Origin: Pseudobdellovibrionaceae bacterium
Lineage (GTDB): Bacteria; Bdellovibrionota; Bdellovibrionia; Bdellovibrionales; Bdellovibrionaceae
Direction of reading: 5' to 3'
Assembly: GCA_013359135.1 (NCBI GenBank)
Contig: JABWCN010000030.1
Location: 1-53,258 of the forward strand
Length of the DNA stretch: 53,258 nt
Part shown: positions 1-53,258 of the stretch, in pieces
How positions within the stretch are numbered: position 1 is the first letter of the stretch
How the letters are laid out: every line of letters begins with the position of its first letter
Made by a program: the position numbers and the translations under genes
Notes under the pieces: model-generated
Database searches by the model: none
What the model saw: the letters and a program-made list of their open reading frames with translations, nothing else
What the model was told of the DNA's origin: nothing

Positions 1-3
1 TTG

Positions 4-35
4 AAAAATCAGGAATAATTTTAACCTGATTTTTT
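4..35. terminator. Probable intrinsic terminator at left edge
   Basis: A 10-bp inverted repeat (4-13 pairing with 25-34) with an 11-base loop is flanked by an A-run on the left and a T-run on the right, so it could stop transcription from either side. The gene it serves would lie outside the window to the left. Confidence 0.5.
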
Positions 36-59
36 GACGAGTCAAAAAAGTTAAATCTA

Positions 60-136
60 GTTTTAAGCGGTCTTACGCCCGCTAAAGGATAGGTACGCTC
101 TTCGATCATAGTTACTTACTGGGCAAGTTAAAAAAC
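60..136 (+). pseudogene. Possible decayed 5' end of the serine recombinase
   Basis: The frame covering 60-131 reads ...PAKG-stop-VRSS..., with a TAG at 90-92 where serine recombinases have the tyrosine of the catalytic motif Y-x-R-x-S (Arg at 96-98, Ser at 99-104). It closes at TAA 129-131. The downstream recombinase frame is offset from it and has its own stop at 83-85. Rejoining the two would require one nonsense reversal and one frameshift between about 105 and 116. This is a reading of a short stretch and could be chance or sequencing error. Confidence 0.35.
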
Positions 137-1735
137 ATGGAAGGTCACTTTGGTGATATTGTAGCGGTCTATATTGATCGTGCGAAATCAGGGAAAGACA
201 CTAATCGCCCTGAGCTTCAAAAGTTACTTATGGCCATTCGTAAACATGAAACAAATCTCGTGATGGTCAGTGAGCTTTCAAGGATCTCAAGGTCCATTAA
301 AGATTTTTCTGAAATCTGGCAGTTAATGAAAGACAATGACTGTGGGTTTCAATCGCTCAGGGAAAATTTTGATACGACCACCGCCGCAGGTGAAATGGTT
401 CTATTTACGGTTGCAAATATCGCACAATTTGAAAGACGCCAAATTTCAGAAAGGGTCTCTGCAAATTTTCATGTAAGATCTCAGCGCGGACTTTTTAACG
501 GTGGTGCTATCCCTTTTGGTTACAAAAGAATTCAAGATAAGCCTGGATATTTAGAAATTGACGAAGAGTGGGCTCCATCTGTGCGAGCAGCCTTTAGGGC
601 TGTCATTTCAGAGGGAACACTTGCAGGCGCTGCAAAATGGCTGAATGTTCAAGGATTCAAAGTAAAGCCAGCGCGCGAAGGTGGCGGATTAAGAACGAGG
701 ATGGGCTTTTATACAGTTAGAAATCTCGGAGAGATTATCAGATCAAAGTTTTATATTGGAATAAAGGTCTATACTCAAAATGGCGAGAAAAAAGAAACCG
801 AAGCTGTATGGACTCCCATTGTGGAGCGTGATTTATTTGATCGCGCCAATGAGGTTTTGAATAAAAATCATCGCCGTCATAAGGAGACAATGACAGATCG
901 CTATCCTTACATGTTGTCAGGCCTTGTGTTTTGCAAAAAATGTGGTGATCGAATGGTTGGAAAATCAGCTCATGGAAATTCTGGAAAAGTTGGATATTAT
1001 GAACATGCCTCTAACACAGTACCAGGGGCTCATGTGCCAGAACTTCAAAGAACCTGCGAGCATGTCAGAGTTCAGGCAAAGCTTTTAGAACCTGCTCTTT
1101 GGAGTGAGATTCTTGGCCTATTCAATGAAGAAAAATTAGCCAGAGAATTGTTAACCCAAGCCAAGCGCGTTCATCAAATAAATCCAGGATCAAAAGAAGC
1201 TGAAAAATGTAATCACATTATTTTCAACGTCGATAGGCAGCTTGAGGTTATGGCAGAAAGACTTGCAACACTTCCAGAATCAATTTCGCCGACACCGATC
1301 TACAAACAAATGGAAAAACTAGAAGAGAAGAAAAAGGAAGCTCAAAACAAAATCACACAAATGCAATCAACGGGTTTTATCAAGGATGAACCTTGTGAAC
1401 TTCAAGATTTTCAAAAGTTTTTGAAGTCAGTCAGGGAGCTTTTGAAGAAAGAAGATAATCTAAAAGTTAGGATGAAGATCATTAGATTATTGGTTTATAA
1501 AATCCATATTATCCCAGACGGATTCGAGGCTCATTTCAAAGTTGGTGAATCTTATGTGAAGATATTTTTGATTAATTTTGGAAAAACAGAGAGACAAAAC
1601 GATCAAGGTGAAAATCAATTTACAGATTTACAAAAAAGAAACGCGTTACCTGAAATTTCTTCAGGTAACGCGTCGCAATTTTTTTGGCATTTCAGTTCGA
1701 ATACTTGTCAGAATGGTGCCCCGCGAGGGACTTGA
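137..1735 (+). CDS. Serine site-specific recombinase, N-terminally truncated
   Basis: Resembles resolvase/invertase-type recombinases, which cut and rejoin DNA through a serine. The protein starts inside the catalytic domain: residues 46-53 (ELSRISRS) match the helix carrying catalytic arginines, but the Y-x-R-x-S serine motif is absent from the frame. A Recombinase domain follows (about 115-250) and then a zinc ribbon: C-K-K-C near 265, with a later His and Cys replacing the usual second Cys pair. A coiled coil occupies about 360-460. The last 30 or so residues are encoded by a terminator hairpin and the 3' end of tRNA-Leu, so the natural C-terminus has probably been lost or extended. It is probably inactive, a remnant of an element integrated at the tRNA. 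An in-frame stop at 83-85 rules out an upstream start within the window. Confidence 0.8.
   Translation: MEGHFGDIVAVYIDRAKSGKDTNRPELQKLLMAIRKHETNLVMVSELSRISRSIKDFSEIWQLMKDNDCGFQSLRENFDTTTAAGEMVLFTVANIAQFERRQISERVSANFHVRSQRGLFNGGAIPFGYKRIQDKPGYLEIDEEWAPSVRAAFRAVISEGTLAGAAKWLNVQGFKVKPAREGGGLRTRMGFYTVRNLGEIIRSKFYIGIKVYTQNGEKKETEAVWTPIVERDLFDRANEVLNKNHRRHKETMTDRYPYMLSGLVFCKKCGDRMVGKSAHGNSGKVGYYEHASNTVPGAHVPELQRTCEHVRVQAKLLEPALWSEILGLFNEEKLARELLTQAKRVHQINPGSKEAEKCNHIIFNVDRQLEVMAERLATLPESISPTPIYKQMEKLEEKKKEAQNKITQMQSTGFIKDEPCELQDFQKFLKSVRELLKKEDNLKVRMKIIRLLVYKIHIIPDGFEAHFKVGESYVKIFLINFGKTERQNDQGENQFTDLQKRNALPEISSGNASQFFWHFSSNTCQNGAPRGT
1641..1685. terminator. Strong bidirectional terminator
   Basis: A perfect 14-bp inverted repeat (1641-1654 with 1660-1673, 5-base loop) is followed by a T-run at 1679-1685 on the plus strand. 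On the minus strand it is followed by a T-rich tract (the A-run at 1632-1640). On the minus strand it lies just past the tRNA-Leu 3' end and would terminate the gcvTH/tRNA transcript. It sits inside the open frame of the recombinase. Confidence 0.85.
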
Positions 1736-1798
1736 ACCCCCACGCCTTACGGCACTAGATCCTAAGTCTAGCGTGTCTGCCAATTTCACCAGCGGGGC
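1714..1798 (-). tRNA. tRNA-Leu (anticodon UAG)
   Basis: On the minus strand the 85-nt sequence begins GCCCCGC and ends GCGGGGC-A-CCA, a perfect 7-bp acceptor stem with encoded CCA. The anticodon stem CTAGA/TCTAG encloses the loop CTTAGGA, giving anticodon TAG (plus-strand positions 1762-1764), which reads CUA leucine codons. A long variable arm (TGCCGTAAGGCGT) marks a class II tRNA, and the T arm GGGGG-TTCAAGT-CCCTC is canonical. It lies 42 bases past the gcvH stop in the same direction and may be cotranscribed. Its 3' end is overlapped by the recombinase frame, as expected for an integration site. Confidence 0.97.
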
Positions 1799-1840
1799 TG
1801 CGGTATTTTTTAAAGGTACTAGAACCTTTTATACTTTTTT

Positions 1841-2230
1841 TTACTTATCTGCAATCAGTTTTTTATATTCAGGAGCTCTCATTAAATTAGCTAGTTCTTT
1901 TTCACTATCCATTTCAATTCGTACTAACCAACCATCATTCATAGGGTCATCATTAAGAGAAGCTGGGTCGTCAGTTAAAGAGGTATTTACTTCAATCACT
2001 GTTCCTGAAACAGGTGAGTATAAGTCACTCACAGCTTTAACGCTCTCAACAACTCCAAAAGATTGATTTTGGGAAACTTTCTGGCCCTCTTCAGGAAGTT
2101 CTACGTAAACCACTTCGCCGAGTTGGCTTTGCGCAAACTCAGTAATTCCCACGGTAACAATATTTTCATCAACTTGTGCCCACTCGTGTTCTTTAGTGTA
2201 GTAATAGTCTTCTGGAATTCTAAATGCCAT
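1841..2230 (-). CDS. gcvH: Glycine cleavage system H protein
   Basis: GcvH is the lipoyl carrier that shuttles the methylamine intermediate between P, T and L proteins of the cytoplasmic glycine cleavage complex. The 129-residue length is typical. The lipoylated lysine is Lys65 in the motif E-S-V-K-A-V-S-D-L, followed by the usual Y-S-P-V-S-G turn. It lies 69 bases downstream of gcvT in the same direction and very probably forms an operon with it. The P-protein gene is about 10 kb away (13165-16104), and no L-protein (lpd) is in the window. The start is preceded by a purine-rich GGGGAAG site. Confidence 0.97.
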   Translation of the reverse strand: MAFRIPEDYYYTKEHEWAQVDENIVTVGITEFAQSQLGEVVYVELPEEGQKVSQNQSFGVVESVKAVSDLYSPVSGTVIEVNTSLTDDPASLNDDPMNDGWLVRIEMDSEKELANLMRAPEYKKLIADK

Positions 2231-2299
2231 AACTTCCCCTAGTTTTTATTCAAACATGTATATGATGAAATCTATTTTTGGACAACAAACATTTTAAAT

Positions 2300-3406
2300 T
2301 TATTTTTTTACAAATGGTGTTGCTACAACTTCGGCTTTGACTTTTCTGCCTCTAATTTCAACAAAAAAATGATTGCCTATTTCACTATCAGCAATCTTGA
2401 GGTAACCAATACCAATAGGTTCATCAAGAGTCGGTGAGTGAGTGCCACTAGTGACGATACCAATGAGTTCGTCAGTAGCTGAGTAGAGCTGGTATCCTTG
2501 ACGTGGAATCCCTTTATCTTTCATTTTAAAACCAATAAGTCTGCGCGACATTCCTGAACCTTTTTTTGAGGTAATAATATCTTTAGCAATAAACTCTTTA
2601 CTTGTCGGTTTAACAACCCATCCTAGATCTGCCTCATAAGCATTAGAATGGTCATTAATTTCGTGACCGTAAAGCGAGTATTTCATCTCTGTCCTAAGCG
2701 TGTCACGGGCGCCAAGACCGATAGGTAAAACATGATAAGGTTTACCTTTTTCTAGCAATTCATTCCAAAGTGTAGAGGTCAAGGCTGTTGGAACAAAAAC
2801 TTCGGCCCCTTTTTCACCAGTATAACCGGTTGTTGCAACAATCACAGTTTCATTTTTGTATTTTATAAGTTTGAACTTAAATGTGCCAATGGTCGAAAAA
2901 TCATCGCTGAAGACATCTTTTAATAATGAAAAAGCTTTTGGACCTTGAATTGCGATTTGTCCCCATGAATCACTTTCATCCGAGATGTCAGCACCTTTAT
3001 TGTTGGCAAGCATCCAGGAAAAATCTTTATCTTTGTTAGCCGCATTTACACAGACTAGATAGTTTGCATTCTCTTCAATGCAGTAAACAATGATATCGTC
3101 AACAAGTCCACCCTCATGGTTCGGCAGTAAAGAATACTGTGCTTCTCCAGCCTTAAGTTTAGAGATATCGTTAGTTGTTAGCCACTGAAGACTTTCTAAG
3201 GCTTTAGGTCCTTTGAAGCGAATTTCACCCATATGTGAAACATCAAATAAACCAACATGAGTTCTTACGTTATGGTGTTCTTCTTTTAGTTGAGAGTATT
3301 GGATTGGCATTTCCCATCCAGCAAATTCAACCATTTTAGCATTTAGTTTAAGATGATCATTGAAAAGGGGAGTTCGCTTAATTAAAGTCGTGTTCTTTGA
3401 GTCCAT
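2300..3406 (-). CDS. gcvT: Glycine cleavage system T protein (aminomethyltransferase)
   Basis: GcvT takes the aminomethyl group from lipoyl-GcvH, passes the one-carbon unit to tetrahydrofolate and releases ammonia. The 368-residue length matches the family. Recognisable stretches are GWEMPIQY near residue 30, VGLFDVSHMGEI near 52, the TGYTGEKGAEVF folate/core region near 193, and the C-terminal barrel from about 285. It is the first gene of gcvT-gcvH. A sigma70-like promoter lies 31-59 bases upstream (3437-3465). The gene diverges from the large VWA lipoprotein. Confidence 0.97.
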   Translation of the reverse strand: MDSKNTTLIKRTPLFNDHLKLNAKMVEFAGWEMPIQYSQLKEEHHNVRTHVGLFDVSHMGEIRFKGPKALESLQWLTTNDISKLKAGEAQYSLLPNHEGGLVDDIIVYCIEENANYLVCVNAANKDKDFSWMLANNKGADISDESDSWGQIAIQGPKAFSLLKDVFSDDFSTIGTFKFKLIKYKNETVIVATTGYTGEKGAEVFVPTALTSTLWNELLEKGKPYHVLPIGLGARDTLRTEMKYSLYGHEINDHSNAYEADLGWVVKPTSKEFIAKDIITSKKGSGMSRRLIGFKMKDKGIPRQGYQLYSATDELIGIVTSGTHSPTLDEPIGIGYLKIADSEIGNHFFVEIRGRKVKAEVVATPFVKK

Positions 3407-3436
3407 TTTTTCTCTTTTCGCTTAACTTGTATACAC

Positions 3437-3465
3437 TAAATATTTTTTTATTAAAATTCTGTCAA
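3437..3465 (-). promoter_or_regulatory. Probable sigma70 promoter of gcvT-gcvH
   Basis: On the minus strand a consensus -35 TTGACA (plus positions 3460-3465) is separated by exactly 17 bases from a -10-like TATTTA (3437-3442), about 30 bases upstream of the gcvT start. No glycine-riboswitch-like element is visible between promoter and gene. Confidence 0.55.
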
Positions 3466-3579
3466 TCTAATTAACAACTGTTTTCTTGGATATCAAAATG
3501 AGTATTCCTTATTGAGAAACGATTATTAAATAGTACTAAAGTGTTAGCATTTAAGTATCGAAAAATAATCGGGGATAAA

Positions 3580-6500
3580 ATGAAATTAAAAAAGCAATTA
3601 ATAATATGGGTTTTTCTAAGTTTTACTTCCGTCTTGTTTTATCAGAACTGTGGTCAGCAAGGTCAAATATCACTAAAAGTCGATCCAGAGCAGACCGGTG
3701 GGGAAAAAGACGACATCTGTCAAGTCAATCCAACCCATCCAGTATGTACGAATATAGACCCAGTTGGAAAAATTGAAGAATATCGCTATATTGATGTTAG
3801 TCAGCCAGTTATACCTGATTTAAAAATATTTTTAATTTTAGATAACTCGGATTCTATGCGAGTAAGTCAGGTGAATCTTGTTAATAATATTGAAAAAATG
3901 TTTTCTGCAAATGGTGATGGCCTGAGAGATTACAATTCAGAAATATTTATCATCACAACAGCACAGTTAAATAATATTAGTAATCAGTTGGTTAAAACCT
4001 CGATTGATTTTAAAAATAATTACATAAAAGTTTTAGAAAAACTATATTACGTTGATAGTGCAAACTTTACTAGTCAACTGCTGTCATTTCTGCGTCCAAA
4101 TTTAAGTGGTTCTATCAAAACCAACGGATTGCTTGCTGGTGATATGATTGGATTTTATGCAAAATCTAAAAGAACCCCGTCTTCCATTGGGCCCATCTAT
4201 GATTCTTTTGAAAATACTTTCTATCCAGCTTATCTAACCCATCCTAACCAACCCTCAATTCTTTCAGTTAAGTTTACAAAAGGTGGTTCTATAGCCGAGC
4301 TGGTTGATAAGCTTAAAGAGCGAGTTGAACTTTTAAACCCAGATAGTCAATTGCTGTCTAAGTCAATTTTGTTAAGTGACAATAGTACAGTTGATAACGT
4401 TCCCTTGTCTGATGTTGTAGAAAAAGAAAGTGGTATGTGTGCTTTAGGTAGAGTTTTGAACGAGGCAAAAAATAATCCAGAAGGTTCCCTAATTAAAAAA
4501 GGAGAGTTAGCTACATTTATATTAGTTTCAGATGAGGAAGAGCATGATATTTCCGGCACAGAGTGTGTAAAGTCTTATAAATTTCAACAACCTTTGCCAG
4601 GAACACTTTATAGAGGTATTTGTGCTGATGATGAGGCCAGCACTTATTACGAAATTCCTGATAAACGTGATTGGAAATTAGAAGTTAAAAAGCCTTACAT
4701 AAAAAATATTCGTCAAGCTCAAGAACACATCAACAGCCAGATCAATAAGGTAGATGGTCAGTGTGCAGTTAACTTTAGGCAGTCTTATGCTAGGCTTAAA
4801 GTTTTAAAAAATACTCACAAAGTTAGATTCTCAAGAAAAATTTCTAACGCTGATGGCAGCACCTACATAAAATCTTGGTCACATGATTTGAATTTTAATA
4901 GAGTTAATAAAAAGTACACTTTTACATTTGATAGAAAATCGTTAAAACATAAAGTCAAATTTGATAGAACTTCAGTGAAGCATCAAGTCTCAGCTAATCG
5001 AAAATTAACCACTCCAGTGTACAGTGTTGCAATATCAAGAGATTTGATTTCAAAATATCAAAGTGTCAATTATGTCAGAAAAGTCATTTTGACGAAAGAA
5101 GGTAGCAAACAGGTTGAGGTTAGTAATAGTGGTACACTCAATATAAAAATTCCAGGAGTTAATATATCAGCAAGTGACTGTACAGCCTCGTGGTTGGCGG
5201 CAAGAGCAGAAATTAAAGCTCTTGAAGTTCCACTTTCTAGTAGCTCTGAAAGCTATTCTTATTCTGTTTCATCTTGCGCTATCGCAAATACAACAAAATT
5301 AGAGTCTTTTGCTCAGAATTACTCCGGTATTAAACCTTTAAATTGTGATGTGAATTTTGCGGAGTTAGTATTTCCTAAGTCGGTAATGCAATCTAATGAT
5401 GAATATAAGTATAGTAATATAACTTGTACACAGTTAGCCAACAATGTAGTGAGCTACAGTTTTAATTCTAACGATATTTCAGGAGAGGCTCCAACTGGTG
5501 CTAGTTGTAATGCGATTTATGCGGCAGCTAAAGACAGCTCTAAGCCAACTGTAAATACTTCTCTTGGGCAGGAGTTAACATATGAAAGTGTTGTTTGTGC
5601 GTCATCAAATTCGACCTCAAACAACGTCGAGCTAACTGGTTTTCCTGGGAATTGTTCACTGGTAGGAGATTTATTGTCTTATATAAAACTTAAGGACGGA
5701 AGTTTAGCCAATGTAAGTTACGCGAATACGAGTTGTGTAGATACAAATGTCACCTCTTTAGCACAAACAAGAACGGAACTTGGGACCTATAGTGGTTCAT
5801 CATGTGCTGATAGCATAAAATCTCTGGAAGGAAATTTGACTAATACAGTTTATGAAAACTGTTCGGTGGCTTTAGCAAATGTCACAGATTCTTATCAGAG
5901 TATCAAGGGTATTCCAGGGCAGTACACATACACGAATGATGCTAATTTGATAACTTATATCAGGGTGAAAGATGGAAACAAGTCTGTGGATAGCACAGAC
6001 TATAATTTAACATCTATTAATATCGTAGGTAGAGAAAAATATGTAAATATTCCGGTCTATGCTGATGATGTAGCTCAGTACTCGTTATCAATTGATGGAA
6101 AAATTCCAGCTGTTTGTGATTTAAACTACGCCTCGCTTAAGGACACAGCTAAGCCCAGCTTAGGCAGTGGTCAGTATCTAGTTTATTATGATGTGTCTTG
6201 TATCGCAAATGCTCAGACTAATTATCAATTGGCTCGTGGAGACCAGGTTATAAAATATGATGGATCCTATGGGAATTTATTACTGCCTTACGAGTCAAGT
6301 TTAGAGTCGGTGATCCGAGATTGTAACAGCACAGAGAAAAGTACTTTAATAAGTTCAGAAGCTAGTAAATCACCAGCACTGGTTATCGATGGAAATATTC
6401 TTGAGTTTTCATCTTGTAAAGTTTCAAATTCTGCCTTGTCAACAGCAACAACAGAATCTAATAATATTTTGAAGCTGATAAACGCTGATAGTAATGTTCT

Positions 6501-8106
6501 TGTTGGAACTAATAGTAGCGTTTGTTCTACAGCAATAACTTCCTATTGTGCGCCTGGTGCGACTAATAATCCCAATGGTTACTATGGATGTTTAAACAAT
6601 GCTGCTAGTTTTGTTCCTTACGTTGCATTTAAAGCAGAAAAAAGAAAATATGTTTTAAAGCCACCAATATTTTTATCTGATAAAAAGGAGTTACATTGGT
6701 TTGGGTTTGAGCCTATACAAATAACAACTATATCTGGAGCAACACAAACGATAAGTTTACTATCTTATTTTTGTGAAGATGTTGTAGGCGCTTGTGAATC
6801 GGATAGTATTGTTAATAAAATGAGTGTCGAAAATTACTTTAAACAAAAATATGCCAGTGGTGATGAAAATGTTTGGAGCTCAATTAAAAAAGTGTCATTT
6901 TCTGATCAAACTGTTTCTGATCCAAGTAGTTTAGCTATTGCTTGTTCTCCAGATACACTCATTGATTACAGTGGAAGTTCTGATGCTAGGAAAGACTATG
7001 ATATCTGTAATAACAAGTCAGTCAATGCATCCAAGTCTTTTGATATTGTCTACGACCTGAGTCTTTCAAATATTGTTGTCACAAAAAATATCAATGATGC
7101 TATTTCCTGCGATGAAGTTTGTACAACTGAAACTTGTAAAGCAAAGGATGGATCTCGAGAGTTGATACCTATAATTACTAATGACAATGGAGTTGCAAGA
7201 GCCTTAACAATGAAGGAATTTTATGGTGGTAATTGTAGTGTAAATCCAAACTATGTTGCAAGCACGCAAGTATCTAAAAGAAATTTAGCTAAGGTAAAAC
7301 TTGCAGATACACAACGAGATAATATTAAGTACGACAATGGTACTGATATTTGTAACTTAACTTGTAAGGATTCAGGACTTTGTAAGGCGGCTGCAAATAG
7401 TGTTGTTGATACATCAGGTATAACAATTAAAGAGTTTATTGCTAAAGTGAATGGAATTAGTGCCACGAATGTGACAGTTTGTAAGTCATCACGAGTACCA
7501 GAAATAGCAGTGGAGAACAAGTCTTCACAATCAGAAGTAGAAGTCGCTTGTACGAAGCCATCGGGAACTGTACTTGCGAGTAAGTACATAAAAAATAAAA
7601 ATATATCCTCTTATTTAGGTTCCCTATTACCTAATGGTCACAGTGAGTTTATTTTGGTGAAGGAAAACAGCAAGGATTTGAAGGATTACGCAACATCTTC
7701 TTTTGCATCGGTTATAGGAGATGGCTTTGTTTCGATGGCTACCTTTACATCTAAAGCTATTGACAATGGAAAAGTTGTTGGAGCTGATTATGATGATTTG
7801 GCAAGATCTGTGAATGGAATAGTAAAAGATGTAAAAGCATCAAGTGATGATTATGGAACAGCATTAAAATTTCTTGGTGAGAAGGTATCGTCTCAACTGA
7901 AAAGTAGTTTTCAGTTGACTGATGTAGATCCAAGTCAGCAAGTGACTAAAGTTTGGTACTCTTCATGGTTTACTAAAGGAAAATTTATACAATTAAGTCC
8001 GACAGACTTTAGTGCTAGTGGTCCAAGTATTGTCATTACAAACCCAGTAATTATTGAAAAGATGAAAAATGAAGCTGCGTTCAAGTTTTTCGTAGAGATT
8101 TTTTAA
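3580..8106 (+). CDS. Giant lipoprotein with VWA domain and Cys-containing repeats
   Basis: The preferred start is ATG 3580, after GGGGATAA, rather than GTG 3541. This gives 1508 residues beginning with a basic, hydrophobic signal and a lipobox-like Y-Q-N-C-G (Cys24), so a lipid-anchored envelope protein is likely. A von Willebrand A-like domain follows, with the metal-site motif D-N-S-D-S starting near residue 88 and a later SDEEEH segment near 320. The middle (about 520-950) holds loosely repeated units of roughly 70-100 residues, each with one or more Cys and segments like CDLNYASLKD, CNAIYAAAKD and CDVNFAELVF. Further Cys-rich sequence extends to the C-terminus. VWA domains usually bind protein ligands, so adhesion or envelope display is plausible. 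The exact role is unknown, and it stands alone in its own transcript. Confidence 0.8.
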   Translation: MKLKKQLIIWVFLSFTSVLFYQNCGQQGQISLKVDPEQTGGEKDDICQVNPTHPVCTNIDPVGKIEEYRYIDVSQPVIPDLKIFLILDNSDSMRVSQVNLVNNIEKMFSANGDGLRDYNSEIFIITTAQLNNISNQLVKTSIDFKNNYIKVLEKLYYVDSANFTSQLLSFLRPNLSGSIKTNGLLAGDMIGFYAKSKRTPSSIGPIYDSFENTFYPAYLTHPNQPSILSVKFTKGGSIAELVDKLKERVELLNPDSQLLSKSILLSDNSTVDNVPLSDVVEKESGMCALGRVLNEAKNNPEGSLIKKGELATFILVSDEEEHDISGTECVKSYKFQQPLPGTLYRGICADDEASTYYEIPDKRDWKLEVKKPYIKNIRQAQEHINSQINKVDGQCAVNFRQSYARLKVLKNTHKVRFSRKISNADGSTYIKSWSHDLNFNRVNKKYTFTFDRKSLKHKVKFDRTSVKHQVSANRKLTTPVYSVAISRDLISKYQSVNYVRKVILTKEGSKQVEVSNSGTLNIKIPGVNISASDCTASWLAARAEIKALEVPLSSSSESYSYSVSSCAIANTTKLESFAQNYSGIKPLNCDVNFAELVFPKSVMQSNDEYKYSNITCTQLANNVVSYSFNSNDISGEAPTGASCNAIYAAAKDSSKPTVNTSLGQELTYESVVCASSNSTSNNVELTGFPGNCSLVGDLLSYIKLKDGSLANVSYANTSCVDTNVTSLAQTRTELGTYSGSSCADSIKSLEGNLTNTVYENCSVALANVTDSYQSIKGIPGQYTYTNDANLITYIRVKDGNKSVDSTDYNLTSINIVGREKYVNIPVYADDVAQYSLSIDGKIPAVCDLNYASLKDTAKPSLGSGQYLVYYDVSCIANAQTNYQLARGDQVIKYDGSYGNLLLPYESSLESVIRDCNSTEKSTLISSEASKSPALVIDGNILEFSSCKVSNSALSTATTESNNILKLINADSNVLVGTNSSVCSTAITSYCAPGATNNPNGYYGCLNNAASFVPYVAFKAEKRKYVLKPPIFLSDKKELHWFGFEPIQITTISGATQTISLLSYFCEDVVGACESDSIVNKMSVENYFKQKYASGDENVWSSIKKVSFSDQTVSDPSSLAIACSPDTLIDYSGSSDARKDYDICNNKSVNASKSFDIVYDLSLSNIVVTKNINDAISCDEVCTTETCKAKDGSRELIPIITNDNGVARALTMKEFYGGNCSVNPNYVASTQVSKRNLAKVKLADTQRDNIKYDNGTDICNLTCKDSGLCKAAANSVVDTSGITIKEFIAKVNGISATNVTVCKSSRVPEIAVENKSSQSEVEVACTKPSGTVLASKYIKNKNISSYLGSLLPNGHSEFILVKENSKDLKDYATSSFASVIGDGFVSMATFTSKAIDNGKVVGADYDDLARSVNGIVKDVKASSDDYGTALKFLGEKVSSQLKSSFQLTDVDPSQQVTKVWYSSWFTKGKFIQLSPTDFSASGPSIVITNPVIIEKMKNEAAFKFFVEIF

Positions 8107-8132
8107 ATTTTTTGTTGTTGTAGACATCAAAA

Positions 8133-8160
8133 AAAAAAGCGACATAATTGTCGCTTTTTT
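8133..8160. terminator. Bidirectional terminator between convergent genes
   Basis: The stem GCGACA/TGTCGC (8139-8144 with 8149-8154, loop TAAT) extends through an A-run on the left and a T-run on the right. This is a typical shared terminator for the VWA lipoprotein (plus) and the subtilase (minus). Confidence 0.9.
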
Positions 8161-8177
8161 ACCAGTTAAGGAATGAA

Positions 8178-9692
8178 TTACTTTTTTACAACGGCCCATT
8201 TAGCAGGAACTGTTGGATAGTTAGCTGTTAGGTCATTAACGTTAAAATTACCAGTTGATAATTTAATTTGTGGTCTGCCGTTGAAAGCAAAATTTTCAAG
8301 AGAGGATTGAAAACGAGATCTACCTGTTAGTGACATCGCCAATTTTACAGCTGCCAAAGCATTCATTTTCCCAAATCCATAAGCTGGATCCCATTTAGGA
8401 GCAGTTATAGGGTCACCATTTCCATTAACGTAGGTTAAGGTGTTCATAATGATTTCTCTAATTTGTTGAGGTGTGAATTTGTTATTCACCTGGAAAAGCA
8501 GAGCAGCTATACCGGCCGCGTGTGGACATGCCATGGATGTTCCTGATAGTGCTGCCATTTTTCCACCAGGTATAGAGGAAATAATATCAACTCCTGGAGC
8601 TGTGAAGTCAGGTTTTTGAATTGTCTTACCTTGAAATGTAGCAGGGCCTCTGGAGGAAAATTTGGCGATTTTACCATCTTTACCGGTCGCCCCTATAGCT
8701 AAAACTGAAGGGTGTTCATGAGGTGTAGTGATAGTAGATGGGCCAGGTCCTGAATTACCTGCAGAAAAAACAGGTAAAATTCCCGCAGCTTCCCAAGCAG
8801 AGATGGCTCTATAGAATAACTCAATGTCAGGAGCACCCTCTGCATTCCATGAGTTACTTATTAAAGCGGGTGAATCTTGTGTATTAGGATTACTATCAGG
8901 ATCAAGCATGAACTGCATAGACTGTAACATTTTATCATAACCATCTAAAGCCGCAGCACCAATGATTTTGGCTTCAGGGGCTACTGCAATATTGGTTGTC
9001 GTTCTATCACCACCAGCAATAGTTCCTGAAACATGGGTTCCATGGCGATCTCTGTCTACAGGTTCTGTGATCTGATTAGCTACTGAGTCGTAGAATAGAG
9101 CGATTTTTCCAGCAAGTGCAGGATGCTTTCCATCCATGCCAGTATCAATAACACCAACATTAACCCCACGACCTTGAATTTCTGGATTTGTTTTCATTAA
9201 TTCATCAATTTTAATCTCTTTTAAATCATAAGGATAATCAGCATCTTCTTTATGAGGAGCGATTCTTCCTGAAACAGGGTTAACATATAAAATTTTTCTG
9301 TTCGCGTAGATTTTTTCAACGTTAGGAATTTGAGTTAATTTTCTTAAACCATTAGGTGTTACTTCCATACCCAAAGAGTTATTAATCCAAAACTGATTAA
9401 CTATTCGCATATCATTAGGATTTTTTGCTATTTCAGAAAAAGCTGTCTGAAAAGATTTTTTGTAAAGAGACTGAAGGTATTTTTTTACTTGAGCACTTTG
9501 GTAACGAGCTGGTGCAGGAATGCCGTTCGTATCATACTTTAATAACACAATAACTTTAAGTGATCGTTCCGCATTGTTATTAATAAACTTTAAAAGTTGA
9601 GGGTCTACGTAAGTATCAGCACTAACGACACTAGTTACTATTAGAGTCAGTAATGCTGAGATTACAGATTTTTTTAACAAAGATTTAATCAT
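8178..9692 (-). CDS. Secreted subtilisin-family serine protease (S8)
   Basis: An endopeptidase with a complete subtilase triad: Asp183 in VIDTGMDG, His217 in HGTHVSG and Ser386 in GTSMACPHAAG, with the oxyanion Asn313 in SAGNSGPG. A signal peptide (about 1-25, cleavage near VVSA-D) precedes an inhibitor-I9-like propeptide (about 26-140) that should be removed autocatalytically. The 504-residue length leaves a short tail of about 60 residues after the catalytic domain. It is 25 bases downstream of a secreted M14 carboxypeptidase in the same direction, so an endo- and an exo-acting peptidase are probably coexpressed. The function is inferred to be extracellular or periplasmic protein digestion, suited to feeding on proteins from other cells. 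Confidence 0.95.
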   Translation of the reverse strand: MIKSLLKKSVISALLTLIVTSVVSADTYVDPQLLKFINNNAERSLKVIVLLKYDTNGIPAPARYQSAQVKKYLQSLYKKSFQTAFSEIAKNPNDMRIVNQFWINNSLGMEVTPNGLRKLTQIPNVEKIYANRKILYVNPVSGRIAPHKEDADYPYDLKEIKIDELMKTNPEIQGRGVNVGVIDTGMDGKHPALAGKIALFYDSVANQITEPVDRDRHGTHVSGTIAGGDRTTTNIAVAPEAKIIGAAALDGYDKMLQSMQFMLDPDSNPNTQDSPALISNSWNAEGAPDIELFYRAISAWEAAGILPVFSAGNSGPGPSTITTPHEHPSVLAIGATGKDGKIAKFSSRGPATFQGKTIQKPDFTAPGVDIISSIPGGKMAALSGTSMACPHAAGIAALLFQVNNKFTPQQIREIIMNTLTYVNGNGDPITAPKWDPAYGFGKMNALAAVKLAMSLTGRSRFQSSLENFAFNGRPQIKLSTGNFNVNDLTANYPTVPAKWAVVKK

Positions 9693-9717
9693 ATATATTC
9701 CTTTATATTTTCTTTAC

Positions 9718-10842
9718 TTAAATTCTATTTCTTACGATCCATCTTGATTGATTGATCGTGTGAACTCGCGCGATATAGGTTAAAAGTGCTTTTCTATTTT
9801 GTTGGTAATAGTAGCTTACTTTATTTGGATTTGGATACTTTTCGTTAGACAATTCAATGGTGATTTGAATGTCTTTATACCAATTGAATGACCAATCTTG
9901 CATTCCTCCATCAACTTCATACCAATTATACCCATTAACAATACCTTGAGGGAAAACTTTCGAAGCACCAATATAAGGAGCATTAGCTGAGTATTCCAAG
10001 CTTAGACTTTTAACAGCATCGTGTAATGGAAATTTCTCAGGCACTGTATCCCAAGGGTAGCTGATAACTTCTGCACCACCATGAAAGTTGGCTGATAATA
10101 AAAATTTTCTTTGAGATTGCCATTTCATAACTAGTTGTGTCTCTAGAGCCCTGCCTTCAATCGTATTTTGATTGTCGGATGTGGAAAAATCAGGAAAGTC
10201 CCTATTAAGATCTACGTGGTTTGCGTTGCCTCTAGTCACAGCTTGAGCACCATCTGGATTCATTGATGGCAGAATATAAATTTGAGTTTTATCAAGAAGA
10301 TCCGTAATAAAAGAGTCTTTGCCATAGTTTGCAATAAGGTCTTCGATTAAAAGAACCATGAGTTCTCTACCGATAATTTCATCTCCATGCATGTTTGCAA
10401 TGTATTTAAATTCAGGTCGGTTATCATCAAAAGAGACATTTTTTGATAACTTAACTACCCATAAATCTCTGCCTTTAACAGATTTCCCAATAGAAAACAT
10501 TTTTGCAATATTTGGATTGGTTGCTATGGCATTTTGAATTCTTTGTGCTACTTGTTCAGGGGTAGCGTATCCACCTCTGAAAGCTTCTTTTTGTTTGTTT
10601 TGATTTAGATTAACAAATCTAACTTGAGTTTTTAAAATATAGTTTCCAAGTCCTCTTGGTCCATAGACTTCAAATCCTAGAGAACTAACGTGATCAACGG
10701 TGAGTTCTTTGTAGGGGGCAAAGTATTTTAGATTTTCCTTCCCATAAATGAAATAAGATTCGTGAGTGAACTTGGCAAAGCCTGTAACGGCTAATAATAT
10801 TGCCAGTATAAAAACTTTACATGATAGCGTCAGTTTTTCCAT
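9718..10842 (-). CDS. Secreted zinc carboxypeptidase (M14 family)
   Basis: A 374-residue exopeptidase that removes C-terminal residues from peptides. The signal peptide is about residues 1-23. Zinc ligands are His152 and Glu155 (NMHGDE) and His254 (NFHGG). The substrate-binding stretch is DLNRDFPD (211-218) and the catalytic glutamate is Glu330 in TIELSNEKYP. These motifs are closest to the carboxypeptidase D/E/N-like branch. An N-terminal segment of about 90 residues before the catalytic domain looks like a small prodomain. It is immediately followed by the subtilase. The 161 bases upstream contain no gene and no convincing promoter. Confidence 0.93.
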   Translation of the reverse strand: MEKLTLSCKVFILAILLAVTGFAKFTHESYFIYGKENLKYFAPYKELTVDHVSSLGFEVYGPRGLGNYILKTQVRFVNLNQNKQKEAFRGGYATPEQVAQRIQNAIATNPNIAKMFSIGKSVKGRDLWVVKLSKNVSFDDNRPEFKYIANMHGDEIIGRELMVLLIEDLIANYGKDSFITDLLDKTQIYILPSMNPDGAQAVTRGNANHVDLNRDFPDFSTSDNQNTIEGRALETQLVMKWQSQRKFLLSANFHGGAEVISYPWDTVPEKFPLHDAVKSLSLEYSANAPYIGASKVFPQGIVNGYNWYEVDGGMQDWSFNWYKDIQITIELSNEKYPNPNKVSYYYQQNRKALLTYIARVHTINQSRWIVRNRI

Positions 10843-11003
10843 ATGAATTTCAGTGATTTTTTACCACTGCCCCTTTAAATTGTTACCCCCATTGGTGATT
10901 TGAATACTCTACATCTTGAGTTAAAAAAGCAAGGGTATTTACTAAAAAATAAGCATTTCCAACGAGATGCAAAAATAAGAAAAACTTAAGTGAGGCATTA
11001 GTT

Positions 11004-12089
11004 TTATTTTGGTTGAGAGCTCTCTAGTTCTGTAACAGGGATAATGTCTTCATTATTCTGAACTCTAAGTTCGTTGGAAACGGTCTTAAGGTTTTTTGGA
11101 GTCTTAATCAAACTGCCTCTTTTTAAATCAGGAGGGGTGATTTCTTTGTGAATCCAGGTTAGAAAATTTCTTTCAGAGTTGAAGCAAATTAATTGGCGAG
11201 TTTTGCCTTTTTCTTTTTGTAAGTCTCCCGTCATTCTGGCTAATCCAGCAATTTCAATAGTTTTTTTAAGAACACGGCTACGTTCTTCTGTTTTGTAAGC
11301 CAAGAGGTAAGAAAAAGTCAGAGTATCATTTCTCATGGGTAAATGATTTTCAATTTTACTAAACCATTCGGGCTTTTCGAAGTGAATACGGTCATGACAC
11401 CAGTCTCTTTTTGATTGCTCTAGTAGGGAGCAGCTCAACTGATGAGTACATGGAGCTACAATAGAGTAACCCTTTTCAATCAGTTTTTTACGAATTTCTA
11501 GTAACTTTCTGCTGTCCTCCTGGGTCGATGGTTCAACTATCATTAAATAATTGAATTTTTCTAATAGGCTAAGAGTTTTCCCAATTTCTTTTTCTGTTAA
11601 TGAGTAGGAAAAGACACCCAAAGAGGTTCTGTCTATTTTTGCGAGTAGGGCTTTTTCATCATTTAGCCATTTAAATGGTGTGTTTTCCCAATAATTTTTT
11701 AACTTTGGTTCTTTTTCAAATTGATAAATTTTCTCAGGATCAAAGTCATCTATAAACCCCCAAGAGCTTGTTCCTAGGCCAGAACCGTAATCTATGATTT
11801 GGCTAAACTCTCTCACATTCCAAAATTTTTTCATCTCTTCAATGACGGCTTTGTTTCTGAGGTAGTTGAGTGGGAAATAATAACTGAGTTGAGCAATCCA
11901 AGTTAAACGTTCATTCCAGGGAGTTGTAGCTAGAGGGTTTTCAATATAAAAATCAGACATGAATAAAATAGCATCTGCAATTTTTTTTGAGTTAGAAAAT
12001 GACAAATTGTATTTACTTAATTTACTCTCAATCTGCTCGCACAGATTCTTTGGAAGAGAAAATGATCTTTTTGTTGAAATTTGAGTCAT
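11004..12089 (-). CDS. Rsm22/METTL17-like methyltransferase-fold protein
   Basis: Resembles Rsm22, a small-ribosomal-subunit-associated protein of mitochondria and some bacteria. An S-adenosylmethionine-fold glycine loop is visible (IIDYGSGLGTSSW, near residue 98). Family hallmarks follow: VEPST near 187, then APCTHQLSC...DWCHDRIHF (about 215-240), whose cysteines in relatives bind a [4Fe-4S] cluster, and a strand SYLLAYK near 265. The gene lies 20 bases after the GT9 glycosyltransferase in a run with gcvP. The likely role is 30S ribosome assembly. Whether it methylates anything is unknown, as several family members are thought to be assembly factors rather than enzymes. Confidence 0.72.
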   Translation of the reverse strand: MTQISTKRSFSLPKNLCEQIESKLSKYNLSFSNSKKIADAILFMSDFYIENPLATTPWNERLTWIAQLSYYFPLNYLRNKAVIEEMKKFWNVREFSQIIDYGSGLGTSSWGFIDDFDPEKIYQFEKEPKLKNYWENTPFKWLNDEKALLAKIDRTSLGVFSYSLTEKEIGKTLSLLEKFNYLMIVEPSTQEDSRKLLEIRKKLIEKGYSIVAPCTHQLSCSLLEQSKRDWCHDRIHFEKPEWFSKIENHLPMRNDTLTFSYLLAYKTEERSRVLKKTIEIAGLARMTGDLQKEKGKTRQLICFNSERNFLTWIHKEITPPDLKRGSLIKTPKNLKTVSNELRVQNNEDIIPVTELESSQPK

Positions 12090-12109
12090 AGGGCTTTACC
12101 AGTGTCTTT

Positions 12110-13165
12110 CTAGATTAACTCTTTAAGAATTTGTTGGTGATCGATCTGATCCATGCAGTTATAGTGAGGACATTTTTCTTTAAGACAATGAAAGTCAGCT
12201 GGGCAGCTGACTTGAGGATAAAAAAGAGAAACTTTTTCACCACGTGCGGCCCATCTTGTTGGGTGTTGAACTTTGATCGGAGAAAAAATACCGATAGTTT
12301 TTTTACCAAGACTTGCTGATAAATGTAAAACTCCAGTGCTTGGGGCTACTACTGCCTTAGAGCTTTTAAGAATTACTAGTAATTCTGTGGCTGAGAGTTT
12401 GTTTTGCAAAATAATGACTCTGGAGTGATTTTTGAAGGTAGATTTTATTGTGCGGAGATAATTCTCATCCATTGGAGTTCCGGTGATCACGATTTGAAAT
12501 GAAGTTTTATCCAATAAAGCCACGATAAGTGAAAGGTATTTTTCCTCGGGCCAGTTCAGTGCGCTGCCAGCCATTCCAGGGTGAAGCACTACATAGCTTT
12601 TTTCTTTAAGCTCAAAACGGTGTAATAAAAAAACATTTTCGGGAGCATCCATCTTTTGAACAGGTGTCGTCAAAGGAGCAGTACTATTTTCCCTTAGGGC
12701 TTTATCTACAATTTCATAATTGTAATCGGCCTCATGTTTTTGGGCTAGACTTCTTTTTTGGCGAAGACCTTTATTTAAAAACAAAAATGAATGCCATTGA
12801 CTTAAAACACCATAACGGTAGGGAACTTTTGCAAAGAAGAGTGCCGCGTTGACCCACCAAGGGGCTTGAAAAGAGAAGGCCACCTCAAAGGAATTTTTTT
12901 TCAGAAATTGAAATAATAGTAAGAAGCTTTGTATGGCTTTTTTGGGATTTAAAGATAGGTAATCTTTAGCAGGAACACAGTGATCAGCAATGAATTCAGT
13001 ACCATTATTGATAATCCAAAACTTTCTAGCCTCCTTGGGGAAATCGGGATGATTGTCGCAGGGTAACGTGCAAATCAAATCCCCGATCTTATCAAGTCGG
13101 ATAAATAAAAAGCTTAGAGACTTTGGTAATGCTTCTGTTCCTGTCACCGGTTGTGAATTTCGCAT
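12110..13165 (-). CDS. Glycosyltransferase family 9 (heptosyltransferase-like)
   Basis: A GT-B fold transferase of the ADP-heptose:LPS heptosyltransferase family. The N-terminus LSFLFIRLDKIGDLICTLP carries the family signature, and the second half has the donor-site pattern VLHPGMAGSALNWP near residue 193 and VAPSTGVLHLSASLGKKTIGIFSP near 275. The C-terminus is Cys-rich (about 323-340), also common in GT9. It probably adds a sugar to lipopolysaccharide core in the cytoplasm. ATG 13165 overlaps the gcvP stop in a TGATG junction, indicating translational coupling (a TTG one codon earlier is possible). Pairing with gcvP is functionally unexpected. Confidence 0.88.
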   Translation of the reverse strand: MRNSQPVTGTEALPKSLSFLFIRLDKIGDLICTLPCDNHPDFPKEARKFWIINNGTEFIADHCVPAKDYLSLNPKKAIQSFLLLFQFLKKNSFEVAFSFQAPWWVNAALFFAKVPYRYGVLSQWHSFLFLNKGLRQKRSLAQKHEADYNYEIVDKALRENSTAPLTTPVQKMDAPENVFLLHRFELKEKSYVVLHPGMAGSALNWPEEKYLSLIVALLDKTSFQIVITGTPMDENYLRTIKSTFKNHSRVIILQNKLSATELLVILKSSKAVVAPSTGVLHLSASLGKKTIGIFSPIKVQHPTRWAARGEKVSLFYPQVSCPADFHCLKEKCPHYNCMDQIDHQQILKELI

Positions 13166-16104
13166 CAACTTTGATAGGAATCAACACTAGGGCAAGAACA
13201 AACTAAGTTTCTATCGCCATAAGCATTATCAACTCTTCCCACTGCTGGCCAAATTTTATTGTCCTTGATCCAAGATAAAGGATAGGCAGCTTCTTCGCGT
13301 GAATAGTTAAATTTCCATTCTTTGTTGAGGACCATTTCAGAAGTGTGGGGTGATTGAACTAAAGGGCTATTTTCTAAAGAATAACGTCCTTCCTCAACAG
13401 ATTTGATTTCTTTATGAATGTTGATCATTGAGTTGATAAAGCGATCAAGTTCATATTTTGATTCGCTTTCCGTGGGTTCAATCATTAAAGTTCCTGCTAC
13501 AGGCCAGCTCATTGTGGGAGCGTGAAAACCGTAGTCCATAAGACGTTTGGCAACGTCAGTGACATCTACACCGCTAGTTTTTTTTGCGGGGCGAAGGTCA
13601 ATAATACATTCATGAGCTACCAAACCTTCTCTGCCCTTGTAAAGCACTGGGAAGTATGGATTTAATTTTTTTGCTATATAGTTAGCGTTTAGAATACTTA
13701 CCAGAGTAGATTTTTTCAAACCTTCAGATCCCATCAAGGTGATATATACCCATGAGATTGGCAAAATACTCGCGCTTCCCCATGGGGCTGCTGTAGTTGA
13801 AGTTATACCTGTTTTAGGACCACTCTCTGGGACTGAGGTTAAACGAGGTAAAAATCCTTTCAAATGTTCTCTGACACCTATGGGGCCAACTCCAGGTCCA
13901 CCACCACCATGAGGGATGGCAAAAGTTTTGTGTAAATTCATATGAGATACATCTGGGCCAAATTCTCCTGGTTTTGCCAAGCCAACAAGGGCATTTAAGT
14001 TAGCTCCGTCCATGTAAACCTGTCCACCATTATCATGAATGATTTGGCAAATATCTTTAATTCCTTCTTCAAAGACGCCATGAGTGGAAGGGTAAGTGAC
14101 CATCAATGCAGCTAAGTTATTTTTGTGAAGTTGTGCTTTTTCTTTTAAATCTGAAATGTCCACGTTACCTTGTTCGTCACATTTAACGACCACCACCTGC
14201 ATACCACACATCACAGCAGAGGCCGGATTGGTTCCATGTGCAGAACTTGGAATAAGGCAAATATTGCGATGAGACTCTCCTTTAGATTTGTAAAATTCTC
14301 TGATAACTAATAATCCTGCATATTCTCCCTGAGAGCCCGCATTGGGTTGCAATGACACAGCTGAAAAGCCAGTGATTGCGCTTAGTTTTTTCTCAAGATC
14401 TTTGATCAGCTCCATGTATCCCTGAGCTTGATCTAGAGGCGCAAATGGATGAATTTGATTTACTTCTGGCCATGATACTGGAACCAATTCTGTTGTTGCG
14501 TTTAATTTCATAGTGCAAGAGCCCAATGGAATCATAGAATGAGTTAAAGTAAAATCTTTATTTTGTAACTTGTAAATATAACGAAGTAGTTCCGTCTCGC
14601 TATGGTAAGAATTAAAAACAGGATGAGTTAGAAATTTTGTTTGTCTGAGCAGATTTTGAGGAATTAATAAAGAAGCTGTAGAGGATTTTTTTAAAGATTC
14701 TGAAAGTTCTTTTTCCAAAATATCAACTGTTAGTGTATTATTTGGTGTTTCAGAAAAAACAGAGAATAAATCATTAAGTACTTTTAAATCACAGGTTTCA
14801 TCAAGAGATATACCTAATTTGTTAACCGCGACTTTTCTAAGGTTCAAGTTTAGTTTTAGAGCCTTTTGATAAAAAGTAGCTGCTTTATCGTTTTCGATAA
14901 CTAAGGTATCAAAGCTAGATTGATTTAAAGTTTTGATACCTATTTTTTTTAATCCTAATTGTAAAAGTTGAGTCAATTTATTTACTCTTGCAGCTATTTT
15001 TTTCAGACCTTGTGGTCCGTGATAGACAGCGTACATGGCTGCCATATTCGCCAGAAGAACTTGTGCCGTGCAGATATTAGAAGTCGCTTTTTCTCTACGA
15101 ATATGCTGCTCACGTGTTTGTAAAGCTAAACGAAGCGCTGATTTATTCTGTGAATCTTTTGAAACACCAATAATTCGACCGGGAATGTTTCTTTTATACT
15201 CTTCTTTGGTAGACATGAAAGCGGCATGAGGGCCACCAAATCCAAGTGGTACACCAAAACGTTGGGAATTACCGTACACAATATCAGCGCCCCATTCTCC
15301 AGGAGGTGTTAACAGAGTTAGCGCTAGAAGATCTGTCCCCACTACCATTAGAGCTCTATGGTCTTGTACTTTCTGTGTTAAGCTTTTCCAGTCTGCGATT
15401 TGCCCATCCGTATCTGGATACTGAACAAAGAAAGCAAAAATAGGAGTTTTAAAATCGTAAGATTCAGCAGGTCCTAAAATCATCTCCAATCCTAGAGGTT
15501 CACAACGAGTTTTTAAAACCTCGACAACCTGAGGGTGAAGTTTGTCAGATACAAAAAAATGTTTTGCGGTAGTATTTTTACTAACAGAATGAGCCATGCT
15601 CATCGCTTCAGCGGCTGCGGTGCCTTCATCAAGAAGAGAGGCATTAGCAATTTCCATGGCAGTAAGATCTCTGATCATAGTTTGAAAATTTAATAGTGAT
15701 TCCATTCTACCTTGAGAAATTTCTGCTTGGTATGGGGTGTAGGCTGTATACCAAACTGGATTTTCCAAAATATTACGTTGAATGATCGTTGGTGTATAAG
15801 TTCCATAGTATCCCTGGCCAATAAGAGACTTGTTGAGCTTGTTAGCCCCCATCATGTTTTTTAATTGAGTTAGAATATCATTTTCTGAAATGCCAAAACC
15901 AATATCCATTGTTTTTGTGTCAAGTATGGTTTTGGGAACAACCTGCTTAGCTAAGTCGTCTAAGTTGGAAAAGCCTAACTCGTTAAGCATTTCAGTTTGT
16001 TCAGACTCAGAAGGACCGATATGTCTTTGTATGAACTCATTTTTATTTGAAAGTTCTGACAAGTTAAGACTTAAAAAATGCGATGAATGATGCTGATTTG
16101 ACAT
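13165..16104 (-). CDS. gcvP: Glycine dehydrogenase (decarboxylating), P protein
   Basis: The pyridoxal-phosphate enzyme of glycine cleavage: it decarboxylates glycine and transfers the aminomethyl group to lipoyl-GcvH. The 979 residues correspond to the fused single-chain P protein, with an N-terminal half (about 20-450) and a catalytic C-terminal half. The cofactor lysine is Lys726 in [10 protein letters not shown], followed by the glycine-rich [12 protein letters not shown] loop. The C-terminus SCPSVDSY is family-typical. A GGGAGAAG ribosome site precedes ATG 16104. It is separated from gcvT-gcvH by about 10 kb and heads a transcript with the GT9 and Rsm22-like genes. The 282 bases upstream contain no recognisable glycine riboswitch. 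Confidence 0.97.
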
Positions 16105-16386
16105 ATTTAGCTTCTCCCATTTACTAGTGACAAATTCGCTAAAGAATATAGGACTAATAGCTAAAAAGGTCCATTTGAAAAGTATAAAAAAATGCTTGCT
16201 TAACTTGGTGAATCAATAGCTTCGACTATATTCAGCAAGGGGAATGTTTTTTGCTTTTATATCAAAGGTAGGAAAGGATTTTGTTAACCACTTAACTAAG
16301 GCGCAAATAAAGGGTGATGGGAGTTGTTATTATTTCCCTCTATGCCTAATTAGTTAACTGTTGTATAGCAAATTGACATTAGATCC

Positions 16387-17490
16387 ATGGGCTTCATGCT
16401 TAAACACAAACCATTATTTTTTTTAATGTTGACACTAGTTCTTTTCGTAAGCCTTGGGCAGGCTAATGAGTGTTTAGTGACCTATTTTAGTCCTCAAAAG
16501 AAAATCTTTTTTTCTCAATTGAATGAATATGTTGAACATCACGGTGAATGGTATGAGTTAGCGATTCCAACGGAAAAAGGATTTGAGCATAAAATAGTAA
16601 ACTCCTGGGGTGAGGTCACTCGGCTTTTTGAGCAAGTTCCTGTAGAGCATAGAGAGCGTGTACGTAAGTTACTTTGGTTTGCTGAAAAAAAAAGGGAGCA
16701 GCTTATTGAGCATTTTAAACCCATTGCTGAAAAATACAGAGCTCAATTTAAAGTTAGAATTAAAGATATTAATTCATTGAGAAGAAAAATTTTAGATAAG
16801 TCTGCTTCAGGAAATTTTTCTTTAAACGAATTAAATGATTTATTAGGTGTTCGTTTAGTCGTTCCGGCAGATTCTGAGCTTGTAAACTATGAGTCAGTCC
16901 TAAGGGCGTATTCAGAGCTAAACAACTCAAAAGTTCAAACAGAGGCACTAACAGAAAAAATATTAAAAGATCATTTTTCTAAGGTATTTCATTTGGAAAA
17001 GAAGAGTATAATAGAAGTAGAGATTAAGGGAACTCTTAAGGAGATGGAGAAGGGAAGATATTACCGGGCCATTCATTTAGCTTTACGTCCCGATAATGAA
17101 ACTCGAGTTGAAGTTCAAATTATGACCGAAGGGATGCAATTGTGGCATAGCTGGGACCACCCAAAGGTTTACAAAGGAAAAATAGCAGATGTTGAGTATA
17201 AGGAAAGATTAAAAAAGTATTCTCAGTCATGGGTTTCAATAATTCGACTCATCGAAGATGTTCAACGCAACCACACGCCAGCTGAAAACTTTTATAAACT
17301 AATTAGAGACCTTAACCTTAATGACAAGTTACCAATGAGGATGATTGCCTATTTACTCGATAGTCGTTTAGTCACCTTGTTTGATATCAAAGTCTCAGAT
17401 CGAATTTCATATGAAATCTTAGAAGGAAACTACACGCCTCGGACTACTTTTAATGAGTATCTGGTGAGAATGCTAACACATTTGAAGTAA
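16387..17490 (+). CDS. Exported protein with RelA/SpoT nucleotide-synthetase domain
   Basis: A 367-residue protein whose central part (about 110-265) matches the (p)ppGpp synthetase domain, which transfers pyrophosphate from ATP to a purine nucleotide. Visible motifs are R124-x-K126-x3-S130 (ATP site), D151-L-L-G-V-R156 (Mg-binding Asp), Y226-R-A-I-H230 (nucleotide stacking Tyr) and E242-V-Q244-I-M-T (catalytic Glu), then D-H-x3-Y-K at 257-263. All key positions look intact. No HD hydrolase, TGS or ACT domain is present. Residues 1-26 form a signal peptide (basic HK, long hydrophobic core, G-Q-A then N), which is abnormal because ATP and GTP are cytoplasmic. About 100 C-terminal residues are unassigned. 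No antitoxin-like gene adjoins it and its neighbour is convergent. An exported effector toxin is one possibility; function is not established. ATG 16396 is an alternative start. Confidence 0.8.
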   Translation: MGFMLKHKPLFFLMLTLVLFVSLGQANECLVTYFSPQKKIFFSQLNEYVEHHGEWYELAIPTEKGFEHKIVNSWGEVTRLFEQVPVEHRERVRKLLWFAEKKREQLIEHFKPIAEKYRAQFKVRIKDINSLRRKILDKSASGNFSLNELNDLLGVRLVVPADSELVNYESVLRAYSELNNSKVQTEALTEKILKDHFSKVFHLEKKSIIEVEIKGTLKEMEKGRYYRAIHLALRPDNETRVEVQIMTEGMQLWHSWDHPKVYKGKIADVEYKERLKKYSQSWVSIIRLIEDVQRNHTPAENFYKLIRDLNLNDKLPMRMIAYLLDSRLVTLFDIKVSDRISYEILEGNYTPRTTFNEYLVRMLTHLK

Positions 17491-17514
17491 TTTTGATGTT
17501 AAATTATATACTTT

Positions 17515-17976
17515 CTAGGAAGCACTTTTTATTCTTTCTTTTGAGCTAAGTAATTTTTTAAAATCTAATTCTTTAGTATTAAGTACGGATTTCACATCTA
17601 AAATTAAGCATATTTTTTCTTCCCTATAAACTATCTGCTGAATATAATCGGGAATTCCTTCAGTTTCATTTTTGGGTTTAAGCTCATGGCTTTCTGGGGT
17701 AATCACATTGTGGATACAATCGACGACAATGCCATAGGGCTTGCTATCGACCTCGCAGACTATTACAGCTGTATCGTAACTAAGCGTAGGCGTCATACCA
17801 AAGGTAATACGTAAATCGACAATAGGTAAAATTTCATTTCTAAGATAGCTGATACCAAGAAACTTCTTTGAGGATCCAGGAACTGGAGAAATCTCAGGAA
17901 AGCTAATAACTTCTCTGACTTGTTCAAGGGAAACACCAAATGATTCTTCTTTTAGGTTGAAACTTAAATATCTCAT
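17515..17976 (-). CDS. cheW: CheW-like chemotaxis coupling protein
   Basis: A 153-residue single CheW domain: F-x-V-x-L-E-Q-V-R-E-V-I near residues 13-25, then L-R-N-E-I-L-P-I-V-D-L-R near 46, then D-x-Y-G-I-V-V-D near 78-86. CheW links chemoreceptor tips to the kinase CheA at the cytoplasmic array. A strong AAGGAG site precedes ATG 17976. It lies 9 bases after the chemoreceptor-like gene upstream, so the two are almost certainly cotranscribed and this CheW probably serves that receptor. No cheA, cheY, cheB or cheR is in the window. Confidence 0.9.
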   Translation of the reverse strand: MRYLSFNLKEESFGVSLEQVREVISFPEISPVPGSSKKFLGISYLRNEILPIVDLRITFGMTPTLSYDTAVIVCEVDSKPYGIVVDCIHNVITPESHELKPKNETEGIPDYIQQIVYREEKICLILDVKSVLNTKELDFKKLLSSKERIKSAS

Positions 17977-17985
17977 GGAGCTCCT

Positions 17986-20115
17986 TTATACAATCCACTT
18001 AATTTTTTGCTTGAATTTTTGTTCTGGGGTTATGCTTTGTGCTTCTTGAGATGCATTCTTTGGTCTTTGAGTCACAACAACCCAGTTCTGTCCCTTGTAG
18101 GAGTTATAACCTTTCGAGGAAGAATATCCCATGATAAAGGCTGGTTCATTTTTAGCTGGTGTTTTATTGGTGATACCAGAGTTGTTAGGAGAAAAATTTT
18201 GAATAAAAGACTCAGTTTTAAAAGATTTTTTTAAGATCTCTTCAGGAGTTTTGGAGGCAATAATTTGAGAACGTCTATTGATAAGATAAGTTTCACTTTT
18301 GGAATCGACGATAGTTGCCTTAATAATATCATTAAGAAAGTTACAGTTAAACCAGCTTACGATAACACCTATGATTTCATTATTTTCATTAATTATTGGA
18401 GAGCTAAACTTAATAACTGGGTTTTTGAGATGTTCTGCATACTCAATATCGGAATAATAAATTTGTCCATTAAGGGCCTCACGGAACCACTCTGTATTTT
18501 CGTAATTTTGATTCATCATAGATTGATCTATTGCTGATGCAACAACATCACCATTGACGTTTAAGATGTAAAGATCATGATAAACTTCATAAATTTTATG
18601 AATTTTCTGAAGTAGTTCAATGGCTTCTTTATCTGCAAATCGTTGTTGTTCCAAAATTTCTTTGAATTTATTAAAAGTCGACCATGCTTGAATATCGCAG
18701 TATCTTTCAAATAAATTTCTATCTACTTTGCTAGAAGTATCCTTAGCAGCATCAAGAAGGCGAATTGAAATTGATTCATCGACTACTTTACGTAAGTTAT
18801 CTGTGGCAATATTAATAGTTTCAACAAAGTTCAAACTTTTTTTAGCTAAAAGTGCTACTTCATTAGCAATGATAGAAAATCCTTCTCCATCAGATCCAGC
18901 TATTCCAGCTTGAATTGAAGCATTCACGGCAAGAAGTTTAACTTCTCTATTGTTAGCATTAATTTCATAAACTAGTTCATCAATTTCTTTCATGGTATTA
19001 ATAAGGGCTAAACCTGATTTTTCTGAGTCAATCTGAGAAGAAGCTTCTTCTGGATATACCAACGTTGTAGTGCCATCGTTATTTCTTCTACTTAGGGGTT
19101 TTGCATGTATAGGAATACTTGTGGTATTTATTGACTCGGAAATGATAGCTGACCAACCTTTTCCTCTGTAGGCGTTGTACCCTTTGGTATAACAAAATCC
19201 AACAGCTAAGGACTCACCATTTCTGGCTTTTTCTAAGGAGTAACCAACATGTTGTTTACATGAGAGTCTTCCTGCCTTGAGCCAATCGTAATGATCTTGC
19301 ATAATTTGTGATTCATGGGCAGAAGCAATAACTTTTGAGCGATTATTAATTATAACTGCATTTGTTAGTTCAGAATATTGTCCGCTTGTAATCATTTCCA
19401 AAGCAAAATCCCAGTTAAAAAAATTAGCTAAAACTCCTATGATTTCATTATCAGCAGACATTACAGGAGAGCAGTAGGCCACAGTATTGTTTTTGATTAA
19501 ATGATTAAAGTGAGCATCGGTTACAGTTACTTGTCCATCTCTAGTAGTAAGAAACCAATCTTCGTGTATTAAGTTTTGTCCAATTAAACTACGGCTTTTG
19601 GCACTAGCTATAATTTTTCCTGATTTATCTAAAAGTAAAGATTCAGAATACACCATGTAGATCATAACTAATTTTTCAAGTTGATCGCAGGCAGCAGATA
19701 TATTTTCTGAAGTTGAGCTGAGAATTGCATTTTTTATAGAATCAAAGGTGGCCCACGCTTGGACATCGCAATTTCTTTCAAAGAGATTACGATCAAGTTT
19801 ATCTATTAAATCAGCTGCTAGCTCTAGATTTCTTATAGCCACAGCATCAAGAGCTTGTGATTGAATTTTTTTAACGATAGAAGTTAGTTTTTCACTTAAA
19901 GAATTATTTTTTTGAGCTTGATTTGAAATTTGTTGAGCTACAATCGAAAAAGTCCCAGTACGGTTTTTCATTTTTGCGCCTTCGATGGCGGCACAAAGGG
20001 CAATAAAATTAGCTTTTTGGTTTATCTCTTCAAGAATTTGTAGTGATTTTTCTAGCCCACCACTAGCTTCAATTAAAATATTTGCCTGTTGATTCTCTTT
20101 GTTTATTTCGGACAC
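17986..20115 (-). CDS. Soluble chemoreceptor-like protein, tandem [MCP tip + Cache]
   Basis: 709 residues with no transmembrane segment or signal peptide. Each half begins with a methyl-accepting-chemotaxis-type hairpin tip and continues into a Cache-like sensor domain. Copy A: tip about 25-80 (ALCAAIEGAKMKNRTGTFSIVA, degenerate), sensor about 100-345. Copy B: tip about 375-430 (NASIQAGIAGSDGEGFSIIANEV, well preserved), sensor about 460-690. The halves share DRNLFER-x-CD-x-QAW, an EDWF/TEWF element, G-V-L/I-V near a Pro-containing loop, and GYN-x-Y-x-G-x-x-W near the end. Order is reversed relative to classical receptors, with the sensor after the tip. It starts at GTG 20115 behind AAGAGG and is followed by cheW. 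A cytoplasmic small-molecule sensor feeding a chemotaxis-like kinase is a reasonable inference. Confidence 0.75.
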   Translation of the reverse strand: MSEINKENQQANILIEASGGLEKSLQILEEINQKANFIALCAAIEGAKMKNRTGTFSIVAQQISNQAQKNNSLSEKLTSIVKKIQSQALDAVAIRNLELAADLIDKLDRNLFERNCDVQAWATFDSIKNAILSSTSENISAACDQLEKLVMIYMVYSESLLLDKSGKIIASAKSRSLIGQNLIHEDWFLTTRDGQVTVTDAHFNHLIKNNTVAYCSPVMSADNEIIGVLANFFNWDFALEMITSGQYSELTNAVIINNRSKVIASAHESQIMQDHYDWLKAGRLSCKQHVGYSLEKARNGESLAVGFCYTKGYNAYRGKGWSAIISESINTTSIPIHAKPLSRRNNDGTTTLVYPEEASSQIDSEKSGLALINTMKEIDELVYEINANNREVKLLAVNASIQAGIAGSDGEGFSIIANEVALLAKKSLNFVETINIATDNLRKVVDESISIRLLDAAKDTSSKVDRNLFERYCDIQAWSTFNKFKEILEQQRFADKEAIELLQKIHKIYEVYHDLYILNVNGDVVASAIDQSMMNQNYENTEWFREALNGQIYYSDIEYAEHLKNPVIKFSSPIINENNEIIGVIVSWFNCNFLNDIIKATIVDSKSETYLINRRSQIIASKTPEEILKKSFKTESFIQNFSPNNSGITNKTPAKNEPAFIMGYSSSKGYNSYKGQNWVVVTQRPKNASQEAQSITPEQKFKQKIKWIV

Positions 20116-20138
20116 AAAAGCCTCTTAATTTTTAAAAG

Positions 20139-20173
20139 TGTAGGTTTGAAAGCGCTAATCTTTCAAACCTACA
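20139..20173 (-). terminator. Terminator downstream of the ammonium transporter gene
   Basis: A perfect 14-bp inverted repeat (20139-20152 with 20160-20173, 7-base loop) lies 6 bases past the amt stop, followed on the minus strand by a T/A-rich tract (CTTTTAAAAATT). It separates amt from the chemoreceptor-like gene, although some read-through into that gene is possible. Confidence 0.75.
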
Positions 20174-20179
20174 GGTCAA

Positions 20180-21583
20180 TTATGCAACTCGTTCTTTATT
20201 CTGTTTTTTTACTTCAGGACTAAAATTTGAATTGATCTCCTCATCATGTTGAGAAGCATCAAGCCCAATGTTTTCATCAGACTCGCTGACTCTCATGCCA
20301 ACAAGTGCATTAGCTACTTTGAAGACAACAAAAGTTCCAACTAAAGAGAATGTGGCAACAGCGAGACTTCCAATTAAGTGAGCTTTTAATAAAGTGAAGT
20401 CACCGTAGATGGCACCATCGGCTCCCGCAGGATTTACTGCTTTAGAAGCAAAAATGGCGGTCATGATAGTTCCAAGAGTTCCACCAACTCCATGACAGCC
20501 AATGACATCAAGAGAGTCATCAAGATGAAATTTTTCTTTAATTAAAGAAATAGCTAAGTTGCAAATAACTCCAGCTGAAATACCAATGATCAAAGCTGAA
20601 CTGAAAGTAACGAAACCTGCAGCTGGGGTAATAGCAACAAGACCTGCAACAGCACCAACACCAGCACCCATAGCGCTTGGTTTTCCTCGGCGAATATATT
20701 CCATTATCATCCAAGTAACCATACAAGCAGCGGAAGCAAAGAAAGTTGTAGCAAAGGCATGAGCTGCTAAACCATTGGCACCAAGGGCCGAGCCTGCATT
20801 AAAACCAAACCAACCAAACCACAGAAGAGCAGTCCCAAGCAAAACCATTCCAACATCATAAGGTTTCATAGTTACTTTTTCGAAATCTTTTCGTTTTCCA
20901 AGAAGAATAACTGCCATGATTGCAGAAAAACCAGCTGTCATGTGGACAACCATTCCTCCGGCAAAGTCAATACCTCCAAGAGTTCTGATAAAGCCTCCAA
21001 CTCCCCAGACCCAGTGAGCTACTGGTGAATATACAATAAGTGACCACAAGCCAGTAAATACAAGTAACCCAGTAAATTTGACTCTTTCTGCGATAGCCCC
21101 TGTAATTAAAATTGGTGTGATTACTGCGAACATACATTGAAACAACATGAAAAGAACATGCGGAATTGTTGATGAGTAATCAGCAAAAGGTTCTTGTCCA
21201 ACTCCATTTAGAAATGTGTAATCAAAACTTCCTAAGAAACCAAAGCCTTTGGTTCCAAATGCTAAAGTATAGCCACAGACTAACCAAAGAATGCCCACTA
21301 CTCCGAGTGCCGCAAAATTTTGAAAAAGTGTTGAAACAACATTCTTTGTTCGAGTCATTCCTGCATAAAAGAAAGCTAAACCTGGTGTCATGAGCATCAC
21401 AAGAGCTGTGGATATAAGAACCCAAGCCGTATCTCCTGTATCAATTTTAGCTGTCGCAGTCACCGTGTTTGCTAGTGCTGTCGTTGCAGTGTTTGTTGCT
21501 GAGTTCGTAATCTCCTCTGCAAAAACTGAAAGTGGAGCGAGTGCTGCCATGGCAGGTAAAGCTCTCCAAAATTTATTTTTCAT
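20180..21583 (-). CDS. amt: Ammonium transporter (Amt family)
   Basis: An inner-membrane channel for NH4+/NH3. It has an N-terminal signal peptide (about 1-22), a low-complexity Ala/Thr linker (about 25-48), then 11 predicted helices. The pore twin histidines are His214 (GGMVVHMTAGFSA) and His364 (DVIGCHGVGGT). Family signatures GAIAERVKF (about 162-170) and FGWFGFNAGSA (about 256-266) are present. The C-terminal cytoplasmic tail ends in a charged segment. The 467-residue length is normal. No glnK/glnB PII gene is adjacent, unlike the common glnK-amtB arrangement. A GGAGG ribosome site lies just before the start. Confidence 0.95.
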   Translation of the reverse strand: MKNKFWRALPAMAALAPLSVFAEEITNSATNTATTALANTVTATAKIDTGDTAWVLISTALVMLMTPGLAFFYAGMTRTKNVVSTLFQNFAALGVVGILWLVCGYTLAFGTKGFGFLGSFDYTFLNGVGQEPFADYSSTIPHVLFMLFQCMFAVITPILITGAIAERVKFTGLLVFTGLWSLIVYSPVAHWVWGVGGFIRTLGGIDFAGGMVVHMTAGFSAIMAVILLGKRKDFEKVTMKPYDVGMVLLGTALLWFGWFGFNAGSALGANGLAAHAFATTFFASAACMVTWMIMEYIRRGKPSAMGAGVGAVAGLVAITPAAGFVTFSSALIIGISAGVICNLAISLIKEKFHLDDSLDVIGCHGVGGTLGTIMTAIFASKAVNPAGADGAIYGDFTLLKAHLIGSLAVATFSLVGTFVVFKVANALVGMRVSESDENIGLDASQHDEEINSNFSPEVKKQNKERVA

Positions 21584-21634
21584 TTTTTCCTCCGTTAATG
21601 GTGTTAAAATTCCTTAATCAATTCGGACATTTTT

Positions 21635-21659
21635 CTTACAAGTTTAGTTAAATTGTAAG
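21635..21659. promoter_or_regulatory. Inverted repeat upstream of amt (candidate operator)
   Basis: CTTACAA and TTGTAAG form a perfect 7-bp inverted repeat with 11 bases between arms, about 50 bases upstream of the amt start and 150 bases upstream of the divergent histidine kinase gene. The spacing suits a dimeric regulator or an mRNA leader hairpin; no cognate protein is known. No sigma54-type GG-N10-GC promoter was found in this 223-base gap. Confidence 0.3.
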
Positions 21660-21806
21660 ATTTCACCAAGAGAAGAAAATTAAGACTCGACGGAAGTAAT
21701 ATATAAAATTTGTTGATTTAGTAAAAAGCTATAAATTCTCAAAACTTAATCAAGCCAGTGGTTTTGAATTGTTTGTAAGAGTTTTTTCCAATACGATAAC
21801 TAAGAT

Positions 21807-23498
21807 ATGCTTTATTTTTTTAAAAAACTTATTGGCTCTAATTTTAAAAATTTCGGCTACTTTTTGTTAGTCGGCTTGCTGGGTGTTGTTGCTGTAAACT
21901 ATCTTATTTTTTCAATTTCCAATCGCGTGGTAGAAAGCAAAGAAAATCAGTTTTATTTGTATTCTCTGAATGTGATGAACTCGATCAAGGCCCAGTTTTT
22001 TGAAAGACAAGCGGATGTAAGCGCCTTCACTCTAAATCCGGATCTAAAAAAAGCTTTGATAGAAAAAAGAAAATCTCAAATTAGCGCTGCAAAGCAGGCT
22101 TTAATTCAATATGAAAAACTATACCAGGTATATAAATATATTTTACTTGTGGATTTGAATGGTGACGTTGTAGCAAACAGTACTGAATCTGTTTTTTATA
22201 GTAATGCAGTGAGACTAGAAGTAAAAAACATGATTTCACTTTTTTACAAGACAGAAACAGAGAAGGAGGGGCATTCAACCTCATCAAGTTTTTTCAGTAA
22301 TTTTATTAAACTTGTTCCTACAAATACTAACTCTGAAGTAAAACTCTTACAGTTTTTTGTAGATGGAGTAAGAAATTTTGATGGAAAAATAGTTGGTTTT
22401 GTAATTACCATAGCAGATGAACTTTACCTAAAACGAGAGTTAGATCTTTCTTATGAGTTTTTTAAGAAATTATCTTTAGAAAAAATTGAGATGTTTCTAG
22501 TCGATGAAAGTCAGCAAGTTTTTTCTTCTTTTTGTGATGAGACATTTAAGTTAAATTGTGAAGTTAACAGTAACATTTTTAATGGAAGTAAAAATATCTT
22601 TTATGATGCTAATAATATTTACTCGAAAATTAAATTTAGTGACACAAGGCTAAAAAGAGCTCCAATCTGGACTTTCTTTTTAAAGTTTAATAAAGTAAAT
22701 TACTTTAATTCGGAGGAAAAAGTAAAAACGTTGTCTCTCTTACTTGGAAATTCTGCATTGTTAGTAATAATTTTATTTTTAGTTTATTTGTTTGTACAAA
22801 GAATTAATTTTCAATCAATGGTAGCAAAAAAAATGATGGAAGCACAAGAGAATGAACGACAAAGAATTGCCAGAGAAATTCATGATGAGTTAGGGCAAAC
22901 CCTAACTGCAATGAAATTTCATTTGCAAGGAAAAAGCGATGAAGATCCACAAAAGCTAATTAGAAAAATGAATGATGTTAAAGAAATGATTGATTACACA
23001 AATGATACAGTACGAAGGATATCTCATGAATTACACCCTACAATGATTCAAAATTTGGGAATTATTGATTCTATGGAGTGGAAATTGAAAGAAACTGAGA
23101 AGTCCTTAGATAAAAAATTTGATTTTATATATTCAGATAAAAGTTTGGTTGAAAAACTTAGTCTAGATTTTAAAGCTCATCTTTTTAGAATTTTTCAAGA
23201 GTCTATGAACAATTTTATTAAACATTCAGGAGGAAGTTTTGTTCATGTTGAGCTAAAAGTAGATAGAAATCTATTAACTTTTTTATTTGAAGATAATGGA
23301 AACTTACAAAATTTGAATAAAATTAAATTAAGCAATGGAATAGGAATAACTTCGATTACAGAAAGAGCTAGGCTTTGCCAAGGTATAGTCAATTTTAAAA
23401 AGAGTGCTTTGGGGGGATTACAGATTGTTTTTGAAGTGAATATCAATAATCATTTTAAGAGTCAGGAAGAAAAAAATGAAGAATATATTGTTAGTTGA
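21807..23498 (+). CDS. Membrane sensor histidine kinase (NarX/DesK type, HisKA_3)
   Basis: 563 residues. TM1 is at about 17-36, a periplasmic sensor at about 40-305 and TM2 at about 310-331, followed by a dimerisation/phosphoacceptor helix with His359 in R-E-I-H-D-E-L-G-Q. The ATPase domain (about 445-550) carries HLFRIFQESMNNFIKHS, a DNG box near 496 and NGIGITSI. The REIHDELGQ class partners with LuxR-type regulators. One follows immediately with a 23-base overlap, so this is a co-translated pair. The sensor start FFERQADVSAFTLNP and KYILLVDLNGDVVANS resemble the Cache domains of the chemoreceptor-like protein 1.7 kb away, so a similar ligand class is possible. Confidence 0.93.
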   Translation: MLYFFKKLIGSNFKNFGYFLLVGLLGVVAVNYLIFSISNRVVESKENQFYLYSLNVMNSIKAQFFERQADVSAFTLNPDLKKALIEKRKSQISAAKQALIQYEKLYQVYKYILLVDLNGDVVANSTESVFYSNAVRLEVKNMISLFYKTETEKEGHSTSSSFFSNFIKLVPTNTNSEVKLLQFFVDGVRNFDGKIVGFVITIADELYLKRELDLSYEFFKKLSLEKIEMFLVDESQQVFSSFCDETFKLNCEVNSNIFNGSKNIFYDANNIYSKIKFSDTRLKRAPIWTFFLKFNKVNYFNSEEKVKTLSLLLGNSALLVIILFLVYLFVQRINFQSMVAKKMMEAQENERQRIAREIHDELGQTLTAMKFHLQGKSDEDPQKLIRKMNDVKEMIDYTNDTVRRISHELHPTMIQNLGIIDSMEWKLKETEKSLDKKFDFIYSDKSLVEKLSLDFKAHLFRIFQESMNNFIKHSGGSFVHVELKVDRNLLTFLFEDNGNLQNLNKIKLSNGIGITSITERARLCQGIVNFKKSALGGLQIVFEVNINNHFKSQEEKNEEYIVS

Positions 23499-24117
23499 TG
23501 ATCATCCATTTATGAGAAGAGGTATTAGAACTGTTTTTGCTGAAAGCACCGACTATAAGATAGCGGCAGAAGCAGCTATGGTATCAGAGGCATTAGAACT
23601 TCTATCTAAGCAAGAATTTGATATTGCTATTGTTGATGTTTCACTTCCTGATGGTTCAGGGTTAAGTCTGCTTAAGTATCTGGTTCAGCAAAAGCCACAT
23701 ATTAGAACTATAATATTAACTATGCATAAGGAAGATCCCTACCTAGCTAAGGCTGTTCAATTAGGTGCTAGTGCTTATCTCGTTAAAGATATGGCTCCAG
23801 AATTACTTTTAGAAACCATAGAAAAAGTAGTTAAAGGTGAAAAAGTTTTTCATGTTTCAACAAAAGTTGCAACAGTAGTTAATGAAAGTGTTATCATGCC
23901 CAAAGGATCAAAACTTTCTGAGCGTGAAAAGGCAGTTTTAGAACTTTTACATCAAGGTAAAACGTTGACGCAGATTGCGGATCTTCTTGAATTGAATGTT
24001 AAAACAGTCTTCACTTATCGTATTCGAATACTAAATAAGTTAGGGCTAAAGAATAATGAGGAGCTAATGCAAAAACTTAGAGGTAACGAGCCAGAGATTA
24101 TTAAACTCCTAATTTAA
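23476..24117 (+). CDS. NarL/FixJ-type response regulator
   Basis: 213 residues: an N-terminal receiver (1-120) with acidic pair Asp8-Asp9, phosphoacceptor Asp54 in AIVDVSLPDGSG, a Thr in ILTMH near 80 and the conserved Lys in AYLVKD near 105. The C-terminal LuxR-type helix-turn-helix (about 145-205) has LSEREKAVLELLHQGKT and the recognition region LNVKTVFTYRIRIL. It should bind DNA when phosphorylated by the overlapping kinase. Targets are unknown; the divergent amt promoter region is a nearby candidate. AGGAAG precedes the ATG inside the kinase frame. Confidence 0.95.
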   Translation: MKNILLVDDHPFMRRGIRTVFAESTDYKIAAEAAMVSEALELLSKQEFDIAIVDVSLPDGSGLSLLKYLVQQKPHIRTIILTMHKEDPYLAKAVQLGASAYLVKDMAPELLLETIEKVVKGEKVFHVSTKVATVVNESVIMPKGSKLSEREKAVLELLHQGKTLTQIADLLELNVKTVFTYRIRILNKLGLKNNEELMQKLRGNEPEIIKLLI

Positions 24118-24135
24118 ATTAGACCAGCGATAACA

Positions 24136-24172
24136 AAGCGTAGTGGCTAAATTGAAATTGAGCCACACGCTT
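24136..24172. terminator. Hairpin between convergent genes (weak terminator)
   Basis: AAGCG-TAGTGGCT (24136-24148) pairs with AGCCACACGCTT (24161-24172) with one bulged base. It reaches into the stop codon of the minus-strand gene and lacks a good T-run on either side, so termination is uncertain. Confidence 0.4.
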
Positions 24173-24731
24173 AATTCGGGTTTAGAAATTTTTCTGTTGC
24201 TGGTAGATATTTTGTTTTTTGTTTATAAATGTAGTAAAAATTCTTATAGGAATCAGTTGTTCTTAATTGTGTTAACTTCATTTTAATAATTTTTTTTTGA
24301 TCGCTAGTTAAATTTGGAAAAATGATGCTTTCCAAGTTAATGAATTCAAAATTATTAGGTCTTCCAAGACTGTTCCAAAGTTTTTGTTCACTTTCAATCA
24401 GTGATTTTTCTTTCAAATTGACTTTGAGTTTACGGTTTTGATTTTTCCATGCTGTTGACCAAAACGTGAGGCCTGCATTTCTCACAAAATCTTTATATAA
24501 GTATCCTGGTCCACCAGATAGGTTCATACACCAAAGAAGTCTTTCGTCGGCGTATTTTTTTTCCCGGTAGCTACCACCGGCCCAATATAAAAAATCATGT
24601 TCATAGCAACAGTGCCCCCAATTCCCATTTGGCGAGTTCGTACACCCATCACTTGAAAATTCATTTAAAAATTCGCTGCTAAAACAATTAATTTGAAACA
24701 TGATAAATATTATTAGTATTTGAGATCTCAT
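24171..24731 (-). CDS. Exported phospholipase A2-like protein
   Basis: 186 residues. After an N-terminal hydrophobic export signal there is DGCTNSPNGNWGHCCYEHD (residues 28-46), ending in the C-C-x-x-H-D active-site motif (Cys41, Cys42, His45, Asp46) of secreted phospholipase A2. YWAGGSYREKKYADERLLWC follows, as in bacterial PLA2-like proteins, with Cys68 available for a disulphide. These enzymes hydrolyse the sn-2 acyl bond of glycerophospholipids using Ca2+. The signal contains F-Q-I-N-C (Cys16), so it might be a lipoprotein rather than freely secreted. About 100 C-terminal residues are unassigned. It diverges from a TetR regulator across a 204-base gap, which suggests but does not show regulation by that protein. 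Confidence 0.72.
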   Translation of the reverse strand: MRSQILIIFIMFQINCFSSEFLNEFSSDGCTNSPNGNWGHCCYEHDFLYWAGGSYREKKYADERLLWCMNLSGGPGYLYKDFVRNAGLTFWSTAWKNQNRKLKVNLKEKSLIESEQKLWNSLGRPNNFEFINLESIIFPNLTSDQKKIIKMKLTQLRTTDSYKNFYYIYKQKTKYLPATEKFLNPN

Positions 24732-24935
24732 TGATTCCCCCGTAAAGTGACAGGATTTTAATGAGGTTTTATTGTTTTAAAAACTCGCGATGGTAAATAA
24801 TTCATAGTAAGTTTATGTCATTGATTTTTATGTGTTTTTTTTACTTCGTAGAGAAGTAGCTAAAATGTAGAAAACTTTTACTCATTACTAATTAACTTGC
24901 TGAAATTTTTAATGAAGTAAAATAGGATTAAAAAT

Positions 24936-25562
24936 GTGAAAAAAATTAAAAACAGTATCGTGTCTGTAAAACAAAAAAAAAGTAGTTCTTCTCCAATTAA
25001 AAATTGGATTCTTGAGTCGGCACGTATTTGTTATGACACATTGGGATTCGATAAAACCACAACCAATAAAATAGCTATTAAAGCTGGAGTTAGTATTGGA
25101 TCTCTTTATCAATATTTTCCTAATAAAGAAGCTATTTTTTGTAAACTTACTGATAAATTTATTCATGATAACGAATATTTTTTACTTGAGTTAATTTCTA
25201 CTCAAGCACACCAGCCACTTTCTCTATTAGTTGAAAATGTTGTTTCATTAGCTATTGATCATTTTGTTGAAAGAAAAATTTTTTTAAAATTAGTGCTTAC
25301 GAAAATGTTTGAAATAGGCTTCTCTGAACTTGTTTTTAATCAAAGGAAACAACTGGCTTCAAAGATCTTAATTGCTCTTCAGAATTATTATCCTGGACAT
25401 TTTAAGAGTTTAAACAACAAAGAGCTAGAGTTGGCATATGGATTTAATGCTCAAATGGGTGCTCTTACTGTGTTTCTTACTAGTGAGTTTAATGAAGAGC
25501 ATTTTAAAACTCTAAAAAAAAATCAAATAAATTATTTTAAAACAATTCTTGAGGTCGATTAG
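24936..25562 (+). CDS. TetR/AcrR-family transcriptional regulator
   Basis: 208 residues. The N-terminal DNA-binding domain (about 22-75) has the classic TetR pattern ILESARICYDTLGFDKTTTNKIAIKAG-V-S-IGSLYQYFPNKEAIF. The remainder is an all-helical ligand-binding and dimerisation domain that cannot be assigned a ligand. GTG 24936 is chosen as start because AGGATT lies 8 bases upstream and the overlapping ATG (24934) meets a stop at once. It is divergent from the phospholipase A2-like gene and is terminated by the hairpin at 25576-25600. A repressor role is likely. Confidence 0.92.
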   Translation: MKKIKNSIVSVKQKKSSSSPIKNWILESARICYDTLGFDKTTTNKIAIKAGVSIGSLYQYFPNKEAIFCKLTDKFIHDNEYFLLELISTQAHQPLSLLVENVVSLAIDHFVERKIFLKLVLTKMFEIGFSELVFNQRKQLASKILIALQNYYPGHFKSLNNKELELAYGFNAQMGALTVFLTSEFNEEHFKTLKKNQINYFKTILEVD

Positions 25563-25575
25563 TTAAATACAATTA

Positions 25576-25600
25576 TGGCCCTTTGTAAAACAAAGGGCCA
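25576..25600. terminator. Terminator between tetR-type gene and convergent gene
   Basis: TGGCCCTTTGT (25576-25586) pairs perfectly with ACAAAGGGCCA (25590-25600) around a 3-base loop, followed on the plus strand by a short T-rich tract (TTCTTTTT). It serves the TetR gene and possibly the minus-strand gene as well. Confidence 0.8.
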
Positions 25601-25627
25601 GTAGTTCTTTTTAAGTAGTAACAAAGC

Positions 25628-26095
25628 CTATAAGGAAACTACTTTTTTTGTAGATTTAGTGCTTTTCTTTCTGGAGATCACTTGTTTAGGACTTTTCTTC
25701 TTAGTGCTCGTTTTAACTTTTTTGTTAGTAGTGTTAACGTTTTTAAACCACTGTTTTTCTAATTTATCTTTTTTAGCTAAAGCTGTTTTTTTGTAGGATT
25801 TGATGTTTTTCTCAACTTTTAATGCTGAAGTTTTAATTTGTTTAACAGCTTTAGATAATTCTTTATCTAGTTGTTTTTGAGTTAAAGTTATTTGCTTCAT
25901 CATAGATTTATACTTAGACTCAGCAGATTTAACCTTTTTATTTTTTTCTGTGTTTATATAAGATTTTATTTGGTTACCTTTGTGAGTGAGTTCTTGATTT
26001 AGTTTTTCTAGTTCTGCGGCTAACTTTTTGGCATTGGCATTGTTTTCAAGTTCATTAGAGATTTTATTTTTTAAATTTAGTAGCCAATTTTCCAT
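25628..26095 (-). CDS. Lysine-rich coiled-coil protein, histone-H1-like tail
   Basis: 155 residues, very rich in lysine, not assignable to a named family with confidence. Residues 1-115 are predicted to be long amphipathic helices or coiled coil (KLAAELEKLNQEL, KQLDKELSKAVKQIK). The last 40 residues are a disordered Lys/Ser/Thr tail (TSTKKKSPKQVISRKK and so on) resembling histone-H1-like or AlgP-type tails. No signal peptide is seen. A nucleoid- or nucleic-acid-binding role is plausible from charge alone. It is 19 bases downstream of the tldE-like gene in the same direction and may share its transcript. Confidence 0.6.
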   Translation of the reverse strand: MENWLLNLKNKISNELENNANAKKLAAELEKLNQELTHKGNQIKSYINTEKNKKVKSAESKYKSMMKQITLTQKQLDKELSKAVKQIKTSALKVEKNIKSYKKTALAKKDKLEKQWFKNVNTTNKKVKTSTKKKSPKQVISRKKSTKSTKKVVSL

Positions 26096-26114
26096 AAAAA
26101 TCCTTTGTTTAAGA

Positions 26115-27458
26115 TTAAAGTGTGAAGTTCATTTCATTTATTATCATACCTGGAGTTTTTTTACCACCTAAATGTCTCTTGTCGTATGTGTTTGTATCAA
26201 ATTCAAGTTCTTGAAAGTTGGTTATAGACTCTAATCCATCTCCCCATAGGTGATAAAAACTGTCATCAAAACGTAGATCTTGGATGGGACCTTGGATAAC
26301 TCCATCTTTAACCCAAAAGCAGCCATTTCTTGTCATTCCTGTGATTCTAGCTTCTGATTCATTAGACCAGTTTAAGTAGTGAAGATTTGAAATAAAGAGG
26401 CCAGTATCAAGACTTTTTAAAATCTCTTTTTCTTCTAATAATCCTGGTGATATTTCTAAAGATTGAAAAGCTTCATTGCTGTCGGCAAAGTTAGATTTCA
26501 GTTGATATTCATTTGCTGTCTTTGTTGAAGTGAAAAGTTCAAGAAATTGTCCATTCTCAACAAAAATCATTTGTTCCATGGATCTTTCTGCCAATGTACT
26601 AAAGGGTGTTGATAGTCCTAGAGTTTTATTTTCTTTTATTGTGATATGTTTTGATAATTTTACATGATTTTCAATTAGTTTTTTAAAAGGGCTATTCCCT
26701 TGACGATAAGCTTTTTGGCTAGCAGCTCTCCAAGATAGCATCTGGGCGAGTTCATTCACAGCAGTTGGCGCTAAATAAACACGGTACTTATTTGGAGAAA
26801 GAGAAATGGTTGTTTTTGCTAGAGATTTTAAGTTTTGTTTGTGAGTTATAAAATTTTTGTTAAACTTTTTTTGATCCCATTCAAAACCACAGTAAAGTGA
26901 TTTAATAGATTTGTTACCTAGAAATAACGAATAATCTAAATTAAAAAAATCAGTAGAAAAAAAATGACGAGATCCATAACTGTTTCTTGCTGCTCTAATA
27001 ATTGGGCCAAAGTGGACAATTCCATTAAAATCAAAAGAATAAGCGTCTTGAAAAATAGCTGCGATAATATCTTCTTTGTTATAAAAAGCCTTAAACTCAG
27101 TCTTAGACTCAGTCACATGTGGGCTTATCTGATAGGAGGAATTTTCTTCTAGAGAGTGGTTTAGGGAGTCAATAGCTTTCCTTAGAATAATTTTGGTATT
27201 GAGTAGATCTATGCGTTCTTTTCCGGTGAGACAGTACTCATTTTTAATACTTTTATGCTTTGTGAAAAGGGTCATTGTCATTGTACCTTGTTCAACTTCA
27301 GTGTTTTGCCTAACTCTAAGATTATTGAACCTTACATATAATGTATCTTCGCCTTCAAGATAAGTAATCGCAGTCATATTTGGAGCTAAATTTTTGAATA
27401 TAAAATCAGAACAAATATTGTAAGAAGAGTTTATTTGATTCAAATAGGTTGAGTTCAT
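26115..27458 (-). CDS. pmbA: TldE/PmbA-like metalloprotease subunit
   Basis: 447 residues from ATG 27458, which lies one base after the tldD stop. A longer open frame back to 27566 is rejected because it would overlap tldD. It is divergent, but the C-terminal part (FVENGQFLELFTSTKTANEY, then GMTRNGCFWVKDGVIQGPIQDLRFDDSFYHLW) matches the PmbA/TldE ending in which a glycine-containing turn and a VKDGxIxG strand precede the final domain. TldE lacks the HExxxH site and pairs with TldD to form a heterodimeric protease that degrades or trims peptides. Adjacency and spacing support the pairing here. Substrate is unknown. Confidence 0.8.
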   Translation of the reverse strand: MNSTYLNQINSSYNICSDFIFKNLAPNMTAITYLEGEDTLYVRFNNLRVRQNTEVEQGTMTMTLFTKHKSIKNEYCLTGKERIDLLNTKIILRKAIDSLNHSLEENSSYQISPHVTESKTEFKAFYNKEDIIAAIFQDAYSFDFNGIVHFGPIIRAARNSYGSRHFFSTDFFNLDYSLFLGNKSIKSLYCGFEWDQKKFNKNFITHKQNLKSLAKTTISLSPNKYRVYLAPTAVNELAQMLSWRAASQKAYRQGNSPFKKLIENHVKLSKHITIKENKTLGLSTPFSTLAERSMEQMIFVENGQFLELFTSTKTANEYQLKSNFADSNEAFQSLEISPGLLEEKEILKSLDTGLFISNLHYLNWSNESEARITGMTRNGCFWVKDGVIQGPIQDLRFDDSFYHLWGDGLESITNFQELEFDTNTYDKRHLGGKKTPGMIINEMNFTL

Positions 27459-27459
27459 A

Positions 27460-28884
27460 TTAAAATACCTCGACATTTTTAAATAAAGCAAAAGGGGAAG
27501 AGTGACCAACATGAATAACTTGACTGGGTTCGCCTTTTCCACAGTTATGAGTACCATGAGTTTCATTTTCTATGGAAACGTCTACAAGTTGATTCCAAAA
27601 CTCTAGACTTCTTCCATGATAGTTCGGGTTTTTAACAACTTCTTGGAGTTTCCCATTTCTAATTACTTGAGCAAATTCACACCCAAATTGAAATTTATCT
27701 CGAAAGTCATCTATAGACCAAGTTCTATTTGTTAGCATGATCATTCCATTTTCTACTTTTGATATAAGGGTTTCTAACGGTGTTTCTCCTGGTTCTAGAT
27801 TTAAATTAGCCATGCGATCAATGGGGGCTCTATTCCACGAACTAGATCTGAAATTAGCTACAGGAGAAATTTGACTTCTTTCAAAGGATTCTAAACCTCC
27901 AAGTCCTCGAGTTAAAAGTCCATTCTTTATTAAATGAATTTTTTCTGCTTTCAGATGACTGTCATCGTAACTATAGCTGGCTACCTCAGAAAAGCGTCCA
28001 GGTTCAAAAGTGATATTCATTTTCTCTGAGCCATATTGAAGATTCCCAAAGTCACTAACTTTGATAAAACTAGAGCCTGCAAAATTTCTTTCATCCCCAA
28101 GAATTCGGTCCATCTCTAGAGGATGGCCGACAGTTTCGTGAATTTGCATATACATTTGATCTGGAGCTAGTATCACATCAAATTTTCCCTTAGGACAATT
28201 ATTGGCGGAAAGTAACTCTAAAGTCTGTTCAGCTAGTTTCTTTGAAAGGGGAAGAAGATGGTTTTTAAGAAATGCCTCAGAGCCTATTTGTAAACACATA
28301 TTACTTGTCCGAGATTGTATTTCATTGCCACTAATTCCTCTGGCGACAAGATCCAAATTAATTAAATGAAAAGACTGTCCTATTTCGGTTCCAAGAGAGT
28401 CTATAGTATATTCCTCAAGATGGCTTAGCTTTGCCTCTGCTAATCTGTTAAAGATAGAATCATGAATTTTCATTTCAAGAGTACAATCACGCAGAATTTT
28501 TTGTATTTCTTGAAGAGTTAAAGAATCAAAAGATCTTTGAATTTGTGATTTGTAACTTCCAACTATTTTTGGTCTTGTCTTCAAAGAAAATGGATAAATT
28601 TTATTGCAGCTTAGCTTTTTTGTCATACGGATAGCTTTATCTAGACAGCGTTGAAAGCCTTGAGCACTGGTATCACTTGTGCAAGCATAACCAAAATGGC
28701 CGTCATAAAAAACCTCCAGTCTAAAACCACAATCAAATTCATTTTTAATCTCTTCAGGCCTTTCATTAACAATACGTAGATTCTGTGAATGTCTTTGCAC
28801 ATATTTTAAAGCTAAGTAGTCGATTTGGCGATGGGCTTCGCTAAGATACTGTTTTAGTTCATTCAAGTGGGAATACATTAACAT
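27460..28884 (-). CDS. tldD: TldD-like zinc metalloprotease subunit
   Basis: 474 residues. The catalytic motif H249-E-T-V-G-H254 is followed by PLEMDRILGDERNFAGSSF, a TldD signature, with C-terminal NRTWSIDDFRDKFQFGCEFAQVIRNG and NCGKGEP carrying conserved Gly/Cys. TldD with TldE forms a cytoplasmic protease that processes modified peptides such as microcin B17 and degrades CcdA in Escherichia coli. A GGAGG site lies 7 bases before ATG 28884. It is cotranscribed with the tldE-like gene (1-base gap) and divergent from epmA. No peptide-precursor gene is recognisable nearby. Confidence 0.93.
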   Translation of the reverse strand: MLMYSHLNELKQYLSEAHRQIDYLALKYVQRHSQNLRIVNERPEEIKNEFDCGFRLEVFYDGHFGYACTSDTSAQGFQRCLDKAIRMTKKLSCNKIYPFSLKTRPKIVGSYKSQIQRSFDSLTLQEIQKILRDCTLEMKIHDSIFNRLAEAKLSHLEEYTIDSLGTEIGQSFHLINLDLVARGISGNEIQSRTSNMCLQIGSEAFLKNHLLPLSKKLAEQTLELLSANNCPKGKFDVILAPDQMYMQIHETVGHPLEMDRILGDERNFAGSSFIKVSDFGNLQYGSEKMNITFEPGRFSEVASYSYDDSHLKAEKIHLIKNGLLTRGLGGLESFERSQISPVANFRSSSWNRAPIDRMANLNLEPGETPLETLISKVENGMIMLTNRTWSIDDFRDKFQFGCEFAQVIRNGKLQEVVKNPNYHGRSLEFWNQLVDVSIENETHGTHNCGKGEPSQVIHVGHSSPFALFKNVEVF

Positions 28885-28936
28885 GAGCGCCTCCAGTTAA
28901 AGATTATTACTAACATCATCTTCATGAATTTCAAGG

Positions 28937-28965
28937 GTGAAAAGTTTTTCTAGACATGATATAAT
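28937..28965 (+). promoter_or_regulatory. Promoter placing the epmA mRNA start at its ATG
   Basis: A perfect -10 TATAAT (28960-28965) is preceded at 17 bases by a -35-like GTGAAA (28937-28942). The last T of the -10 is only 8 bases before ATG 28974, so initiation would fall at about 28972-28974 and produce a leaderless or nearly leaderless message. Confidence 0.55.
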
Positions 28966-28973
28966 GAAGGCCT

Positions 28974-30329
28974 ATGAATTCAAATAATGAAAATAATTTT
29001 TTAAAAATCGATCTTATCTTAAGAAAACAGTTCTTAGTAAAGCATTGGCAAGCCTATCCTGCTAAACCTGCAAATTGTAGGGTTTGGGGGCGTTTTTTAG
29101 AAATTAAAAATACTTCAGGTCAAGCTCAACTTACATTATTTAAGTTAGGTGCTGACTTTTTTGAGGAAAACGAGTGGCTAACAATTCCATTTAATGACTC
29201 ATCAGAAATATGGAGTCAAATCTTAATTCCTGGAGATTTGATAGCCGTACAATCTGATGAACGATTAGTTTTATTAGCACCTAATCTAAAACCTTTAGAA
29301 GTTACGAGTAAAGAGCGTTTTATTGAGAATATCAATAAAATGAAAAAAGATTGGCTATTGTGGGAGTTGTGGGGTGTTTATTTCAGAGCTGTAAAACTTT
29401 TTTTTGAGAACAAGAGTTTTCTTGAAGTCACAACGCCAATAATTGTATCTCATCCTGGACCAGAGCCTACTTTAGATCCTTTTGTGATAAATCTAAAAAA
29501 AAATTCCAAGAGTCTTGAAAGATATTTACCTACTAGTCCTGAATTAAATATTAAAAAATTATTAAGCTCTGGAGTGAATCGTGTTTTTGAAGTAACGAAA
29601 AGCTTTCGTAATAATGAGTTTTCAGAAAAACACTTGCCAGAATTTTGGATTTTAGAGTGGTATAGAAATGGTGAGGATCTTGAAGTTATTAAGCAGGATA
29701 TTAAAGAATTAATTCATTTTGTTAGCTGTTCATTGAATGAGTTTTTAAAAAAAAGAGGTATTTCAGATTTTCTGGTGAATAAACCTAAGGAAATTGAAGA
29801 GACAAGTTTTAAAAGTATTTTTCATAAGATTTATGATTTTAATTTTTATCCAGAAACTGATTTTCAAAAACTTCAAGATTTTTGTATTCAACAAAAAATA
29901 GAGTATCGAGGTGTGCAGACGCTAGAGGATTTATTTGCTGTGGTTACTTTAGAGAAAATCGAAACTACGTTTTTATCAGAAAACTTAATTTTTCTTCAGC
30001 AATATCCTCCTTATGCAGCGGCTTTAGCTAAGCGAGATAGTGAAGGTTGGGCTTTAAGATTTGAAGCCTATTGGCAGGGATTTGAATTAGCTAATGCCTT
30101 TTGTGAGCTTAATGATTATCAAGAACAATTAAAGAGATTTGCTCGAGATAATGAGCTAAAGAAAATTTATGGTTTAAATCAAATTCCTCCAGATGAGTTG
30201 TTTTTAAAATATTTGCAGGCAGGAACTCCACCAGCCGCAGGAGTAGCTTTGGGTTTGGAAAGACTCTTCATGGCTATTTTGGGAATTAGGGACATAGAAA
30301 CAGTTGTTATGCAGCCTCACTGGGAGTAG
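28974..30329 (+). CDS. epmA: EpmA-like EF-P lysine ligase with extra N-terminal domain
   Basis: A class II lysyl-tRNA-synthetase-like enzyme that attaches beta-lysine to elongation factor P. It matches EpmA rather than LysRS at YLPTSPELNIKKLLSSG (about 184-200), SFRNNEFSEKHLPEFWILEW (motif 2, about 207-226), FEAYWQGFELANAFCEL (about 361-377) and GVALGLERLFMAILG (motif 3, about 425-440). At 451 residues it exceeds typical EpmA (about 325). The N-terminal 115 or so residues (VWGRFLEIKNTSGQAQLTLF) look like a reduced OB fold, the domain that free-standing EpmA lacks. No epmB or efp is in the window. It may be translated from a leaderless mRNA. Confidence 0.88.
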   Translation: MNSNNENNFLKIDLILRKQFLVKHWQAYPAKPANCRVWGRFLEIKNTSGQAQLTLFKLGADFFEENEWLTIPFNDSSEIWSQILIPGDLIAVQSDERLVLLAPNLKPLEVTSKERFIENINKMKKDWLLWELWGVYFRAVKLFFENKSFLEVTTPIIVSHPGPEPTLDPFVINLKKNSKSLERYLPTSPELNIKKLLSSGVNRVFEVTKSFRNNEFSEKHLPEFWILEWYRNGEDLEVIKQDIKELIHFVSCSLNEFLKKRGISDFLVNKPKEIEETSFKSIFHKIYDFNFYPETDFQKLQDFCIQQKIEYRGVQTLEDLFAVVTLEKIETTFLSENLIFLQQYPPYAAALAKRDSEGWALRFEAYWQGFELANAFCELNDYQEQLKRFARDNELKKIYGLNQIPPDELFLKYLQAGTPPAAGVALGLERLFMAILGIRDIETVVMQPHWE

Positions 30330-30356
30330 CAAAGCTTTTTTAGTTGATTCTCTTGA

Positions 30357-31067
30357 TTAAGGTTTTTTAGGTATTTGACAAAGTGGATAATACCAAATGT
30401 GACTTGCGATTTTATAAGCTTTTTTAGCTTTTCCTCGAGGCCTTAGAACGTCCCAGTAAGAACCACTAGAGAAAATTCTTTGAGTATTTTCGATTTGATC
30501 GTGAAGCATATCTAGAGCGCAATTAATAGAGCGCTTAGGACTTTTAGAATCGTATTTACGACATTGTCTTGCGTAGTCATCCTCTCTTCCATAGTGAAGT
30601 TGAAAAATACCAAACGCTGTACCATAGGGACCTTTAGCCCTAGCGGTAGAATCACAGGTACTTTCAAAAAAAACCATAGCATCAAGTATTCTCATGATAA
30701 TTAGTTTTTTTTGATCCTCACGAAGGTTAGGGTAGTTAGGGCAATATTTAATTAGATCTGTTGGAGCTCCTTTGGGAATTTTACTTTCAAATAGTTTAGG
30801 AAATTTTGAGGGTGATAGTTCAGAGAGAGCAGTTTCGCGCCAATTTCTTAAGTTTGGTGGTTTTATACTAAACTCTTCACAATAGTATTTTGCATTAAAA
30901 CCTTCCCAATTGACGACTTTGGTTTGAGTTTTATCCAGTTTTCCTTGAGATGAAGGAGCTTGGTTGTTAGTTTTGATGCTTGCTTGATAATTTTGTGGAT
31001 CATCTTTAGCGCAAGCACTTAATGATAAAAAAACGAACAGATAAAATATACCCACCCCTCGTAACAT
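30357..31067 (-). CDS. Lipoprotein with lytic-transglycosylase-like domain
   Basis: 236 residues. The signal peptide ends in lipobox L-S-A-C (Cys19), followed by a Ser/Gln-rich linker (about 25-50). The C-terminal half resembles an SLT goose-lysozyme-like fold: candidate catalytic Glu in F-F-E-S-T-C-D (about 136-142), then GPYGTAFGIFQLHYG (about 148-162) in place of the usual G-L-M-Q-L segment, and NCALDMLHDQI. Several Cys could form disulphides in the periplasm. It would cleave or bind peptidoglycan of the organism itself or of another cell. Catalysis is unproven because the motif is divergent. A GGGAGG site precedes the ATG. It is convergent with epmA. Confidence 0.7.
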   Translation of the reverse strand: MLRGVGIFYLFVFLSLSACAKDDPQNYQASIKTNNQAPSSQGKLDKTQTKVVNWEGFNAKYYCEEFSIKPPNLRNWRETALSELSPSKFPKLFESKIPKGAPTDLIKYCPNYPNLREDQKKLIIMRILDAMVFFESTCDSTARAKGPYGTAFGIFQLHYGREDDYARQCRKYDSKSPKRSINCALDMLHDQIENTQRIFSSGSYWDVLRPRGKAKKAYKIASHIWYYPLCQIPKKP

Positions 31068-31252
31068 TGAAAACCTCCCACGAATCTATCAATCTAACAA
31101 AATTTATACCAGTTTAGTCATCAATAAAATGCTTTCTAGATAGAAAAAATTGAAAAAAAGAAAGTATTGTAGCGCAAATTGAAATAAAAAAAATATTTTG
31201 ACTCTTGATGCAAAAAGTAATTATTTCAAGACAAACTACAAAAGGATAAATT

Positions 31253-31909
31253 ATGCGATTGATTTTATTAGGTCCTCCAGGTGCTGGTAAGGGAACTCAA
31301 GCTCAGTTTATTAAAGAAAAGTACAACATTCCTCAAATTTCCACAGGAGAAATCCTAAGAGCAGAAATTAAAGCTCAGTCATCGTTAGGGCTAAAATTGA
31401 AGTCAATTGTTGATTCGGGACAATTAGTTCCTGATGACATTATTATTCAGATTGTGGCTGAAAAAATTAAATCTCCAGAATGTAAAAATGGTTTTCTTTT
31501 CGATGGATTTCCAAGAACAATTCCTCAGGCTGAAGCTCTCAAGTTAGCTGGAATAAATATTGATTTAGTTCTAGAAATTCATGTTCCAGACGAGGAAATC
31601 ATAGATCGTATGAGTGGAAGACGAGTTCATATGGCTTCTGGTAGAACTTATCATGTAAAATACAATCCTCCAAAAGTATCAGGAGTTGATGATTTAACTG
31701 GCGAGCCTTTGGTTCAAAGAGAAGATGACAAAGAAGATACAGTTAAAAAAAGACTTCATGTTTATCACACTCAAACGAAACCTCTTGTGGAGTATTATCA
31801 AAATTGGGCAGCTCAAAAAGATAAATCAGCACCCAAATATGTTAAGGTCTCTGGACTTGGTGATATTAGCGAGATAACAGCTAACGTTCTTAAAGCTCTT
31901 CAATCTTAA
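31253..31909 (+). CDS. adk: Adenylate kinase
   Basis: Interconverts ATP+AMP and two ADP in the cytoplasm. The 218 residues include P-loop GPPGAGKGT (7-15), the AMP site [12 protein letters not shown] (about 28-39), FDGFPRT (about 83-89) and a long-form LID (about 122-165) with [20 protein letters not shown]. The LID has no Cys zinc site, as in Gram-negative enzymes. AAGGATAAATT precedes the ATG. The gene is monocistronic with an intrinsic terminator at 31937-31984 and is convergent with the HU/IHF gene. Confidence 0.98.
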
Positions 31910-31936
31910 TGGATTAACTAGAGTTTTTATATCCTG

Positions 31937-31984
31937 GATCTTGGTCTCAAAATTTAATTGAGACTAGGATCTTGAGATTTTTTT
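31937..31984 (+). terminator. Intrinsic terminator of adk
   Basis: GATCTTGGTCTCAA (31937-31950) pairs with TTGAGACTAGGATC (31958-31971) using two G-T pairs, 7-base loop, followed by a 7-T run at 31978-31984. Confidence 0.85.
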
Positions 31985-32287
31985 CTAATCCGCAGACTTA
32001 CTACTAGCTTCGTTAAGATCTTCCTTAAGCTCTTTTCCGACTTTGAAAAAAGGAATCTTTTTTTCTCCTACATCAATAATTTGGCGAGTTCTTGGATTTC
32101 TTGCTTTGTAGGCGTTATATTGACGATTTACAAAAGAGCCAAAGCCTCTGATTTCGATGCGATCATCTTTCATTAAAGATTCAATCATTGTATCGAAAAT
32201 GGTGTTAACTACAGTTTCAGCTTTGACTCTAGTGATACCTGCTTTTTCAGAAACAATATTGATTAAGTCAGATTTGGTTAATGCCAT
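31985..32287 (-). CDS. HU/IHF-family DNA-bending protein
   Basis: 100 residues forming one histone-like domain: LTKSDLINIVSEKAGI at the start, DRIEIRGFGSF (about 42-52) leading into the DNA-binding arm, and A-R-N-P-R-T-R at its tip (about 62-68) with the intercalating proline Pro65. FFKVGKELKEDLN closes the domain. DRIEIRGFGSF and the GKELKE ending are closer to IHF-beta than to HU, but HU cannot be excluded. It is a nucleoid architectural protein acting as a dimer. GAGGAT precedes ATG 32287 and a TATAAT box lies 40 bases upstream. Confidence 0.95.
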   Translation of the reverse strand: MALTKSDLINIVSEKAGITRVKAETVVNTIFDTMIESLMKDDRIEIRGFGSFVNRQYNAYKARNPRTRQIIDVGEKKIPFFKVGKELKEDLNEASSKSAD

Positions 32288-32326
32288 GTTAACATCCTCG
32301 AAGTTTGTGTATTTGGTAACTCGTTG

Positions 32327-32332
32327 ATTATA
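32327..32332 (-). promoter_or_regulatory. -10 box of the HU/IHF gene
   Basis: On the minus strand a perfect TATAAT lies 40 bases before the start codon. No good -35 hexamer is found 17 bases further up (CTTTTC), so an activator or an extended upstream element may help. Confidence 0.5.
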
Positions 32333-32379
32333 TAAAAGTTTTTTAAAGTGAAAAGAAGAATTTCAATGGACAAAGCGCA

Positions 32380-33618
32380 TTACAAACGTTTATTTGCGAT
32401 AATTTTTTGATAAGAACTATTGACAGTTAAGATCATTTTCTGAGCGTCAAAAATTTCTAGAACTTTTTGTCTAGCTTTTTCACCAATTTCTTCGTTGGGT
32501 AGAGAACCAGAGAAAATCTCAATCAATAAGTTAGATAAAGAGTCCACGTCAGCAGGACGTATCAGAAAGCCATCTACTGCATCTTCTACTACATTTGAAA
32601 GTGGACTGACTTCAGATCCTATGATGATTTTCTTTTGAGCCATAGCTTCAATTTGTGCAGGTTCAAAACCTGTAGATCTCGAGCTCAAATTAACAAAAAC
32701 ATCACTGATGACAATATAGTCCATTAACTCTGAGTTTTTAAGTGCTCCAGTTAAAATAACTTTGTTACCCAAAGCATAGGAGTAAACCAAGTTTTCTACC
32801 TTATGAAATAAAGGCCCATTTCCTATAATCACTAAATAGGCATTAGGTTTTTTGATGGCTACTTTTTCAAAGGCCATCAAGATATTCTGCAGCTCATTGA
32901 TATCCGTCATATCTGAAATGGTGATCGAGATAAGAGAGTTTTCAGGTAAGTTTAGATTTTTTTTTAATTCTAGAGATTTGTCTTTAGGAGTAAGATCTCC
33001 GACATCAACCCCATAAGGAACGGAATAAATATGAAAATCTGGGTAAAAGTAATAGCGTTCTAGCATAACTCTTTGTTGAGGGTGTGTCACAAAGATCGCA
33101 TCTGCATACTTCAATAGTTCTTTATCACTACCAAAATAGGTGGTTAGAAATTTATAGACTAAAGCTACAGCTGTTGTTAGTAGTCCTCTTATAGTTTCTT
33201 GTTGCATTCCAAGTATGGCAAAAATTTGTGAAATTTGAGTGGCCTCAATATCAAAGGCAAATGCTAGTTGCAGATTTTTTTTATTTTTTGCTATTTTCAA
33301 GCCAGAAGAATCAAGAGAATGGACTAAATCAAAGGGTTTCTGTTTATGGAGATCTAAAAAGATTTGATAAACTGATTCCTCGAAAGAAGTTCTTTTAAAA
33401 CGAGAACCTTCATCATTAAGAAAATAAGCGGTCACCTGATCTCTTTCAATTTGAAATTGATTGATGGGGCTAGAGAAAGAAATCACAGTAACTTGGTGGC
33501 CCAATTGCGCTAATCCTTTAGCAACGGTCCAAATAAAACCGTGATCAGAGGCTCTACTTAAAATCTGAAATCTTCGACTGATAATACAAATTCTGAGTTC
33601 TTTATGCTTTGCTTTCAT
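32380..33618 (-). CDS. Glycosyltransferase family 4 (GT-B)
   Basis: 412 residues. The N-terminal Rossmann half begins LRICIISRRFQILSRASDHG and contains GHQVTVISF. The donor-binding half has ISITISDMTDINELQNILMAF near residue 230, YLVIIGNGPLFHKVENLV near 257-275, ADVFVNLS-like VISDVFVNLSSR near 302-312, and the E-x7-E motif in GFEPAQIEAMAQKKIIIGSEV (about 316-337). It transfers a sugar from a nucleotide donor, probably in polysaccharide or glycolipid synthesis. It overlaps the preceding glycosyltransferase-like gene by 17 bases and is the last gene of the pyrD-mutT operon. Confidence 0.88.
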   Translation of the reverse strand: MKAKHKELRICIISRRFQILSRASDHGFIWTVAKGLAQLGHQVTVISFSSPINQFQIERDQVTAYFLNDEGSRFKRTSFEESVYQIFLDLHKQKPFDLVHSLDSSGLKIAKNKKNLQLAFAFDIEATQISQIFAILGMQQETIRGLLTTAVALVYKFLTTYFGSDKELLKYADAIFVTHPQQRVMLERYYFYPDFHIYSVPYGVDVGDLTPKDKSLELKKNLNLPENSLISITISDMTDINELQNILMAFEKVAIKKPNAYLVIIGNGPLFHKVENLVYSYALGNKVILTGALKNSELMDYIVISDVFVNLSSRSTGFEPAQIEAMAQKKIIIGSEVSPLSNVVEDAVDGFLIRPADVDSLSNLLIEIFSGSLPNEEIGEKARQKVLEIFDAQKMILTVNSSYQKIIANKRL

Positions 33619-34738
33619 TCTTCAAACTCAGTACTTTCTTTATTAAACGGTTGAATTCATTTACAGGAGCATCGATCAATTCATTTCGATGATTATTTTT
33701 TAGAGTTACTTCTTCATGGTAGTGATTTTTGAAAAAACTTTCTAGGTCTTTGAGTAGGGTATATCTAGAAAGCAAAAAGCAATTAACACGATCTTGCCAA
33801 AGACCACTGTAAAGCTCTGCTTGGTAATCATCAAGAATTAAAGTGAAGCCATTTTGTAATGCTTTTTCAAAAATTTCAGCTAATTCCTTAGTGTTAAAAT
33901 TAAGCCCAGCTATAAATACTCTTACGTTGCATGGAAGAACATCAGATAGAGACTCAAAAAGTGAAGAATTTAAAAAATACCAATTATGAAATGATTTTAA
34001 GTTAGATAAATCTTTATTGATCCGTTTCATTTCATTGGGCTCAATTTTATCCGAAGGTCCCCAAAAAATACAGGCATTGTGGGTTAAGATTTTTTTTATA
34101 ATAAGTAACTCTTCTCGTGTTTGCTTAAAAAAATCTTCTTTGAACGGAACTACAAAAGCAAATGACTGCTTATTGTCGTTGATGATGAAATTTTTATTAA
34201 AAAACACTGATTCAGAAAAGGTAGAGTCAGTGATTCTGTAATTTGGATTTTTATTAGAGGGTTTGATTAATGGAGGAATGACTCCACGAATTTGTTTTTT
34301 GTTAAAAGTAGATAAGCCTCTAAGGTCTAGTAGATTTTGTCTGTGAGCACAGGTAATAAGGTCTGATTTGTATATAAATAGCTTTATATTTTTATTTTTG
34401 TGAATATGGTAGTCTAAATTAAAAAAATGGGTGAATACAGGTAATCCCAATACTTTACTGGTTTCAAGAATTAGCTCCTGAGATAGGTTAAGATTCAGGT
34501 CATCAACAATAAAATGTACTAATTGTGGGTGTATAGAAAAAAACATAGGAATAAATTGAATAGCCTCAAAGACACTCCATTTTTTAAAAAAAAAGCGAGT
34601 ATCAATGTGACTGGGTGCATGGGCTTTTTGATTCTGCGAGGTAATAATTATAGGCTCATAACCCATACTTTTTAGGGATTCAATGTGATTATGAATCACT
34701 TTTGAATTTAATTGCGGTGAAACAATTAAAATTTTCAA
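33602..34738 (-). CDS. Glycosyltransferase-like protein (degenerate GT-B)
   Basis: 378 residues from a TTG start, 2 bases after mutT. The first half has a GT-B N-terminal pattern (KILIVSPQLNSKVIHNHIESLKSMGYEPIIITSQ, paraphrased as a Rossmann start plus a GYEP turn). LVHFIVDDLNLNLS and LPVFTHFFNLDYH are also as in family 4 enzymes. The C-terminal half lacks the usual donor motifs (no G-x-G-P-L and no E-x7-E), so it may be catalytically inactive or a partner subunit of the overlapping GT4 enzyme encoded next. Function beyond glycan metabolism cannot be inferred. Confidence 0.55.
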   Translation of the reverse strand: MKILIVSPQLNSKVIHNHIESLKSMGYEPIIITSQNQKAHAPSHIDTRFFFKKWSVFEAIQFIPMFFSIHPQLVHFIVDDLNLNLSQELILETSKVLGLPVFTHFFNLDYHIHKNKNIKLFIYKSDLITCAHRQNLLDLRGLSTFNKKQIRGVIPPLIKPSNKNPNYRITDSTFSESVFFNKNFIINDNKQSFAFVVPFKEDFFKQTREELLIIKKILTHNACIFWGPSDKIEPNEMKRINKDLSNLKSFHNWYFLNSSLFESLSDVLPCNVRVFIAGLNFNTKELAEIFEKALQNGFTLILDDYQAELYSGLWQDRVNCFLLSRYTLLKDLESFFKNHYHEEVTLKNNHRNELIDAPVNEFNRLIKKVLSLKNESKA

Positions 34739-34740
34739 AT

Positions 34741-35160
34741 TTAAACTCCAAGCGCCTTGTAAATATCACCAAGAATTTTTTTGTTAGCCTCAGGAATAGG
34801 TCTTAACTTTAATTCTTGTGGGTAAATCCACTCAAGCATTAAATGATGTTTGGCTTTTGGCTCGCCTTTCCAATAATTAATTTCATAAAATAAAATTACA
34901 ATACCGACATCACCGTAAGAGTGAGTGCAGGCAAGCTTTAGTTGGCCAATGTCTGCCTCTATACCAAGTTCTTCATTTAGCTCTCTAGATAAGGCTTGTT
35001 CTGGTGACTCTCCGATTTCAATCTTTCCTCCGGGGAATTCCCATAGGCCTGCCAAAGAATGATTCTCAGGTCGTTGACCAACGAGTATTTTTTTATCTTT
35101 TTTTAGTAGTCCAGCAACAACAGGTATCCAATGTATTTTTTTAACTCTCGGTTTTCTCAT
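34741..35160 (-). CDS. mutT: MutT-like Nudix hydrolase (8-oxo-dGTP diphosphatase)
   Basis: 139 residues with a complete Nudix box, G45-x5-E51-x7-R59-E60-x2-E63-E64-x-G66, following LAGLWEFPGG, a stretch characteristic of MutT. It hydrolyses oxidised dGTP to the monophosphate and so prevents A:T to C:G mutations. It is 6 bases downstream of pyrD and 2 bases upstream of a glycosyltransferase-like gene, so it is part of a compact operon of mixed function. Substrate preference is inferred from the LWEFPGGK context. Confidence 0.9.
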   Translation of the reverse strand: MRKPRVKKIHWIPVVAGLLKKDKKILVGQRPENHSLAGLWEFPGGKIEIGESPEQALSRELNEELGIEADIGQLKLACTHSYGDVGIVILFYEINYWKGEPKAKHHLMLEWIYPQELKLRPIPEANKKILGDIYKALGV

Positions 35161-35166
35161 TATTTT

Positions 35167-36198
35167 TTAATTATACTTTAGGAAATGTTCTCTGGCTATT
35201 TTTTTAAAAATGTAAGGTCCATTAAAAACAATTCCGCTGTACAATTGTACTAGATCAGCACCTAATTGGCGACGTTCAAGGTAGTCTTCGTAATTAAAAA
35301 CCCCACCGGCATTGATGATAAGCTTATTCTTCTTTTCAGTTCCTAAATGTTTGACGATGCGTTGAAGAGCAAGTTTGCTGAAAGGCGCCAAAAACTTTCC
35401 AGAAACCCCGCCATCAGTTGGAAAGGATAGCTCTGAAGTTCTTTGAGTTGTGGTGTTGGTTAAGATAAATCCATCAAAACCTACTTCTAGACTTAAGTCG
35501 ACAATGAGATCAAAGCTTTCTTCATTTTCATCGGGACTTAATTTTAGGAGTATAGGTTTTTTGTATTCTTTAGATGTTTGATAGATAGACTTGATAAAAG
35601 GTTTAAAATTTTGTTTTTTAAAAAGATCTCGCAGACCTTGAGTGTTCGGGCTTGATATATTAACGACAAAAATATCTGCGTAAGAATGTAGTTCATGAAT
35701 TAAAAATTGGTAATCTTCTTGAGCTTTTTCATTAGGGGTCCAACGATTTTTCCCAATATTAACAAGAATTGGGGTCTGTTTTTCTGACAGTCTTTTTTCT
35801 AAATTCCACAAGCTTTCTTCAAAACCAGGATGAGGAAAACCCATTTTATTCCAAAGAGAAAGGTTTTTTTGATCTCTGGCTATTATTTTTCCTGGATTTG
35901 GCTGTTGATATTTAGGCGTAATAGTTCCAACCTCTACAAAACCTGCCCCCAATTGCCACCAATTATTTATATTAGCACCAGTTTTATCAACTCCTCCAGC
36001 AATTCCTATACGGTTTGGGAAGTTAAGTTGTTTCCAGCTAAAAGCATCCCATTGTTGCCAAGCGTTGTTTGAAGCCTCATCAAGCAGACAAAGTAGGTGC
36101 AGGAGGTAAACTTGTTTTTCATGCACTAATTCGGGTGAAAATTTAAGCCAAGGAGTGAATTTATCTAATAAAATTTCAAAAATATTTTTAGTAACCAT
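35167..36198 (-). CDS. pyrD: Dihydroorotate dehydrogenase (quinone), class 2
   Basis: 343 residues. It oxidises dihydroorotate to orotate in pyrimidine synthesis, passing electrons to quinone at the inner membrane. FMN and substrate motifs are visible: NRIGIAGGVDKTGANINNWW (about 55-75), GAGFVEVGTITPKYQ, VNISSPNTQGLRDL (catalytic Ser region near 183), LLKLSPDE, and INAGGVFNYEDYLERRQLGADLVQLYSG near the C-terminus. The N-terminal helical extension typical of class 2 is present. It heads the pyrD-mutT-GT-GT4 operon. Confidence 0.95.
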   Translation of the reverse strand: MVTKNIFEILLDKFTPWLKFSPELVHEKQVYLLHLLCLLDEASNNAWQQWDAFSWKQLNFPNRIGIAGGVDKTGANINNWWQLGAGFVEVGTITPKYQQPNPGKIIARDQKNLSLWNKMGFPHPGFEESLWNLEKRLSEKQTPILVNIGKNRWTPNEKAQEDYQFLIHELHSYADIFVVNISSPNTQGLRDLFKKQNFKPFIKSIYQTSKEYKKPILLKLSPDENEESFDLIVDLSLEVGFDGFILTNTTTQRTSELSFPTDGGVSGKFLAPFSKLALQRIVKHLGTEKKNKLIINAGGVFNYEDYLERRQLGADLVQLYSGIVFNGPYIFKKIAREHFLKYN

Positions 36199-36250
36199 AA
36201 GTCACAACTAACATAAATCTTACAAAAACATCAAGGTATTCGAAATGAGT

Positions 36251-36282
36251 AAAAAAAAGGCTCATTTGAAAGATGAGCCTTT
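36251..36282 (-). terminator. Intrinsic terminator of glutamate dehydrogenase gene
   Basis: On the minus strand AAAGGCTCAT/ATGAGCCTTT (36256-36265 with 36273-36282) is followed by an uninterrupted 8-T run (plus 36251-36258). It lies just 13 bases past the stop codon. Confidence 0.93.
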
Positions 36283-36295
36283 GAAAGTTGTGATT

Positions 36296-37594
36296 TTATC
36301 TTGGGTAAAGACCTCTAAGAAGCATAGCTTTTTCAAGACGCTTGATGGAAACAGCCATAGCTGCACTTCTCATGTCGACATTTTTTTCATTCCTAAAAGT
36401 TACAACAGTGTCGAAAGCCTTGGTAATAATTGATTTTAAACGATTATCAATTTCATGTTCATCCCAGAAGAAAGACATAATATCTTGAACCCATTCAAAG
36501 TAAGAAACAATCACCCCACCACCATTAGCAACCACGTCTGGAGCAATAAAAATATTTCTTGAATGCAGAATTTTTGTAGCTGCATTGGATACTGGTCCAT
36601 TGGCTCCTTCAACGATAATTTTAGCTTTGATTTTTTCAGCATTGTGGACGTCTATTTGCCCTTCTAGAGCGCAAGGGAAAAGCCCCTCACAATCAAGCTC
36701 TAGAAGTTGAGAATTAGAAACAGGCTGAGATTTAGGGAAGTCTTTAATGCTTTTATTAATTTTAACATATTCAATAAGTTCAGGAATATTAAGTCCATCG
36801 CCATTAAAAATACCACCACTGACATCGCTTACAGCTATAACCTTAGCACCGCGTTGATAGGAAAAAAGGGCTGCAAAAGAACCCACGTTACCAAAACCTT
36901 GCACTACGATTCTTGCCCCAGCAAAAGGAATACGGCAATTTTCAAAAGCCTTTTCCGCCACAAATACAACTCCAAGGCCAGTTGCATGATTTCTTCCTAA
37001 GGAACCACCGATTTCTACTGGTTTGCCAGTGACTACCCCAGGTTGAGAGTAGCCACCTTGTTCTTGTGAGTAAGTATCCATAAACCATGCCATGGTTTGT
37101 GGATCAGTACCGACATCGGGAGCTGGAATATCTTTAGTTGGTCCAACAAAAGAAGAAATCTCAGAGGCATAACGACGAGTTAGATTTTGTTTTTCAGTTC
37201 TGGATAGTTTTGTGGGATCAACGCAAACTCCACCTTTAGCTCCCCCTAGAGGAAGTCCTAAGACAGAATTCTTGAAAGTCATAAGCGCTGCAAGGCCAAC
37301 CACTTCAGGAAGATCTACGTTTTGATGGTATCTGATACCGCCCTTATATGGACCAAGAGTGGCATTGTATTGTACACGATAACCAGTAAATACCTTTACC
37401 GAATAGTCGTCCATCCTCACTGGAACAGAGACGGTGACACAGCGTCTTGGTTTTTTTAAACGTTCAAGTACGTTTTTGTCGCAATCAATAATTTTAGCTG
37501 CTTCTTCTATAGTCTGTAAAGCGTTCTGAAAGAGTGGGCCATTCAAATGCCCTTCAATTTGAGATGTGTTTTTGTCGCTGTAATTTAAACTCAT
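36296..37594 (-). CDS. gdhA: Glutamate dehydrogenase (Glu/Leu/Phe/Val family)
   Basis: 432 residues. Converts glutamate to 2-oxoglutarate and ammonia or the reverse. The substrate domain shows GPYKGGIRYHQNVDLPEVVGLAALMTFKN (about 83-112, paraphrase of the family block) with the catalytic Lys in LPLGGAKGGV near 122. The nucleotide-binding Rossmann motif is VVQGFGNVGSFAA near 230. The IAPDVVANGGGVIVSYFEW segment near 370 is typical. Length and motifs fit the catabolic hexameric type, but cofactor (NAD or NADP) cannot be decided. It is monocistronic with its own strong terminator. Confidence 0.95.
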   Translation of the reverse strand: MSLNYSDKNTSQIEGHLNGPLFQNALQTIEEAAKIIDCDKNVLERLKKPRRCVTVSVPVRMDDYSVKVFTGYRVQYNATLGPYKGGIRYHQNVDLPEVVGLAALMTFKNSVLGLPLGGAKGGVCVDPTKLSRTEKQNLTRRYASEISSFVGPTKDIPAPDVGTDPQTMAWFMDTYSQEQGGYSQPGVVTGKPVEIGGSLGRNHATGLGVVFVAEKAFENCRIPFAGARIVVQGFGNVGSFAALFSYQRGAKVIAVSDVSGGIFNGDGLNIPELIEYVKINKSIKDFPKSQPVSNSQLLELDCEGLFPCALEGQIDVHNAEKIKAKIIVEGANGPVSNAATKILHSRNIFIAPDVVANGGGVIVSYFEWVQDIMSFFWDEHEIDNRLKSIITKAFDTVVTFRNEKNVDMRSAAMAVSIKRLEKAMLLRGLYPR

Positions 37595-37688
37595 AATTTC
37601 TCCTGATTAAGTTTAAGCCCTTCTATGCTATTAAAGTAAAAACTCAGTGTCATCAAAGATTTTTGACTCTTTGACTCAGTGTTTTTTG

Positions 37689-38786
37689 TTAAGTTTTGGT
37701 TCTTTTTTGATCACTTTTTACTCTCTGATACGCAATGGCTTCGATCTCTTTAGCAAGAAACAGATTGTCAGCTAAAAGATCGAAAAAATCTTGAGCGTTC
37801 AGCTCAAGAAGTAAGGTATCAACTTGCGCTTTAGCTCGAGCAGTTCTGATCCCTTGATTGACGAAAAGAGCGAGTTCACCAAAACAGTCTCCTTGTTTAA
37901 GTACATTAATGTTTTTTTGTCCTTGTTGAATTAATATATTTCCTTGAATGATAACGTAAAACTGAGTTCCATGGCTATTCTCCTCAAAAAGAGTTTCACC
38001 GGCCTTAATTTCTTTGATTTTACCTCGATGAATAAGCTGATCTGTGGTATCTTCTGGCAACAGGGAGAGAATGTTTGATTTCATAATTCCATGAATAATC
38101 CAAAATCTATGTTTTAAATTTTCTGCTACTTGTTTATTGATCCAAGTATCAAAAATATTTGCTTGGTATTCAATTTTTAAAACTTTGACTTTAGACAGGG
38201 CTACGACATCTGCTAAGCGAGGTTCATTCAGGAAAAAACCATATTCACCAAATAAGCAACCAGGCACCAGTGAAGCTACGCAAAACCGATCTCCCTGTGA
38301 GTTACGTTTGTAGATACCTGCAGTTCCTTCCAGTAAAGTGTACATATCTCGTTCGTTAGTGCCTTGTTCTATTAATAAGGAGTAGGCTGGATATTCGTAT
38401 ACTTTTGAGTTTTTCATTAGAAACTCGAAAACTTCGGACTTTAAACTTCGAAAAAAAGGTAAAGAGTGAACTTGCTTGAACTCTACCTCTTTTACTACAG
38501 AAGCCTGTGCTAAATGAAACTTTTTAAAATCATTTTTAATCACAAGTTTTTTGAAATACTCTGGAAATTCAGGATTTAGAATGACGTGAGCATTGGTAAG
38601 GTTAAAAACTAGGATATACAAGTCATTGAAGTGAACTAGCCATCCTTGACGATAGTAAAAACGAACTAAGTTAGCAATACTTTTTTCTCTGATAAGCACA
38701 TCAAGATAATCTTTTTGTAGTCTATTTAAAGGAATAAGAGAGAGAGGTTGTACATTGAATTTAATTTCAATTTTTTCAATATTCAT
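37689..38786 (-). CDS. Protein with tandem cyclic-nucleotide-binding domains
   Basis: 365 residues. A 100-residue N-terminal region of unknown fold is followed by two cNMP-binding folds: about 113-225 (LVPGCLFGEYGFFLNEPRLADV) and about 240-355 (LKQGDCFGELALFVNQGIRTARA). The second has the phosphate-cassette pattern F-G-E-L-A-L-x-n-R-T-A expected for cAMP/cGMP binding, while the first is altered (PRLADV). No helix-turn-helix or kinase domain follows, so it is not a CRP-type activator. It may be a regulatory subunit. It is 20 bases downstream of the lipoprotein gene in the same direction. Confidence 0.85.
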   Translation of the reverse strand: MNIEKIEIKFNVQPLSLIPLNRLQKDYLDVLIREKSIANLVRFYYRQGWLVHFNDLYILVFNLTNAHVILNPEFPEYFKKLVIKNDFKKFHLAQASVVKEVEFKQVHSLPFFRSLKSEVFEFLMKNSKVYEYPAYSLLIEQGTNERDMYTLLEGTAGIYKRNSQGDRFCVASLVPGCLFGEYGFFLNEPRLADVVALSKVKVLKIEYQANIFDTWINKQVAENLKHRFWIIHGIMKSNILSLLPEDTTDQLIHRGKIKEIKAGETLFEENSHGTQFYVIIQGNILIQQGQKNINVLKQGDCFGELALFVNQGIRTARAKAQVDTLLLELNAQDFFDLLADNLFLAKEIEAIAYQRVKSDQKRTKT

Positions 38787-38806
38787 TGCAACCTATTCCC
38801 TTTTTT

Positions 38807-39598
38807 TTAAATACCAGTTGGGATTGTTGGTAAGAAAGATTTCACATAGGTAGCAGCCACACCTCTTGGGTTTGTTGTACCTCCTCCAGAGTTAATGGAA
38901 GTGAGTAATTTGTTACAAAGATCCTGATTTGCTCCTTTTCCTGTACAACTAATGGTATAGGTAGAAATAATTACTGTTCCTATGCTAGTTTGAACTTGAC
39001 CAGCGGCAGATGTTGCAGGCTCAGTAAGGGAAGCTATTTTTACTACCTCTGCTAAGTTTGCAGTGGAAGCTGCTGTGATACAACTTGTAAGATTATATCC
39101 TGAAGCCGAAGGGGCGTTACAAGATGCCGAGTTACTAAAAGAGGCGAAGTAATTTAATAAAGAAGTTGAAAGGTAGCCAAAGGCTGCGATCAAAGTTTTT
39201 CCCTTTGCTGAGGCATTGTAACAATCGTTAAAAGCTGTATTTGCATTTTCAGTGTCAGTAGTAATGCTTCCGGCAGATGAAAAAGTAATTAAGCCTAAGA
39301 ATGCAGAGGTATCTGTATTACCTTTAAGACTTTCGAAAGCTGATGTGTATTTAGTGGGATTGGCAAAACCTTCACGAACAAAAGCGGCAGCACAACGAAT
39401 GTTGTAAGCTCCAGCAGAAGTTAAACCATCTACTTTACTCACGCAATTCATAGCTGTGTTTTGAGTAGATTCATTGAGACATTGCTGAGCATCGCCAATT
39501 TTGTCGACTTCTTTTTGTGAACCACAAGAGCTAAGTAATTGCATGAGAGCTAAAGAAATAAGAGTTTTAGTTAAAAATAAAATTCTATTAGTAAGCAT
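38807..39598 (-). CDS. Putative lipoprotein of unknown function
   Basis: 263 residues from ATG 39598, chosen over the TTG five codons earlier because GAGGG lies 8 bases before it. The signal peptide ends in L-S-S-C-G (lipobox, about Cys25). The mature part is rich in Ala, Ser, Thr and has scattered Cys (in pairs near AQQC, MNCV, IRCA, NDCY, SCNA, TSCI, ISCTG, LCN) that could form disulphides. It resembles in style the lipoprotein at 40948, which also accompanies a barrel protein, but shared ancestry was not shown. It lies divergent from the OMP operon. Confidence 0.65.
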   Translation of the reverse strand: MLTNRILFLTKTLISLALMQLLSSCGSQKEVDKIGDAQQCLNESTQNTAMNCVSKVDGLTSAGAYNIRCAAAFVREGFANPTKYTSAFESLKGNTDTSAFLGLITFSSAGSITTDTENANTAFNDCYNASAKGKTLIAAFGYLSTSLLNYFASFSNSASCNAPSASGYNLTSCITAASTANLAEVVKIASLTEPATSAAGQVQTSIGTVIISTYTISCTGKGANQDLCNKLLTSINSGGGTTNPRGVAATYVKSFLPTIPTGI

Positions 39599-39695
39599 TT
39601 TTATTTCCCTCAAAATATTTCAGATCGTTATTAGTAAACACACTTAATGATTATCTTAAAAACTATCATAAGGGATGCAAGAGAAAGTGTAAAAA

Positions 39696-39754
39696 CCAGT
39701 CCTACCATCTGGTCTATACTCATGGGTGATTTCTTTAAAATGACCAAGGACTGG
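39696..39754. promoter_or_regulatory. Inverted repeat in the divergent lipoprotein/OMP promoter region
   Basis: CCAGTCCT (39696-39703) pairs perfectly with AGGACTGG (39747-39754), and inside it GGTC (39711-39714) pairs with GACC (39742-39745). No T-run follows, so it is not a standard terminator. It may be an operator or a structured leader for the genes on either side. Confidence 0.3.
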
Positions 39755-39850
39755 CTCTAATTTGAATTTTTATTTGCATGTAGATTTAGGTCTGGACGGA
39801 TTAAAGAATAAAATTAAATTTCTTAAGTTCTTGAGTTAGAATAATCAGGT

Positions 39851-40924
39851 ATGTATTTTTTTGTTATTATTTTTTTGTTACAAATTTCAGTTAAGGCGAC
39901 GGAAAGAATCGAATTCTTCAATGGTGTCAGGTCATTAGCCATGGGAAACACACAAGTTGCAACTGTAAATGATGAAACTGCTCTGGCTGCAAATCCTGCA
40001 GGATTAGGTAAATTAAGAAATTTTTTTGGAACCATTTTTGATCCTGAACTCGATTTGGGTAGTTCAGCTATGAATTTGTATAGAGGTAAAAGCTTTTCAA
40101 ATCCATTTTCCATTTCTCAAGTACTTCCTTCAGTGGCAAAGTCTCCGGGAGATTATTACTATGCTCGAGGTCAATTGTTTCCCTCCTTTGTTGCTAAGAA
40201 CTTTGGAATTGGAATCTTGGGAAAATATGAGCTTAATGCTTTGGCTGAGTCAGATACCTCAGTGAATACTTTCTACAGAGATGATCTTGCATTGCTTTTG
40301 GGGTATAACTTTCGTTTTTGGGATGGAAGAATTAAGATAGGTTTTACAGGAAAAATGGTCAGTCGTATTGAACTTAACGAAACGACGTTAGACTCCACAG
40401 CAGTTCTTGATAATGCTACCTTAGCTTCTACAGGAAAATTAAAACAAGGATTGGGTATTGGAGCTGATCTTGGTTTAATGATGACTGCTCCTTGGAGTAA
40501 TTTACCCACAATTGGTGTGGTTCTCAGAGATATTGGTAATACCAGTTATGATAAATCTTATTTTAGTCGTCTGAGTGCAACAGAAAAACCAACGCCGACT
40601 TCTCAAGATGCTGATGTGGGTGTTTCCTTTCAAGTGATTCATAAGCCTAATATTAGGACTATCTGGTCATTAGAATACAAAGGTGTTCTAACAGCAAAAG
40701 ATGAAGAAGATAAACAAAAGCTTTACCATGCAGGGATGGAAGTCAACCTTGGAGACGTATTCTTTATTCGATTTGGTTATAATCAAAGGTACTTAACGGG
40801 AGGGTTTGAGTTAGCCTCTGAGCGATTTCAGTTTCAGATTGCAAGCTATGGTGAGGAAGTTGGAACTAGTTCGAGCACCAAAGAGGATCGAAGAACTGTG
40901 GCTAAGTTTTCTTTTCGTTTTTAA
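39851..40924 (+). CDS. Outer-membrane barrel protein, PorV/FadL-like
   Basis: 357 residues. A signal peptide (about 1-16) is followed by RSLAMGNTQVATVNDETALAANPAGLG (about 28-52), the N-terminal signature of PorV/UPF0164/FadL-like barrels in which a small plug precedes alternating beta strands. The chain ends in aromatic F-S-F-R-F, the classic outer-membrane targeting pattern. The ligand or substrate is unknown. It begins a plus-strand group with a lipoprotein and a second barrel, suggesting the three act together at the outer membrane. It may be a paralogue of the 41835 gene. Confidence 0.82.
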   Translation: MYFFVIIFLLQISVKATERIEFFNGVRSLAMGNTQVATVNDETALAANPAGLGKLRNFFGTIFDPELDLGSSAMNLYRGKSFSNPFSISQVLPSVAKSPGDYYYARGQLFPSFVAKNFGIGILGKYELNALAESDTSVNTFYRDDLALLLGYNFRFWDGRIKIGFTGKMVSRIELNETTLDSTAVLDNATLASTGKLKQGLGIGADLGLMMTAPWSNLPTIGVVLRDIGNTSYDKSYFSRLSATEKPTPTSQDADVGVSFQVIHKPNIRTIWSLEYKGVLTAKDEEDKQKLYHAGMEVNLGDVFFIRFGYNQRYLTGGFELASERFQFQIASYGEEVGTSSSTKEDRRTVAKFSFRF

Positions 40925-40947
40925 AAGATTTCTTTTGTGGAGAATTC

Positions 40948-41838
40948 ATGCTTATTAAGTCGAAACTTTTTTTGTCTAATTTTAGAGTCCCATTTGTACC
41001 AATTTTTTTATTGTTTTTGAGTATTTTTTTGGGTAGTTGCGGAGGAAACTTATTCCAGTTAACTGCAAAAAAAGATACTACGGAAGCGGTTTATCAAGAT
41101 ATGAAAGTGGCTTTAAATAATTTGGACTATGATACGGCAATTTCAAAAGCCTTAGAATTGCAAACTAAGGATTCTTCTTTTTATTTAAAATGTGAAAAAA
41201 TAGATGGCATGAAAATCTGTCCACGAGAAGATCTTGCAGGTGCTTATGCTTCGAAATGTGGACTTAATTTTGTTACTTTTGTTAGCTCGTTAACTTCATC
41301 AAGTGGATCTCCATTTTTATTTTTTATGCAGAAGTTTAAAAGTGTAACTATTACTCCTGCTATGTGTTATGAGGCACAAAAAGTTATTGAAACTTTTGGT
41401 GCTGACTCGACGAGCAGAACAACAGAACAAAATTTATTTATGGCTATTCTTGGAATGGCAAAAATGGGAACTTATCTTAGGGATGCAGCTGATCAAGATC
41501 AAGATGGAAGTGCTGATTCAACCTATGATTCATGTAGCTCGGATGTGGATCCAAATACCTCAGCAAAAGGAATTTCAGAAGAATATTTAAGGCAAGTAGT
41601 TTCGGGGATGGGTTTGGTTATTGATAACTTAGCTTCTGTCACAGCAGCACTATCGGGAGGTTCATCTGCGTTGACAGCTCTTGAGACAATAAAAAATACT
41701 TGCGGAGCAGCTTGTTCTATTACTGATCCAAATAGTTCTTCATTTAATCCTACAGTTACCCGGAATTTACTTAAATCTAGTGACCAAGGTATTGAAACGA
41801 GTTCAGGATGTACATTTCCGTGTGTGGTTTGTTTATGA
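40948..41838 (+). CDS. Putative lipoprotein with Asp-rich calcium-type loop
   Basis: 296 residues. The N-terminal signal ends in L-G-S-C-G-G (lipobox, about Cys31). The body is helical, opening with a TPR-like pair (YQDMKVALNNLDYDTAISKALELQ), and carries several Cys. DAADQDQDGSADSTYDSC (about 185-205) resembles thrombospondin-type-3 Asp-Gly calcium loops. A GGAG site precedes the ATG. It ends in ATGA, overlapping the start of the second barrel gene, so the two are translationally coupled. A lipid-anchored partner of the barrels is likely. Confidence 0.7.
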   Translation: MLIKSKLFLSNFRVPFVPIFLLFLSIFLGSCGGNLFQLTAKKDTTEAVYQDMKVALNNLDYDTAISKALELQTKDSSFYLKCEKIDGMKICPREDLAGAYASKCGLNFVTFVSSLTSSSGSPFLFFMQKFKSVTITPAMCYEAQKVIETFGADSTSRTTEQNLFMAILGMAKMGTYLRDAADQDQDGSADSTYDSCSSDVDPNTSAKGISEEYLRQVVSGMGLVIDNLASVTAALSGGSSALTALETIKNTCGAACSITDPNSSSFNPTVTRNLLKSSDQGIETSSGCTFPCVVCL

Positions 41839-42953
41839 GGGAGTGTTGTTTTCTAAGATTTTTTATTTTACAACTTTTATTTGGTGCTAATCTGTTTGCC
41901 GCTGAACTTTTCGAATACAATCGGCCAATTAGAGCTTTGGGTATGGGAAATGTTTATTTAAACTTTGTGAGAGATACGGATGCTCCAACAATCAACCCTG
42001 CAGCTCTTGGGTATGTGAGTGGTATTTCTGTGGAGTTAGCCAATCTTGGTTTGGGAATAAATGGTATTGATGCATACAATAATTTTAAAAATTCACAGGG
42101 AGTTTCATCTTCTTCAGACTATGATCAATTTTTTGGAAAGAAAATATGGGTAGGACTTAATGGTAAAGTTAGCATGGTAATGCCTAATTTTGGATTGACG
42201 GCTTACGATGAGGGAAAGTTCTCTATGATTTTAAGAAATACAGCCTTTCCAAACATTGATATGGATTTTTTCAATGATATTGGTTTTGTAGTTGCTGGAG
42301 CTTTTCCTGTAGCACCATTGACATCAATGGGGGTTGCTTTAAAAAGAATTAATCGTTGGGGGGGATCTCAATCTGTTGGCTTAAGTACGATTGCTTCAGG
42401 AAGTACTGATACCTTAAAGAATGAGTTTGAAAATAAAGGTGTTGGGTATGGTGGTGATTTAGCCCTTATGACTAAACTACCAACGCCATTATCCCCTTCA
42501 TTTTCTTTAGTTTGGCAAGATATTGGTTCAACAGCATTTGTAAAAACGGCGGGGAACGATGCTCCGATAAGAATCAAAGACAATTTACAAGCTGGATTTG
42601 GAATGGTGTTAGATCTGCCTGGATTAGATATTTCGGGGGGAGTTGAATATAAACACATTAATGATTCAGGTATCCAGATAGGTAAGAAAATTCATACTGG
42701 GCTTGAAATTGGATTACCTTTGATTGATTTAAGAGCTGGAACGAATCAAGGATATATGACTTATGGAGTTGGCTTTAGTTTTTTATTTTTGAGTTTTGAT
42801 GCTGCCTATTACAATGTGGAAACGGGTGAGTATCCAGGGCAAACTCCAGAAAATAGGGTCCTACTGGGATTAAGCATTGACTTATCTGTGGATGCTAACT
42901 TTAATTTCTATAGCAAAGATGGAAAAAAAAGAAAACTCAAACAACGACGTTAA
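41835..42953 (+). CDS. Outer-membrane barrel protein, PorV/FadL-like (second)
   Basis: 372 residues from ATG 41835, which overlaps the lipoprotein stop (ATGA); an upstream open extension to 41808 is rejected. A signal peptide (about 1-23, ending LFAA-E) is followed by RPIRALGMGNVYLNFVRDTD-A-P-TINPAALG, the same N-terminal signature as the barrel at 39851. Alternating Gly/aromatic strands and a repeat of GYGGDLALMTKLP-type segments also match. The C-terminus is basic (KKRKLKQRR) instead of ending in a terminal aromatic, which is unusual for an outer-membrane barrel. Confidence 0.8.
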   Translation: MRECCFLRFFILQLLFGANLFAAELFEYNRPIRALGMGNVYLNFVRDTDAPTINPAALGYVSGISVELANLGLGINGIDAYNNFKNSQGVSSSSDYDQFFGKKIWVGLNGKVSMVMPNFGLTAYDEGKFSMILRNTAFPNIDMDFFNDIGFVVAGAFPVAPLTSMGVALKRINRWGGSQSVGLSTIASGSTDTLKNEFENKGVGYGGDLALMTKLPTPLSPSFSLVWQDIGSTAFVKTAGNDAPIRIKDNLQAGFGMVLDLPGLDISGGVEYKHINDSGIQIGKKIHTGLEIGLPLIDLRAGTNQGYMTYGVGFSFLFLSFDAAYYNVETGEYPGQTPENRVLLGLSIDLSVDANFNFYSKDGKKRKLKQRR

Positions 42954-42994
42954 AATCTTGAAAATCTTAAAAAATAATCAAAGCAAGAAGTTTT

Positions 42995-45841
42995 ATGCTT
43001 AAACTTATAAAGTATAAGAATAAAAGCCAAGTAGAAGAATTTTTTAATCAAACTGGTACTCTTGATGAGCAATGGATTATTCCTAACTTAAAAACTAAAA
43101 TGGAATTGAAAAAAAGATTACTGGAAAAAAATGGTTTCTTTTTTGAGGACTCTGTAAAACGTATCAGAGATTTATGGATTTATATTTTTAACCATGAGTT
43201 TCCTGGATACAAAATAATTAGCACGGAAACTTATCATATCGTTTTAAAAAAAATATTGCTTCACTATCAGCAGGAGTTACAGCTTGAGCTAATTGATCCA
43301 GAAAAAAAAGCAAAGGAAATTAACTACTATATTCCACTGATTTTAGATGAGTCTTTTGATTTTAACTCCGAAAGAATCAATGATTGGTTTGCTGAAAAAG
43401 AACAAAGAAGCTACTCTTTAAAACCAGAGATTATGATCAATCAGGTAATTACGAAGATGTTTCTAGCCGAGCAGATGCTGCCGTATGAATGGGTCACCGT
43501 TTTACTAAAAAATAAAGAATTAGATTTGAGTTACTATAAATCAAATAAGATTTTCTTTGATCTAGGCGTAGAGATTAGTCAAAGTGAGGCAGAGTTAATC
43601 TATAAAATTTCCAAGCACAAAGAAATTATTGTTTTTGAGTCAGATTATGAACTGAATCGTAGGTATCAATATTTAGTTAAGCCCTATGAAATTTTGAATT
43701 CTTATACTCTAAAATCAGATAAAATAAATCTTTCAGAAACTAATGAATCCAACAGGAGCACGGCTCTTTCCAAAAAAATTCGTAAATTTTCTAATTCTAT
43801 TGCGGAATGTAGAGACGTTGTTGGGCAAGTTAAAGAGTGGCTAAGGGTAGGAGTCAGTGCTGAAAATATACAAGTAGTAGCACCTCAAATTGATAGTTAT
43901 TGGGCTGTTTTAGAACCACTTTTAAATGCAGAAGGTATTGTTTTTGAAAAGGTCCAAAGTGCTAAAATTTTTGAATTGCCAACGGTGAATAAGTTAGTGA
44001 GTAAATTGTTATTTTATCAAAAAAAAGCAAATCCTGAAGATCTAGAAAGATGTTTATTCACTGATAAAAAGAAAGCATCACTGAGTTTTGATAAGTTTAA
44101 AGAAGTTTTTTCATCTCCTTTTTTGGCTTTTGATGAGTTGTATGAAAAGTTGGCTAGTTATCTTGCAGAAGAAATGAGACAAGAGTTCCCCATTCCTATG
44201 TCAGAAGTGAATTTACAGCAAGAGCTTAATTGCGAAGGCTTTTTGCATTTGATTGCTCCTTTACTAGAAAGAGAGCTCTCTTCTGATGTTTTAGAGAAAA
44301 TTGTAGGTCAACTTTCTCAAGCAGTAAATCAGGGTGTAATGCTGAGTGTAGACTTTTGGATAGATTGGCTGATCAGCTCAATTAAGAGAATGGAAGTAAA
44401 AAAAGAAGGAGCTAGAGAGGGAGCTATAAAAGTTGACAGCTTACTTTCGAGTCATACCTTTAATGTCGATTATGTATACATACTTGGAGCTGATGATTCT
44501 TTTTTTGGTCAGCAGAGTCCGGTGAACATTGATCCATTAGATATATTAAGTTTAGCTAATGATTTAGGATTTATTTTAGAGCATCCTGATTACAATTATC
44601 GTTCTTATGAGTTAGAACTAATGACAGAAAAGGCTAATAAAGAACTAATTATGTCATTTGCTCAATCGGACCTAATGGGAGAGTTAAAGAACCCTTGTTT
44701 TTTATGGCAGCAATGGGCTTTTCAGTGGCAAATCTTGGAAAAAGAATGTGATCTCCATAAGAAAACCTCATGGGAAGATATATTGTCTTTGCCACTAAAA
44801 TCACTTTTTTCTCTAACACATGCTAATTATGATTTAAATGTCTTTTTAAAAGATCAAGATGCTAGCCTTGTTTCTGATATTGAAGGTATAACTTTTAATT
44901 CATTATCTCCATCTAGTTTGAAAAATTTTGCTGAATGTAAGTTTAAGTTTTTTGCTGAAAAAGAGCTTGATCTCAGAGAAACTGATGTCGAAGAAATTGA
45001 TTTATCTCCCAAGGAAAAAGGGTTGTGGTATCACAGTCTTTTTGAAAAAATTATTTTAAATTTTGCTGAAATTTCGGAAAAGTGGAATAGACTTAATACA
45101 CAAGAAGAAAAAATCTCTTTTTTAAAAGAAACATTTAAAGAAAAGCCACCACAAAATTTGGCAAAAAACTTTTGGGATAAAGTTGCTGATAGGTATTTTC
45201 AGGTTATTAATAAGTTTATTGTTCATGAGTTAGAACTAAGGAAAGAGTTTCCTAATTTAGTAAACATAGGATGTGAATTAAAGTGGAGTGTTTATTATGA
45301 TCTAGAACGGTATTGTTGGGTGCTTGAAAAACCAACTAAGGGTTATCTTTTGCGTGGGACTATTGATAGAGTTTTATACAATAAAAATACTAATAAATTT
45401 TGGGTAGTTGATTACAAACTTGGTCCGAATCAATCAAAGAACTATGATAAATGGCTTAAAGAAAGGCACTGGCAATTAATTTTTTATGCTCTAGCTATAG
45501 AGAAAAATTGGATACCTGATTTGAAGCAATTAGTTCACCAAAAAACATATGAATCTTTAGATTCAGAGTTAGAAGTAGAATTGTCACAGTTTTGGGTAAT
45601 TACCCAATGGCAAAATAAAAAAGGTTTTCTTTGTAATTTAAGTAGTTCTTGGTTTTTAAGTGACAAAAAAATGCAAATTTCTAAGGATGAAAAAGAAAAA
45701 TTATTTATTGCGTTTGAAAAAGATATGGTGAGTTATTTTTCGGAAATTCAAAAAAGAAAATATCCAGCAATTCCAGAAAAAGAAGATATATGTCAGCAGT
45801 GTGATTGGAGTTATGTGTGCAGAGCCCCTCATTTAATGTAA
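42995..45841 (+). CDS. addB: AddB-type helicase-nuclease subunit with Fe-S motif
   Basis: 948 residues. The C-terminal region is a RecB-like PD-(D/E)xK nuclease: RGTIDRVLYN then VVDYKLG (about 790-820). Four cysteines in the AddB iron-staple arrangement are Cys648 in NFAECKFKFF and C933-x2-C936-x5-C942 at the end, so a [4Fe-4S] cluster is expected. The N-terminal 600 residues look like a degenerate UvrD-fold, and no clear Walker A is seen, consistent with AddB losing helicase ATPase motifs in many bacteria. AddAB processes double-strand breaks for recombination. The next gene overlaps by 37 bases, so the pair is made together. Confidence 0.87.
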   Translation: MLKLIKYKNKSQVEEFFNQTGTLDEQWIIPNLKTKMELKKRLLEKNGFFFEDSVKRIRDLWIYIFNHEFPGYKIISTETYHIVLKKILLHYQQELQLELIDPEKKAKEINYYIPLILDESFDFNSERINDWFAEKEQRSYSLKPEIMINQVITKMFLAEQMLPYEWVTVLLKNKELDLSYYKSNKIFFDLGVEISQSEAELIYKISKHKEIIVFESDYELNRRYQYLVKPYEILNSYTLKSDKINLSETNESNRSTALSKKIRKFSNSIAECRDVVGQVKEWLRVGVSAENIQVVAPQIDSYWAVLEPLLNAEGIVFEKVQSAKIFELPTVNKLVSKLLFYQKKANPEDLERCLFTDKKKASLSFDKFKEVFSSPFLAFDELYEKLASYLAEEMRQEFPIPMSEVNLQQELNCEGFLHLIAPLLERELSSDVLEKIVGQLSQAVNQGVMLSVDFWIDWLISSIKRMEVKKEGAREGAIKVDSLLSSHTFNVDYVYILGADDSFFGQQSPVNIDPLDILSLANDLGFILEHPDYNYRSYELELMTEKANKELIMSFAQSDLMGELKNPCFLWQQWAFQWQILEKECDLHKKTSWEDILSLPLKSLFSLTHANYDLNVFLKDQDASLVSDIEGITFNSLSPSSLKNFAECKFKFFAEKELDLRETDVEEIDLSPKEKGLWYHSLFEKIILNFAEISEKWNRLNTQEEKISFLKETFKEKPPQNLAKNFWDKVADRYFQVINKFIVHELELRKEFPNLVNIGCELKWSVYYDLERYCWVLEKPTKGYLLRGTIDRVLYNKNTNKFWVVDYKLGPNQSKNYDKWLKERHWQLIFYALAIEKNWIPDLKQLVHQKTYESLDSELEVELSQFWVITQWQNKKGFLCNLSSSWFLSDKKMQISKDEKEKLFIAFEKDMVSYFSEIQKRKYPAIPEKEDICQQCDWSYVCRAPHLM

Positions 45842-48800
45842 AAAAAATCATAAAAGCTGGAGCTGGAGCTGGTAAAACGACTACTTTAGTTAACGACCTA
45901 TACAGTTTTTTTAATCAATTTAAAAACAATTATCAGCGTCAACCTAGAGTAGTTGTGACTACTTTTACAAAAAAAGCAACTCAAGAGCTCAAGGAAAGAC
46001 TTCTAAAGAAAGCCATCCAAGAAAATGATGAGTCTTTTTTTGTTTATATTAACAATAAAAATTTAATACACATATCAACAATTCATGGTGTATTAAATCT
46101 TTTGATTAAGCAAAATCTAACTTCTTTTGGTTTAAAATCTAATGTAAGTGTTATTTCTGATAGCGACGAAGATGTGATTGAAAAGAAAATTTTGCGCAAT
46201 CTATTCACAGAAAATGATAGTTATGTAGACCTTTTAAATCACTACTCCACTCAAGATCTTTTAAGTTTTGTAAAATCATATTCCGAACTTAAATTACAAG
46301 AAAAAAACTTTACGGTTTATTCTAGTGAGAAGTTTAAAAAAATAGTTGAGTCTCAAATAGAAATTATTTTTCATCAAGTAAGTCAGTCAATAGAGGTTAT
46401 CTCAGATGAAAAACTTTCAAAAACATGGCAAGTGTGGATAGATAGCTTTAAAGAGTATTCGGCAATAAAAGGTGTTACTAAAAAAGAAGTTTTATTAAAC
46501 TGGGTAGAACTTAACTCGACAAAGCCGCGACTTCCTAAGGAAACTCAGGAAGCGTCATGGATAGCACAAAAAAATATTTATGATAGTATCGATCAAACAA
46601 GAGCTCTTATTAAAAATAATTATTTTGAAGTAGATTTGTTTGAACGTTTTTCTACTTTTCATATGATTCTTACTGAACTTGGAGAGCAGTTTCATTCACA
46701 GAAGAAAATGCTAAAAAGAAGTAATGCTTTAATGACAATGAGAGATATTGAACTTCTGGTTTCAGAAAAACTGATTCAAGGCGATAATTTTTATAGTCAA
46801 TTTGCTGATACCTGGGATTTTTGGATGATTGATGAATATCAAGATACAAGCCCATTACAGGAGCAAATTTTATTTAAGCTGATCGGAGAAAAGTCAAATT
46901 TTTTAGTGGGAGATCCGCAACAAAGCATTTATCTTTTTAGGGGAGCTAGATCAGAGATATTCAAGCAAAAGTTTGATGAATATCAAAGACTAGGTAGGCA
47001 TGAAATCAAAGATAAAAATTATCGTTCTTATCGCGGAGTTTTGAGTTTCATTAACTCCTTTTTTACAAATGAGTTCACACAGTTTCAGGCGATGGAATAT
47101 GAAAAAAGTAATTCATTACAAACTTATGATGTTGAGTACTTTGAAGTCGAAGAAGAGTTAGAGCTTGAAAAAGTAGTTGTTTGCGAAATTGAGAAGTTGT
47201 TAGTTGCTGGTGAAAATTGTGATAGTATTGCAATTCTTTCCAGAGACAATAAAAGTTTACTAAAAATGGAAAAAGTATTAAGGCAAACTTCTATTCCTTA
47301 TTACTATCATTCAGCAGGTAAATTTTTTAAAAAAAGAGAAGTTTTAGATTTACTTCAGTTTATTAAATTTTTGTTTAATCCTCACGATGACATCAATCTT
47401 ATAAGTCTTTTACGTTCACCTTGGGTAGGATTAACAGATAGAAAAATTAAGGAACTTAAGAGTTTTTCTAAAAACTCAAACCAAAGATCTTTTTTTTCAT
47501 CACTTGGATGGCTTAAAGAAAAGAAAATTCTTGAGACAGACTTTATTTTTTTAGAGAAATTAAATTTTTATCTTGAGGCTTTTGCTGATAAAGGGTTGAG
47601 TGCTATTTTAAAAAAATTCGCTATTCATTCAGGTCTTTTACTTACTAGTCAACACCAAGATCCAAGTGGGAAAATGGAAGCTAATATATGGAAAGTTATT
47701 AATTGGGTAGATGAAATTTATAATGATCCTCAGCTAGATATACTTTTTGAAGTGGATCAAGTTCTTAGGTCAGGAAGGTTACAAGTCGATGAGGAAATGG
47801 AAACTAGTGCATTGGTAGAGCCTAAAAGAGTACAATTGATGACTGTTCATGCCTCAAAAGGACTACAATTTAAGTATTTGTTTCTTCTCTCCGCTGATAA
47901 AAAAATGATGCCTAGAAAAAGATCTTATTTTAGTTTTTCTGAGGAAACGAAAGAGTGGTCTTTTATTATAAAAACTTTAGATGAGGGTGCAAACATTTAC
48001 TCTCCTTTAGCTGAAGAAATGAGAAGCGAATTTGCTGAAAGAGAATCCGAAGAGTATTGGCGATTGTTGTACGTAGCCTTAACAAGGGCTCAAGAGAAAA
48101 TTCTAATTTTTTCTGGTGAAACTGTTAAAAATACATGGTCAGAAAAGCTAAAAAATTTTTTGAGTGCAGTTAATGCCAACAAGTTAAATGAGGTGGGTTT
48201 TAGGCAAAGGATAAATAGAATTACTAATGAGAATTTTCAAGATTTTCAACTCAAAGAACATTCTTTTGCTGAGACAAAGAAACCTACAAAATCAATTGAT
48301 GTTGAAGATTCCTTAGGGAGTGGAATTTACTCCCATTTTTTTCAAAATCAGTTACAAAATTTTGAAGAGACTAAATCAAAGGAATCTACATGGTCAGTAA
48401 CCTCTAAAAATGATTTATCTTTTACTTCGGAAAAACCAAGTGTTAGAGCTTTGTGGCATAAGGAGAAAGGCGTTAAATTACATCAAAGTTTTGAATATTC
48501 TGAACAACATTTAGATCAAATGAAAAAAATGGATGCTAATATTCCATGGGACAATATTCTTAGAGATGGCTATAGAGAGTTTGGTTTTGCTTTTAAGGTT
48601 TTAGACAGGCAATTAATAGGTAGTATTGATATTTGGGCAGAAGCAAATCAAATTTTTTATGTCGTTGATTATAAGACCGGACTCAAAGAGAATAATACAA
48701 AATATTTTGAACAGCTAGAGTTTTATGCTCAGGCTTTAAATCATCTAAAATTAGTTCCTGATAAAGCAAAGATTGAATTAATTTTAGTCTATTTTTCACT

Positions 48801-48870
48801 GAATAAGGTAGTTAAAAAAGAGTATTTATTGACCAGCAACGTAAATTATTTTCATCAACTATTCAATTGA
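45805..48870 (+). CDS. addA: AddA-type helicase-nuclease subunit
   Basis: 1021 residues from TTG 45805 (GTG 45817 also possible). UvrD-family motifs are Walker A AGAGAGKTTT (about 19-28), TFTKKATQELKERL, the Walker B region MIDEYQDTSPLQEQ near 345, GDPQQSIYLFRGA near 372, and VHASKGLQFKYLFL near 683. The C-terminal nuclease domain has IGSIDIWAE and VVDYKTGLKE (about 955-980), the PD-(D/E)xK pattern. ATP-driven unwinding and resection start homologous recombination. The N-terminus is short, with Walker A beginning almost at once, so the exact start is uncertain. It follows addB in one unit. Confidence 0.93.
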   Translation: MELCVQSPSFNVKKIIKAGAGAGKTTTLVNDLYSFFNQFKNNYQRQPRVVVTTFTKKATQELKERLLKKAIQENDESFFVYINNKNLIHISTIHGVLNLLIKQNLTSFGLKSNVSVISDSDEDVIEKKILRNLFTENDSYVDLLNHYSTQDLLSFVKSYSELKLQEKNFTVYSSEKFKKIVESQIEIIFHQVSQSIEVISDEKLSKTWQVWIDSFKEYSAIKGVTKKEVLLNWVELNSTKPRLPKETQEASWIAQKNIYDSIDQTRALIKNNYFEVDLFERFSTFHMILTELGEQFHSQKKMLKRSNALMTMRDIELLVSEKLIQGDNFYSQFADTWDFWMIDEYQDTSPLQEQILFKLIGEKSNFLVGDPQQSIYLFRGARSEIFKQKFDEYQRLGRHEIKDKNYRSYRGVLSFINSFFTNEFTQFQAMEYEKSNSLQTYDVEYFEVEEELELEKVVVCEIEKLLVAGENCDSIAILSRDNKSLLKMEKVLRQTSIPYYYHSAGKFFKKREVLDLLQFIKFLFNPHDDINLISLLRSPWVGLTDRKIKELKSFSKNSNQRSFFSSLGWLKEKKILETDFIFLEKLNFYLEAFADKGLSAILKKFAIHSGLLLTSQHQDPSGKMEANIWKVINWVDEIYNDPQLDILFEVDQVLRSGRLQVDEEMETSALVEPKRVQLMTVHASKGLQFKYLFLLSADKKMMPRKRSYFSFSEETKEWSFIIKTLDEGANIYSPLAEEMRSEFAERESEEYWRLLYVALTRAQEKILIFSGETVKNTWSEKLKNFLSAVNANKLNEVGFRQRINRITNENFQDFQLKEHSFAETKKPTKSIDVEDSLGSGIYSHFFQNQLQNFEETKSKESTWSVTSKNDLSFTSEKPSVRALWHKEKGVKLHQSFEYSEQHLDQMKKMDANIPWDNILRDGYREFGFAFKVLDRQLIGSIDIWAEANQIFYVVDYKTGLKENNTKYFEQLEFYAQALNHLKLVPDKAKIELILVYFSLNKVVKKEYLLTSNVNYFHQLFN

Positions 48871-49930
48871 TAAGCCACTTAATACCAAAGTGATAAATAG
48901 AAGTTTTATTTTGGTCTTGAGTGAGCATAATTTCTTCCTGGGCTTCATCGATAATCTGAATTGAGTCAGAATGTCCTAATGTAAAAATAAAATTCTTATT
49001 TAAGCTTAAATTAACTTGTTGTTTGAAACTGGACTCTTGAATTTGTTGCTCGTTATAGTTTATACCTTGAGTTCTTTTGAACACTAAACCAACAGATAAG
49101 TATTTAAAAAAAGTTTGTAACTGGCCTTGTTGGTTTGATAAATAGTTTAAATTTGAAATGTTTCCAGAGCTAGATTGGTTACGATGAAATGGCTTAAGTA
49201 AGGAAAGATTAATTTTGGCTTGAAATTGAAAAGTAGAAATAGCAAATGTTGAAAGACCTTCCACTCCTGCTCCTAATGCAACATTTAGCTTTTGATTTTG
49301 TTGAGAGTCTTTAGAAAAAGGTAAGACGCTAATAAAATAAGGTCTGATTAATTTAGATAAGGGTTTTGAAAGACTAGAAAAATAAAAATGTGTGTAAAAA
49401 TCTGAAAAGTCACTGGATGTGGAGTAGTTCAATTTGTTCAGATAGTTTAGATAAAACTTAAAATCAATGTCTTCAATATGATTGATATAAAAAGTATTAG
49501 AAATGTTAAGATAATTTCTATCTAAAGTTTTGTCTTGATAAGCAGTCAGATCAGAACGAAAGGAGTAATCTGGAAAATAAGGAGCTAAGTAATTCATTTC
49601 GTCTAAAACCTTACTTTTAGAAGATGAGCTTTCTGTTTTTGAGTTTTGCCAACTAATTTCAGAGTCTGTTGAGTTTATTTTTCGTTTTTTTTTTAATTGT
49701 GAATTATTTGTTTTTTTTCGAGATATTTCTGGGGTAAGTAATAATTTTTTTGATGCTTTTGATGTTCTGTGGTAACTATTTGCATGAGAGTTTTGGAAAT
49801 CGTCAGAGGTAATAAAACCTTTGGCTGAAGCAAAATTATTAATCAAGAAAAGGCTTAATAACACCAAAATACAGAAAGAAAAAAAATCAGTCAGAAAATG
49901 GTCAATTATTTTTTTTGTTATTTTTATCAT
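48863..49930 (-). CDS. Putative outer-membrane barrel-like protein
   Basis: 355 residues from ATG 49930, chosen because TTAGGA lies 9 bases before it; three earlier in-frame starts exist up to 49969. The signal peptide is about residues 1-36 (cleavage near FASA-K). A Lys/Ser-rich disordered linker follows (about 40-100), and then a region of alternating aromatic and polar strands (FYLNYLNKLNY, FYTHFYFSSL, FFKYLSVGLVFKR) ending HFGIKWLIN. That pattern suggests a beta barrel, but no family was recognised. It is convergent with addA, overlapping it by 8 bases. Confidence 0.55.
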   Translation of the reverse strand: MIKITKKIIDHFLTDFFSFCILVLLSLFLINNFASAKGFITSDDFQNSHANSYHRTSKASKKLLLTPEISRKKTNNSQLKKKRKINSTDSEISWQNSKTESSSSKSKVLDEMNYLAPYFPDYSFRSDLTAYQDKTLDRNYLNISNTFYINHIEDIDFKFYLNYLNKLNYSTSSDFSDFYTHFYFSSLSKPLSKLIRPYFISVLPFSKDSQQNQKLNVALGAGVEGLSTFAISTFQFQAKINLSLLKPFHRNQSSSGNISNLNYLSNQQGQLQTFFKYLSVGLVFKRTQGINYNEQQIQESSFKQQVNLSLNKNFIFTLGHSDSIQIIDEAQEEIMLTQDQNKTSIYHFGIKWLIN

Positions 49931-50043
49931 AAACATTCCTAAGCTATATTCATTCATAGGTTGTGCCAATGTATAGGCTATCAGAATTCCCTTAGTTGTT
50001 TTTAGATGGTGATTTCAATAGAAAGTGTGTTAAGTTTAGACAG

Positions 50044-50790
50044 ATGGAAGACAAATTTAATTTAGATAAAAGAATTGTTATTTTTACTGACGGAGCATGT
50101 AGTGGTAATCCTGGTCCTGGTGGGTGGGCTTCTATTGTTTTTCATTCTAGGGATAAAATTACTGAGTTGGCTGGTGGCAATAGACATACCACCAATAATC
50201 AAATGGAACTACAAGGGGTTATAGAAGCACTAAGTTTTATATCGTCTTTGTCAGATGACATTAGTATTTATACAGATTCTACTTATGTTATTAATGGAGC
50301 TACAAAGTGGGTTTGGGGTTGGGCTCAGAGGAACTGGTTAACTGCAGAAAATAATCCCGTCTCAAATAAGGAATTATGGATTAAATTAATCCCACTTTTG
50401 CAGAAGCACCGTGGACGATTAGTTTGGAAGTATGTTCGTGGTCATACTGGGGTTGTAGGTAATGAACGCTGTGATCAATTAGCTGTTTCTTGTTCAAAAG
50501 GAGAAAGCTTATATCTGTACGAGGGGCTATATTCTGAGTATCCTTATAAGATTTTCCCATTGCCAGTTGATGAAAGTTTACCAACTTCCTCTTTTAGTAA
50601 GGAAAAGAGGAAAGAGTCTTCAGTGTCATATTACATAAGTTTGGTAAATGGTGTTGTTTCTAAGTATCAGAAATGGAATGATTGTGAACGAGCAGTTAGA
50701 GGTGTTTCTGGAGCAAAATATAAAAAAGTAAAAAATGAACAAGAAGAAAAAGAAACTTTAAAGTCGTGGAATTATGAATTTAAAAAATAA
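50044..50790 (+). CDS. rnhA: Ribonuclease HI with C-terminal hybrid-binding domain
   Basis: 248 residues from ATG 50044; an upstream TTG at 49996 would add 16 residues but has no better ribosome site. RNase H catalytic residues are Asp16 (FTDGACSGNPGPGGW), Glu55 (QMELQG), Asp78 (YTDSTYV) and Asp144 (NERCDQLA), with His134 in GHTG. The enzyme cuts RNA in RNA-DNA hybrids. Residues about 195-243 (SYYISLVNGVVSKYQKWNDC then VRGVSGAKYKKVKN) match the viroplasmin/HBD fold that binds hybrids. HBD normally precedes the catalytic domain in type 1 enzymes, so the C-terminal placement here is unusual. It overlaps the SDR gene by 17 bases. Confidence 0.93.
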   Translation: MEDKFNLDKRIVIFTDGACSGNPGPGGWASIVFHSRDKITELAGGNRHTTNNQMELQGVIEALSFISSLSDDISIYTDSTYVINGATKWVWGWAQRNWLTAENNPVSNKELWIKLIPLLQKHRGRLVWKYVRGHTGVVGNERCDQLAVSCSKGESLYLYEGLYSEYPYKIFPLPVDESLPTSSFSKEKRKESSVSYYISLVNGVVSKYQKWNDCERAVRGVSGAKYKKVKNEQEEKETLKSWNYEFKK

Positions 50791-51550
50791 AAAAATTCTT
50801 ATATCAGGTGCTAACAGAGGAATCGGAAAATCTCTGGTTAGGCTTTTGGCCGCTGAAGGCGTACATTTAGGTTTGATTTTAAGAAAAAAAGAAGATCAAT
50901 TGAGCGAAGAGTTGCAAAGGTTAGGTGCTACTTCTGTAGTTCAGTTTGAGTGTGATTTAACAGATTTGGATTCTTTAAAATCAATTTCCTCTCAGTTAGA
51001 GTTATTTAATCCTGATATTTTGTTTAATAATGCCGGACTTCTGACTGGAGGACTTTTAGAGGAGCAGAAGTGGGAAGAAATTCATAACATGTTGTTAGTT
51101 AATGTACATGCCTTGATTTATTTAACCCGGTTAATTCTCCCAGGAATGTTACAACGAAAATTTGGTAAAATCATAAATCATGGAAGTGTTTCTTCTGTTA
51201 TGTTTTTTCCTTGTGCATCAACTTATGCAGCATCAAAAGCCGCAGTATTGGCTTTTACTGAGTCTTTGGCAACTGAGCTAGAGAACACTGGAGTGAGTAC
51301 GTTACTATTGCTAACTCCTGGAGTTAAAACCGAGATGTTTGATCAAATCCAACCGCTATATGGAAAGCATATTGAGATGAAAATCCCGTCAGTCGTCCCA
51401 GAGGTTTATGCTAAACAAATTTTAGATGCCATTAAGACTGAGATAGGCGTATTAAGTCCCAAAGGTTTTACGGGAATCAATATGCTATTAGCTAGGCATT
51501 TTCCTCTGATTTTTAAAAAACTAGCTAGTTCAAAATTTAGAAGAGATTGA
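50774..51550 (+). CDS. Short-chain dehydrogenase/reductase (SDR)
   Basis: 258 residues. The Rossmann nucleotide motif S-G-A-N-R-G-I-G is near the N-terminus, NNAG (structural) near 90, and the catalytic Ser-Tyr-Lys set in HGSVSSVMFFPCASTYAASKAAV with Y-x3-K. It oxidises or reduces alcohol/ketone groups with NAD(P)H; the substrate is unknown. The region PGVKTEMF after the catalytic motif is typical of classical SDRs. It overlaps rnhA by 17 bases and ends 21 bases inside the convergent next gene. Confidence 0.92.
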   Translation: MNLKNKKILISGANRGIGKSLVRLLAAEGVHLGLILRKKEDQLSEELQRLGATSVVQFECDLTDLDSLKSISSQLELFNPDILFNNAGLLTGGLLEEQKWEEIHNMLLVNVHALIYLTRLILPGMLQRKFGKIINHGSVSSVMFFPCASTYAASKAAVLAFTESLATELENTGVSTLLLLTPGVKTEMFDQIQPLYGKHIEMKIPSVVPEVYAKQILDAIKTEIGVLSPKGFTGINMLLARHFPLIFKKLASSKFRRD

Positions 51551-52027
51551 TGTTTCACGTCTAAATTTTAAAATTATAGGCATAAAATTTTTAATATCTA
51601 TAGCTAAATTTGTATCATTTATTGAATCTATAGTCTGTTGAAGTTTTTCTAGCTCTGTAAATAAAACTTCGAATTGCCCTAGATATTCTTCTTTCTTTTT
51701 TCGATTTTTGCTGAGTTTATGATAGCGAATAATGTAAATCATTGTATTAAGTAAATGGAAATACATAAGCTCAGGATGTAGAAAGAAAGTTTCACGACTT
51801 TTCTTGTTCATGCTTTCAAGCATTTCTAAGTTGTGACTTTCTAGTAGGTGTTGGGTAAAGTTAAAATGATTTATCGAAGTGTAATCGATTAAGCAGTTTG
51901 TTGATTTGAAGGCATATCTAGATTGCGATTTAGCTGAGCTTATAGCAGATATTAAAATAAATATTAAAAATGGAATCCAATCAAATGAACCAATTGGTTT
52001 GTTTTTTTTTGTGAAAAAAGATTTCAT
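51530..52027 (-). CDS. Unknown small protein with one N-terminal hydrophobic segment
   Basis: 165 residues from ATG 52027 (GAGGAT about 12 bases upstream); an in-frame extension to 52066 is not favoured. Residues about 14-34 (WIPFLIFILISAISSAKSQS) form a signal peptide or single membrane anchor. The remainder is helical and charged, with HLLNTMIYIIRYHKLSKNRKKKEEYLGQFEVLFTELEKLQQTI (summarised) looking like coiled coil. No family is recognised. The gene is convergent with the SDR gene and overlaps it by 21 bases. Confidence 0.5.
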   Translation of the reverse strand: MKSFFTKKNKPIGSFDWIPFLIFILISAISSAKSQSRYAFKSTNCLIDYTSINHFNFTQHLLESHNLEMLESMNKKSRETFFLHPELMYFHLLNTMIYIIRYHKLSKNRKKKEEYLGQFEVLFTELEKLQQTIDSINDTNLAIDIKNFMPIILKFRRETSISSKF

Positions 52028-52310
52028 ATCATGACATCCTCTGGTCTTTTGTCGATGCAAAATCAATGCTCAAGTTTGTGAGGCGTTAATATCTAAATCT
52101 AATTGTTTTCATCGGGTGATTTTTTACAAAAGTGTTAAGAAATTTTATTTGACTAGTTTTAAATCACTATTTTTAAAAAGAGCTTTATTAGGATTTGCAG
52201 AGTAAATCTTTAGGTACCAATTTTACTTTAAAAAAATCATTTAAAATAGAAATGGCATATTTTGTGCACCTTAAGGTTTAAGAGCTAACAGAACCCCTAA
52301 GGAGTTGTCT

Positions 52311-53045
52311 ATGCGTAGATTTTATTTTGTAATTACCATTGTTCTTGCATTGATTGCTCCTATGGGAAGTTTTGCTATTTCTAATGCTGAGTTTCGGTGT
52401 GCGCTGCATTTTAGTAACAATCTAGATTTGACCCATTACGTTCAATTTAGTTTCTCGGCTAAATCTTCTTTTGTGAGTGATTTGAAACGATTTATTGAAT
52501 CAAATAGTATCAAAAAAGGGGATATTTTTGTTTTCGAACTTAATGAAGTGGATGTGCCAATTATGGCTCAGCTTGTGTCTATAAATGAGTCAACAATAGA
52601 TGTTAATTTTCCTTATATGAGTCCTCCATTTCCTTTTAACTCCTACAGAAATGTTAGTCTTAAAAAGGGGAGTATTTCTAAAGTTGGCTCTTCTTTTGAG
52701 GCTTTAAAATATACATTTGAGAAAATAGCAGAAGATTTAGAAAACAATTCGGTTACAGTTCTTACTTATAAAGATGAAAAAGGCACCGTCAGGGTTGCGG
52801 CAGGAAGGGTTATTCTTAAAGCTGTTGAGCAGGATAGTATTAAAATACGCCCTTTTGGAGCATGGGCTCAAGTTGACGGGGAAGCTATTAAAAATTTACA
52901 AACAGTTACGATTGATCTCCGACAAGTGGTAACTATTTACCATTTAGACTCTTATATTTTGGGCAGTGGTTATTTAAGAAATATTACTGATATGGTAAGA
53001 ATGGCCACCTCGTTACTGTCAATGAAGCAAAATGAAGGAAAATGA
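52311..53045 (+). CDS. Unknown exported protein
   Basis: 244 residues from ATG 52311, behind AAGGAG (a TTG two codons earlier is less likely). The signal peptide is about 1-22 (RRFYFVITIVLALIAPMGSFA), so it is periplasmic or secreted. The mature part is mixed alpha/beta with two strand-rich segments (KKGDIFVFELNEVDVPIMAQLV and TVRVAAGRVILKAVEQDSIKIRPFG, each shown in part) that look like small beta-barrel or SH3-like repeats. No catalytic motif was found. A possible promoter TTGACT lies at 52149-52154. It is the last complete gene in the window. Confidence 0.55.
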   Translation: MRRFYFVITIVLALIAPMGSFAISNAEFRCALHFSNNLDLTHYVQFSFSAKSSFVSDLKRFIESNSIKKGDIFVFELNEVDVPIMAQLVSINESTIDVNFPYMSPPFPFNSYRNVSLKKGSISKVGSSFEALKYTFEKIAEDLENNSVTVLTYKDEKGTVRVAAGRVILKAVEQDSIKIRPFGAWAQVDGEAIKNLQTVTIDLRQVVTIYHLDSYILGSGYLRNITDMVRMATSLLSMKQNEGK

Positions 53046-53258
53046 GTTGATCATTGTAGCAGGCGTTTTTCAATTTTTTGAAGCCTAAAAAAATAGAAAA
53101 AATTTAAATTAAATTGTCATTTGTGCTAAAAAAACAGTCAAAAAAGCTTAGCATGCAGAAATTAATAGACCCCAGGGCAAATTATGGGTAAAAATTCAGC
53201 GTGTTTTTTAGCTGTAAGATATCGAATTCATTTATAAATTTTTTGGAAGATAAGGGTG

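What the first reader, a model, noticed from the sequence alone, without database searches (positions are those of the whole stretch)
17986..20115. Tandem-duplicated, membrane-less chemoreceptor with Cache domains after the signalling tips
Two copies of [MCP-type tip + Cache-like sensor] sit in one soluble protein, the first tip degraded and the second well kept. Cache sensors are usually periplasmic and precede the transmembrane and tip regions. Here the order is inverted with no membrane segment, and cheW follows by 9 bases. This could be a cytoplasmic receptor with unusual geometry or a decoy/regulator of a chemotaxis array.
Basis: partly seen in the sequence, partly recalled or inferred. 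Interest (0 to 1): 0.7.

Follow-up and report, generated by a model that had tools for sequence, protein, structure and literature searches.

The report
Single-chain two-headed soluble chemoreceptor beside amtB
This gene encodes a soluble chemotaxis receptor in which two receptor subunits are fused into one chain, and across three bacterial phyla the two signalling tips have lost opposite key residues, as if one faces the array centre and the other the kinase adaptor.

Summary
In detail: one 709-aa ORF (17986-20115, minus strand) has two homologous units (29% identical, E 3e-49), each an MCP tip followed by a dCache domain, with no membrane segment. It lies between amtB (64 bp upstream) and cheW (9 bp downstream). 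It is not a frameshift artefact: ten other tandem homologues (one truncated) occur in Bdellovibrionota, Leptospirales and one Pseudomonadota MAG. One-unit versions (about 335 aa) are common in Bacillota, and occur in treponemes and on proteobacterial megaplasmids, so "tip before Cache" is an established but unnamed architecture. First units, second units and single-unit proteins form three separate clades, which fits one old duplication. "First tip degraded, second kept" is too simple. Unit 1 keeps the trimer-axis residues E385 and R/K388 (10/10) but loses the G390/G393 turn (0/10) and CheW-contact E402 (1/10). Unit 2 does the reverse: turn and E402 11/11, E385 0/11. Single-unit proteins keep all. 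Best reading: a natural covalent pseudo-dimer with inner and outer roles fixed along the chain. CheW or CheA genes adjoin it in 10/11 loci; amtB is near in 5/11. Ligand and output are unproven; AlphaFold supports packing of the halves but not every hairpin.

The parts
17986..20115 (-). Tandem tip-dCache-tip-dCache chemoreceptor gene, 709 aa, GTG start
   Evidence: homologues
19828..20088 (-). Unit 1 MCP tip arms (residues about 10-96); keeps E385 (E45) and a basic 388 (K48), lacks the G390/G393 turn and E402
   Evidence: AF2 turn at the Tsr 389-392 equivalent
19117..19857 (-). Unit 1 dCache domain (residues about 87-333)
   Evidence: Pfam; fold matches (DctB 3by9_B Z 21.9, 225 residues at 2.2 A)
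19030..19083 (-). Linker between the units (low pLDDT, variable length in homologues)
18763..19029 (-). Unit 2 MCP tip arms (residues about 363-451); keeps G390, G393, E402 equivalents, has Q at 385 and I at 388
18049..18789 (-). Unit 2 dCache domain (residues about 443-689)
   Evidence: Pfam; fold matches
17515..17976 (-). cheW, 153 aa, 9 bp downstream, same operon direction
   Evidence: Pfam CheW 6.8e-31; adjacent cheW also in L031
20180..21583 (-). amtB ammonium transporter, 467 aa, 64 bp upstream
   Evidence: Pfam 3e-119; adjacent amtB in L031 and L034, nearby in L035 and L046
21807..23498 (+). Divergent HisKA_3 sensor kinase whose N-terminal sensor resembles the receptor's dCache (possible co-sensor)
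   Evidence: searches (dCache_1 0.046; 1.2e-5 to residues 102-176), same order in L034
23476..24117 (+). NarL-type response regulator paired with that kinase

Best explanation
It is a natural single-chain chemoreceptor: an old tandem duplication fused two soluble 'tip-dCache' subunits so that one polypeptide forms, in cis, what is normally a receptor dimer. The two halves have become unequal in a complementary way. Unit 1 keeps the residues of the E385-R388' ionic lock used at the axis of a trimer of dimers and has lost the turn glycines and the CheW-contact residue E402. Unit 2 keeps the turn and E402 and has lost E385. I infer that unit 1 is the fixed 'inner' subunit and unit 2 the fixed 'outer', CheW-facing one. 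Each dCache is expected to bind a small cytoplasmic molecule and change the four-helix packing, and so CheA activity, through the CheW encoded 9 bp downstream. The recurrent amtB neighbour suggests the signal relates to nitrogen uptake or status. Shown here: tandem architecture, one-time origin on the tree, tip residue pattern, gene neighbourhoods. Inferred: cis pairing (partly supported by AlphaFold), inner/outer assignment, coupling to CheA, nature of the ligand.
For: Tip counts in Tsr numbering (numbering verified): E385 single 51/51, unit 1 10/10, unit 2 0/11; R or K 388: 51/51, 10/10, 3/11; G390 and G393: 51/51, 0/10, 11/11; E402: 51/51, 1/10, 11/11. Published roles: E385-R388' is an inter-dimer ionic lock (PMC8144572); E402, R404 and R394 contact CheW in the outer subunits (PMC6954272); the inner/outer split of a dimer is described in PMC4692393. 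The spacing from residue 385 to the DRNLFER arginine is exactly 64 in all 72 units, as expected for a register-constrained bundle. On the tree the first units, second units and single-unit proteins each fall on one side of a branch (99/95, 100/98, 99/96). AlphaFold of the tandem: pLDDT 84.7, pTM 0.83, with a unit 1 turn at the Tsr 389-392 equivalent. Two fold alignments place residue 446 beside residues 86-87, i.e. equivalent points of the two halves. A CheW or CheA gene adjoins in 10/11 loci and amtB is near in 5/11.
Against: AlphaFold of a single-unit homologue draws residues 11-125 as one unbroken helix, and unit 2 of the tandem shows only a one-residue break, so the hairpin rests on sequence homology to solved tips more than on prediction. 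No coordinates or PAE could be inspected, so cis pairing is read from pTM. Unit 2 also lacks the R394 and R404 CheW contacts in Bdellovibrionota. The tandem loci are few (11) and related, so the complementary losses may be as few as one event per unit. amtB is absent near the tandem in Leptospirales and in L032, L033 and L100.
Confidence: 0.6

Rival explanations
1. Two separate receptors in one chain: each unit pairs in trans with the same unit of another chain, so the protein is a chain of two different homodimeric receptors that link neighbouring array positions. Degeneration of the tips then reflects different partners.
For: Engineered single-chain Tsr shows subunit swapping between chains (PMC4692393). 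The linker is long and disordered.
Against: Complementary rather than independent loss of residues: homodimers of unit 2 would lack E385 in both subunits and homodimers of unit 1 would lack the turn and E402 in both. pTM 0.83 for the chain alone implies the halves are packed on each other.
Confidence: 0.2
2. Decoy or regulator of the array: a receptor-like protein that titrates CheW or caps arrays and no longer transmits a signal.
For: Both tips depart from the canonical sequence and there are no methylation helices.
Against: Residues kept in each tip are invariant over deep divergence, arm length is invariant, and both dCache domains are conserved with intact folds. Dedicated CheA/CheW genes adjoin in 10/11 loci, including a CheA-REC followed by a REC-REC-cyclase in L037, which points to an output.
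Confidence: 0.1
3. The protein serves a dedicated non-flagellar chemosensory pathway (alternative cellular function) and in the window species plugs into one of two other CheA proteins.
For: Homologous loci encode a large CheA (Hpt-HATPase-CheW-CheW-REC-CheW) or CheW-CheW, CheA-REC and a REC-REC-cyclase next to the tandem gene.
Against: The window genome has only two other CheA loci, each with its own CheW, and no such hybrid, plus many ordinary receptors, so joining the taxis arrays is just as possible. This rival concerns output and is compatible with the pseudo-dimer reading.
Confidence: 0.4

Closest known systems
Natural and engineered single-chain MCPs (R. centenum soluble MCP; Tsr~Tsr fusions, Mowery et al. 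2015, PMC4692393)
   Same: Two MCP signalling units joined in one chain; soluble in the natural cases.
   Different: Here each unit also carries a C-terminal dCache sensor, the units have complementary tip losses, and the gene lies between amtB and cheW. The paper says the function of the natural cases is unknown.
Single-unit soluble tip-dCache proteins annotated only as 'methyl-accepting chemotaxis protein' (e.g. L044 Aneurinibacillus danicus, L135 Caballeronia plasmid, L136 Methylobacterium plasmid)
   Same: Same order (tip then dCache) and no membrane segment seen; in the Bacillota and treponeme members also the same DRNLFERNCDVQAW signature and a 64-residue arm.
   Different: One unit only, intact canonical tip, usually not next to cheW, cheA or amtB.
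Cytoplasmic chemoreceptors (topology IV), e.g. B. subtilis HemAT
   Same: Soluble, signal through a tip without membrane anchor.
   Different: HemAT senses with a globin-like domain (PMC7542364); here the sensor is a tandem dCache, placed after the tip.
dCache_1 sensors such as DctB, KinD, PscC and PctA
   Same: Fold of both sensor domains.
   Different: Those solved domains are extracytoplasmic and precede a transmembrane helix.

Membership tests
MCP chemoreceptor | Conserved hairpin-tip sequence (PF00015) | tested here: met
   1.6e-17, two stretches; tip homologous to 4jpb/3ur1
MCP chemoreceptor | Full signalling domain with methylation helices | tested here: not met
   Only profile positions 30-107 of 172 match in the best stretch; the single-unit relative matches 25-108
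MCP chemoreceptor | Antiparallel tip hairpin in three dimensions | tested here: inconclusive
   Turn in unit 1, one-residue break in unit 2, none in the single-unit model
dCache_1 sensor | Sequence profile and double-PDC fold | tested here: met
   PF02743 6.5e-22; Z about 18-22 to DctB, KinD, PscC and PctA-type domains for both halves
dCache_1 sensor | Known ligand motif (amino acid AA or amine AM) | not tested
   Motif described in PMC10104139; no residue-level alignment to PctA or PctD was made
Cytoplasmic (topology IV) chemoreceptor | No transmembrane segment | tested here: met
   Maximum 19-residue hydropathy 1.2
Natural single-chain receptor | Two MCP signalling units in one chain | tested here: met
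Natural single-chain receptor | The two units pair with each other in cis | tested here: inconclusive
   pTM 0.83 for the chain alone; no coordinates available
Receptor in trimers of dimers | Assembly into trimers with CheA and CheW | not testable with these tools
   -

The most novel reading that the evidence does not exclude
An evolved, obligately asymmetric chemoreceptor in which the inner (trimer-axis) and outer (CheW-facing) subunit roles, which every homodimeric receptor must share between identical chains, have been divided permanently between two fused and complementarily reduced halves, within a mobile amtB-linked sensing cassette.
Probability: 0.45. Interest if true: 0.78.

Novelty: new variant of a known kind. 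Interest (0 to 1): 0.62.

Why it matters
Which residues of a receptor dimer act at the trimer axis and which contact the kinase adaptor is hard to separate in homodimers, because every mutation hits both subunits; that was the stated motive for building single-chain Tsr (PMC4692393). Here evolution seems to have done the separation, in a small soluble protein that can be purified and mutated one half at a time. It also adds a tip-dCache class of cytoplasmic receptor to the known repertoire, and a possible genetic link between ammonium uptake and chemosensory signalling.

Tried and rejected
Frameshift of a conventional receptor: rejected, because ten homologues in three phyla carry the tandem (one truncated at a contig end) and there is no membrane segment. 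Unique oddity of this genome: rejected. A sigma-54 site upstream of amtB: the pattern scan gave as many matches as chance (20 vs 19.8), with none in the amtB-kinase gap. Sigma-70 scan uninformative (14 vs 13.6). Dedicated CheA hybrid elsewhere in the window genome: not found. Viral contigs: one weak tip-only match, ignored. The 441-473 aa protein downstream of the CheA in L032, L033 and L100: no family found even at E 5. No MCP hairpin appears in the listed fold matches, which dCache chains fill. Paper searches for ammonium chemotaxis with amtB-linked receptors gave nothing relevant, and no held paper describes a cytoplasmic tip-first dCache receptor.

Full report
Observation. The ORF at 17986-20115 on the minus strand encodes 709 residues from a GTG start. 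Its halves are 29% identical over about 300 residues, E 3e-49. Each half is a partial MCP signalling tip followed by a dCache domain: PF00015 at 1.6e-17 and PF02743 at 6.5e-22, two stretches each. The MCP match covers only positions 30-107 of 172 in the best stretch, so the methylation helices are missing. The highest 19-residue hydropathy mean is 1.2, so there is no membrane helix. Upstream by 64 bp is amtB (3e-119) and downstream by 9 bp is cheW (6.8e-31), all on the same strand.

Relatives. A scan of bacterial and archaeal genomes followed by ORF analysis found two kinds of relative. The first is a single-unit protein of about 335 residues, tip then dCache, in Bacillota, heliobacteria and treponemes; proteobacterial megaplasmids carry more distant single-unit forms of 342-344 aa annotated only as methyl-accepting chemotaxis protein. 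The second is a tandem protein of about 680-775 residues in Bdellovibrionota (L031-L035, L100), Leptospirales (L037, L045, and the truncated L036) and one Pseudomonadota MAG (L046). In 369 genomes of the window's phylum only six hold the tandem, in three families, and five congeners searched have none. The distribution is therefore patchy and suggests gene transfer or repeated loss. A tree of the dCache parts puts first units, second units and single-unit proteins each on one side of a branch (99/95, 100/98 and 99/96), so one old duplication explains the tandem. This disposes of the frameshift explanation.

The tips. Using Tsr numbering checked against the solved Tsr chains, the residue counts are sharp. 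Glu385: single-unit 51/51, unit 1 10/10, unit 2 0/11 (Q, R or K instead). Arg or Lys388: 51/51, 10/10, 3/11. Gly390 and Gly393 of the turn: 51/51, 0/10, 11/11. Glu402: 51/51, 1/10 (Gln in the other nine), 11/11. So the first tip is not simply worn out; the two tips have lost opposite sets. Glu385 and Arg388' form an ionic lock between dimers at the trimer axis (PMC8144572). Glu402, Arg404 and Arg394 of the outer subunits contact CheW in simulations of the core complex (PMC6954272). In ordinary homodimers one subunit lies at the trimer axis and the other at the periphery (PMC4692393). The simplest reading is that unit 1 is the inner subunit and unit 2 the outer one. A reservation: unit 2 in Bdellovibrionota also lacks Arg394 and Arg404, so the assignment rests chiefly on E385/R388, the turn and E402. 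The units are related by descent, so these counts do not amount to that many independent events; what counts is that the pattern is kept over deep divergence (32-43% identity of the homologues to the window protein). The distance from residue 385 to the arginine of the DRNLFER signature is exactly 64 residues in all 72 units, degenerate ones included, as expected if the arm packs in a fixed register.

Structure. AlphaFold on the tandem alignment gave pLDDT 84.7 and pTM 0.83. A chain whose halves were not fixed to one another would be expected to reach only about half of the possible pTM, so the halves are predicted to pack together; this is inference from pTM because no coordinates could be read. 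Unit 1 has a turn at the equivalent of Tsr 389-392, unit 2 only a one-residue break at the G393 equivalent. In two fold alignments (3c8c_A, 3lib_A) the aligned range runs from residue 86-87 to residue 446, which is the same point in unit 2, suggesting that equivalent positions lie side by side. Both dCache domains match solved dCache domains (DctB 3by9_B Z 21.9, rmsd 2.2, 225 residues). Against this, a single-unit relative folded alone gave an unbroken helix through the tip. A motif that folds only in a dimer may be drawn wrongly as a monomer, so I treat the hairpin as supported by homology to solved tips but not proved.

Neighbourhood. A CheW or CheA gene adjoins the tandem gene in 10 of 11 loci. 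It is a lone cheW in the window and in L031; a large CheA with Hpt, HATPase, two CheW domains, REC and a third CheW in L032, L034 and L100, a matching CheA-encoding stretch in L033, and a similar CheA in L035; and a double CheW followed by CheA in Leptospirales, where L037 also has CheA-REC and a REC-REC-cyclase. amtB adjoins or is within a few genes in the window, L031, L034, L035 and L046. The window amtB is 73% identical to that of L034, a genome of another family, while four of five congeners lack amtB at this threshold. amtB occurs in only 43 of 369 genomes of the phylum but in three of the six tandem-bearing ones (hypergeometric P 0.023, relatedness ignored). The divergent sensor-kinase and regulator pair beside amtB in the window has the same order in L034, and its sensor resembles the receptor's dCache. 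This looks like a cassette that travels together. In G348 a related amtB lies beside a glutamate-synthase-like gene (identified by eye), in keeping with nitrogen assimilation.

Mechanism. I propose that the protein is a covalent pseudo-dimer that senses a cytoplasmic small molecule with two dCache domains and passes the signal through an asymmetric tip to CheA by way of the adjacent CheW. Whether it joins the flagellar arrays or a separate pathway is open. The window genome has two other CheA genes, each near its own cheW, and about eighteen other matches to the receptor, nearly all in the tip.

Novelty. Soluble single-chain MCPs were known in R. [quoted passage not shown] I found no description in the held literature of the tip-first dCache class, of its tandem form, or of complementary tip loss, but most subscription papers are not held, so absence is weak evidence. 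I file it as a new variant of a known kind.

Noticed in passing
window 16387-17490 (+): A RelA/SpoT-domain protein (PF04607, 2.9e-12) that begins with what looks like a signal peptide, convergent with the cheW; an exported RelA/SpoT-like protein would be unusual.
   Followed up: partly
window 24171-24731 (-): Small protein with a signal-peptide-like start and a CCYEHD motif like that of phospholipase A2; no Pfam match at E 0.01.
   Followed up: partly
window 137-1798: Large serine recombinase (Resolvase/Recombinase/Zn ribbon) whose 3' end overlaps a tRNA-Leu gene on the other strand (1714-1798), as if an element had integrated there.
   Followed up: partly
window 3541-8106 (+): 1521-aa protein with a lipoprotein-like start and no Pfam match.
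   Followed up: partly
L032 10333-11682, L033 6109-7530, L100 10252-11577: Conserved 441-473 aa protein downstream of the CheA hybrid with no recognisable family; the C-terminal half reminded me of CheX-like phosphatases, not verified.
   Followed up: partly
L037 6561-8579: REC-REC-adenylate/guanylate cyclase in the tandem receptor's gene cluster in Leptospirales, suggesting a cyclic-nucleotide output.
   Followed up: no
all units, DRNLFERNCDVQAW: A cysteine at the start of the dCache domain is present in 71 of 72 units, whereas the membrane-bound relative L002 has glycine there. The search pattern partly selected for it, so it may or may not mean redox sensing.
   Followed up: partly
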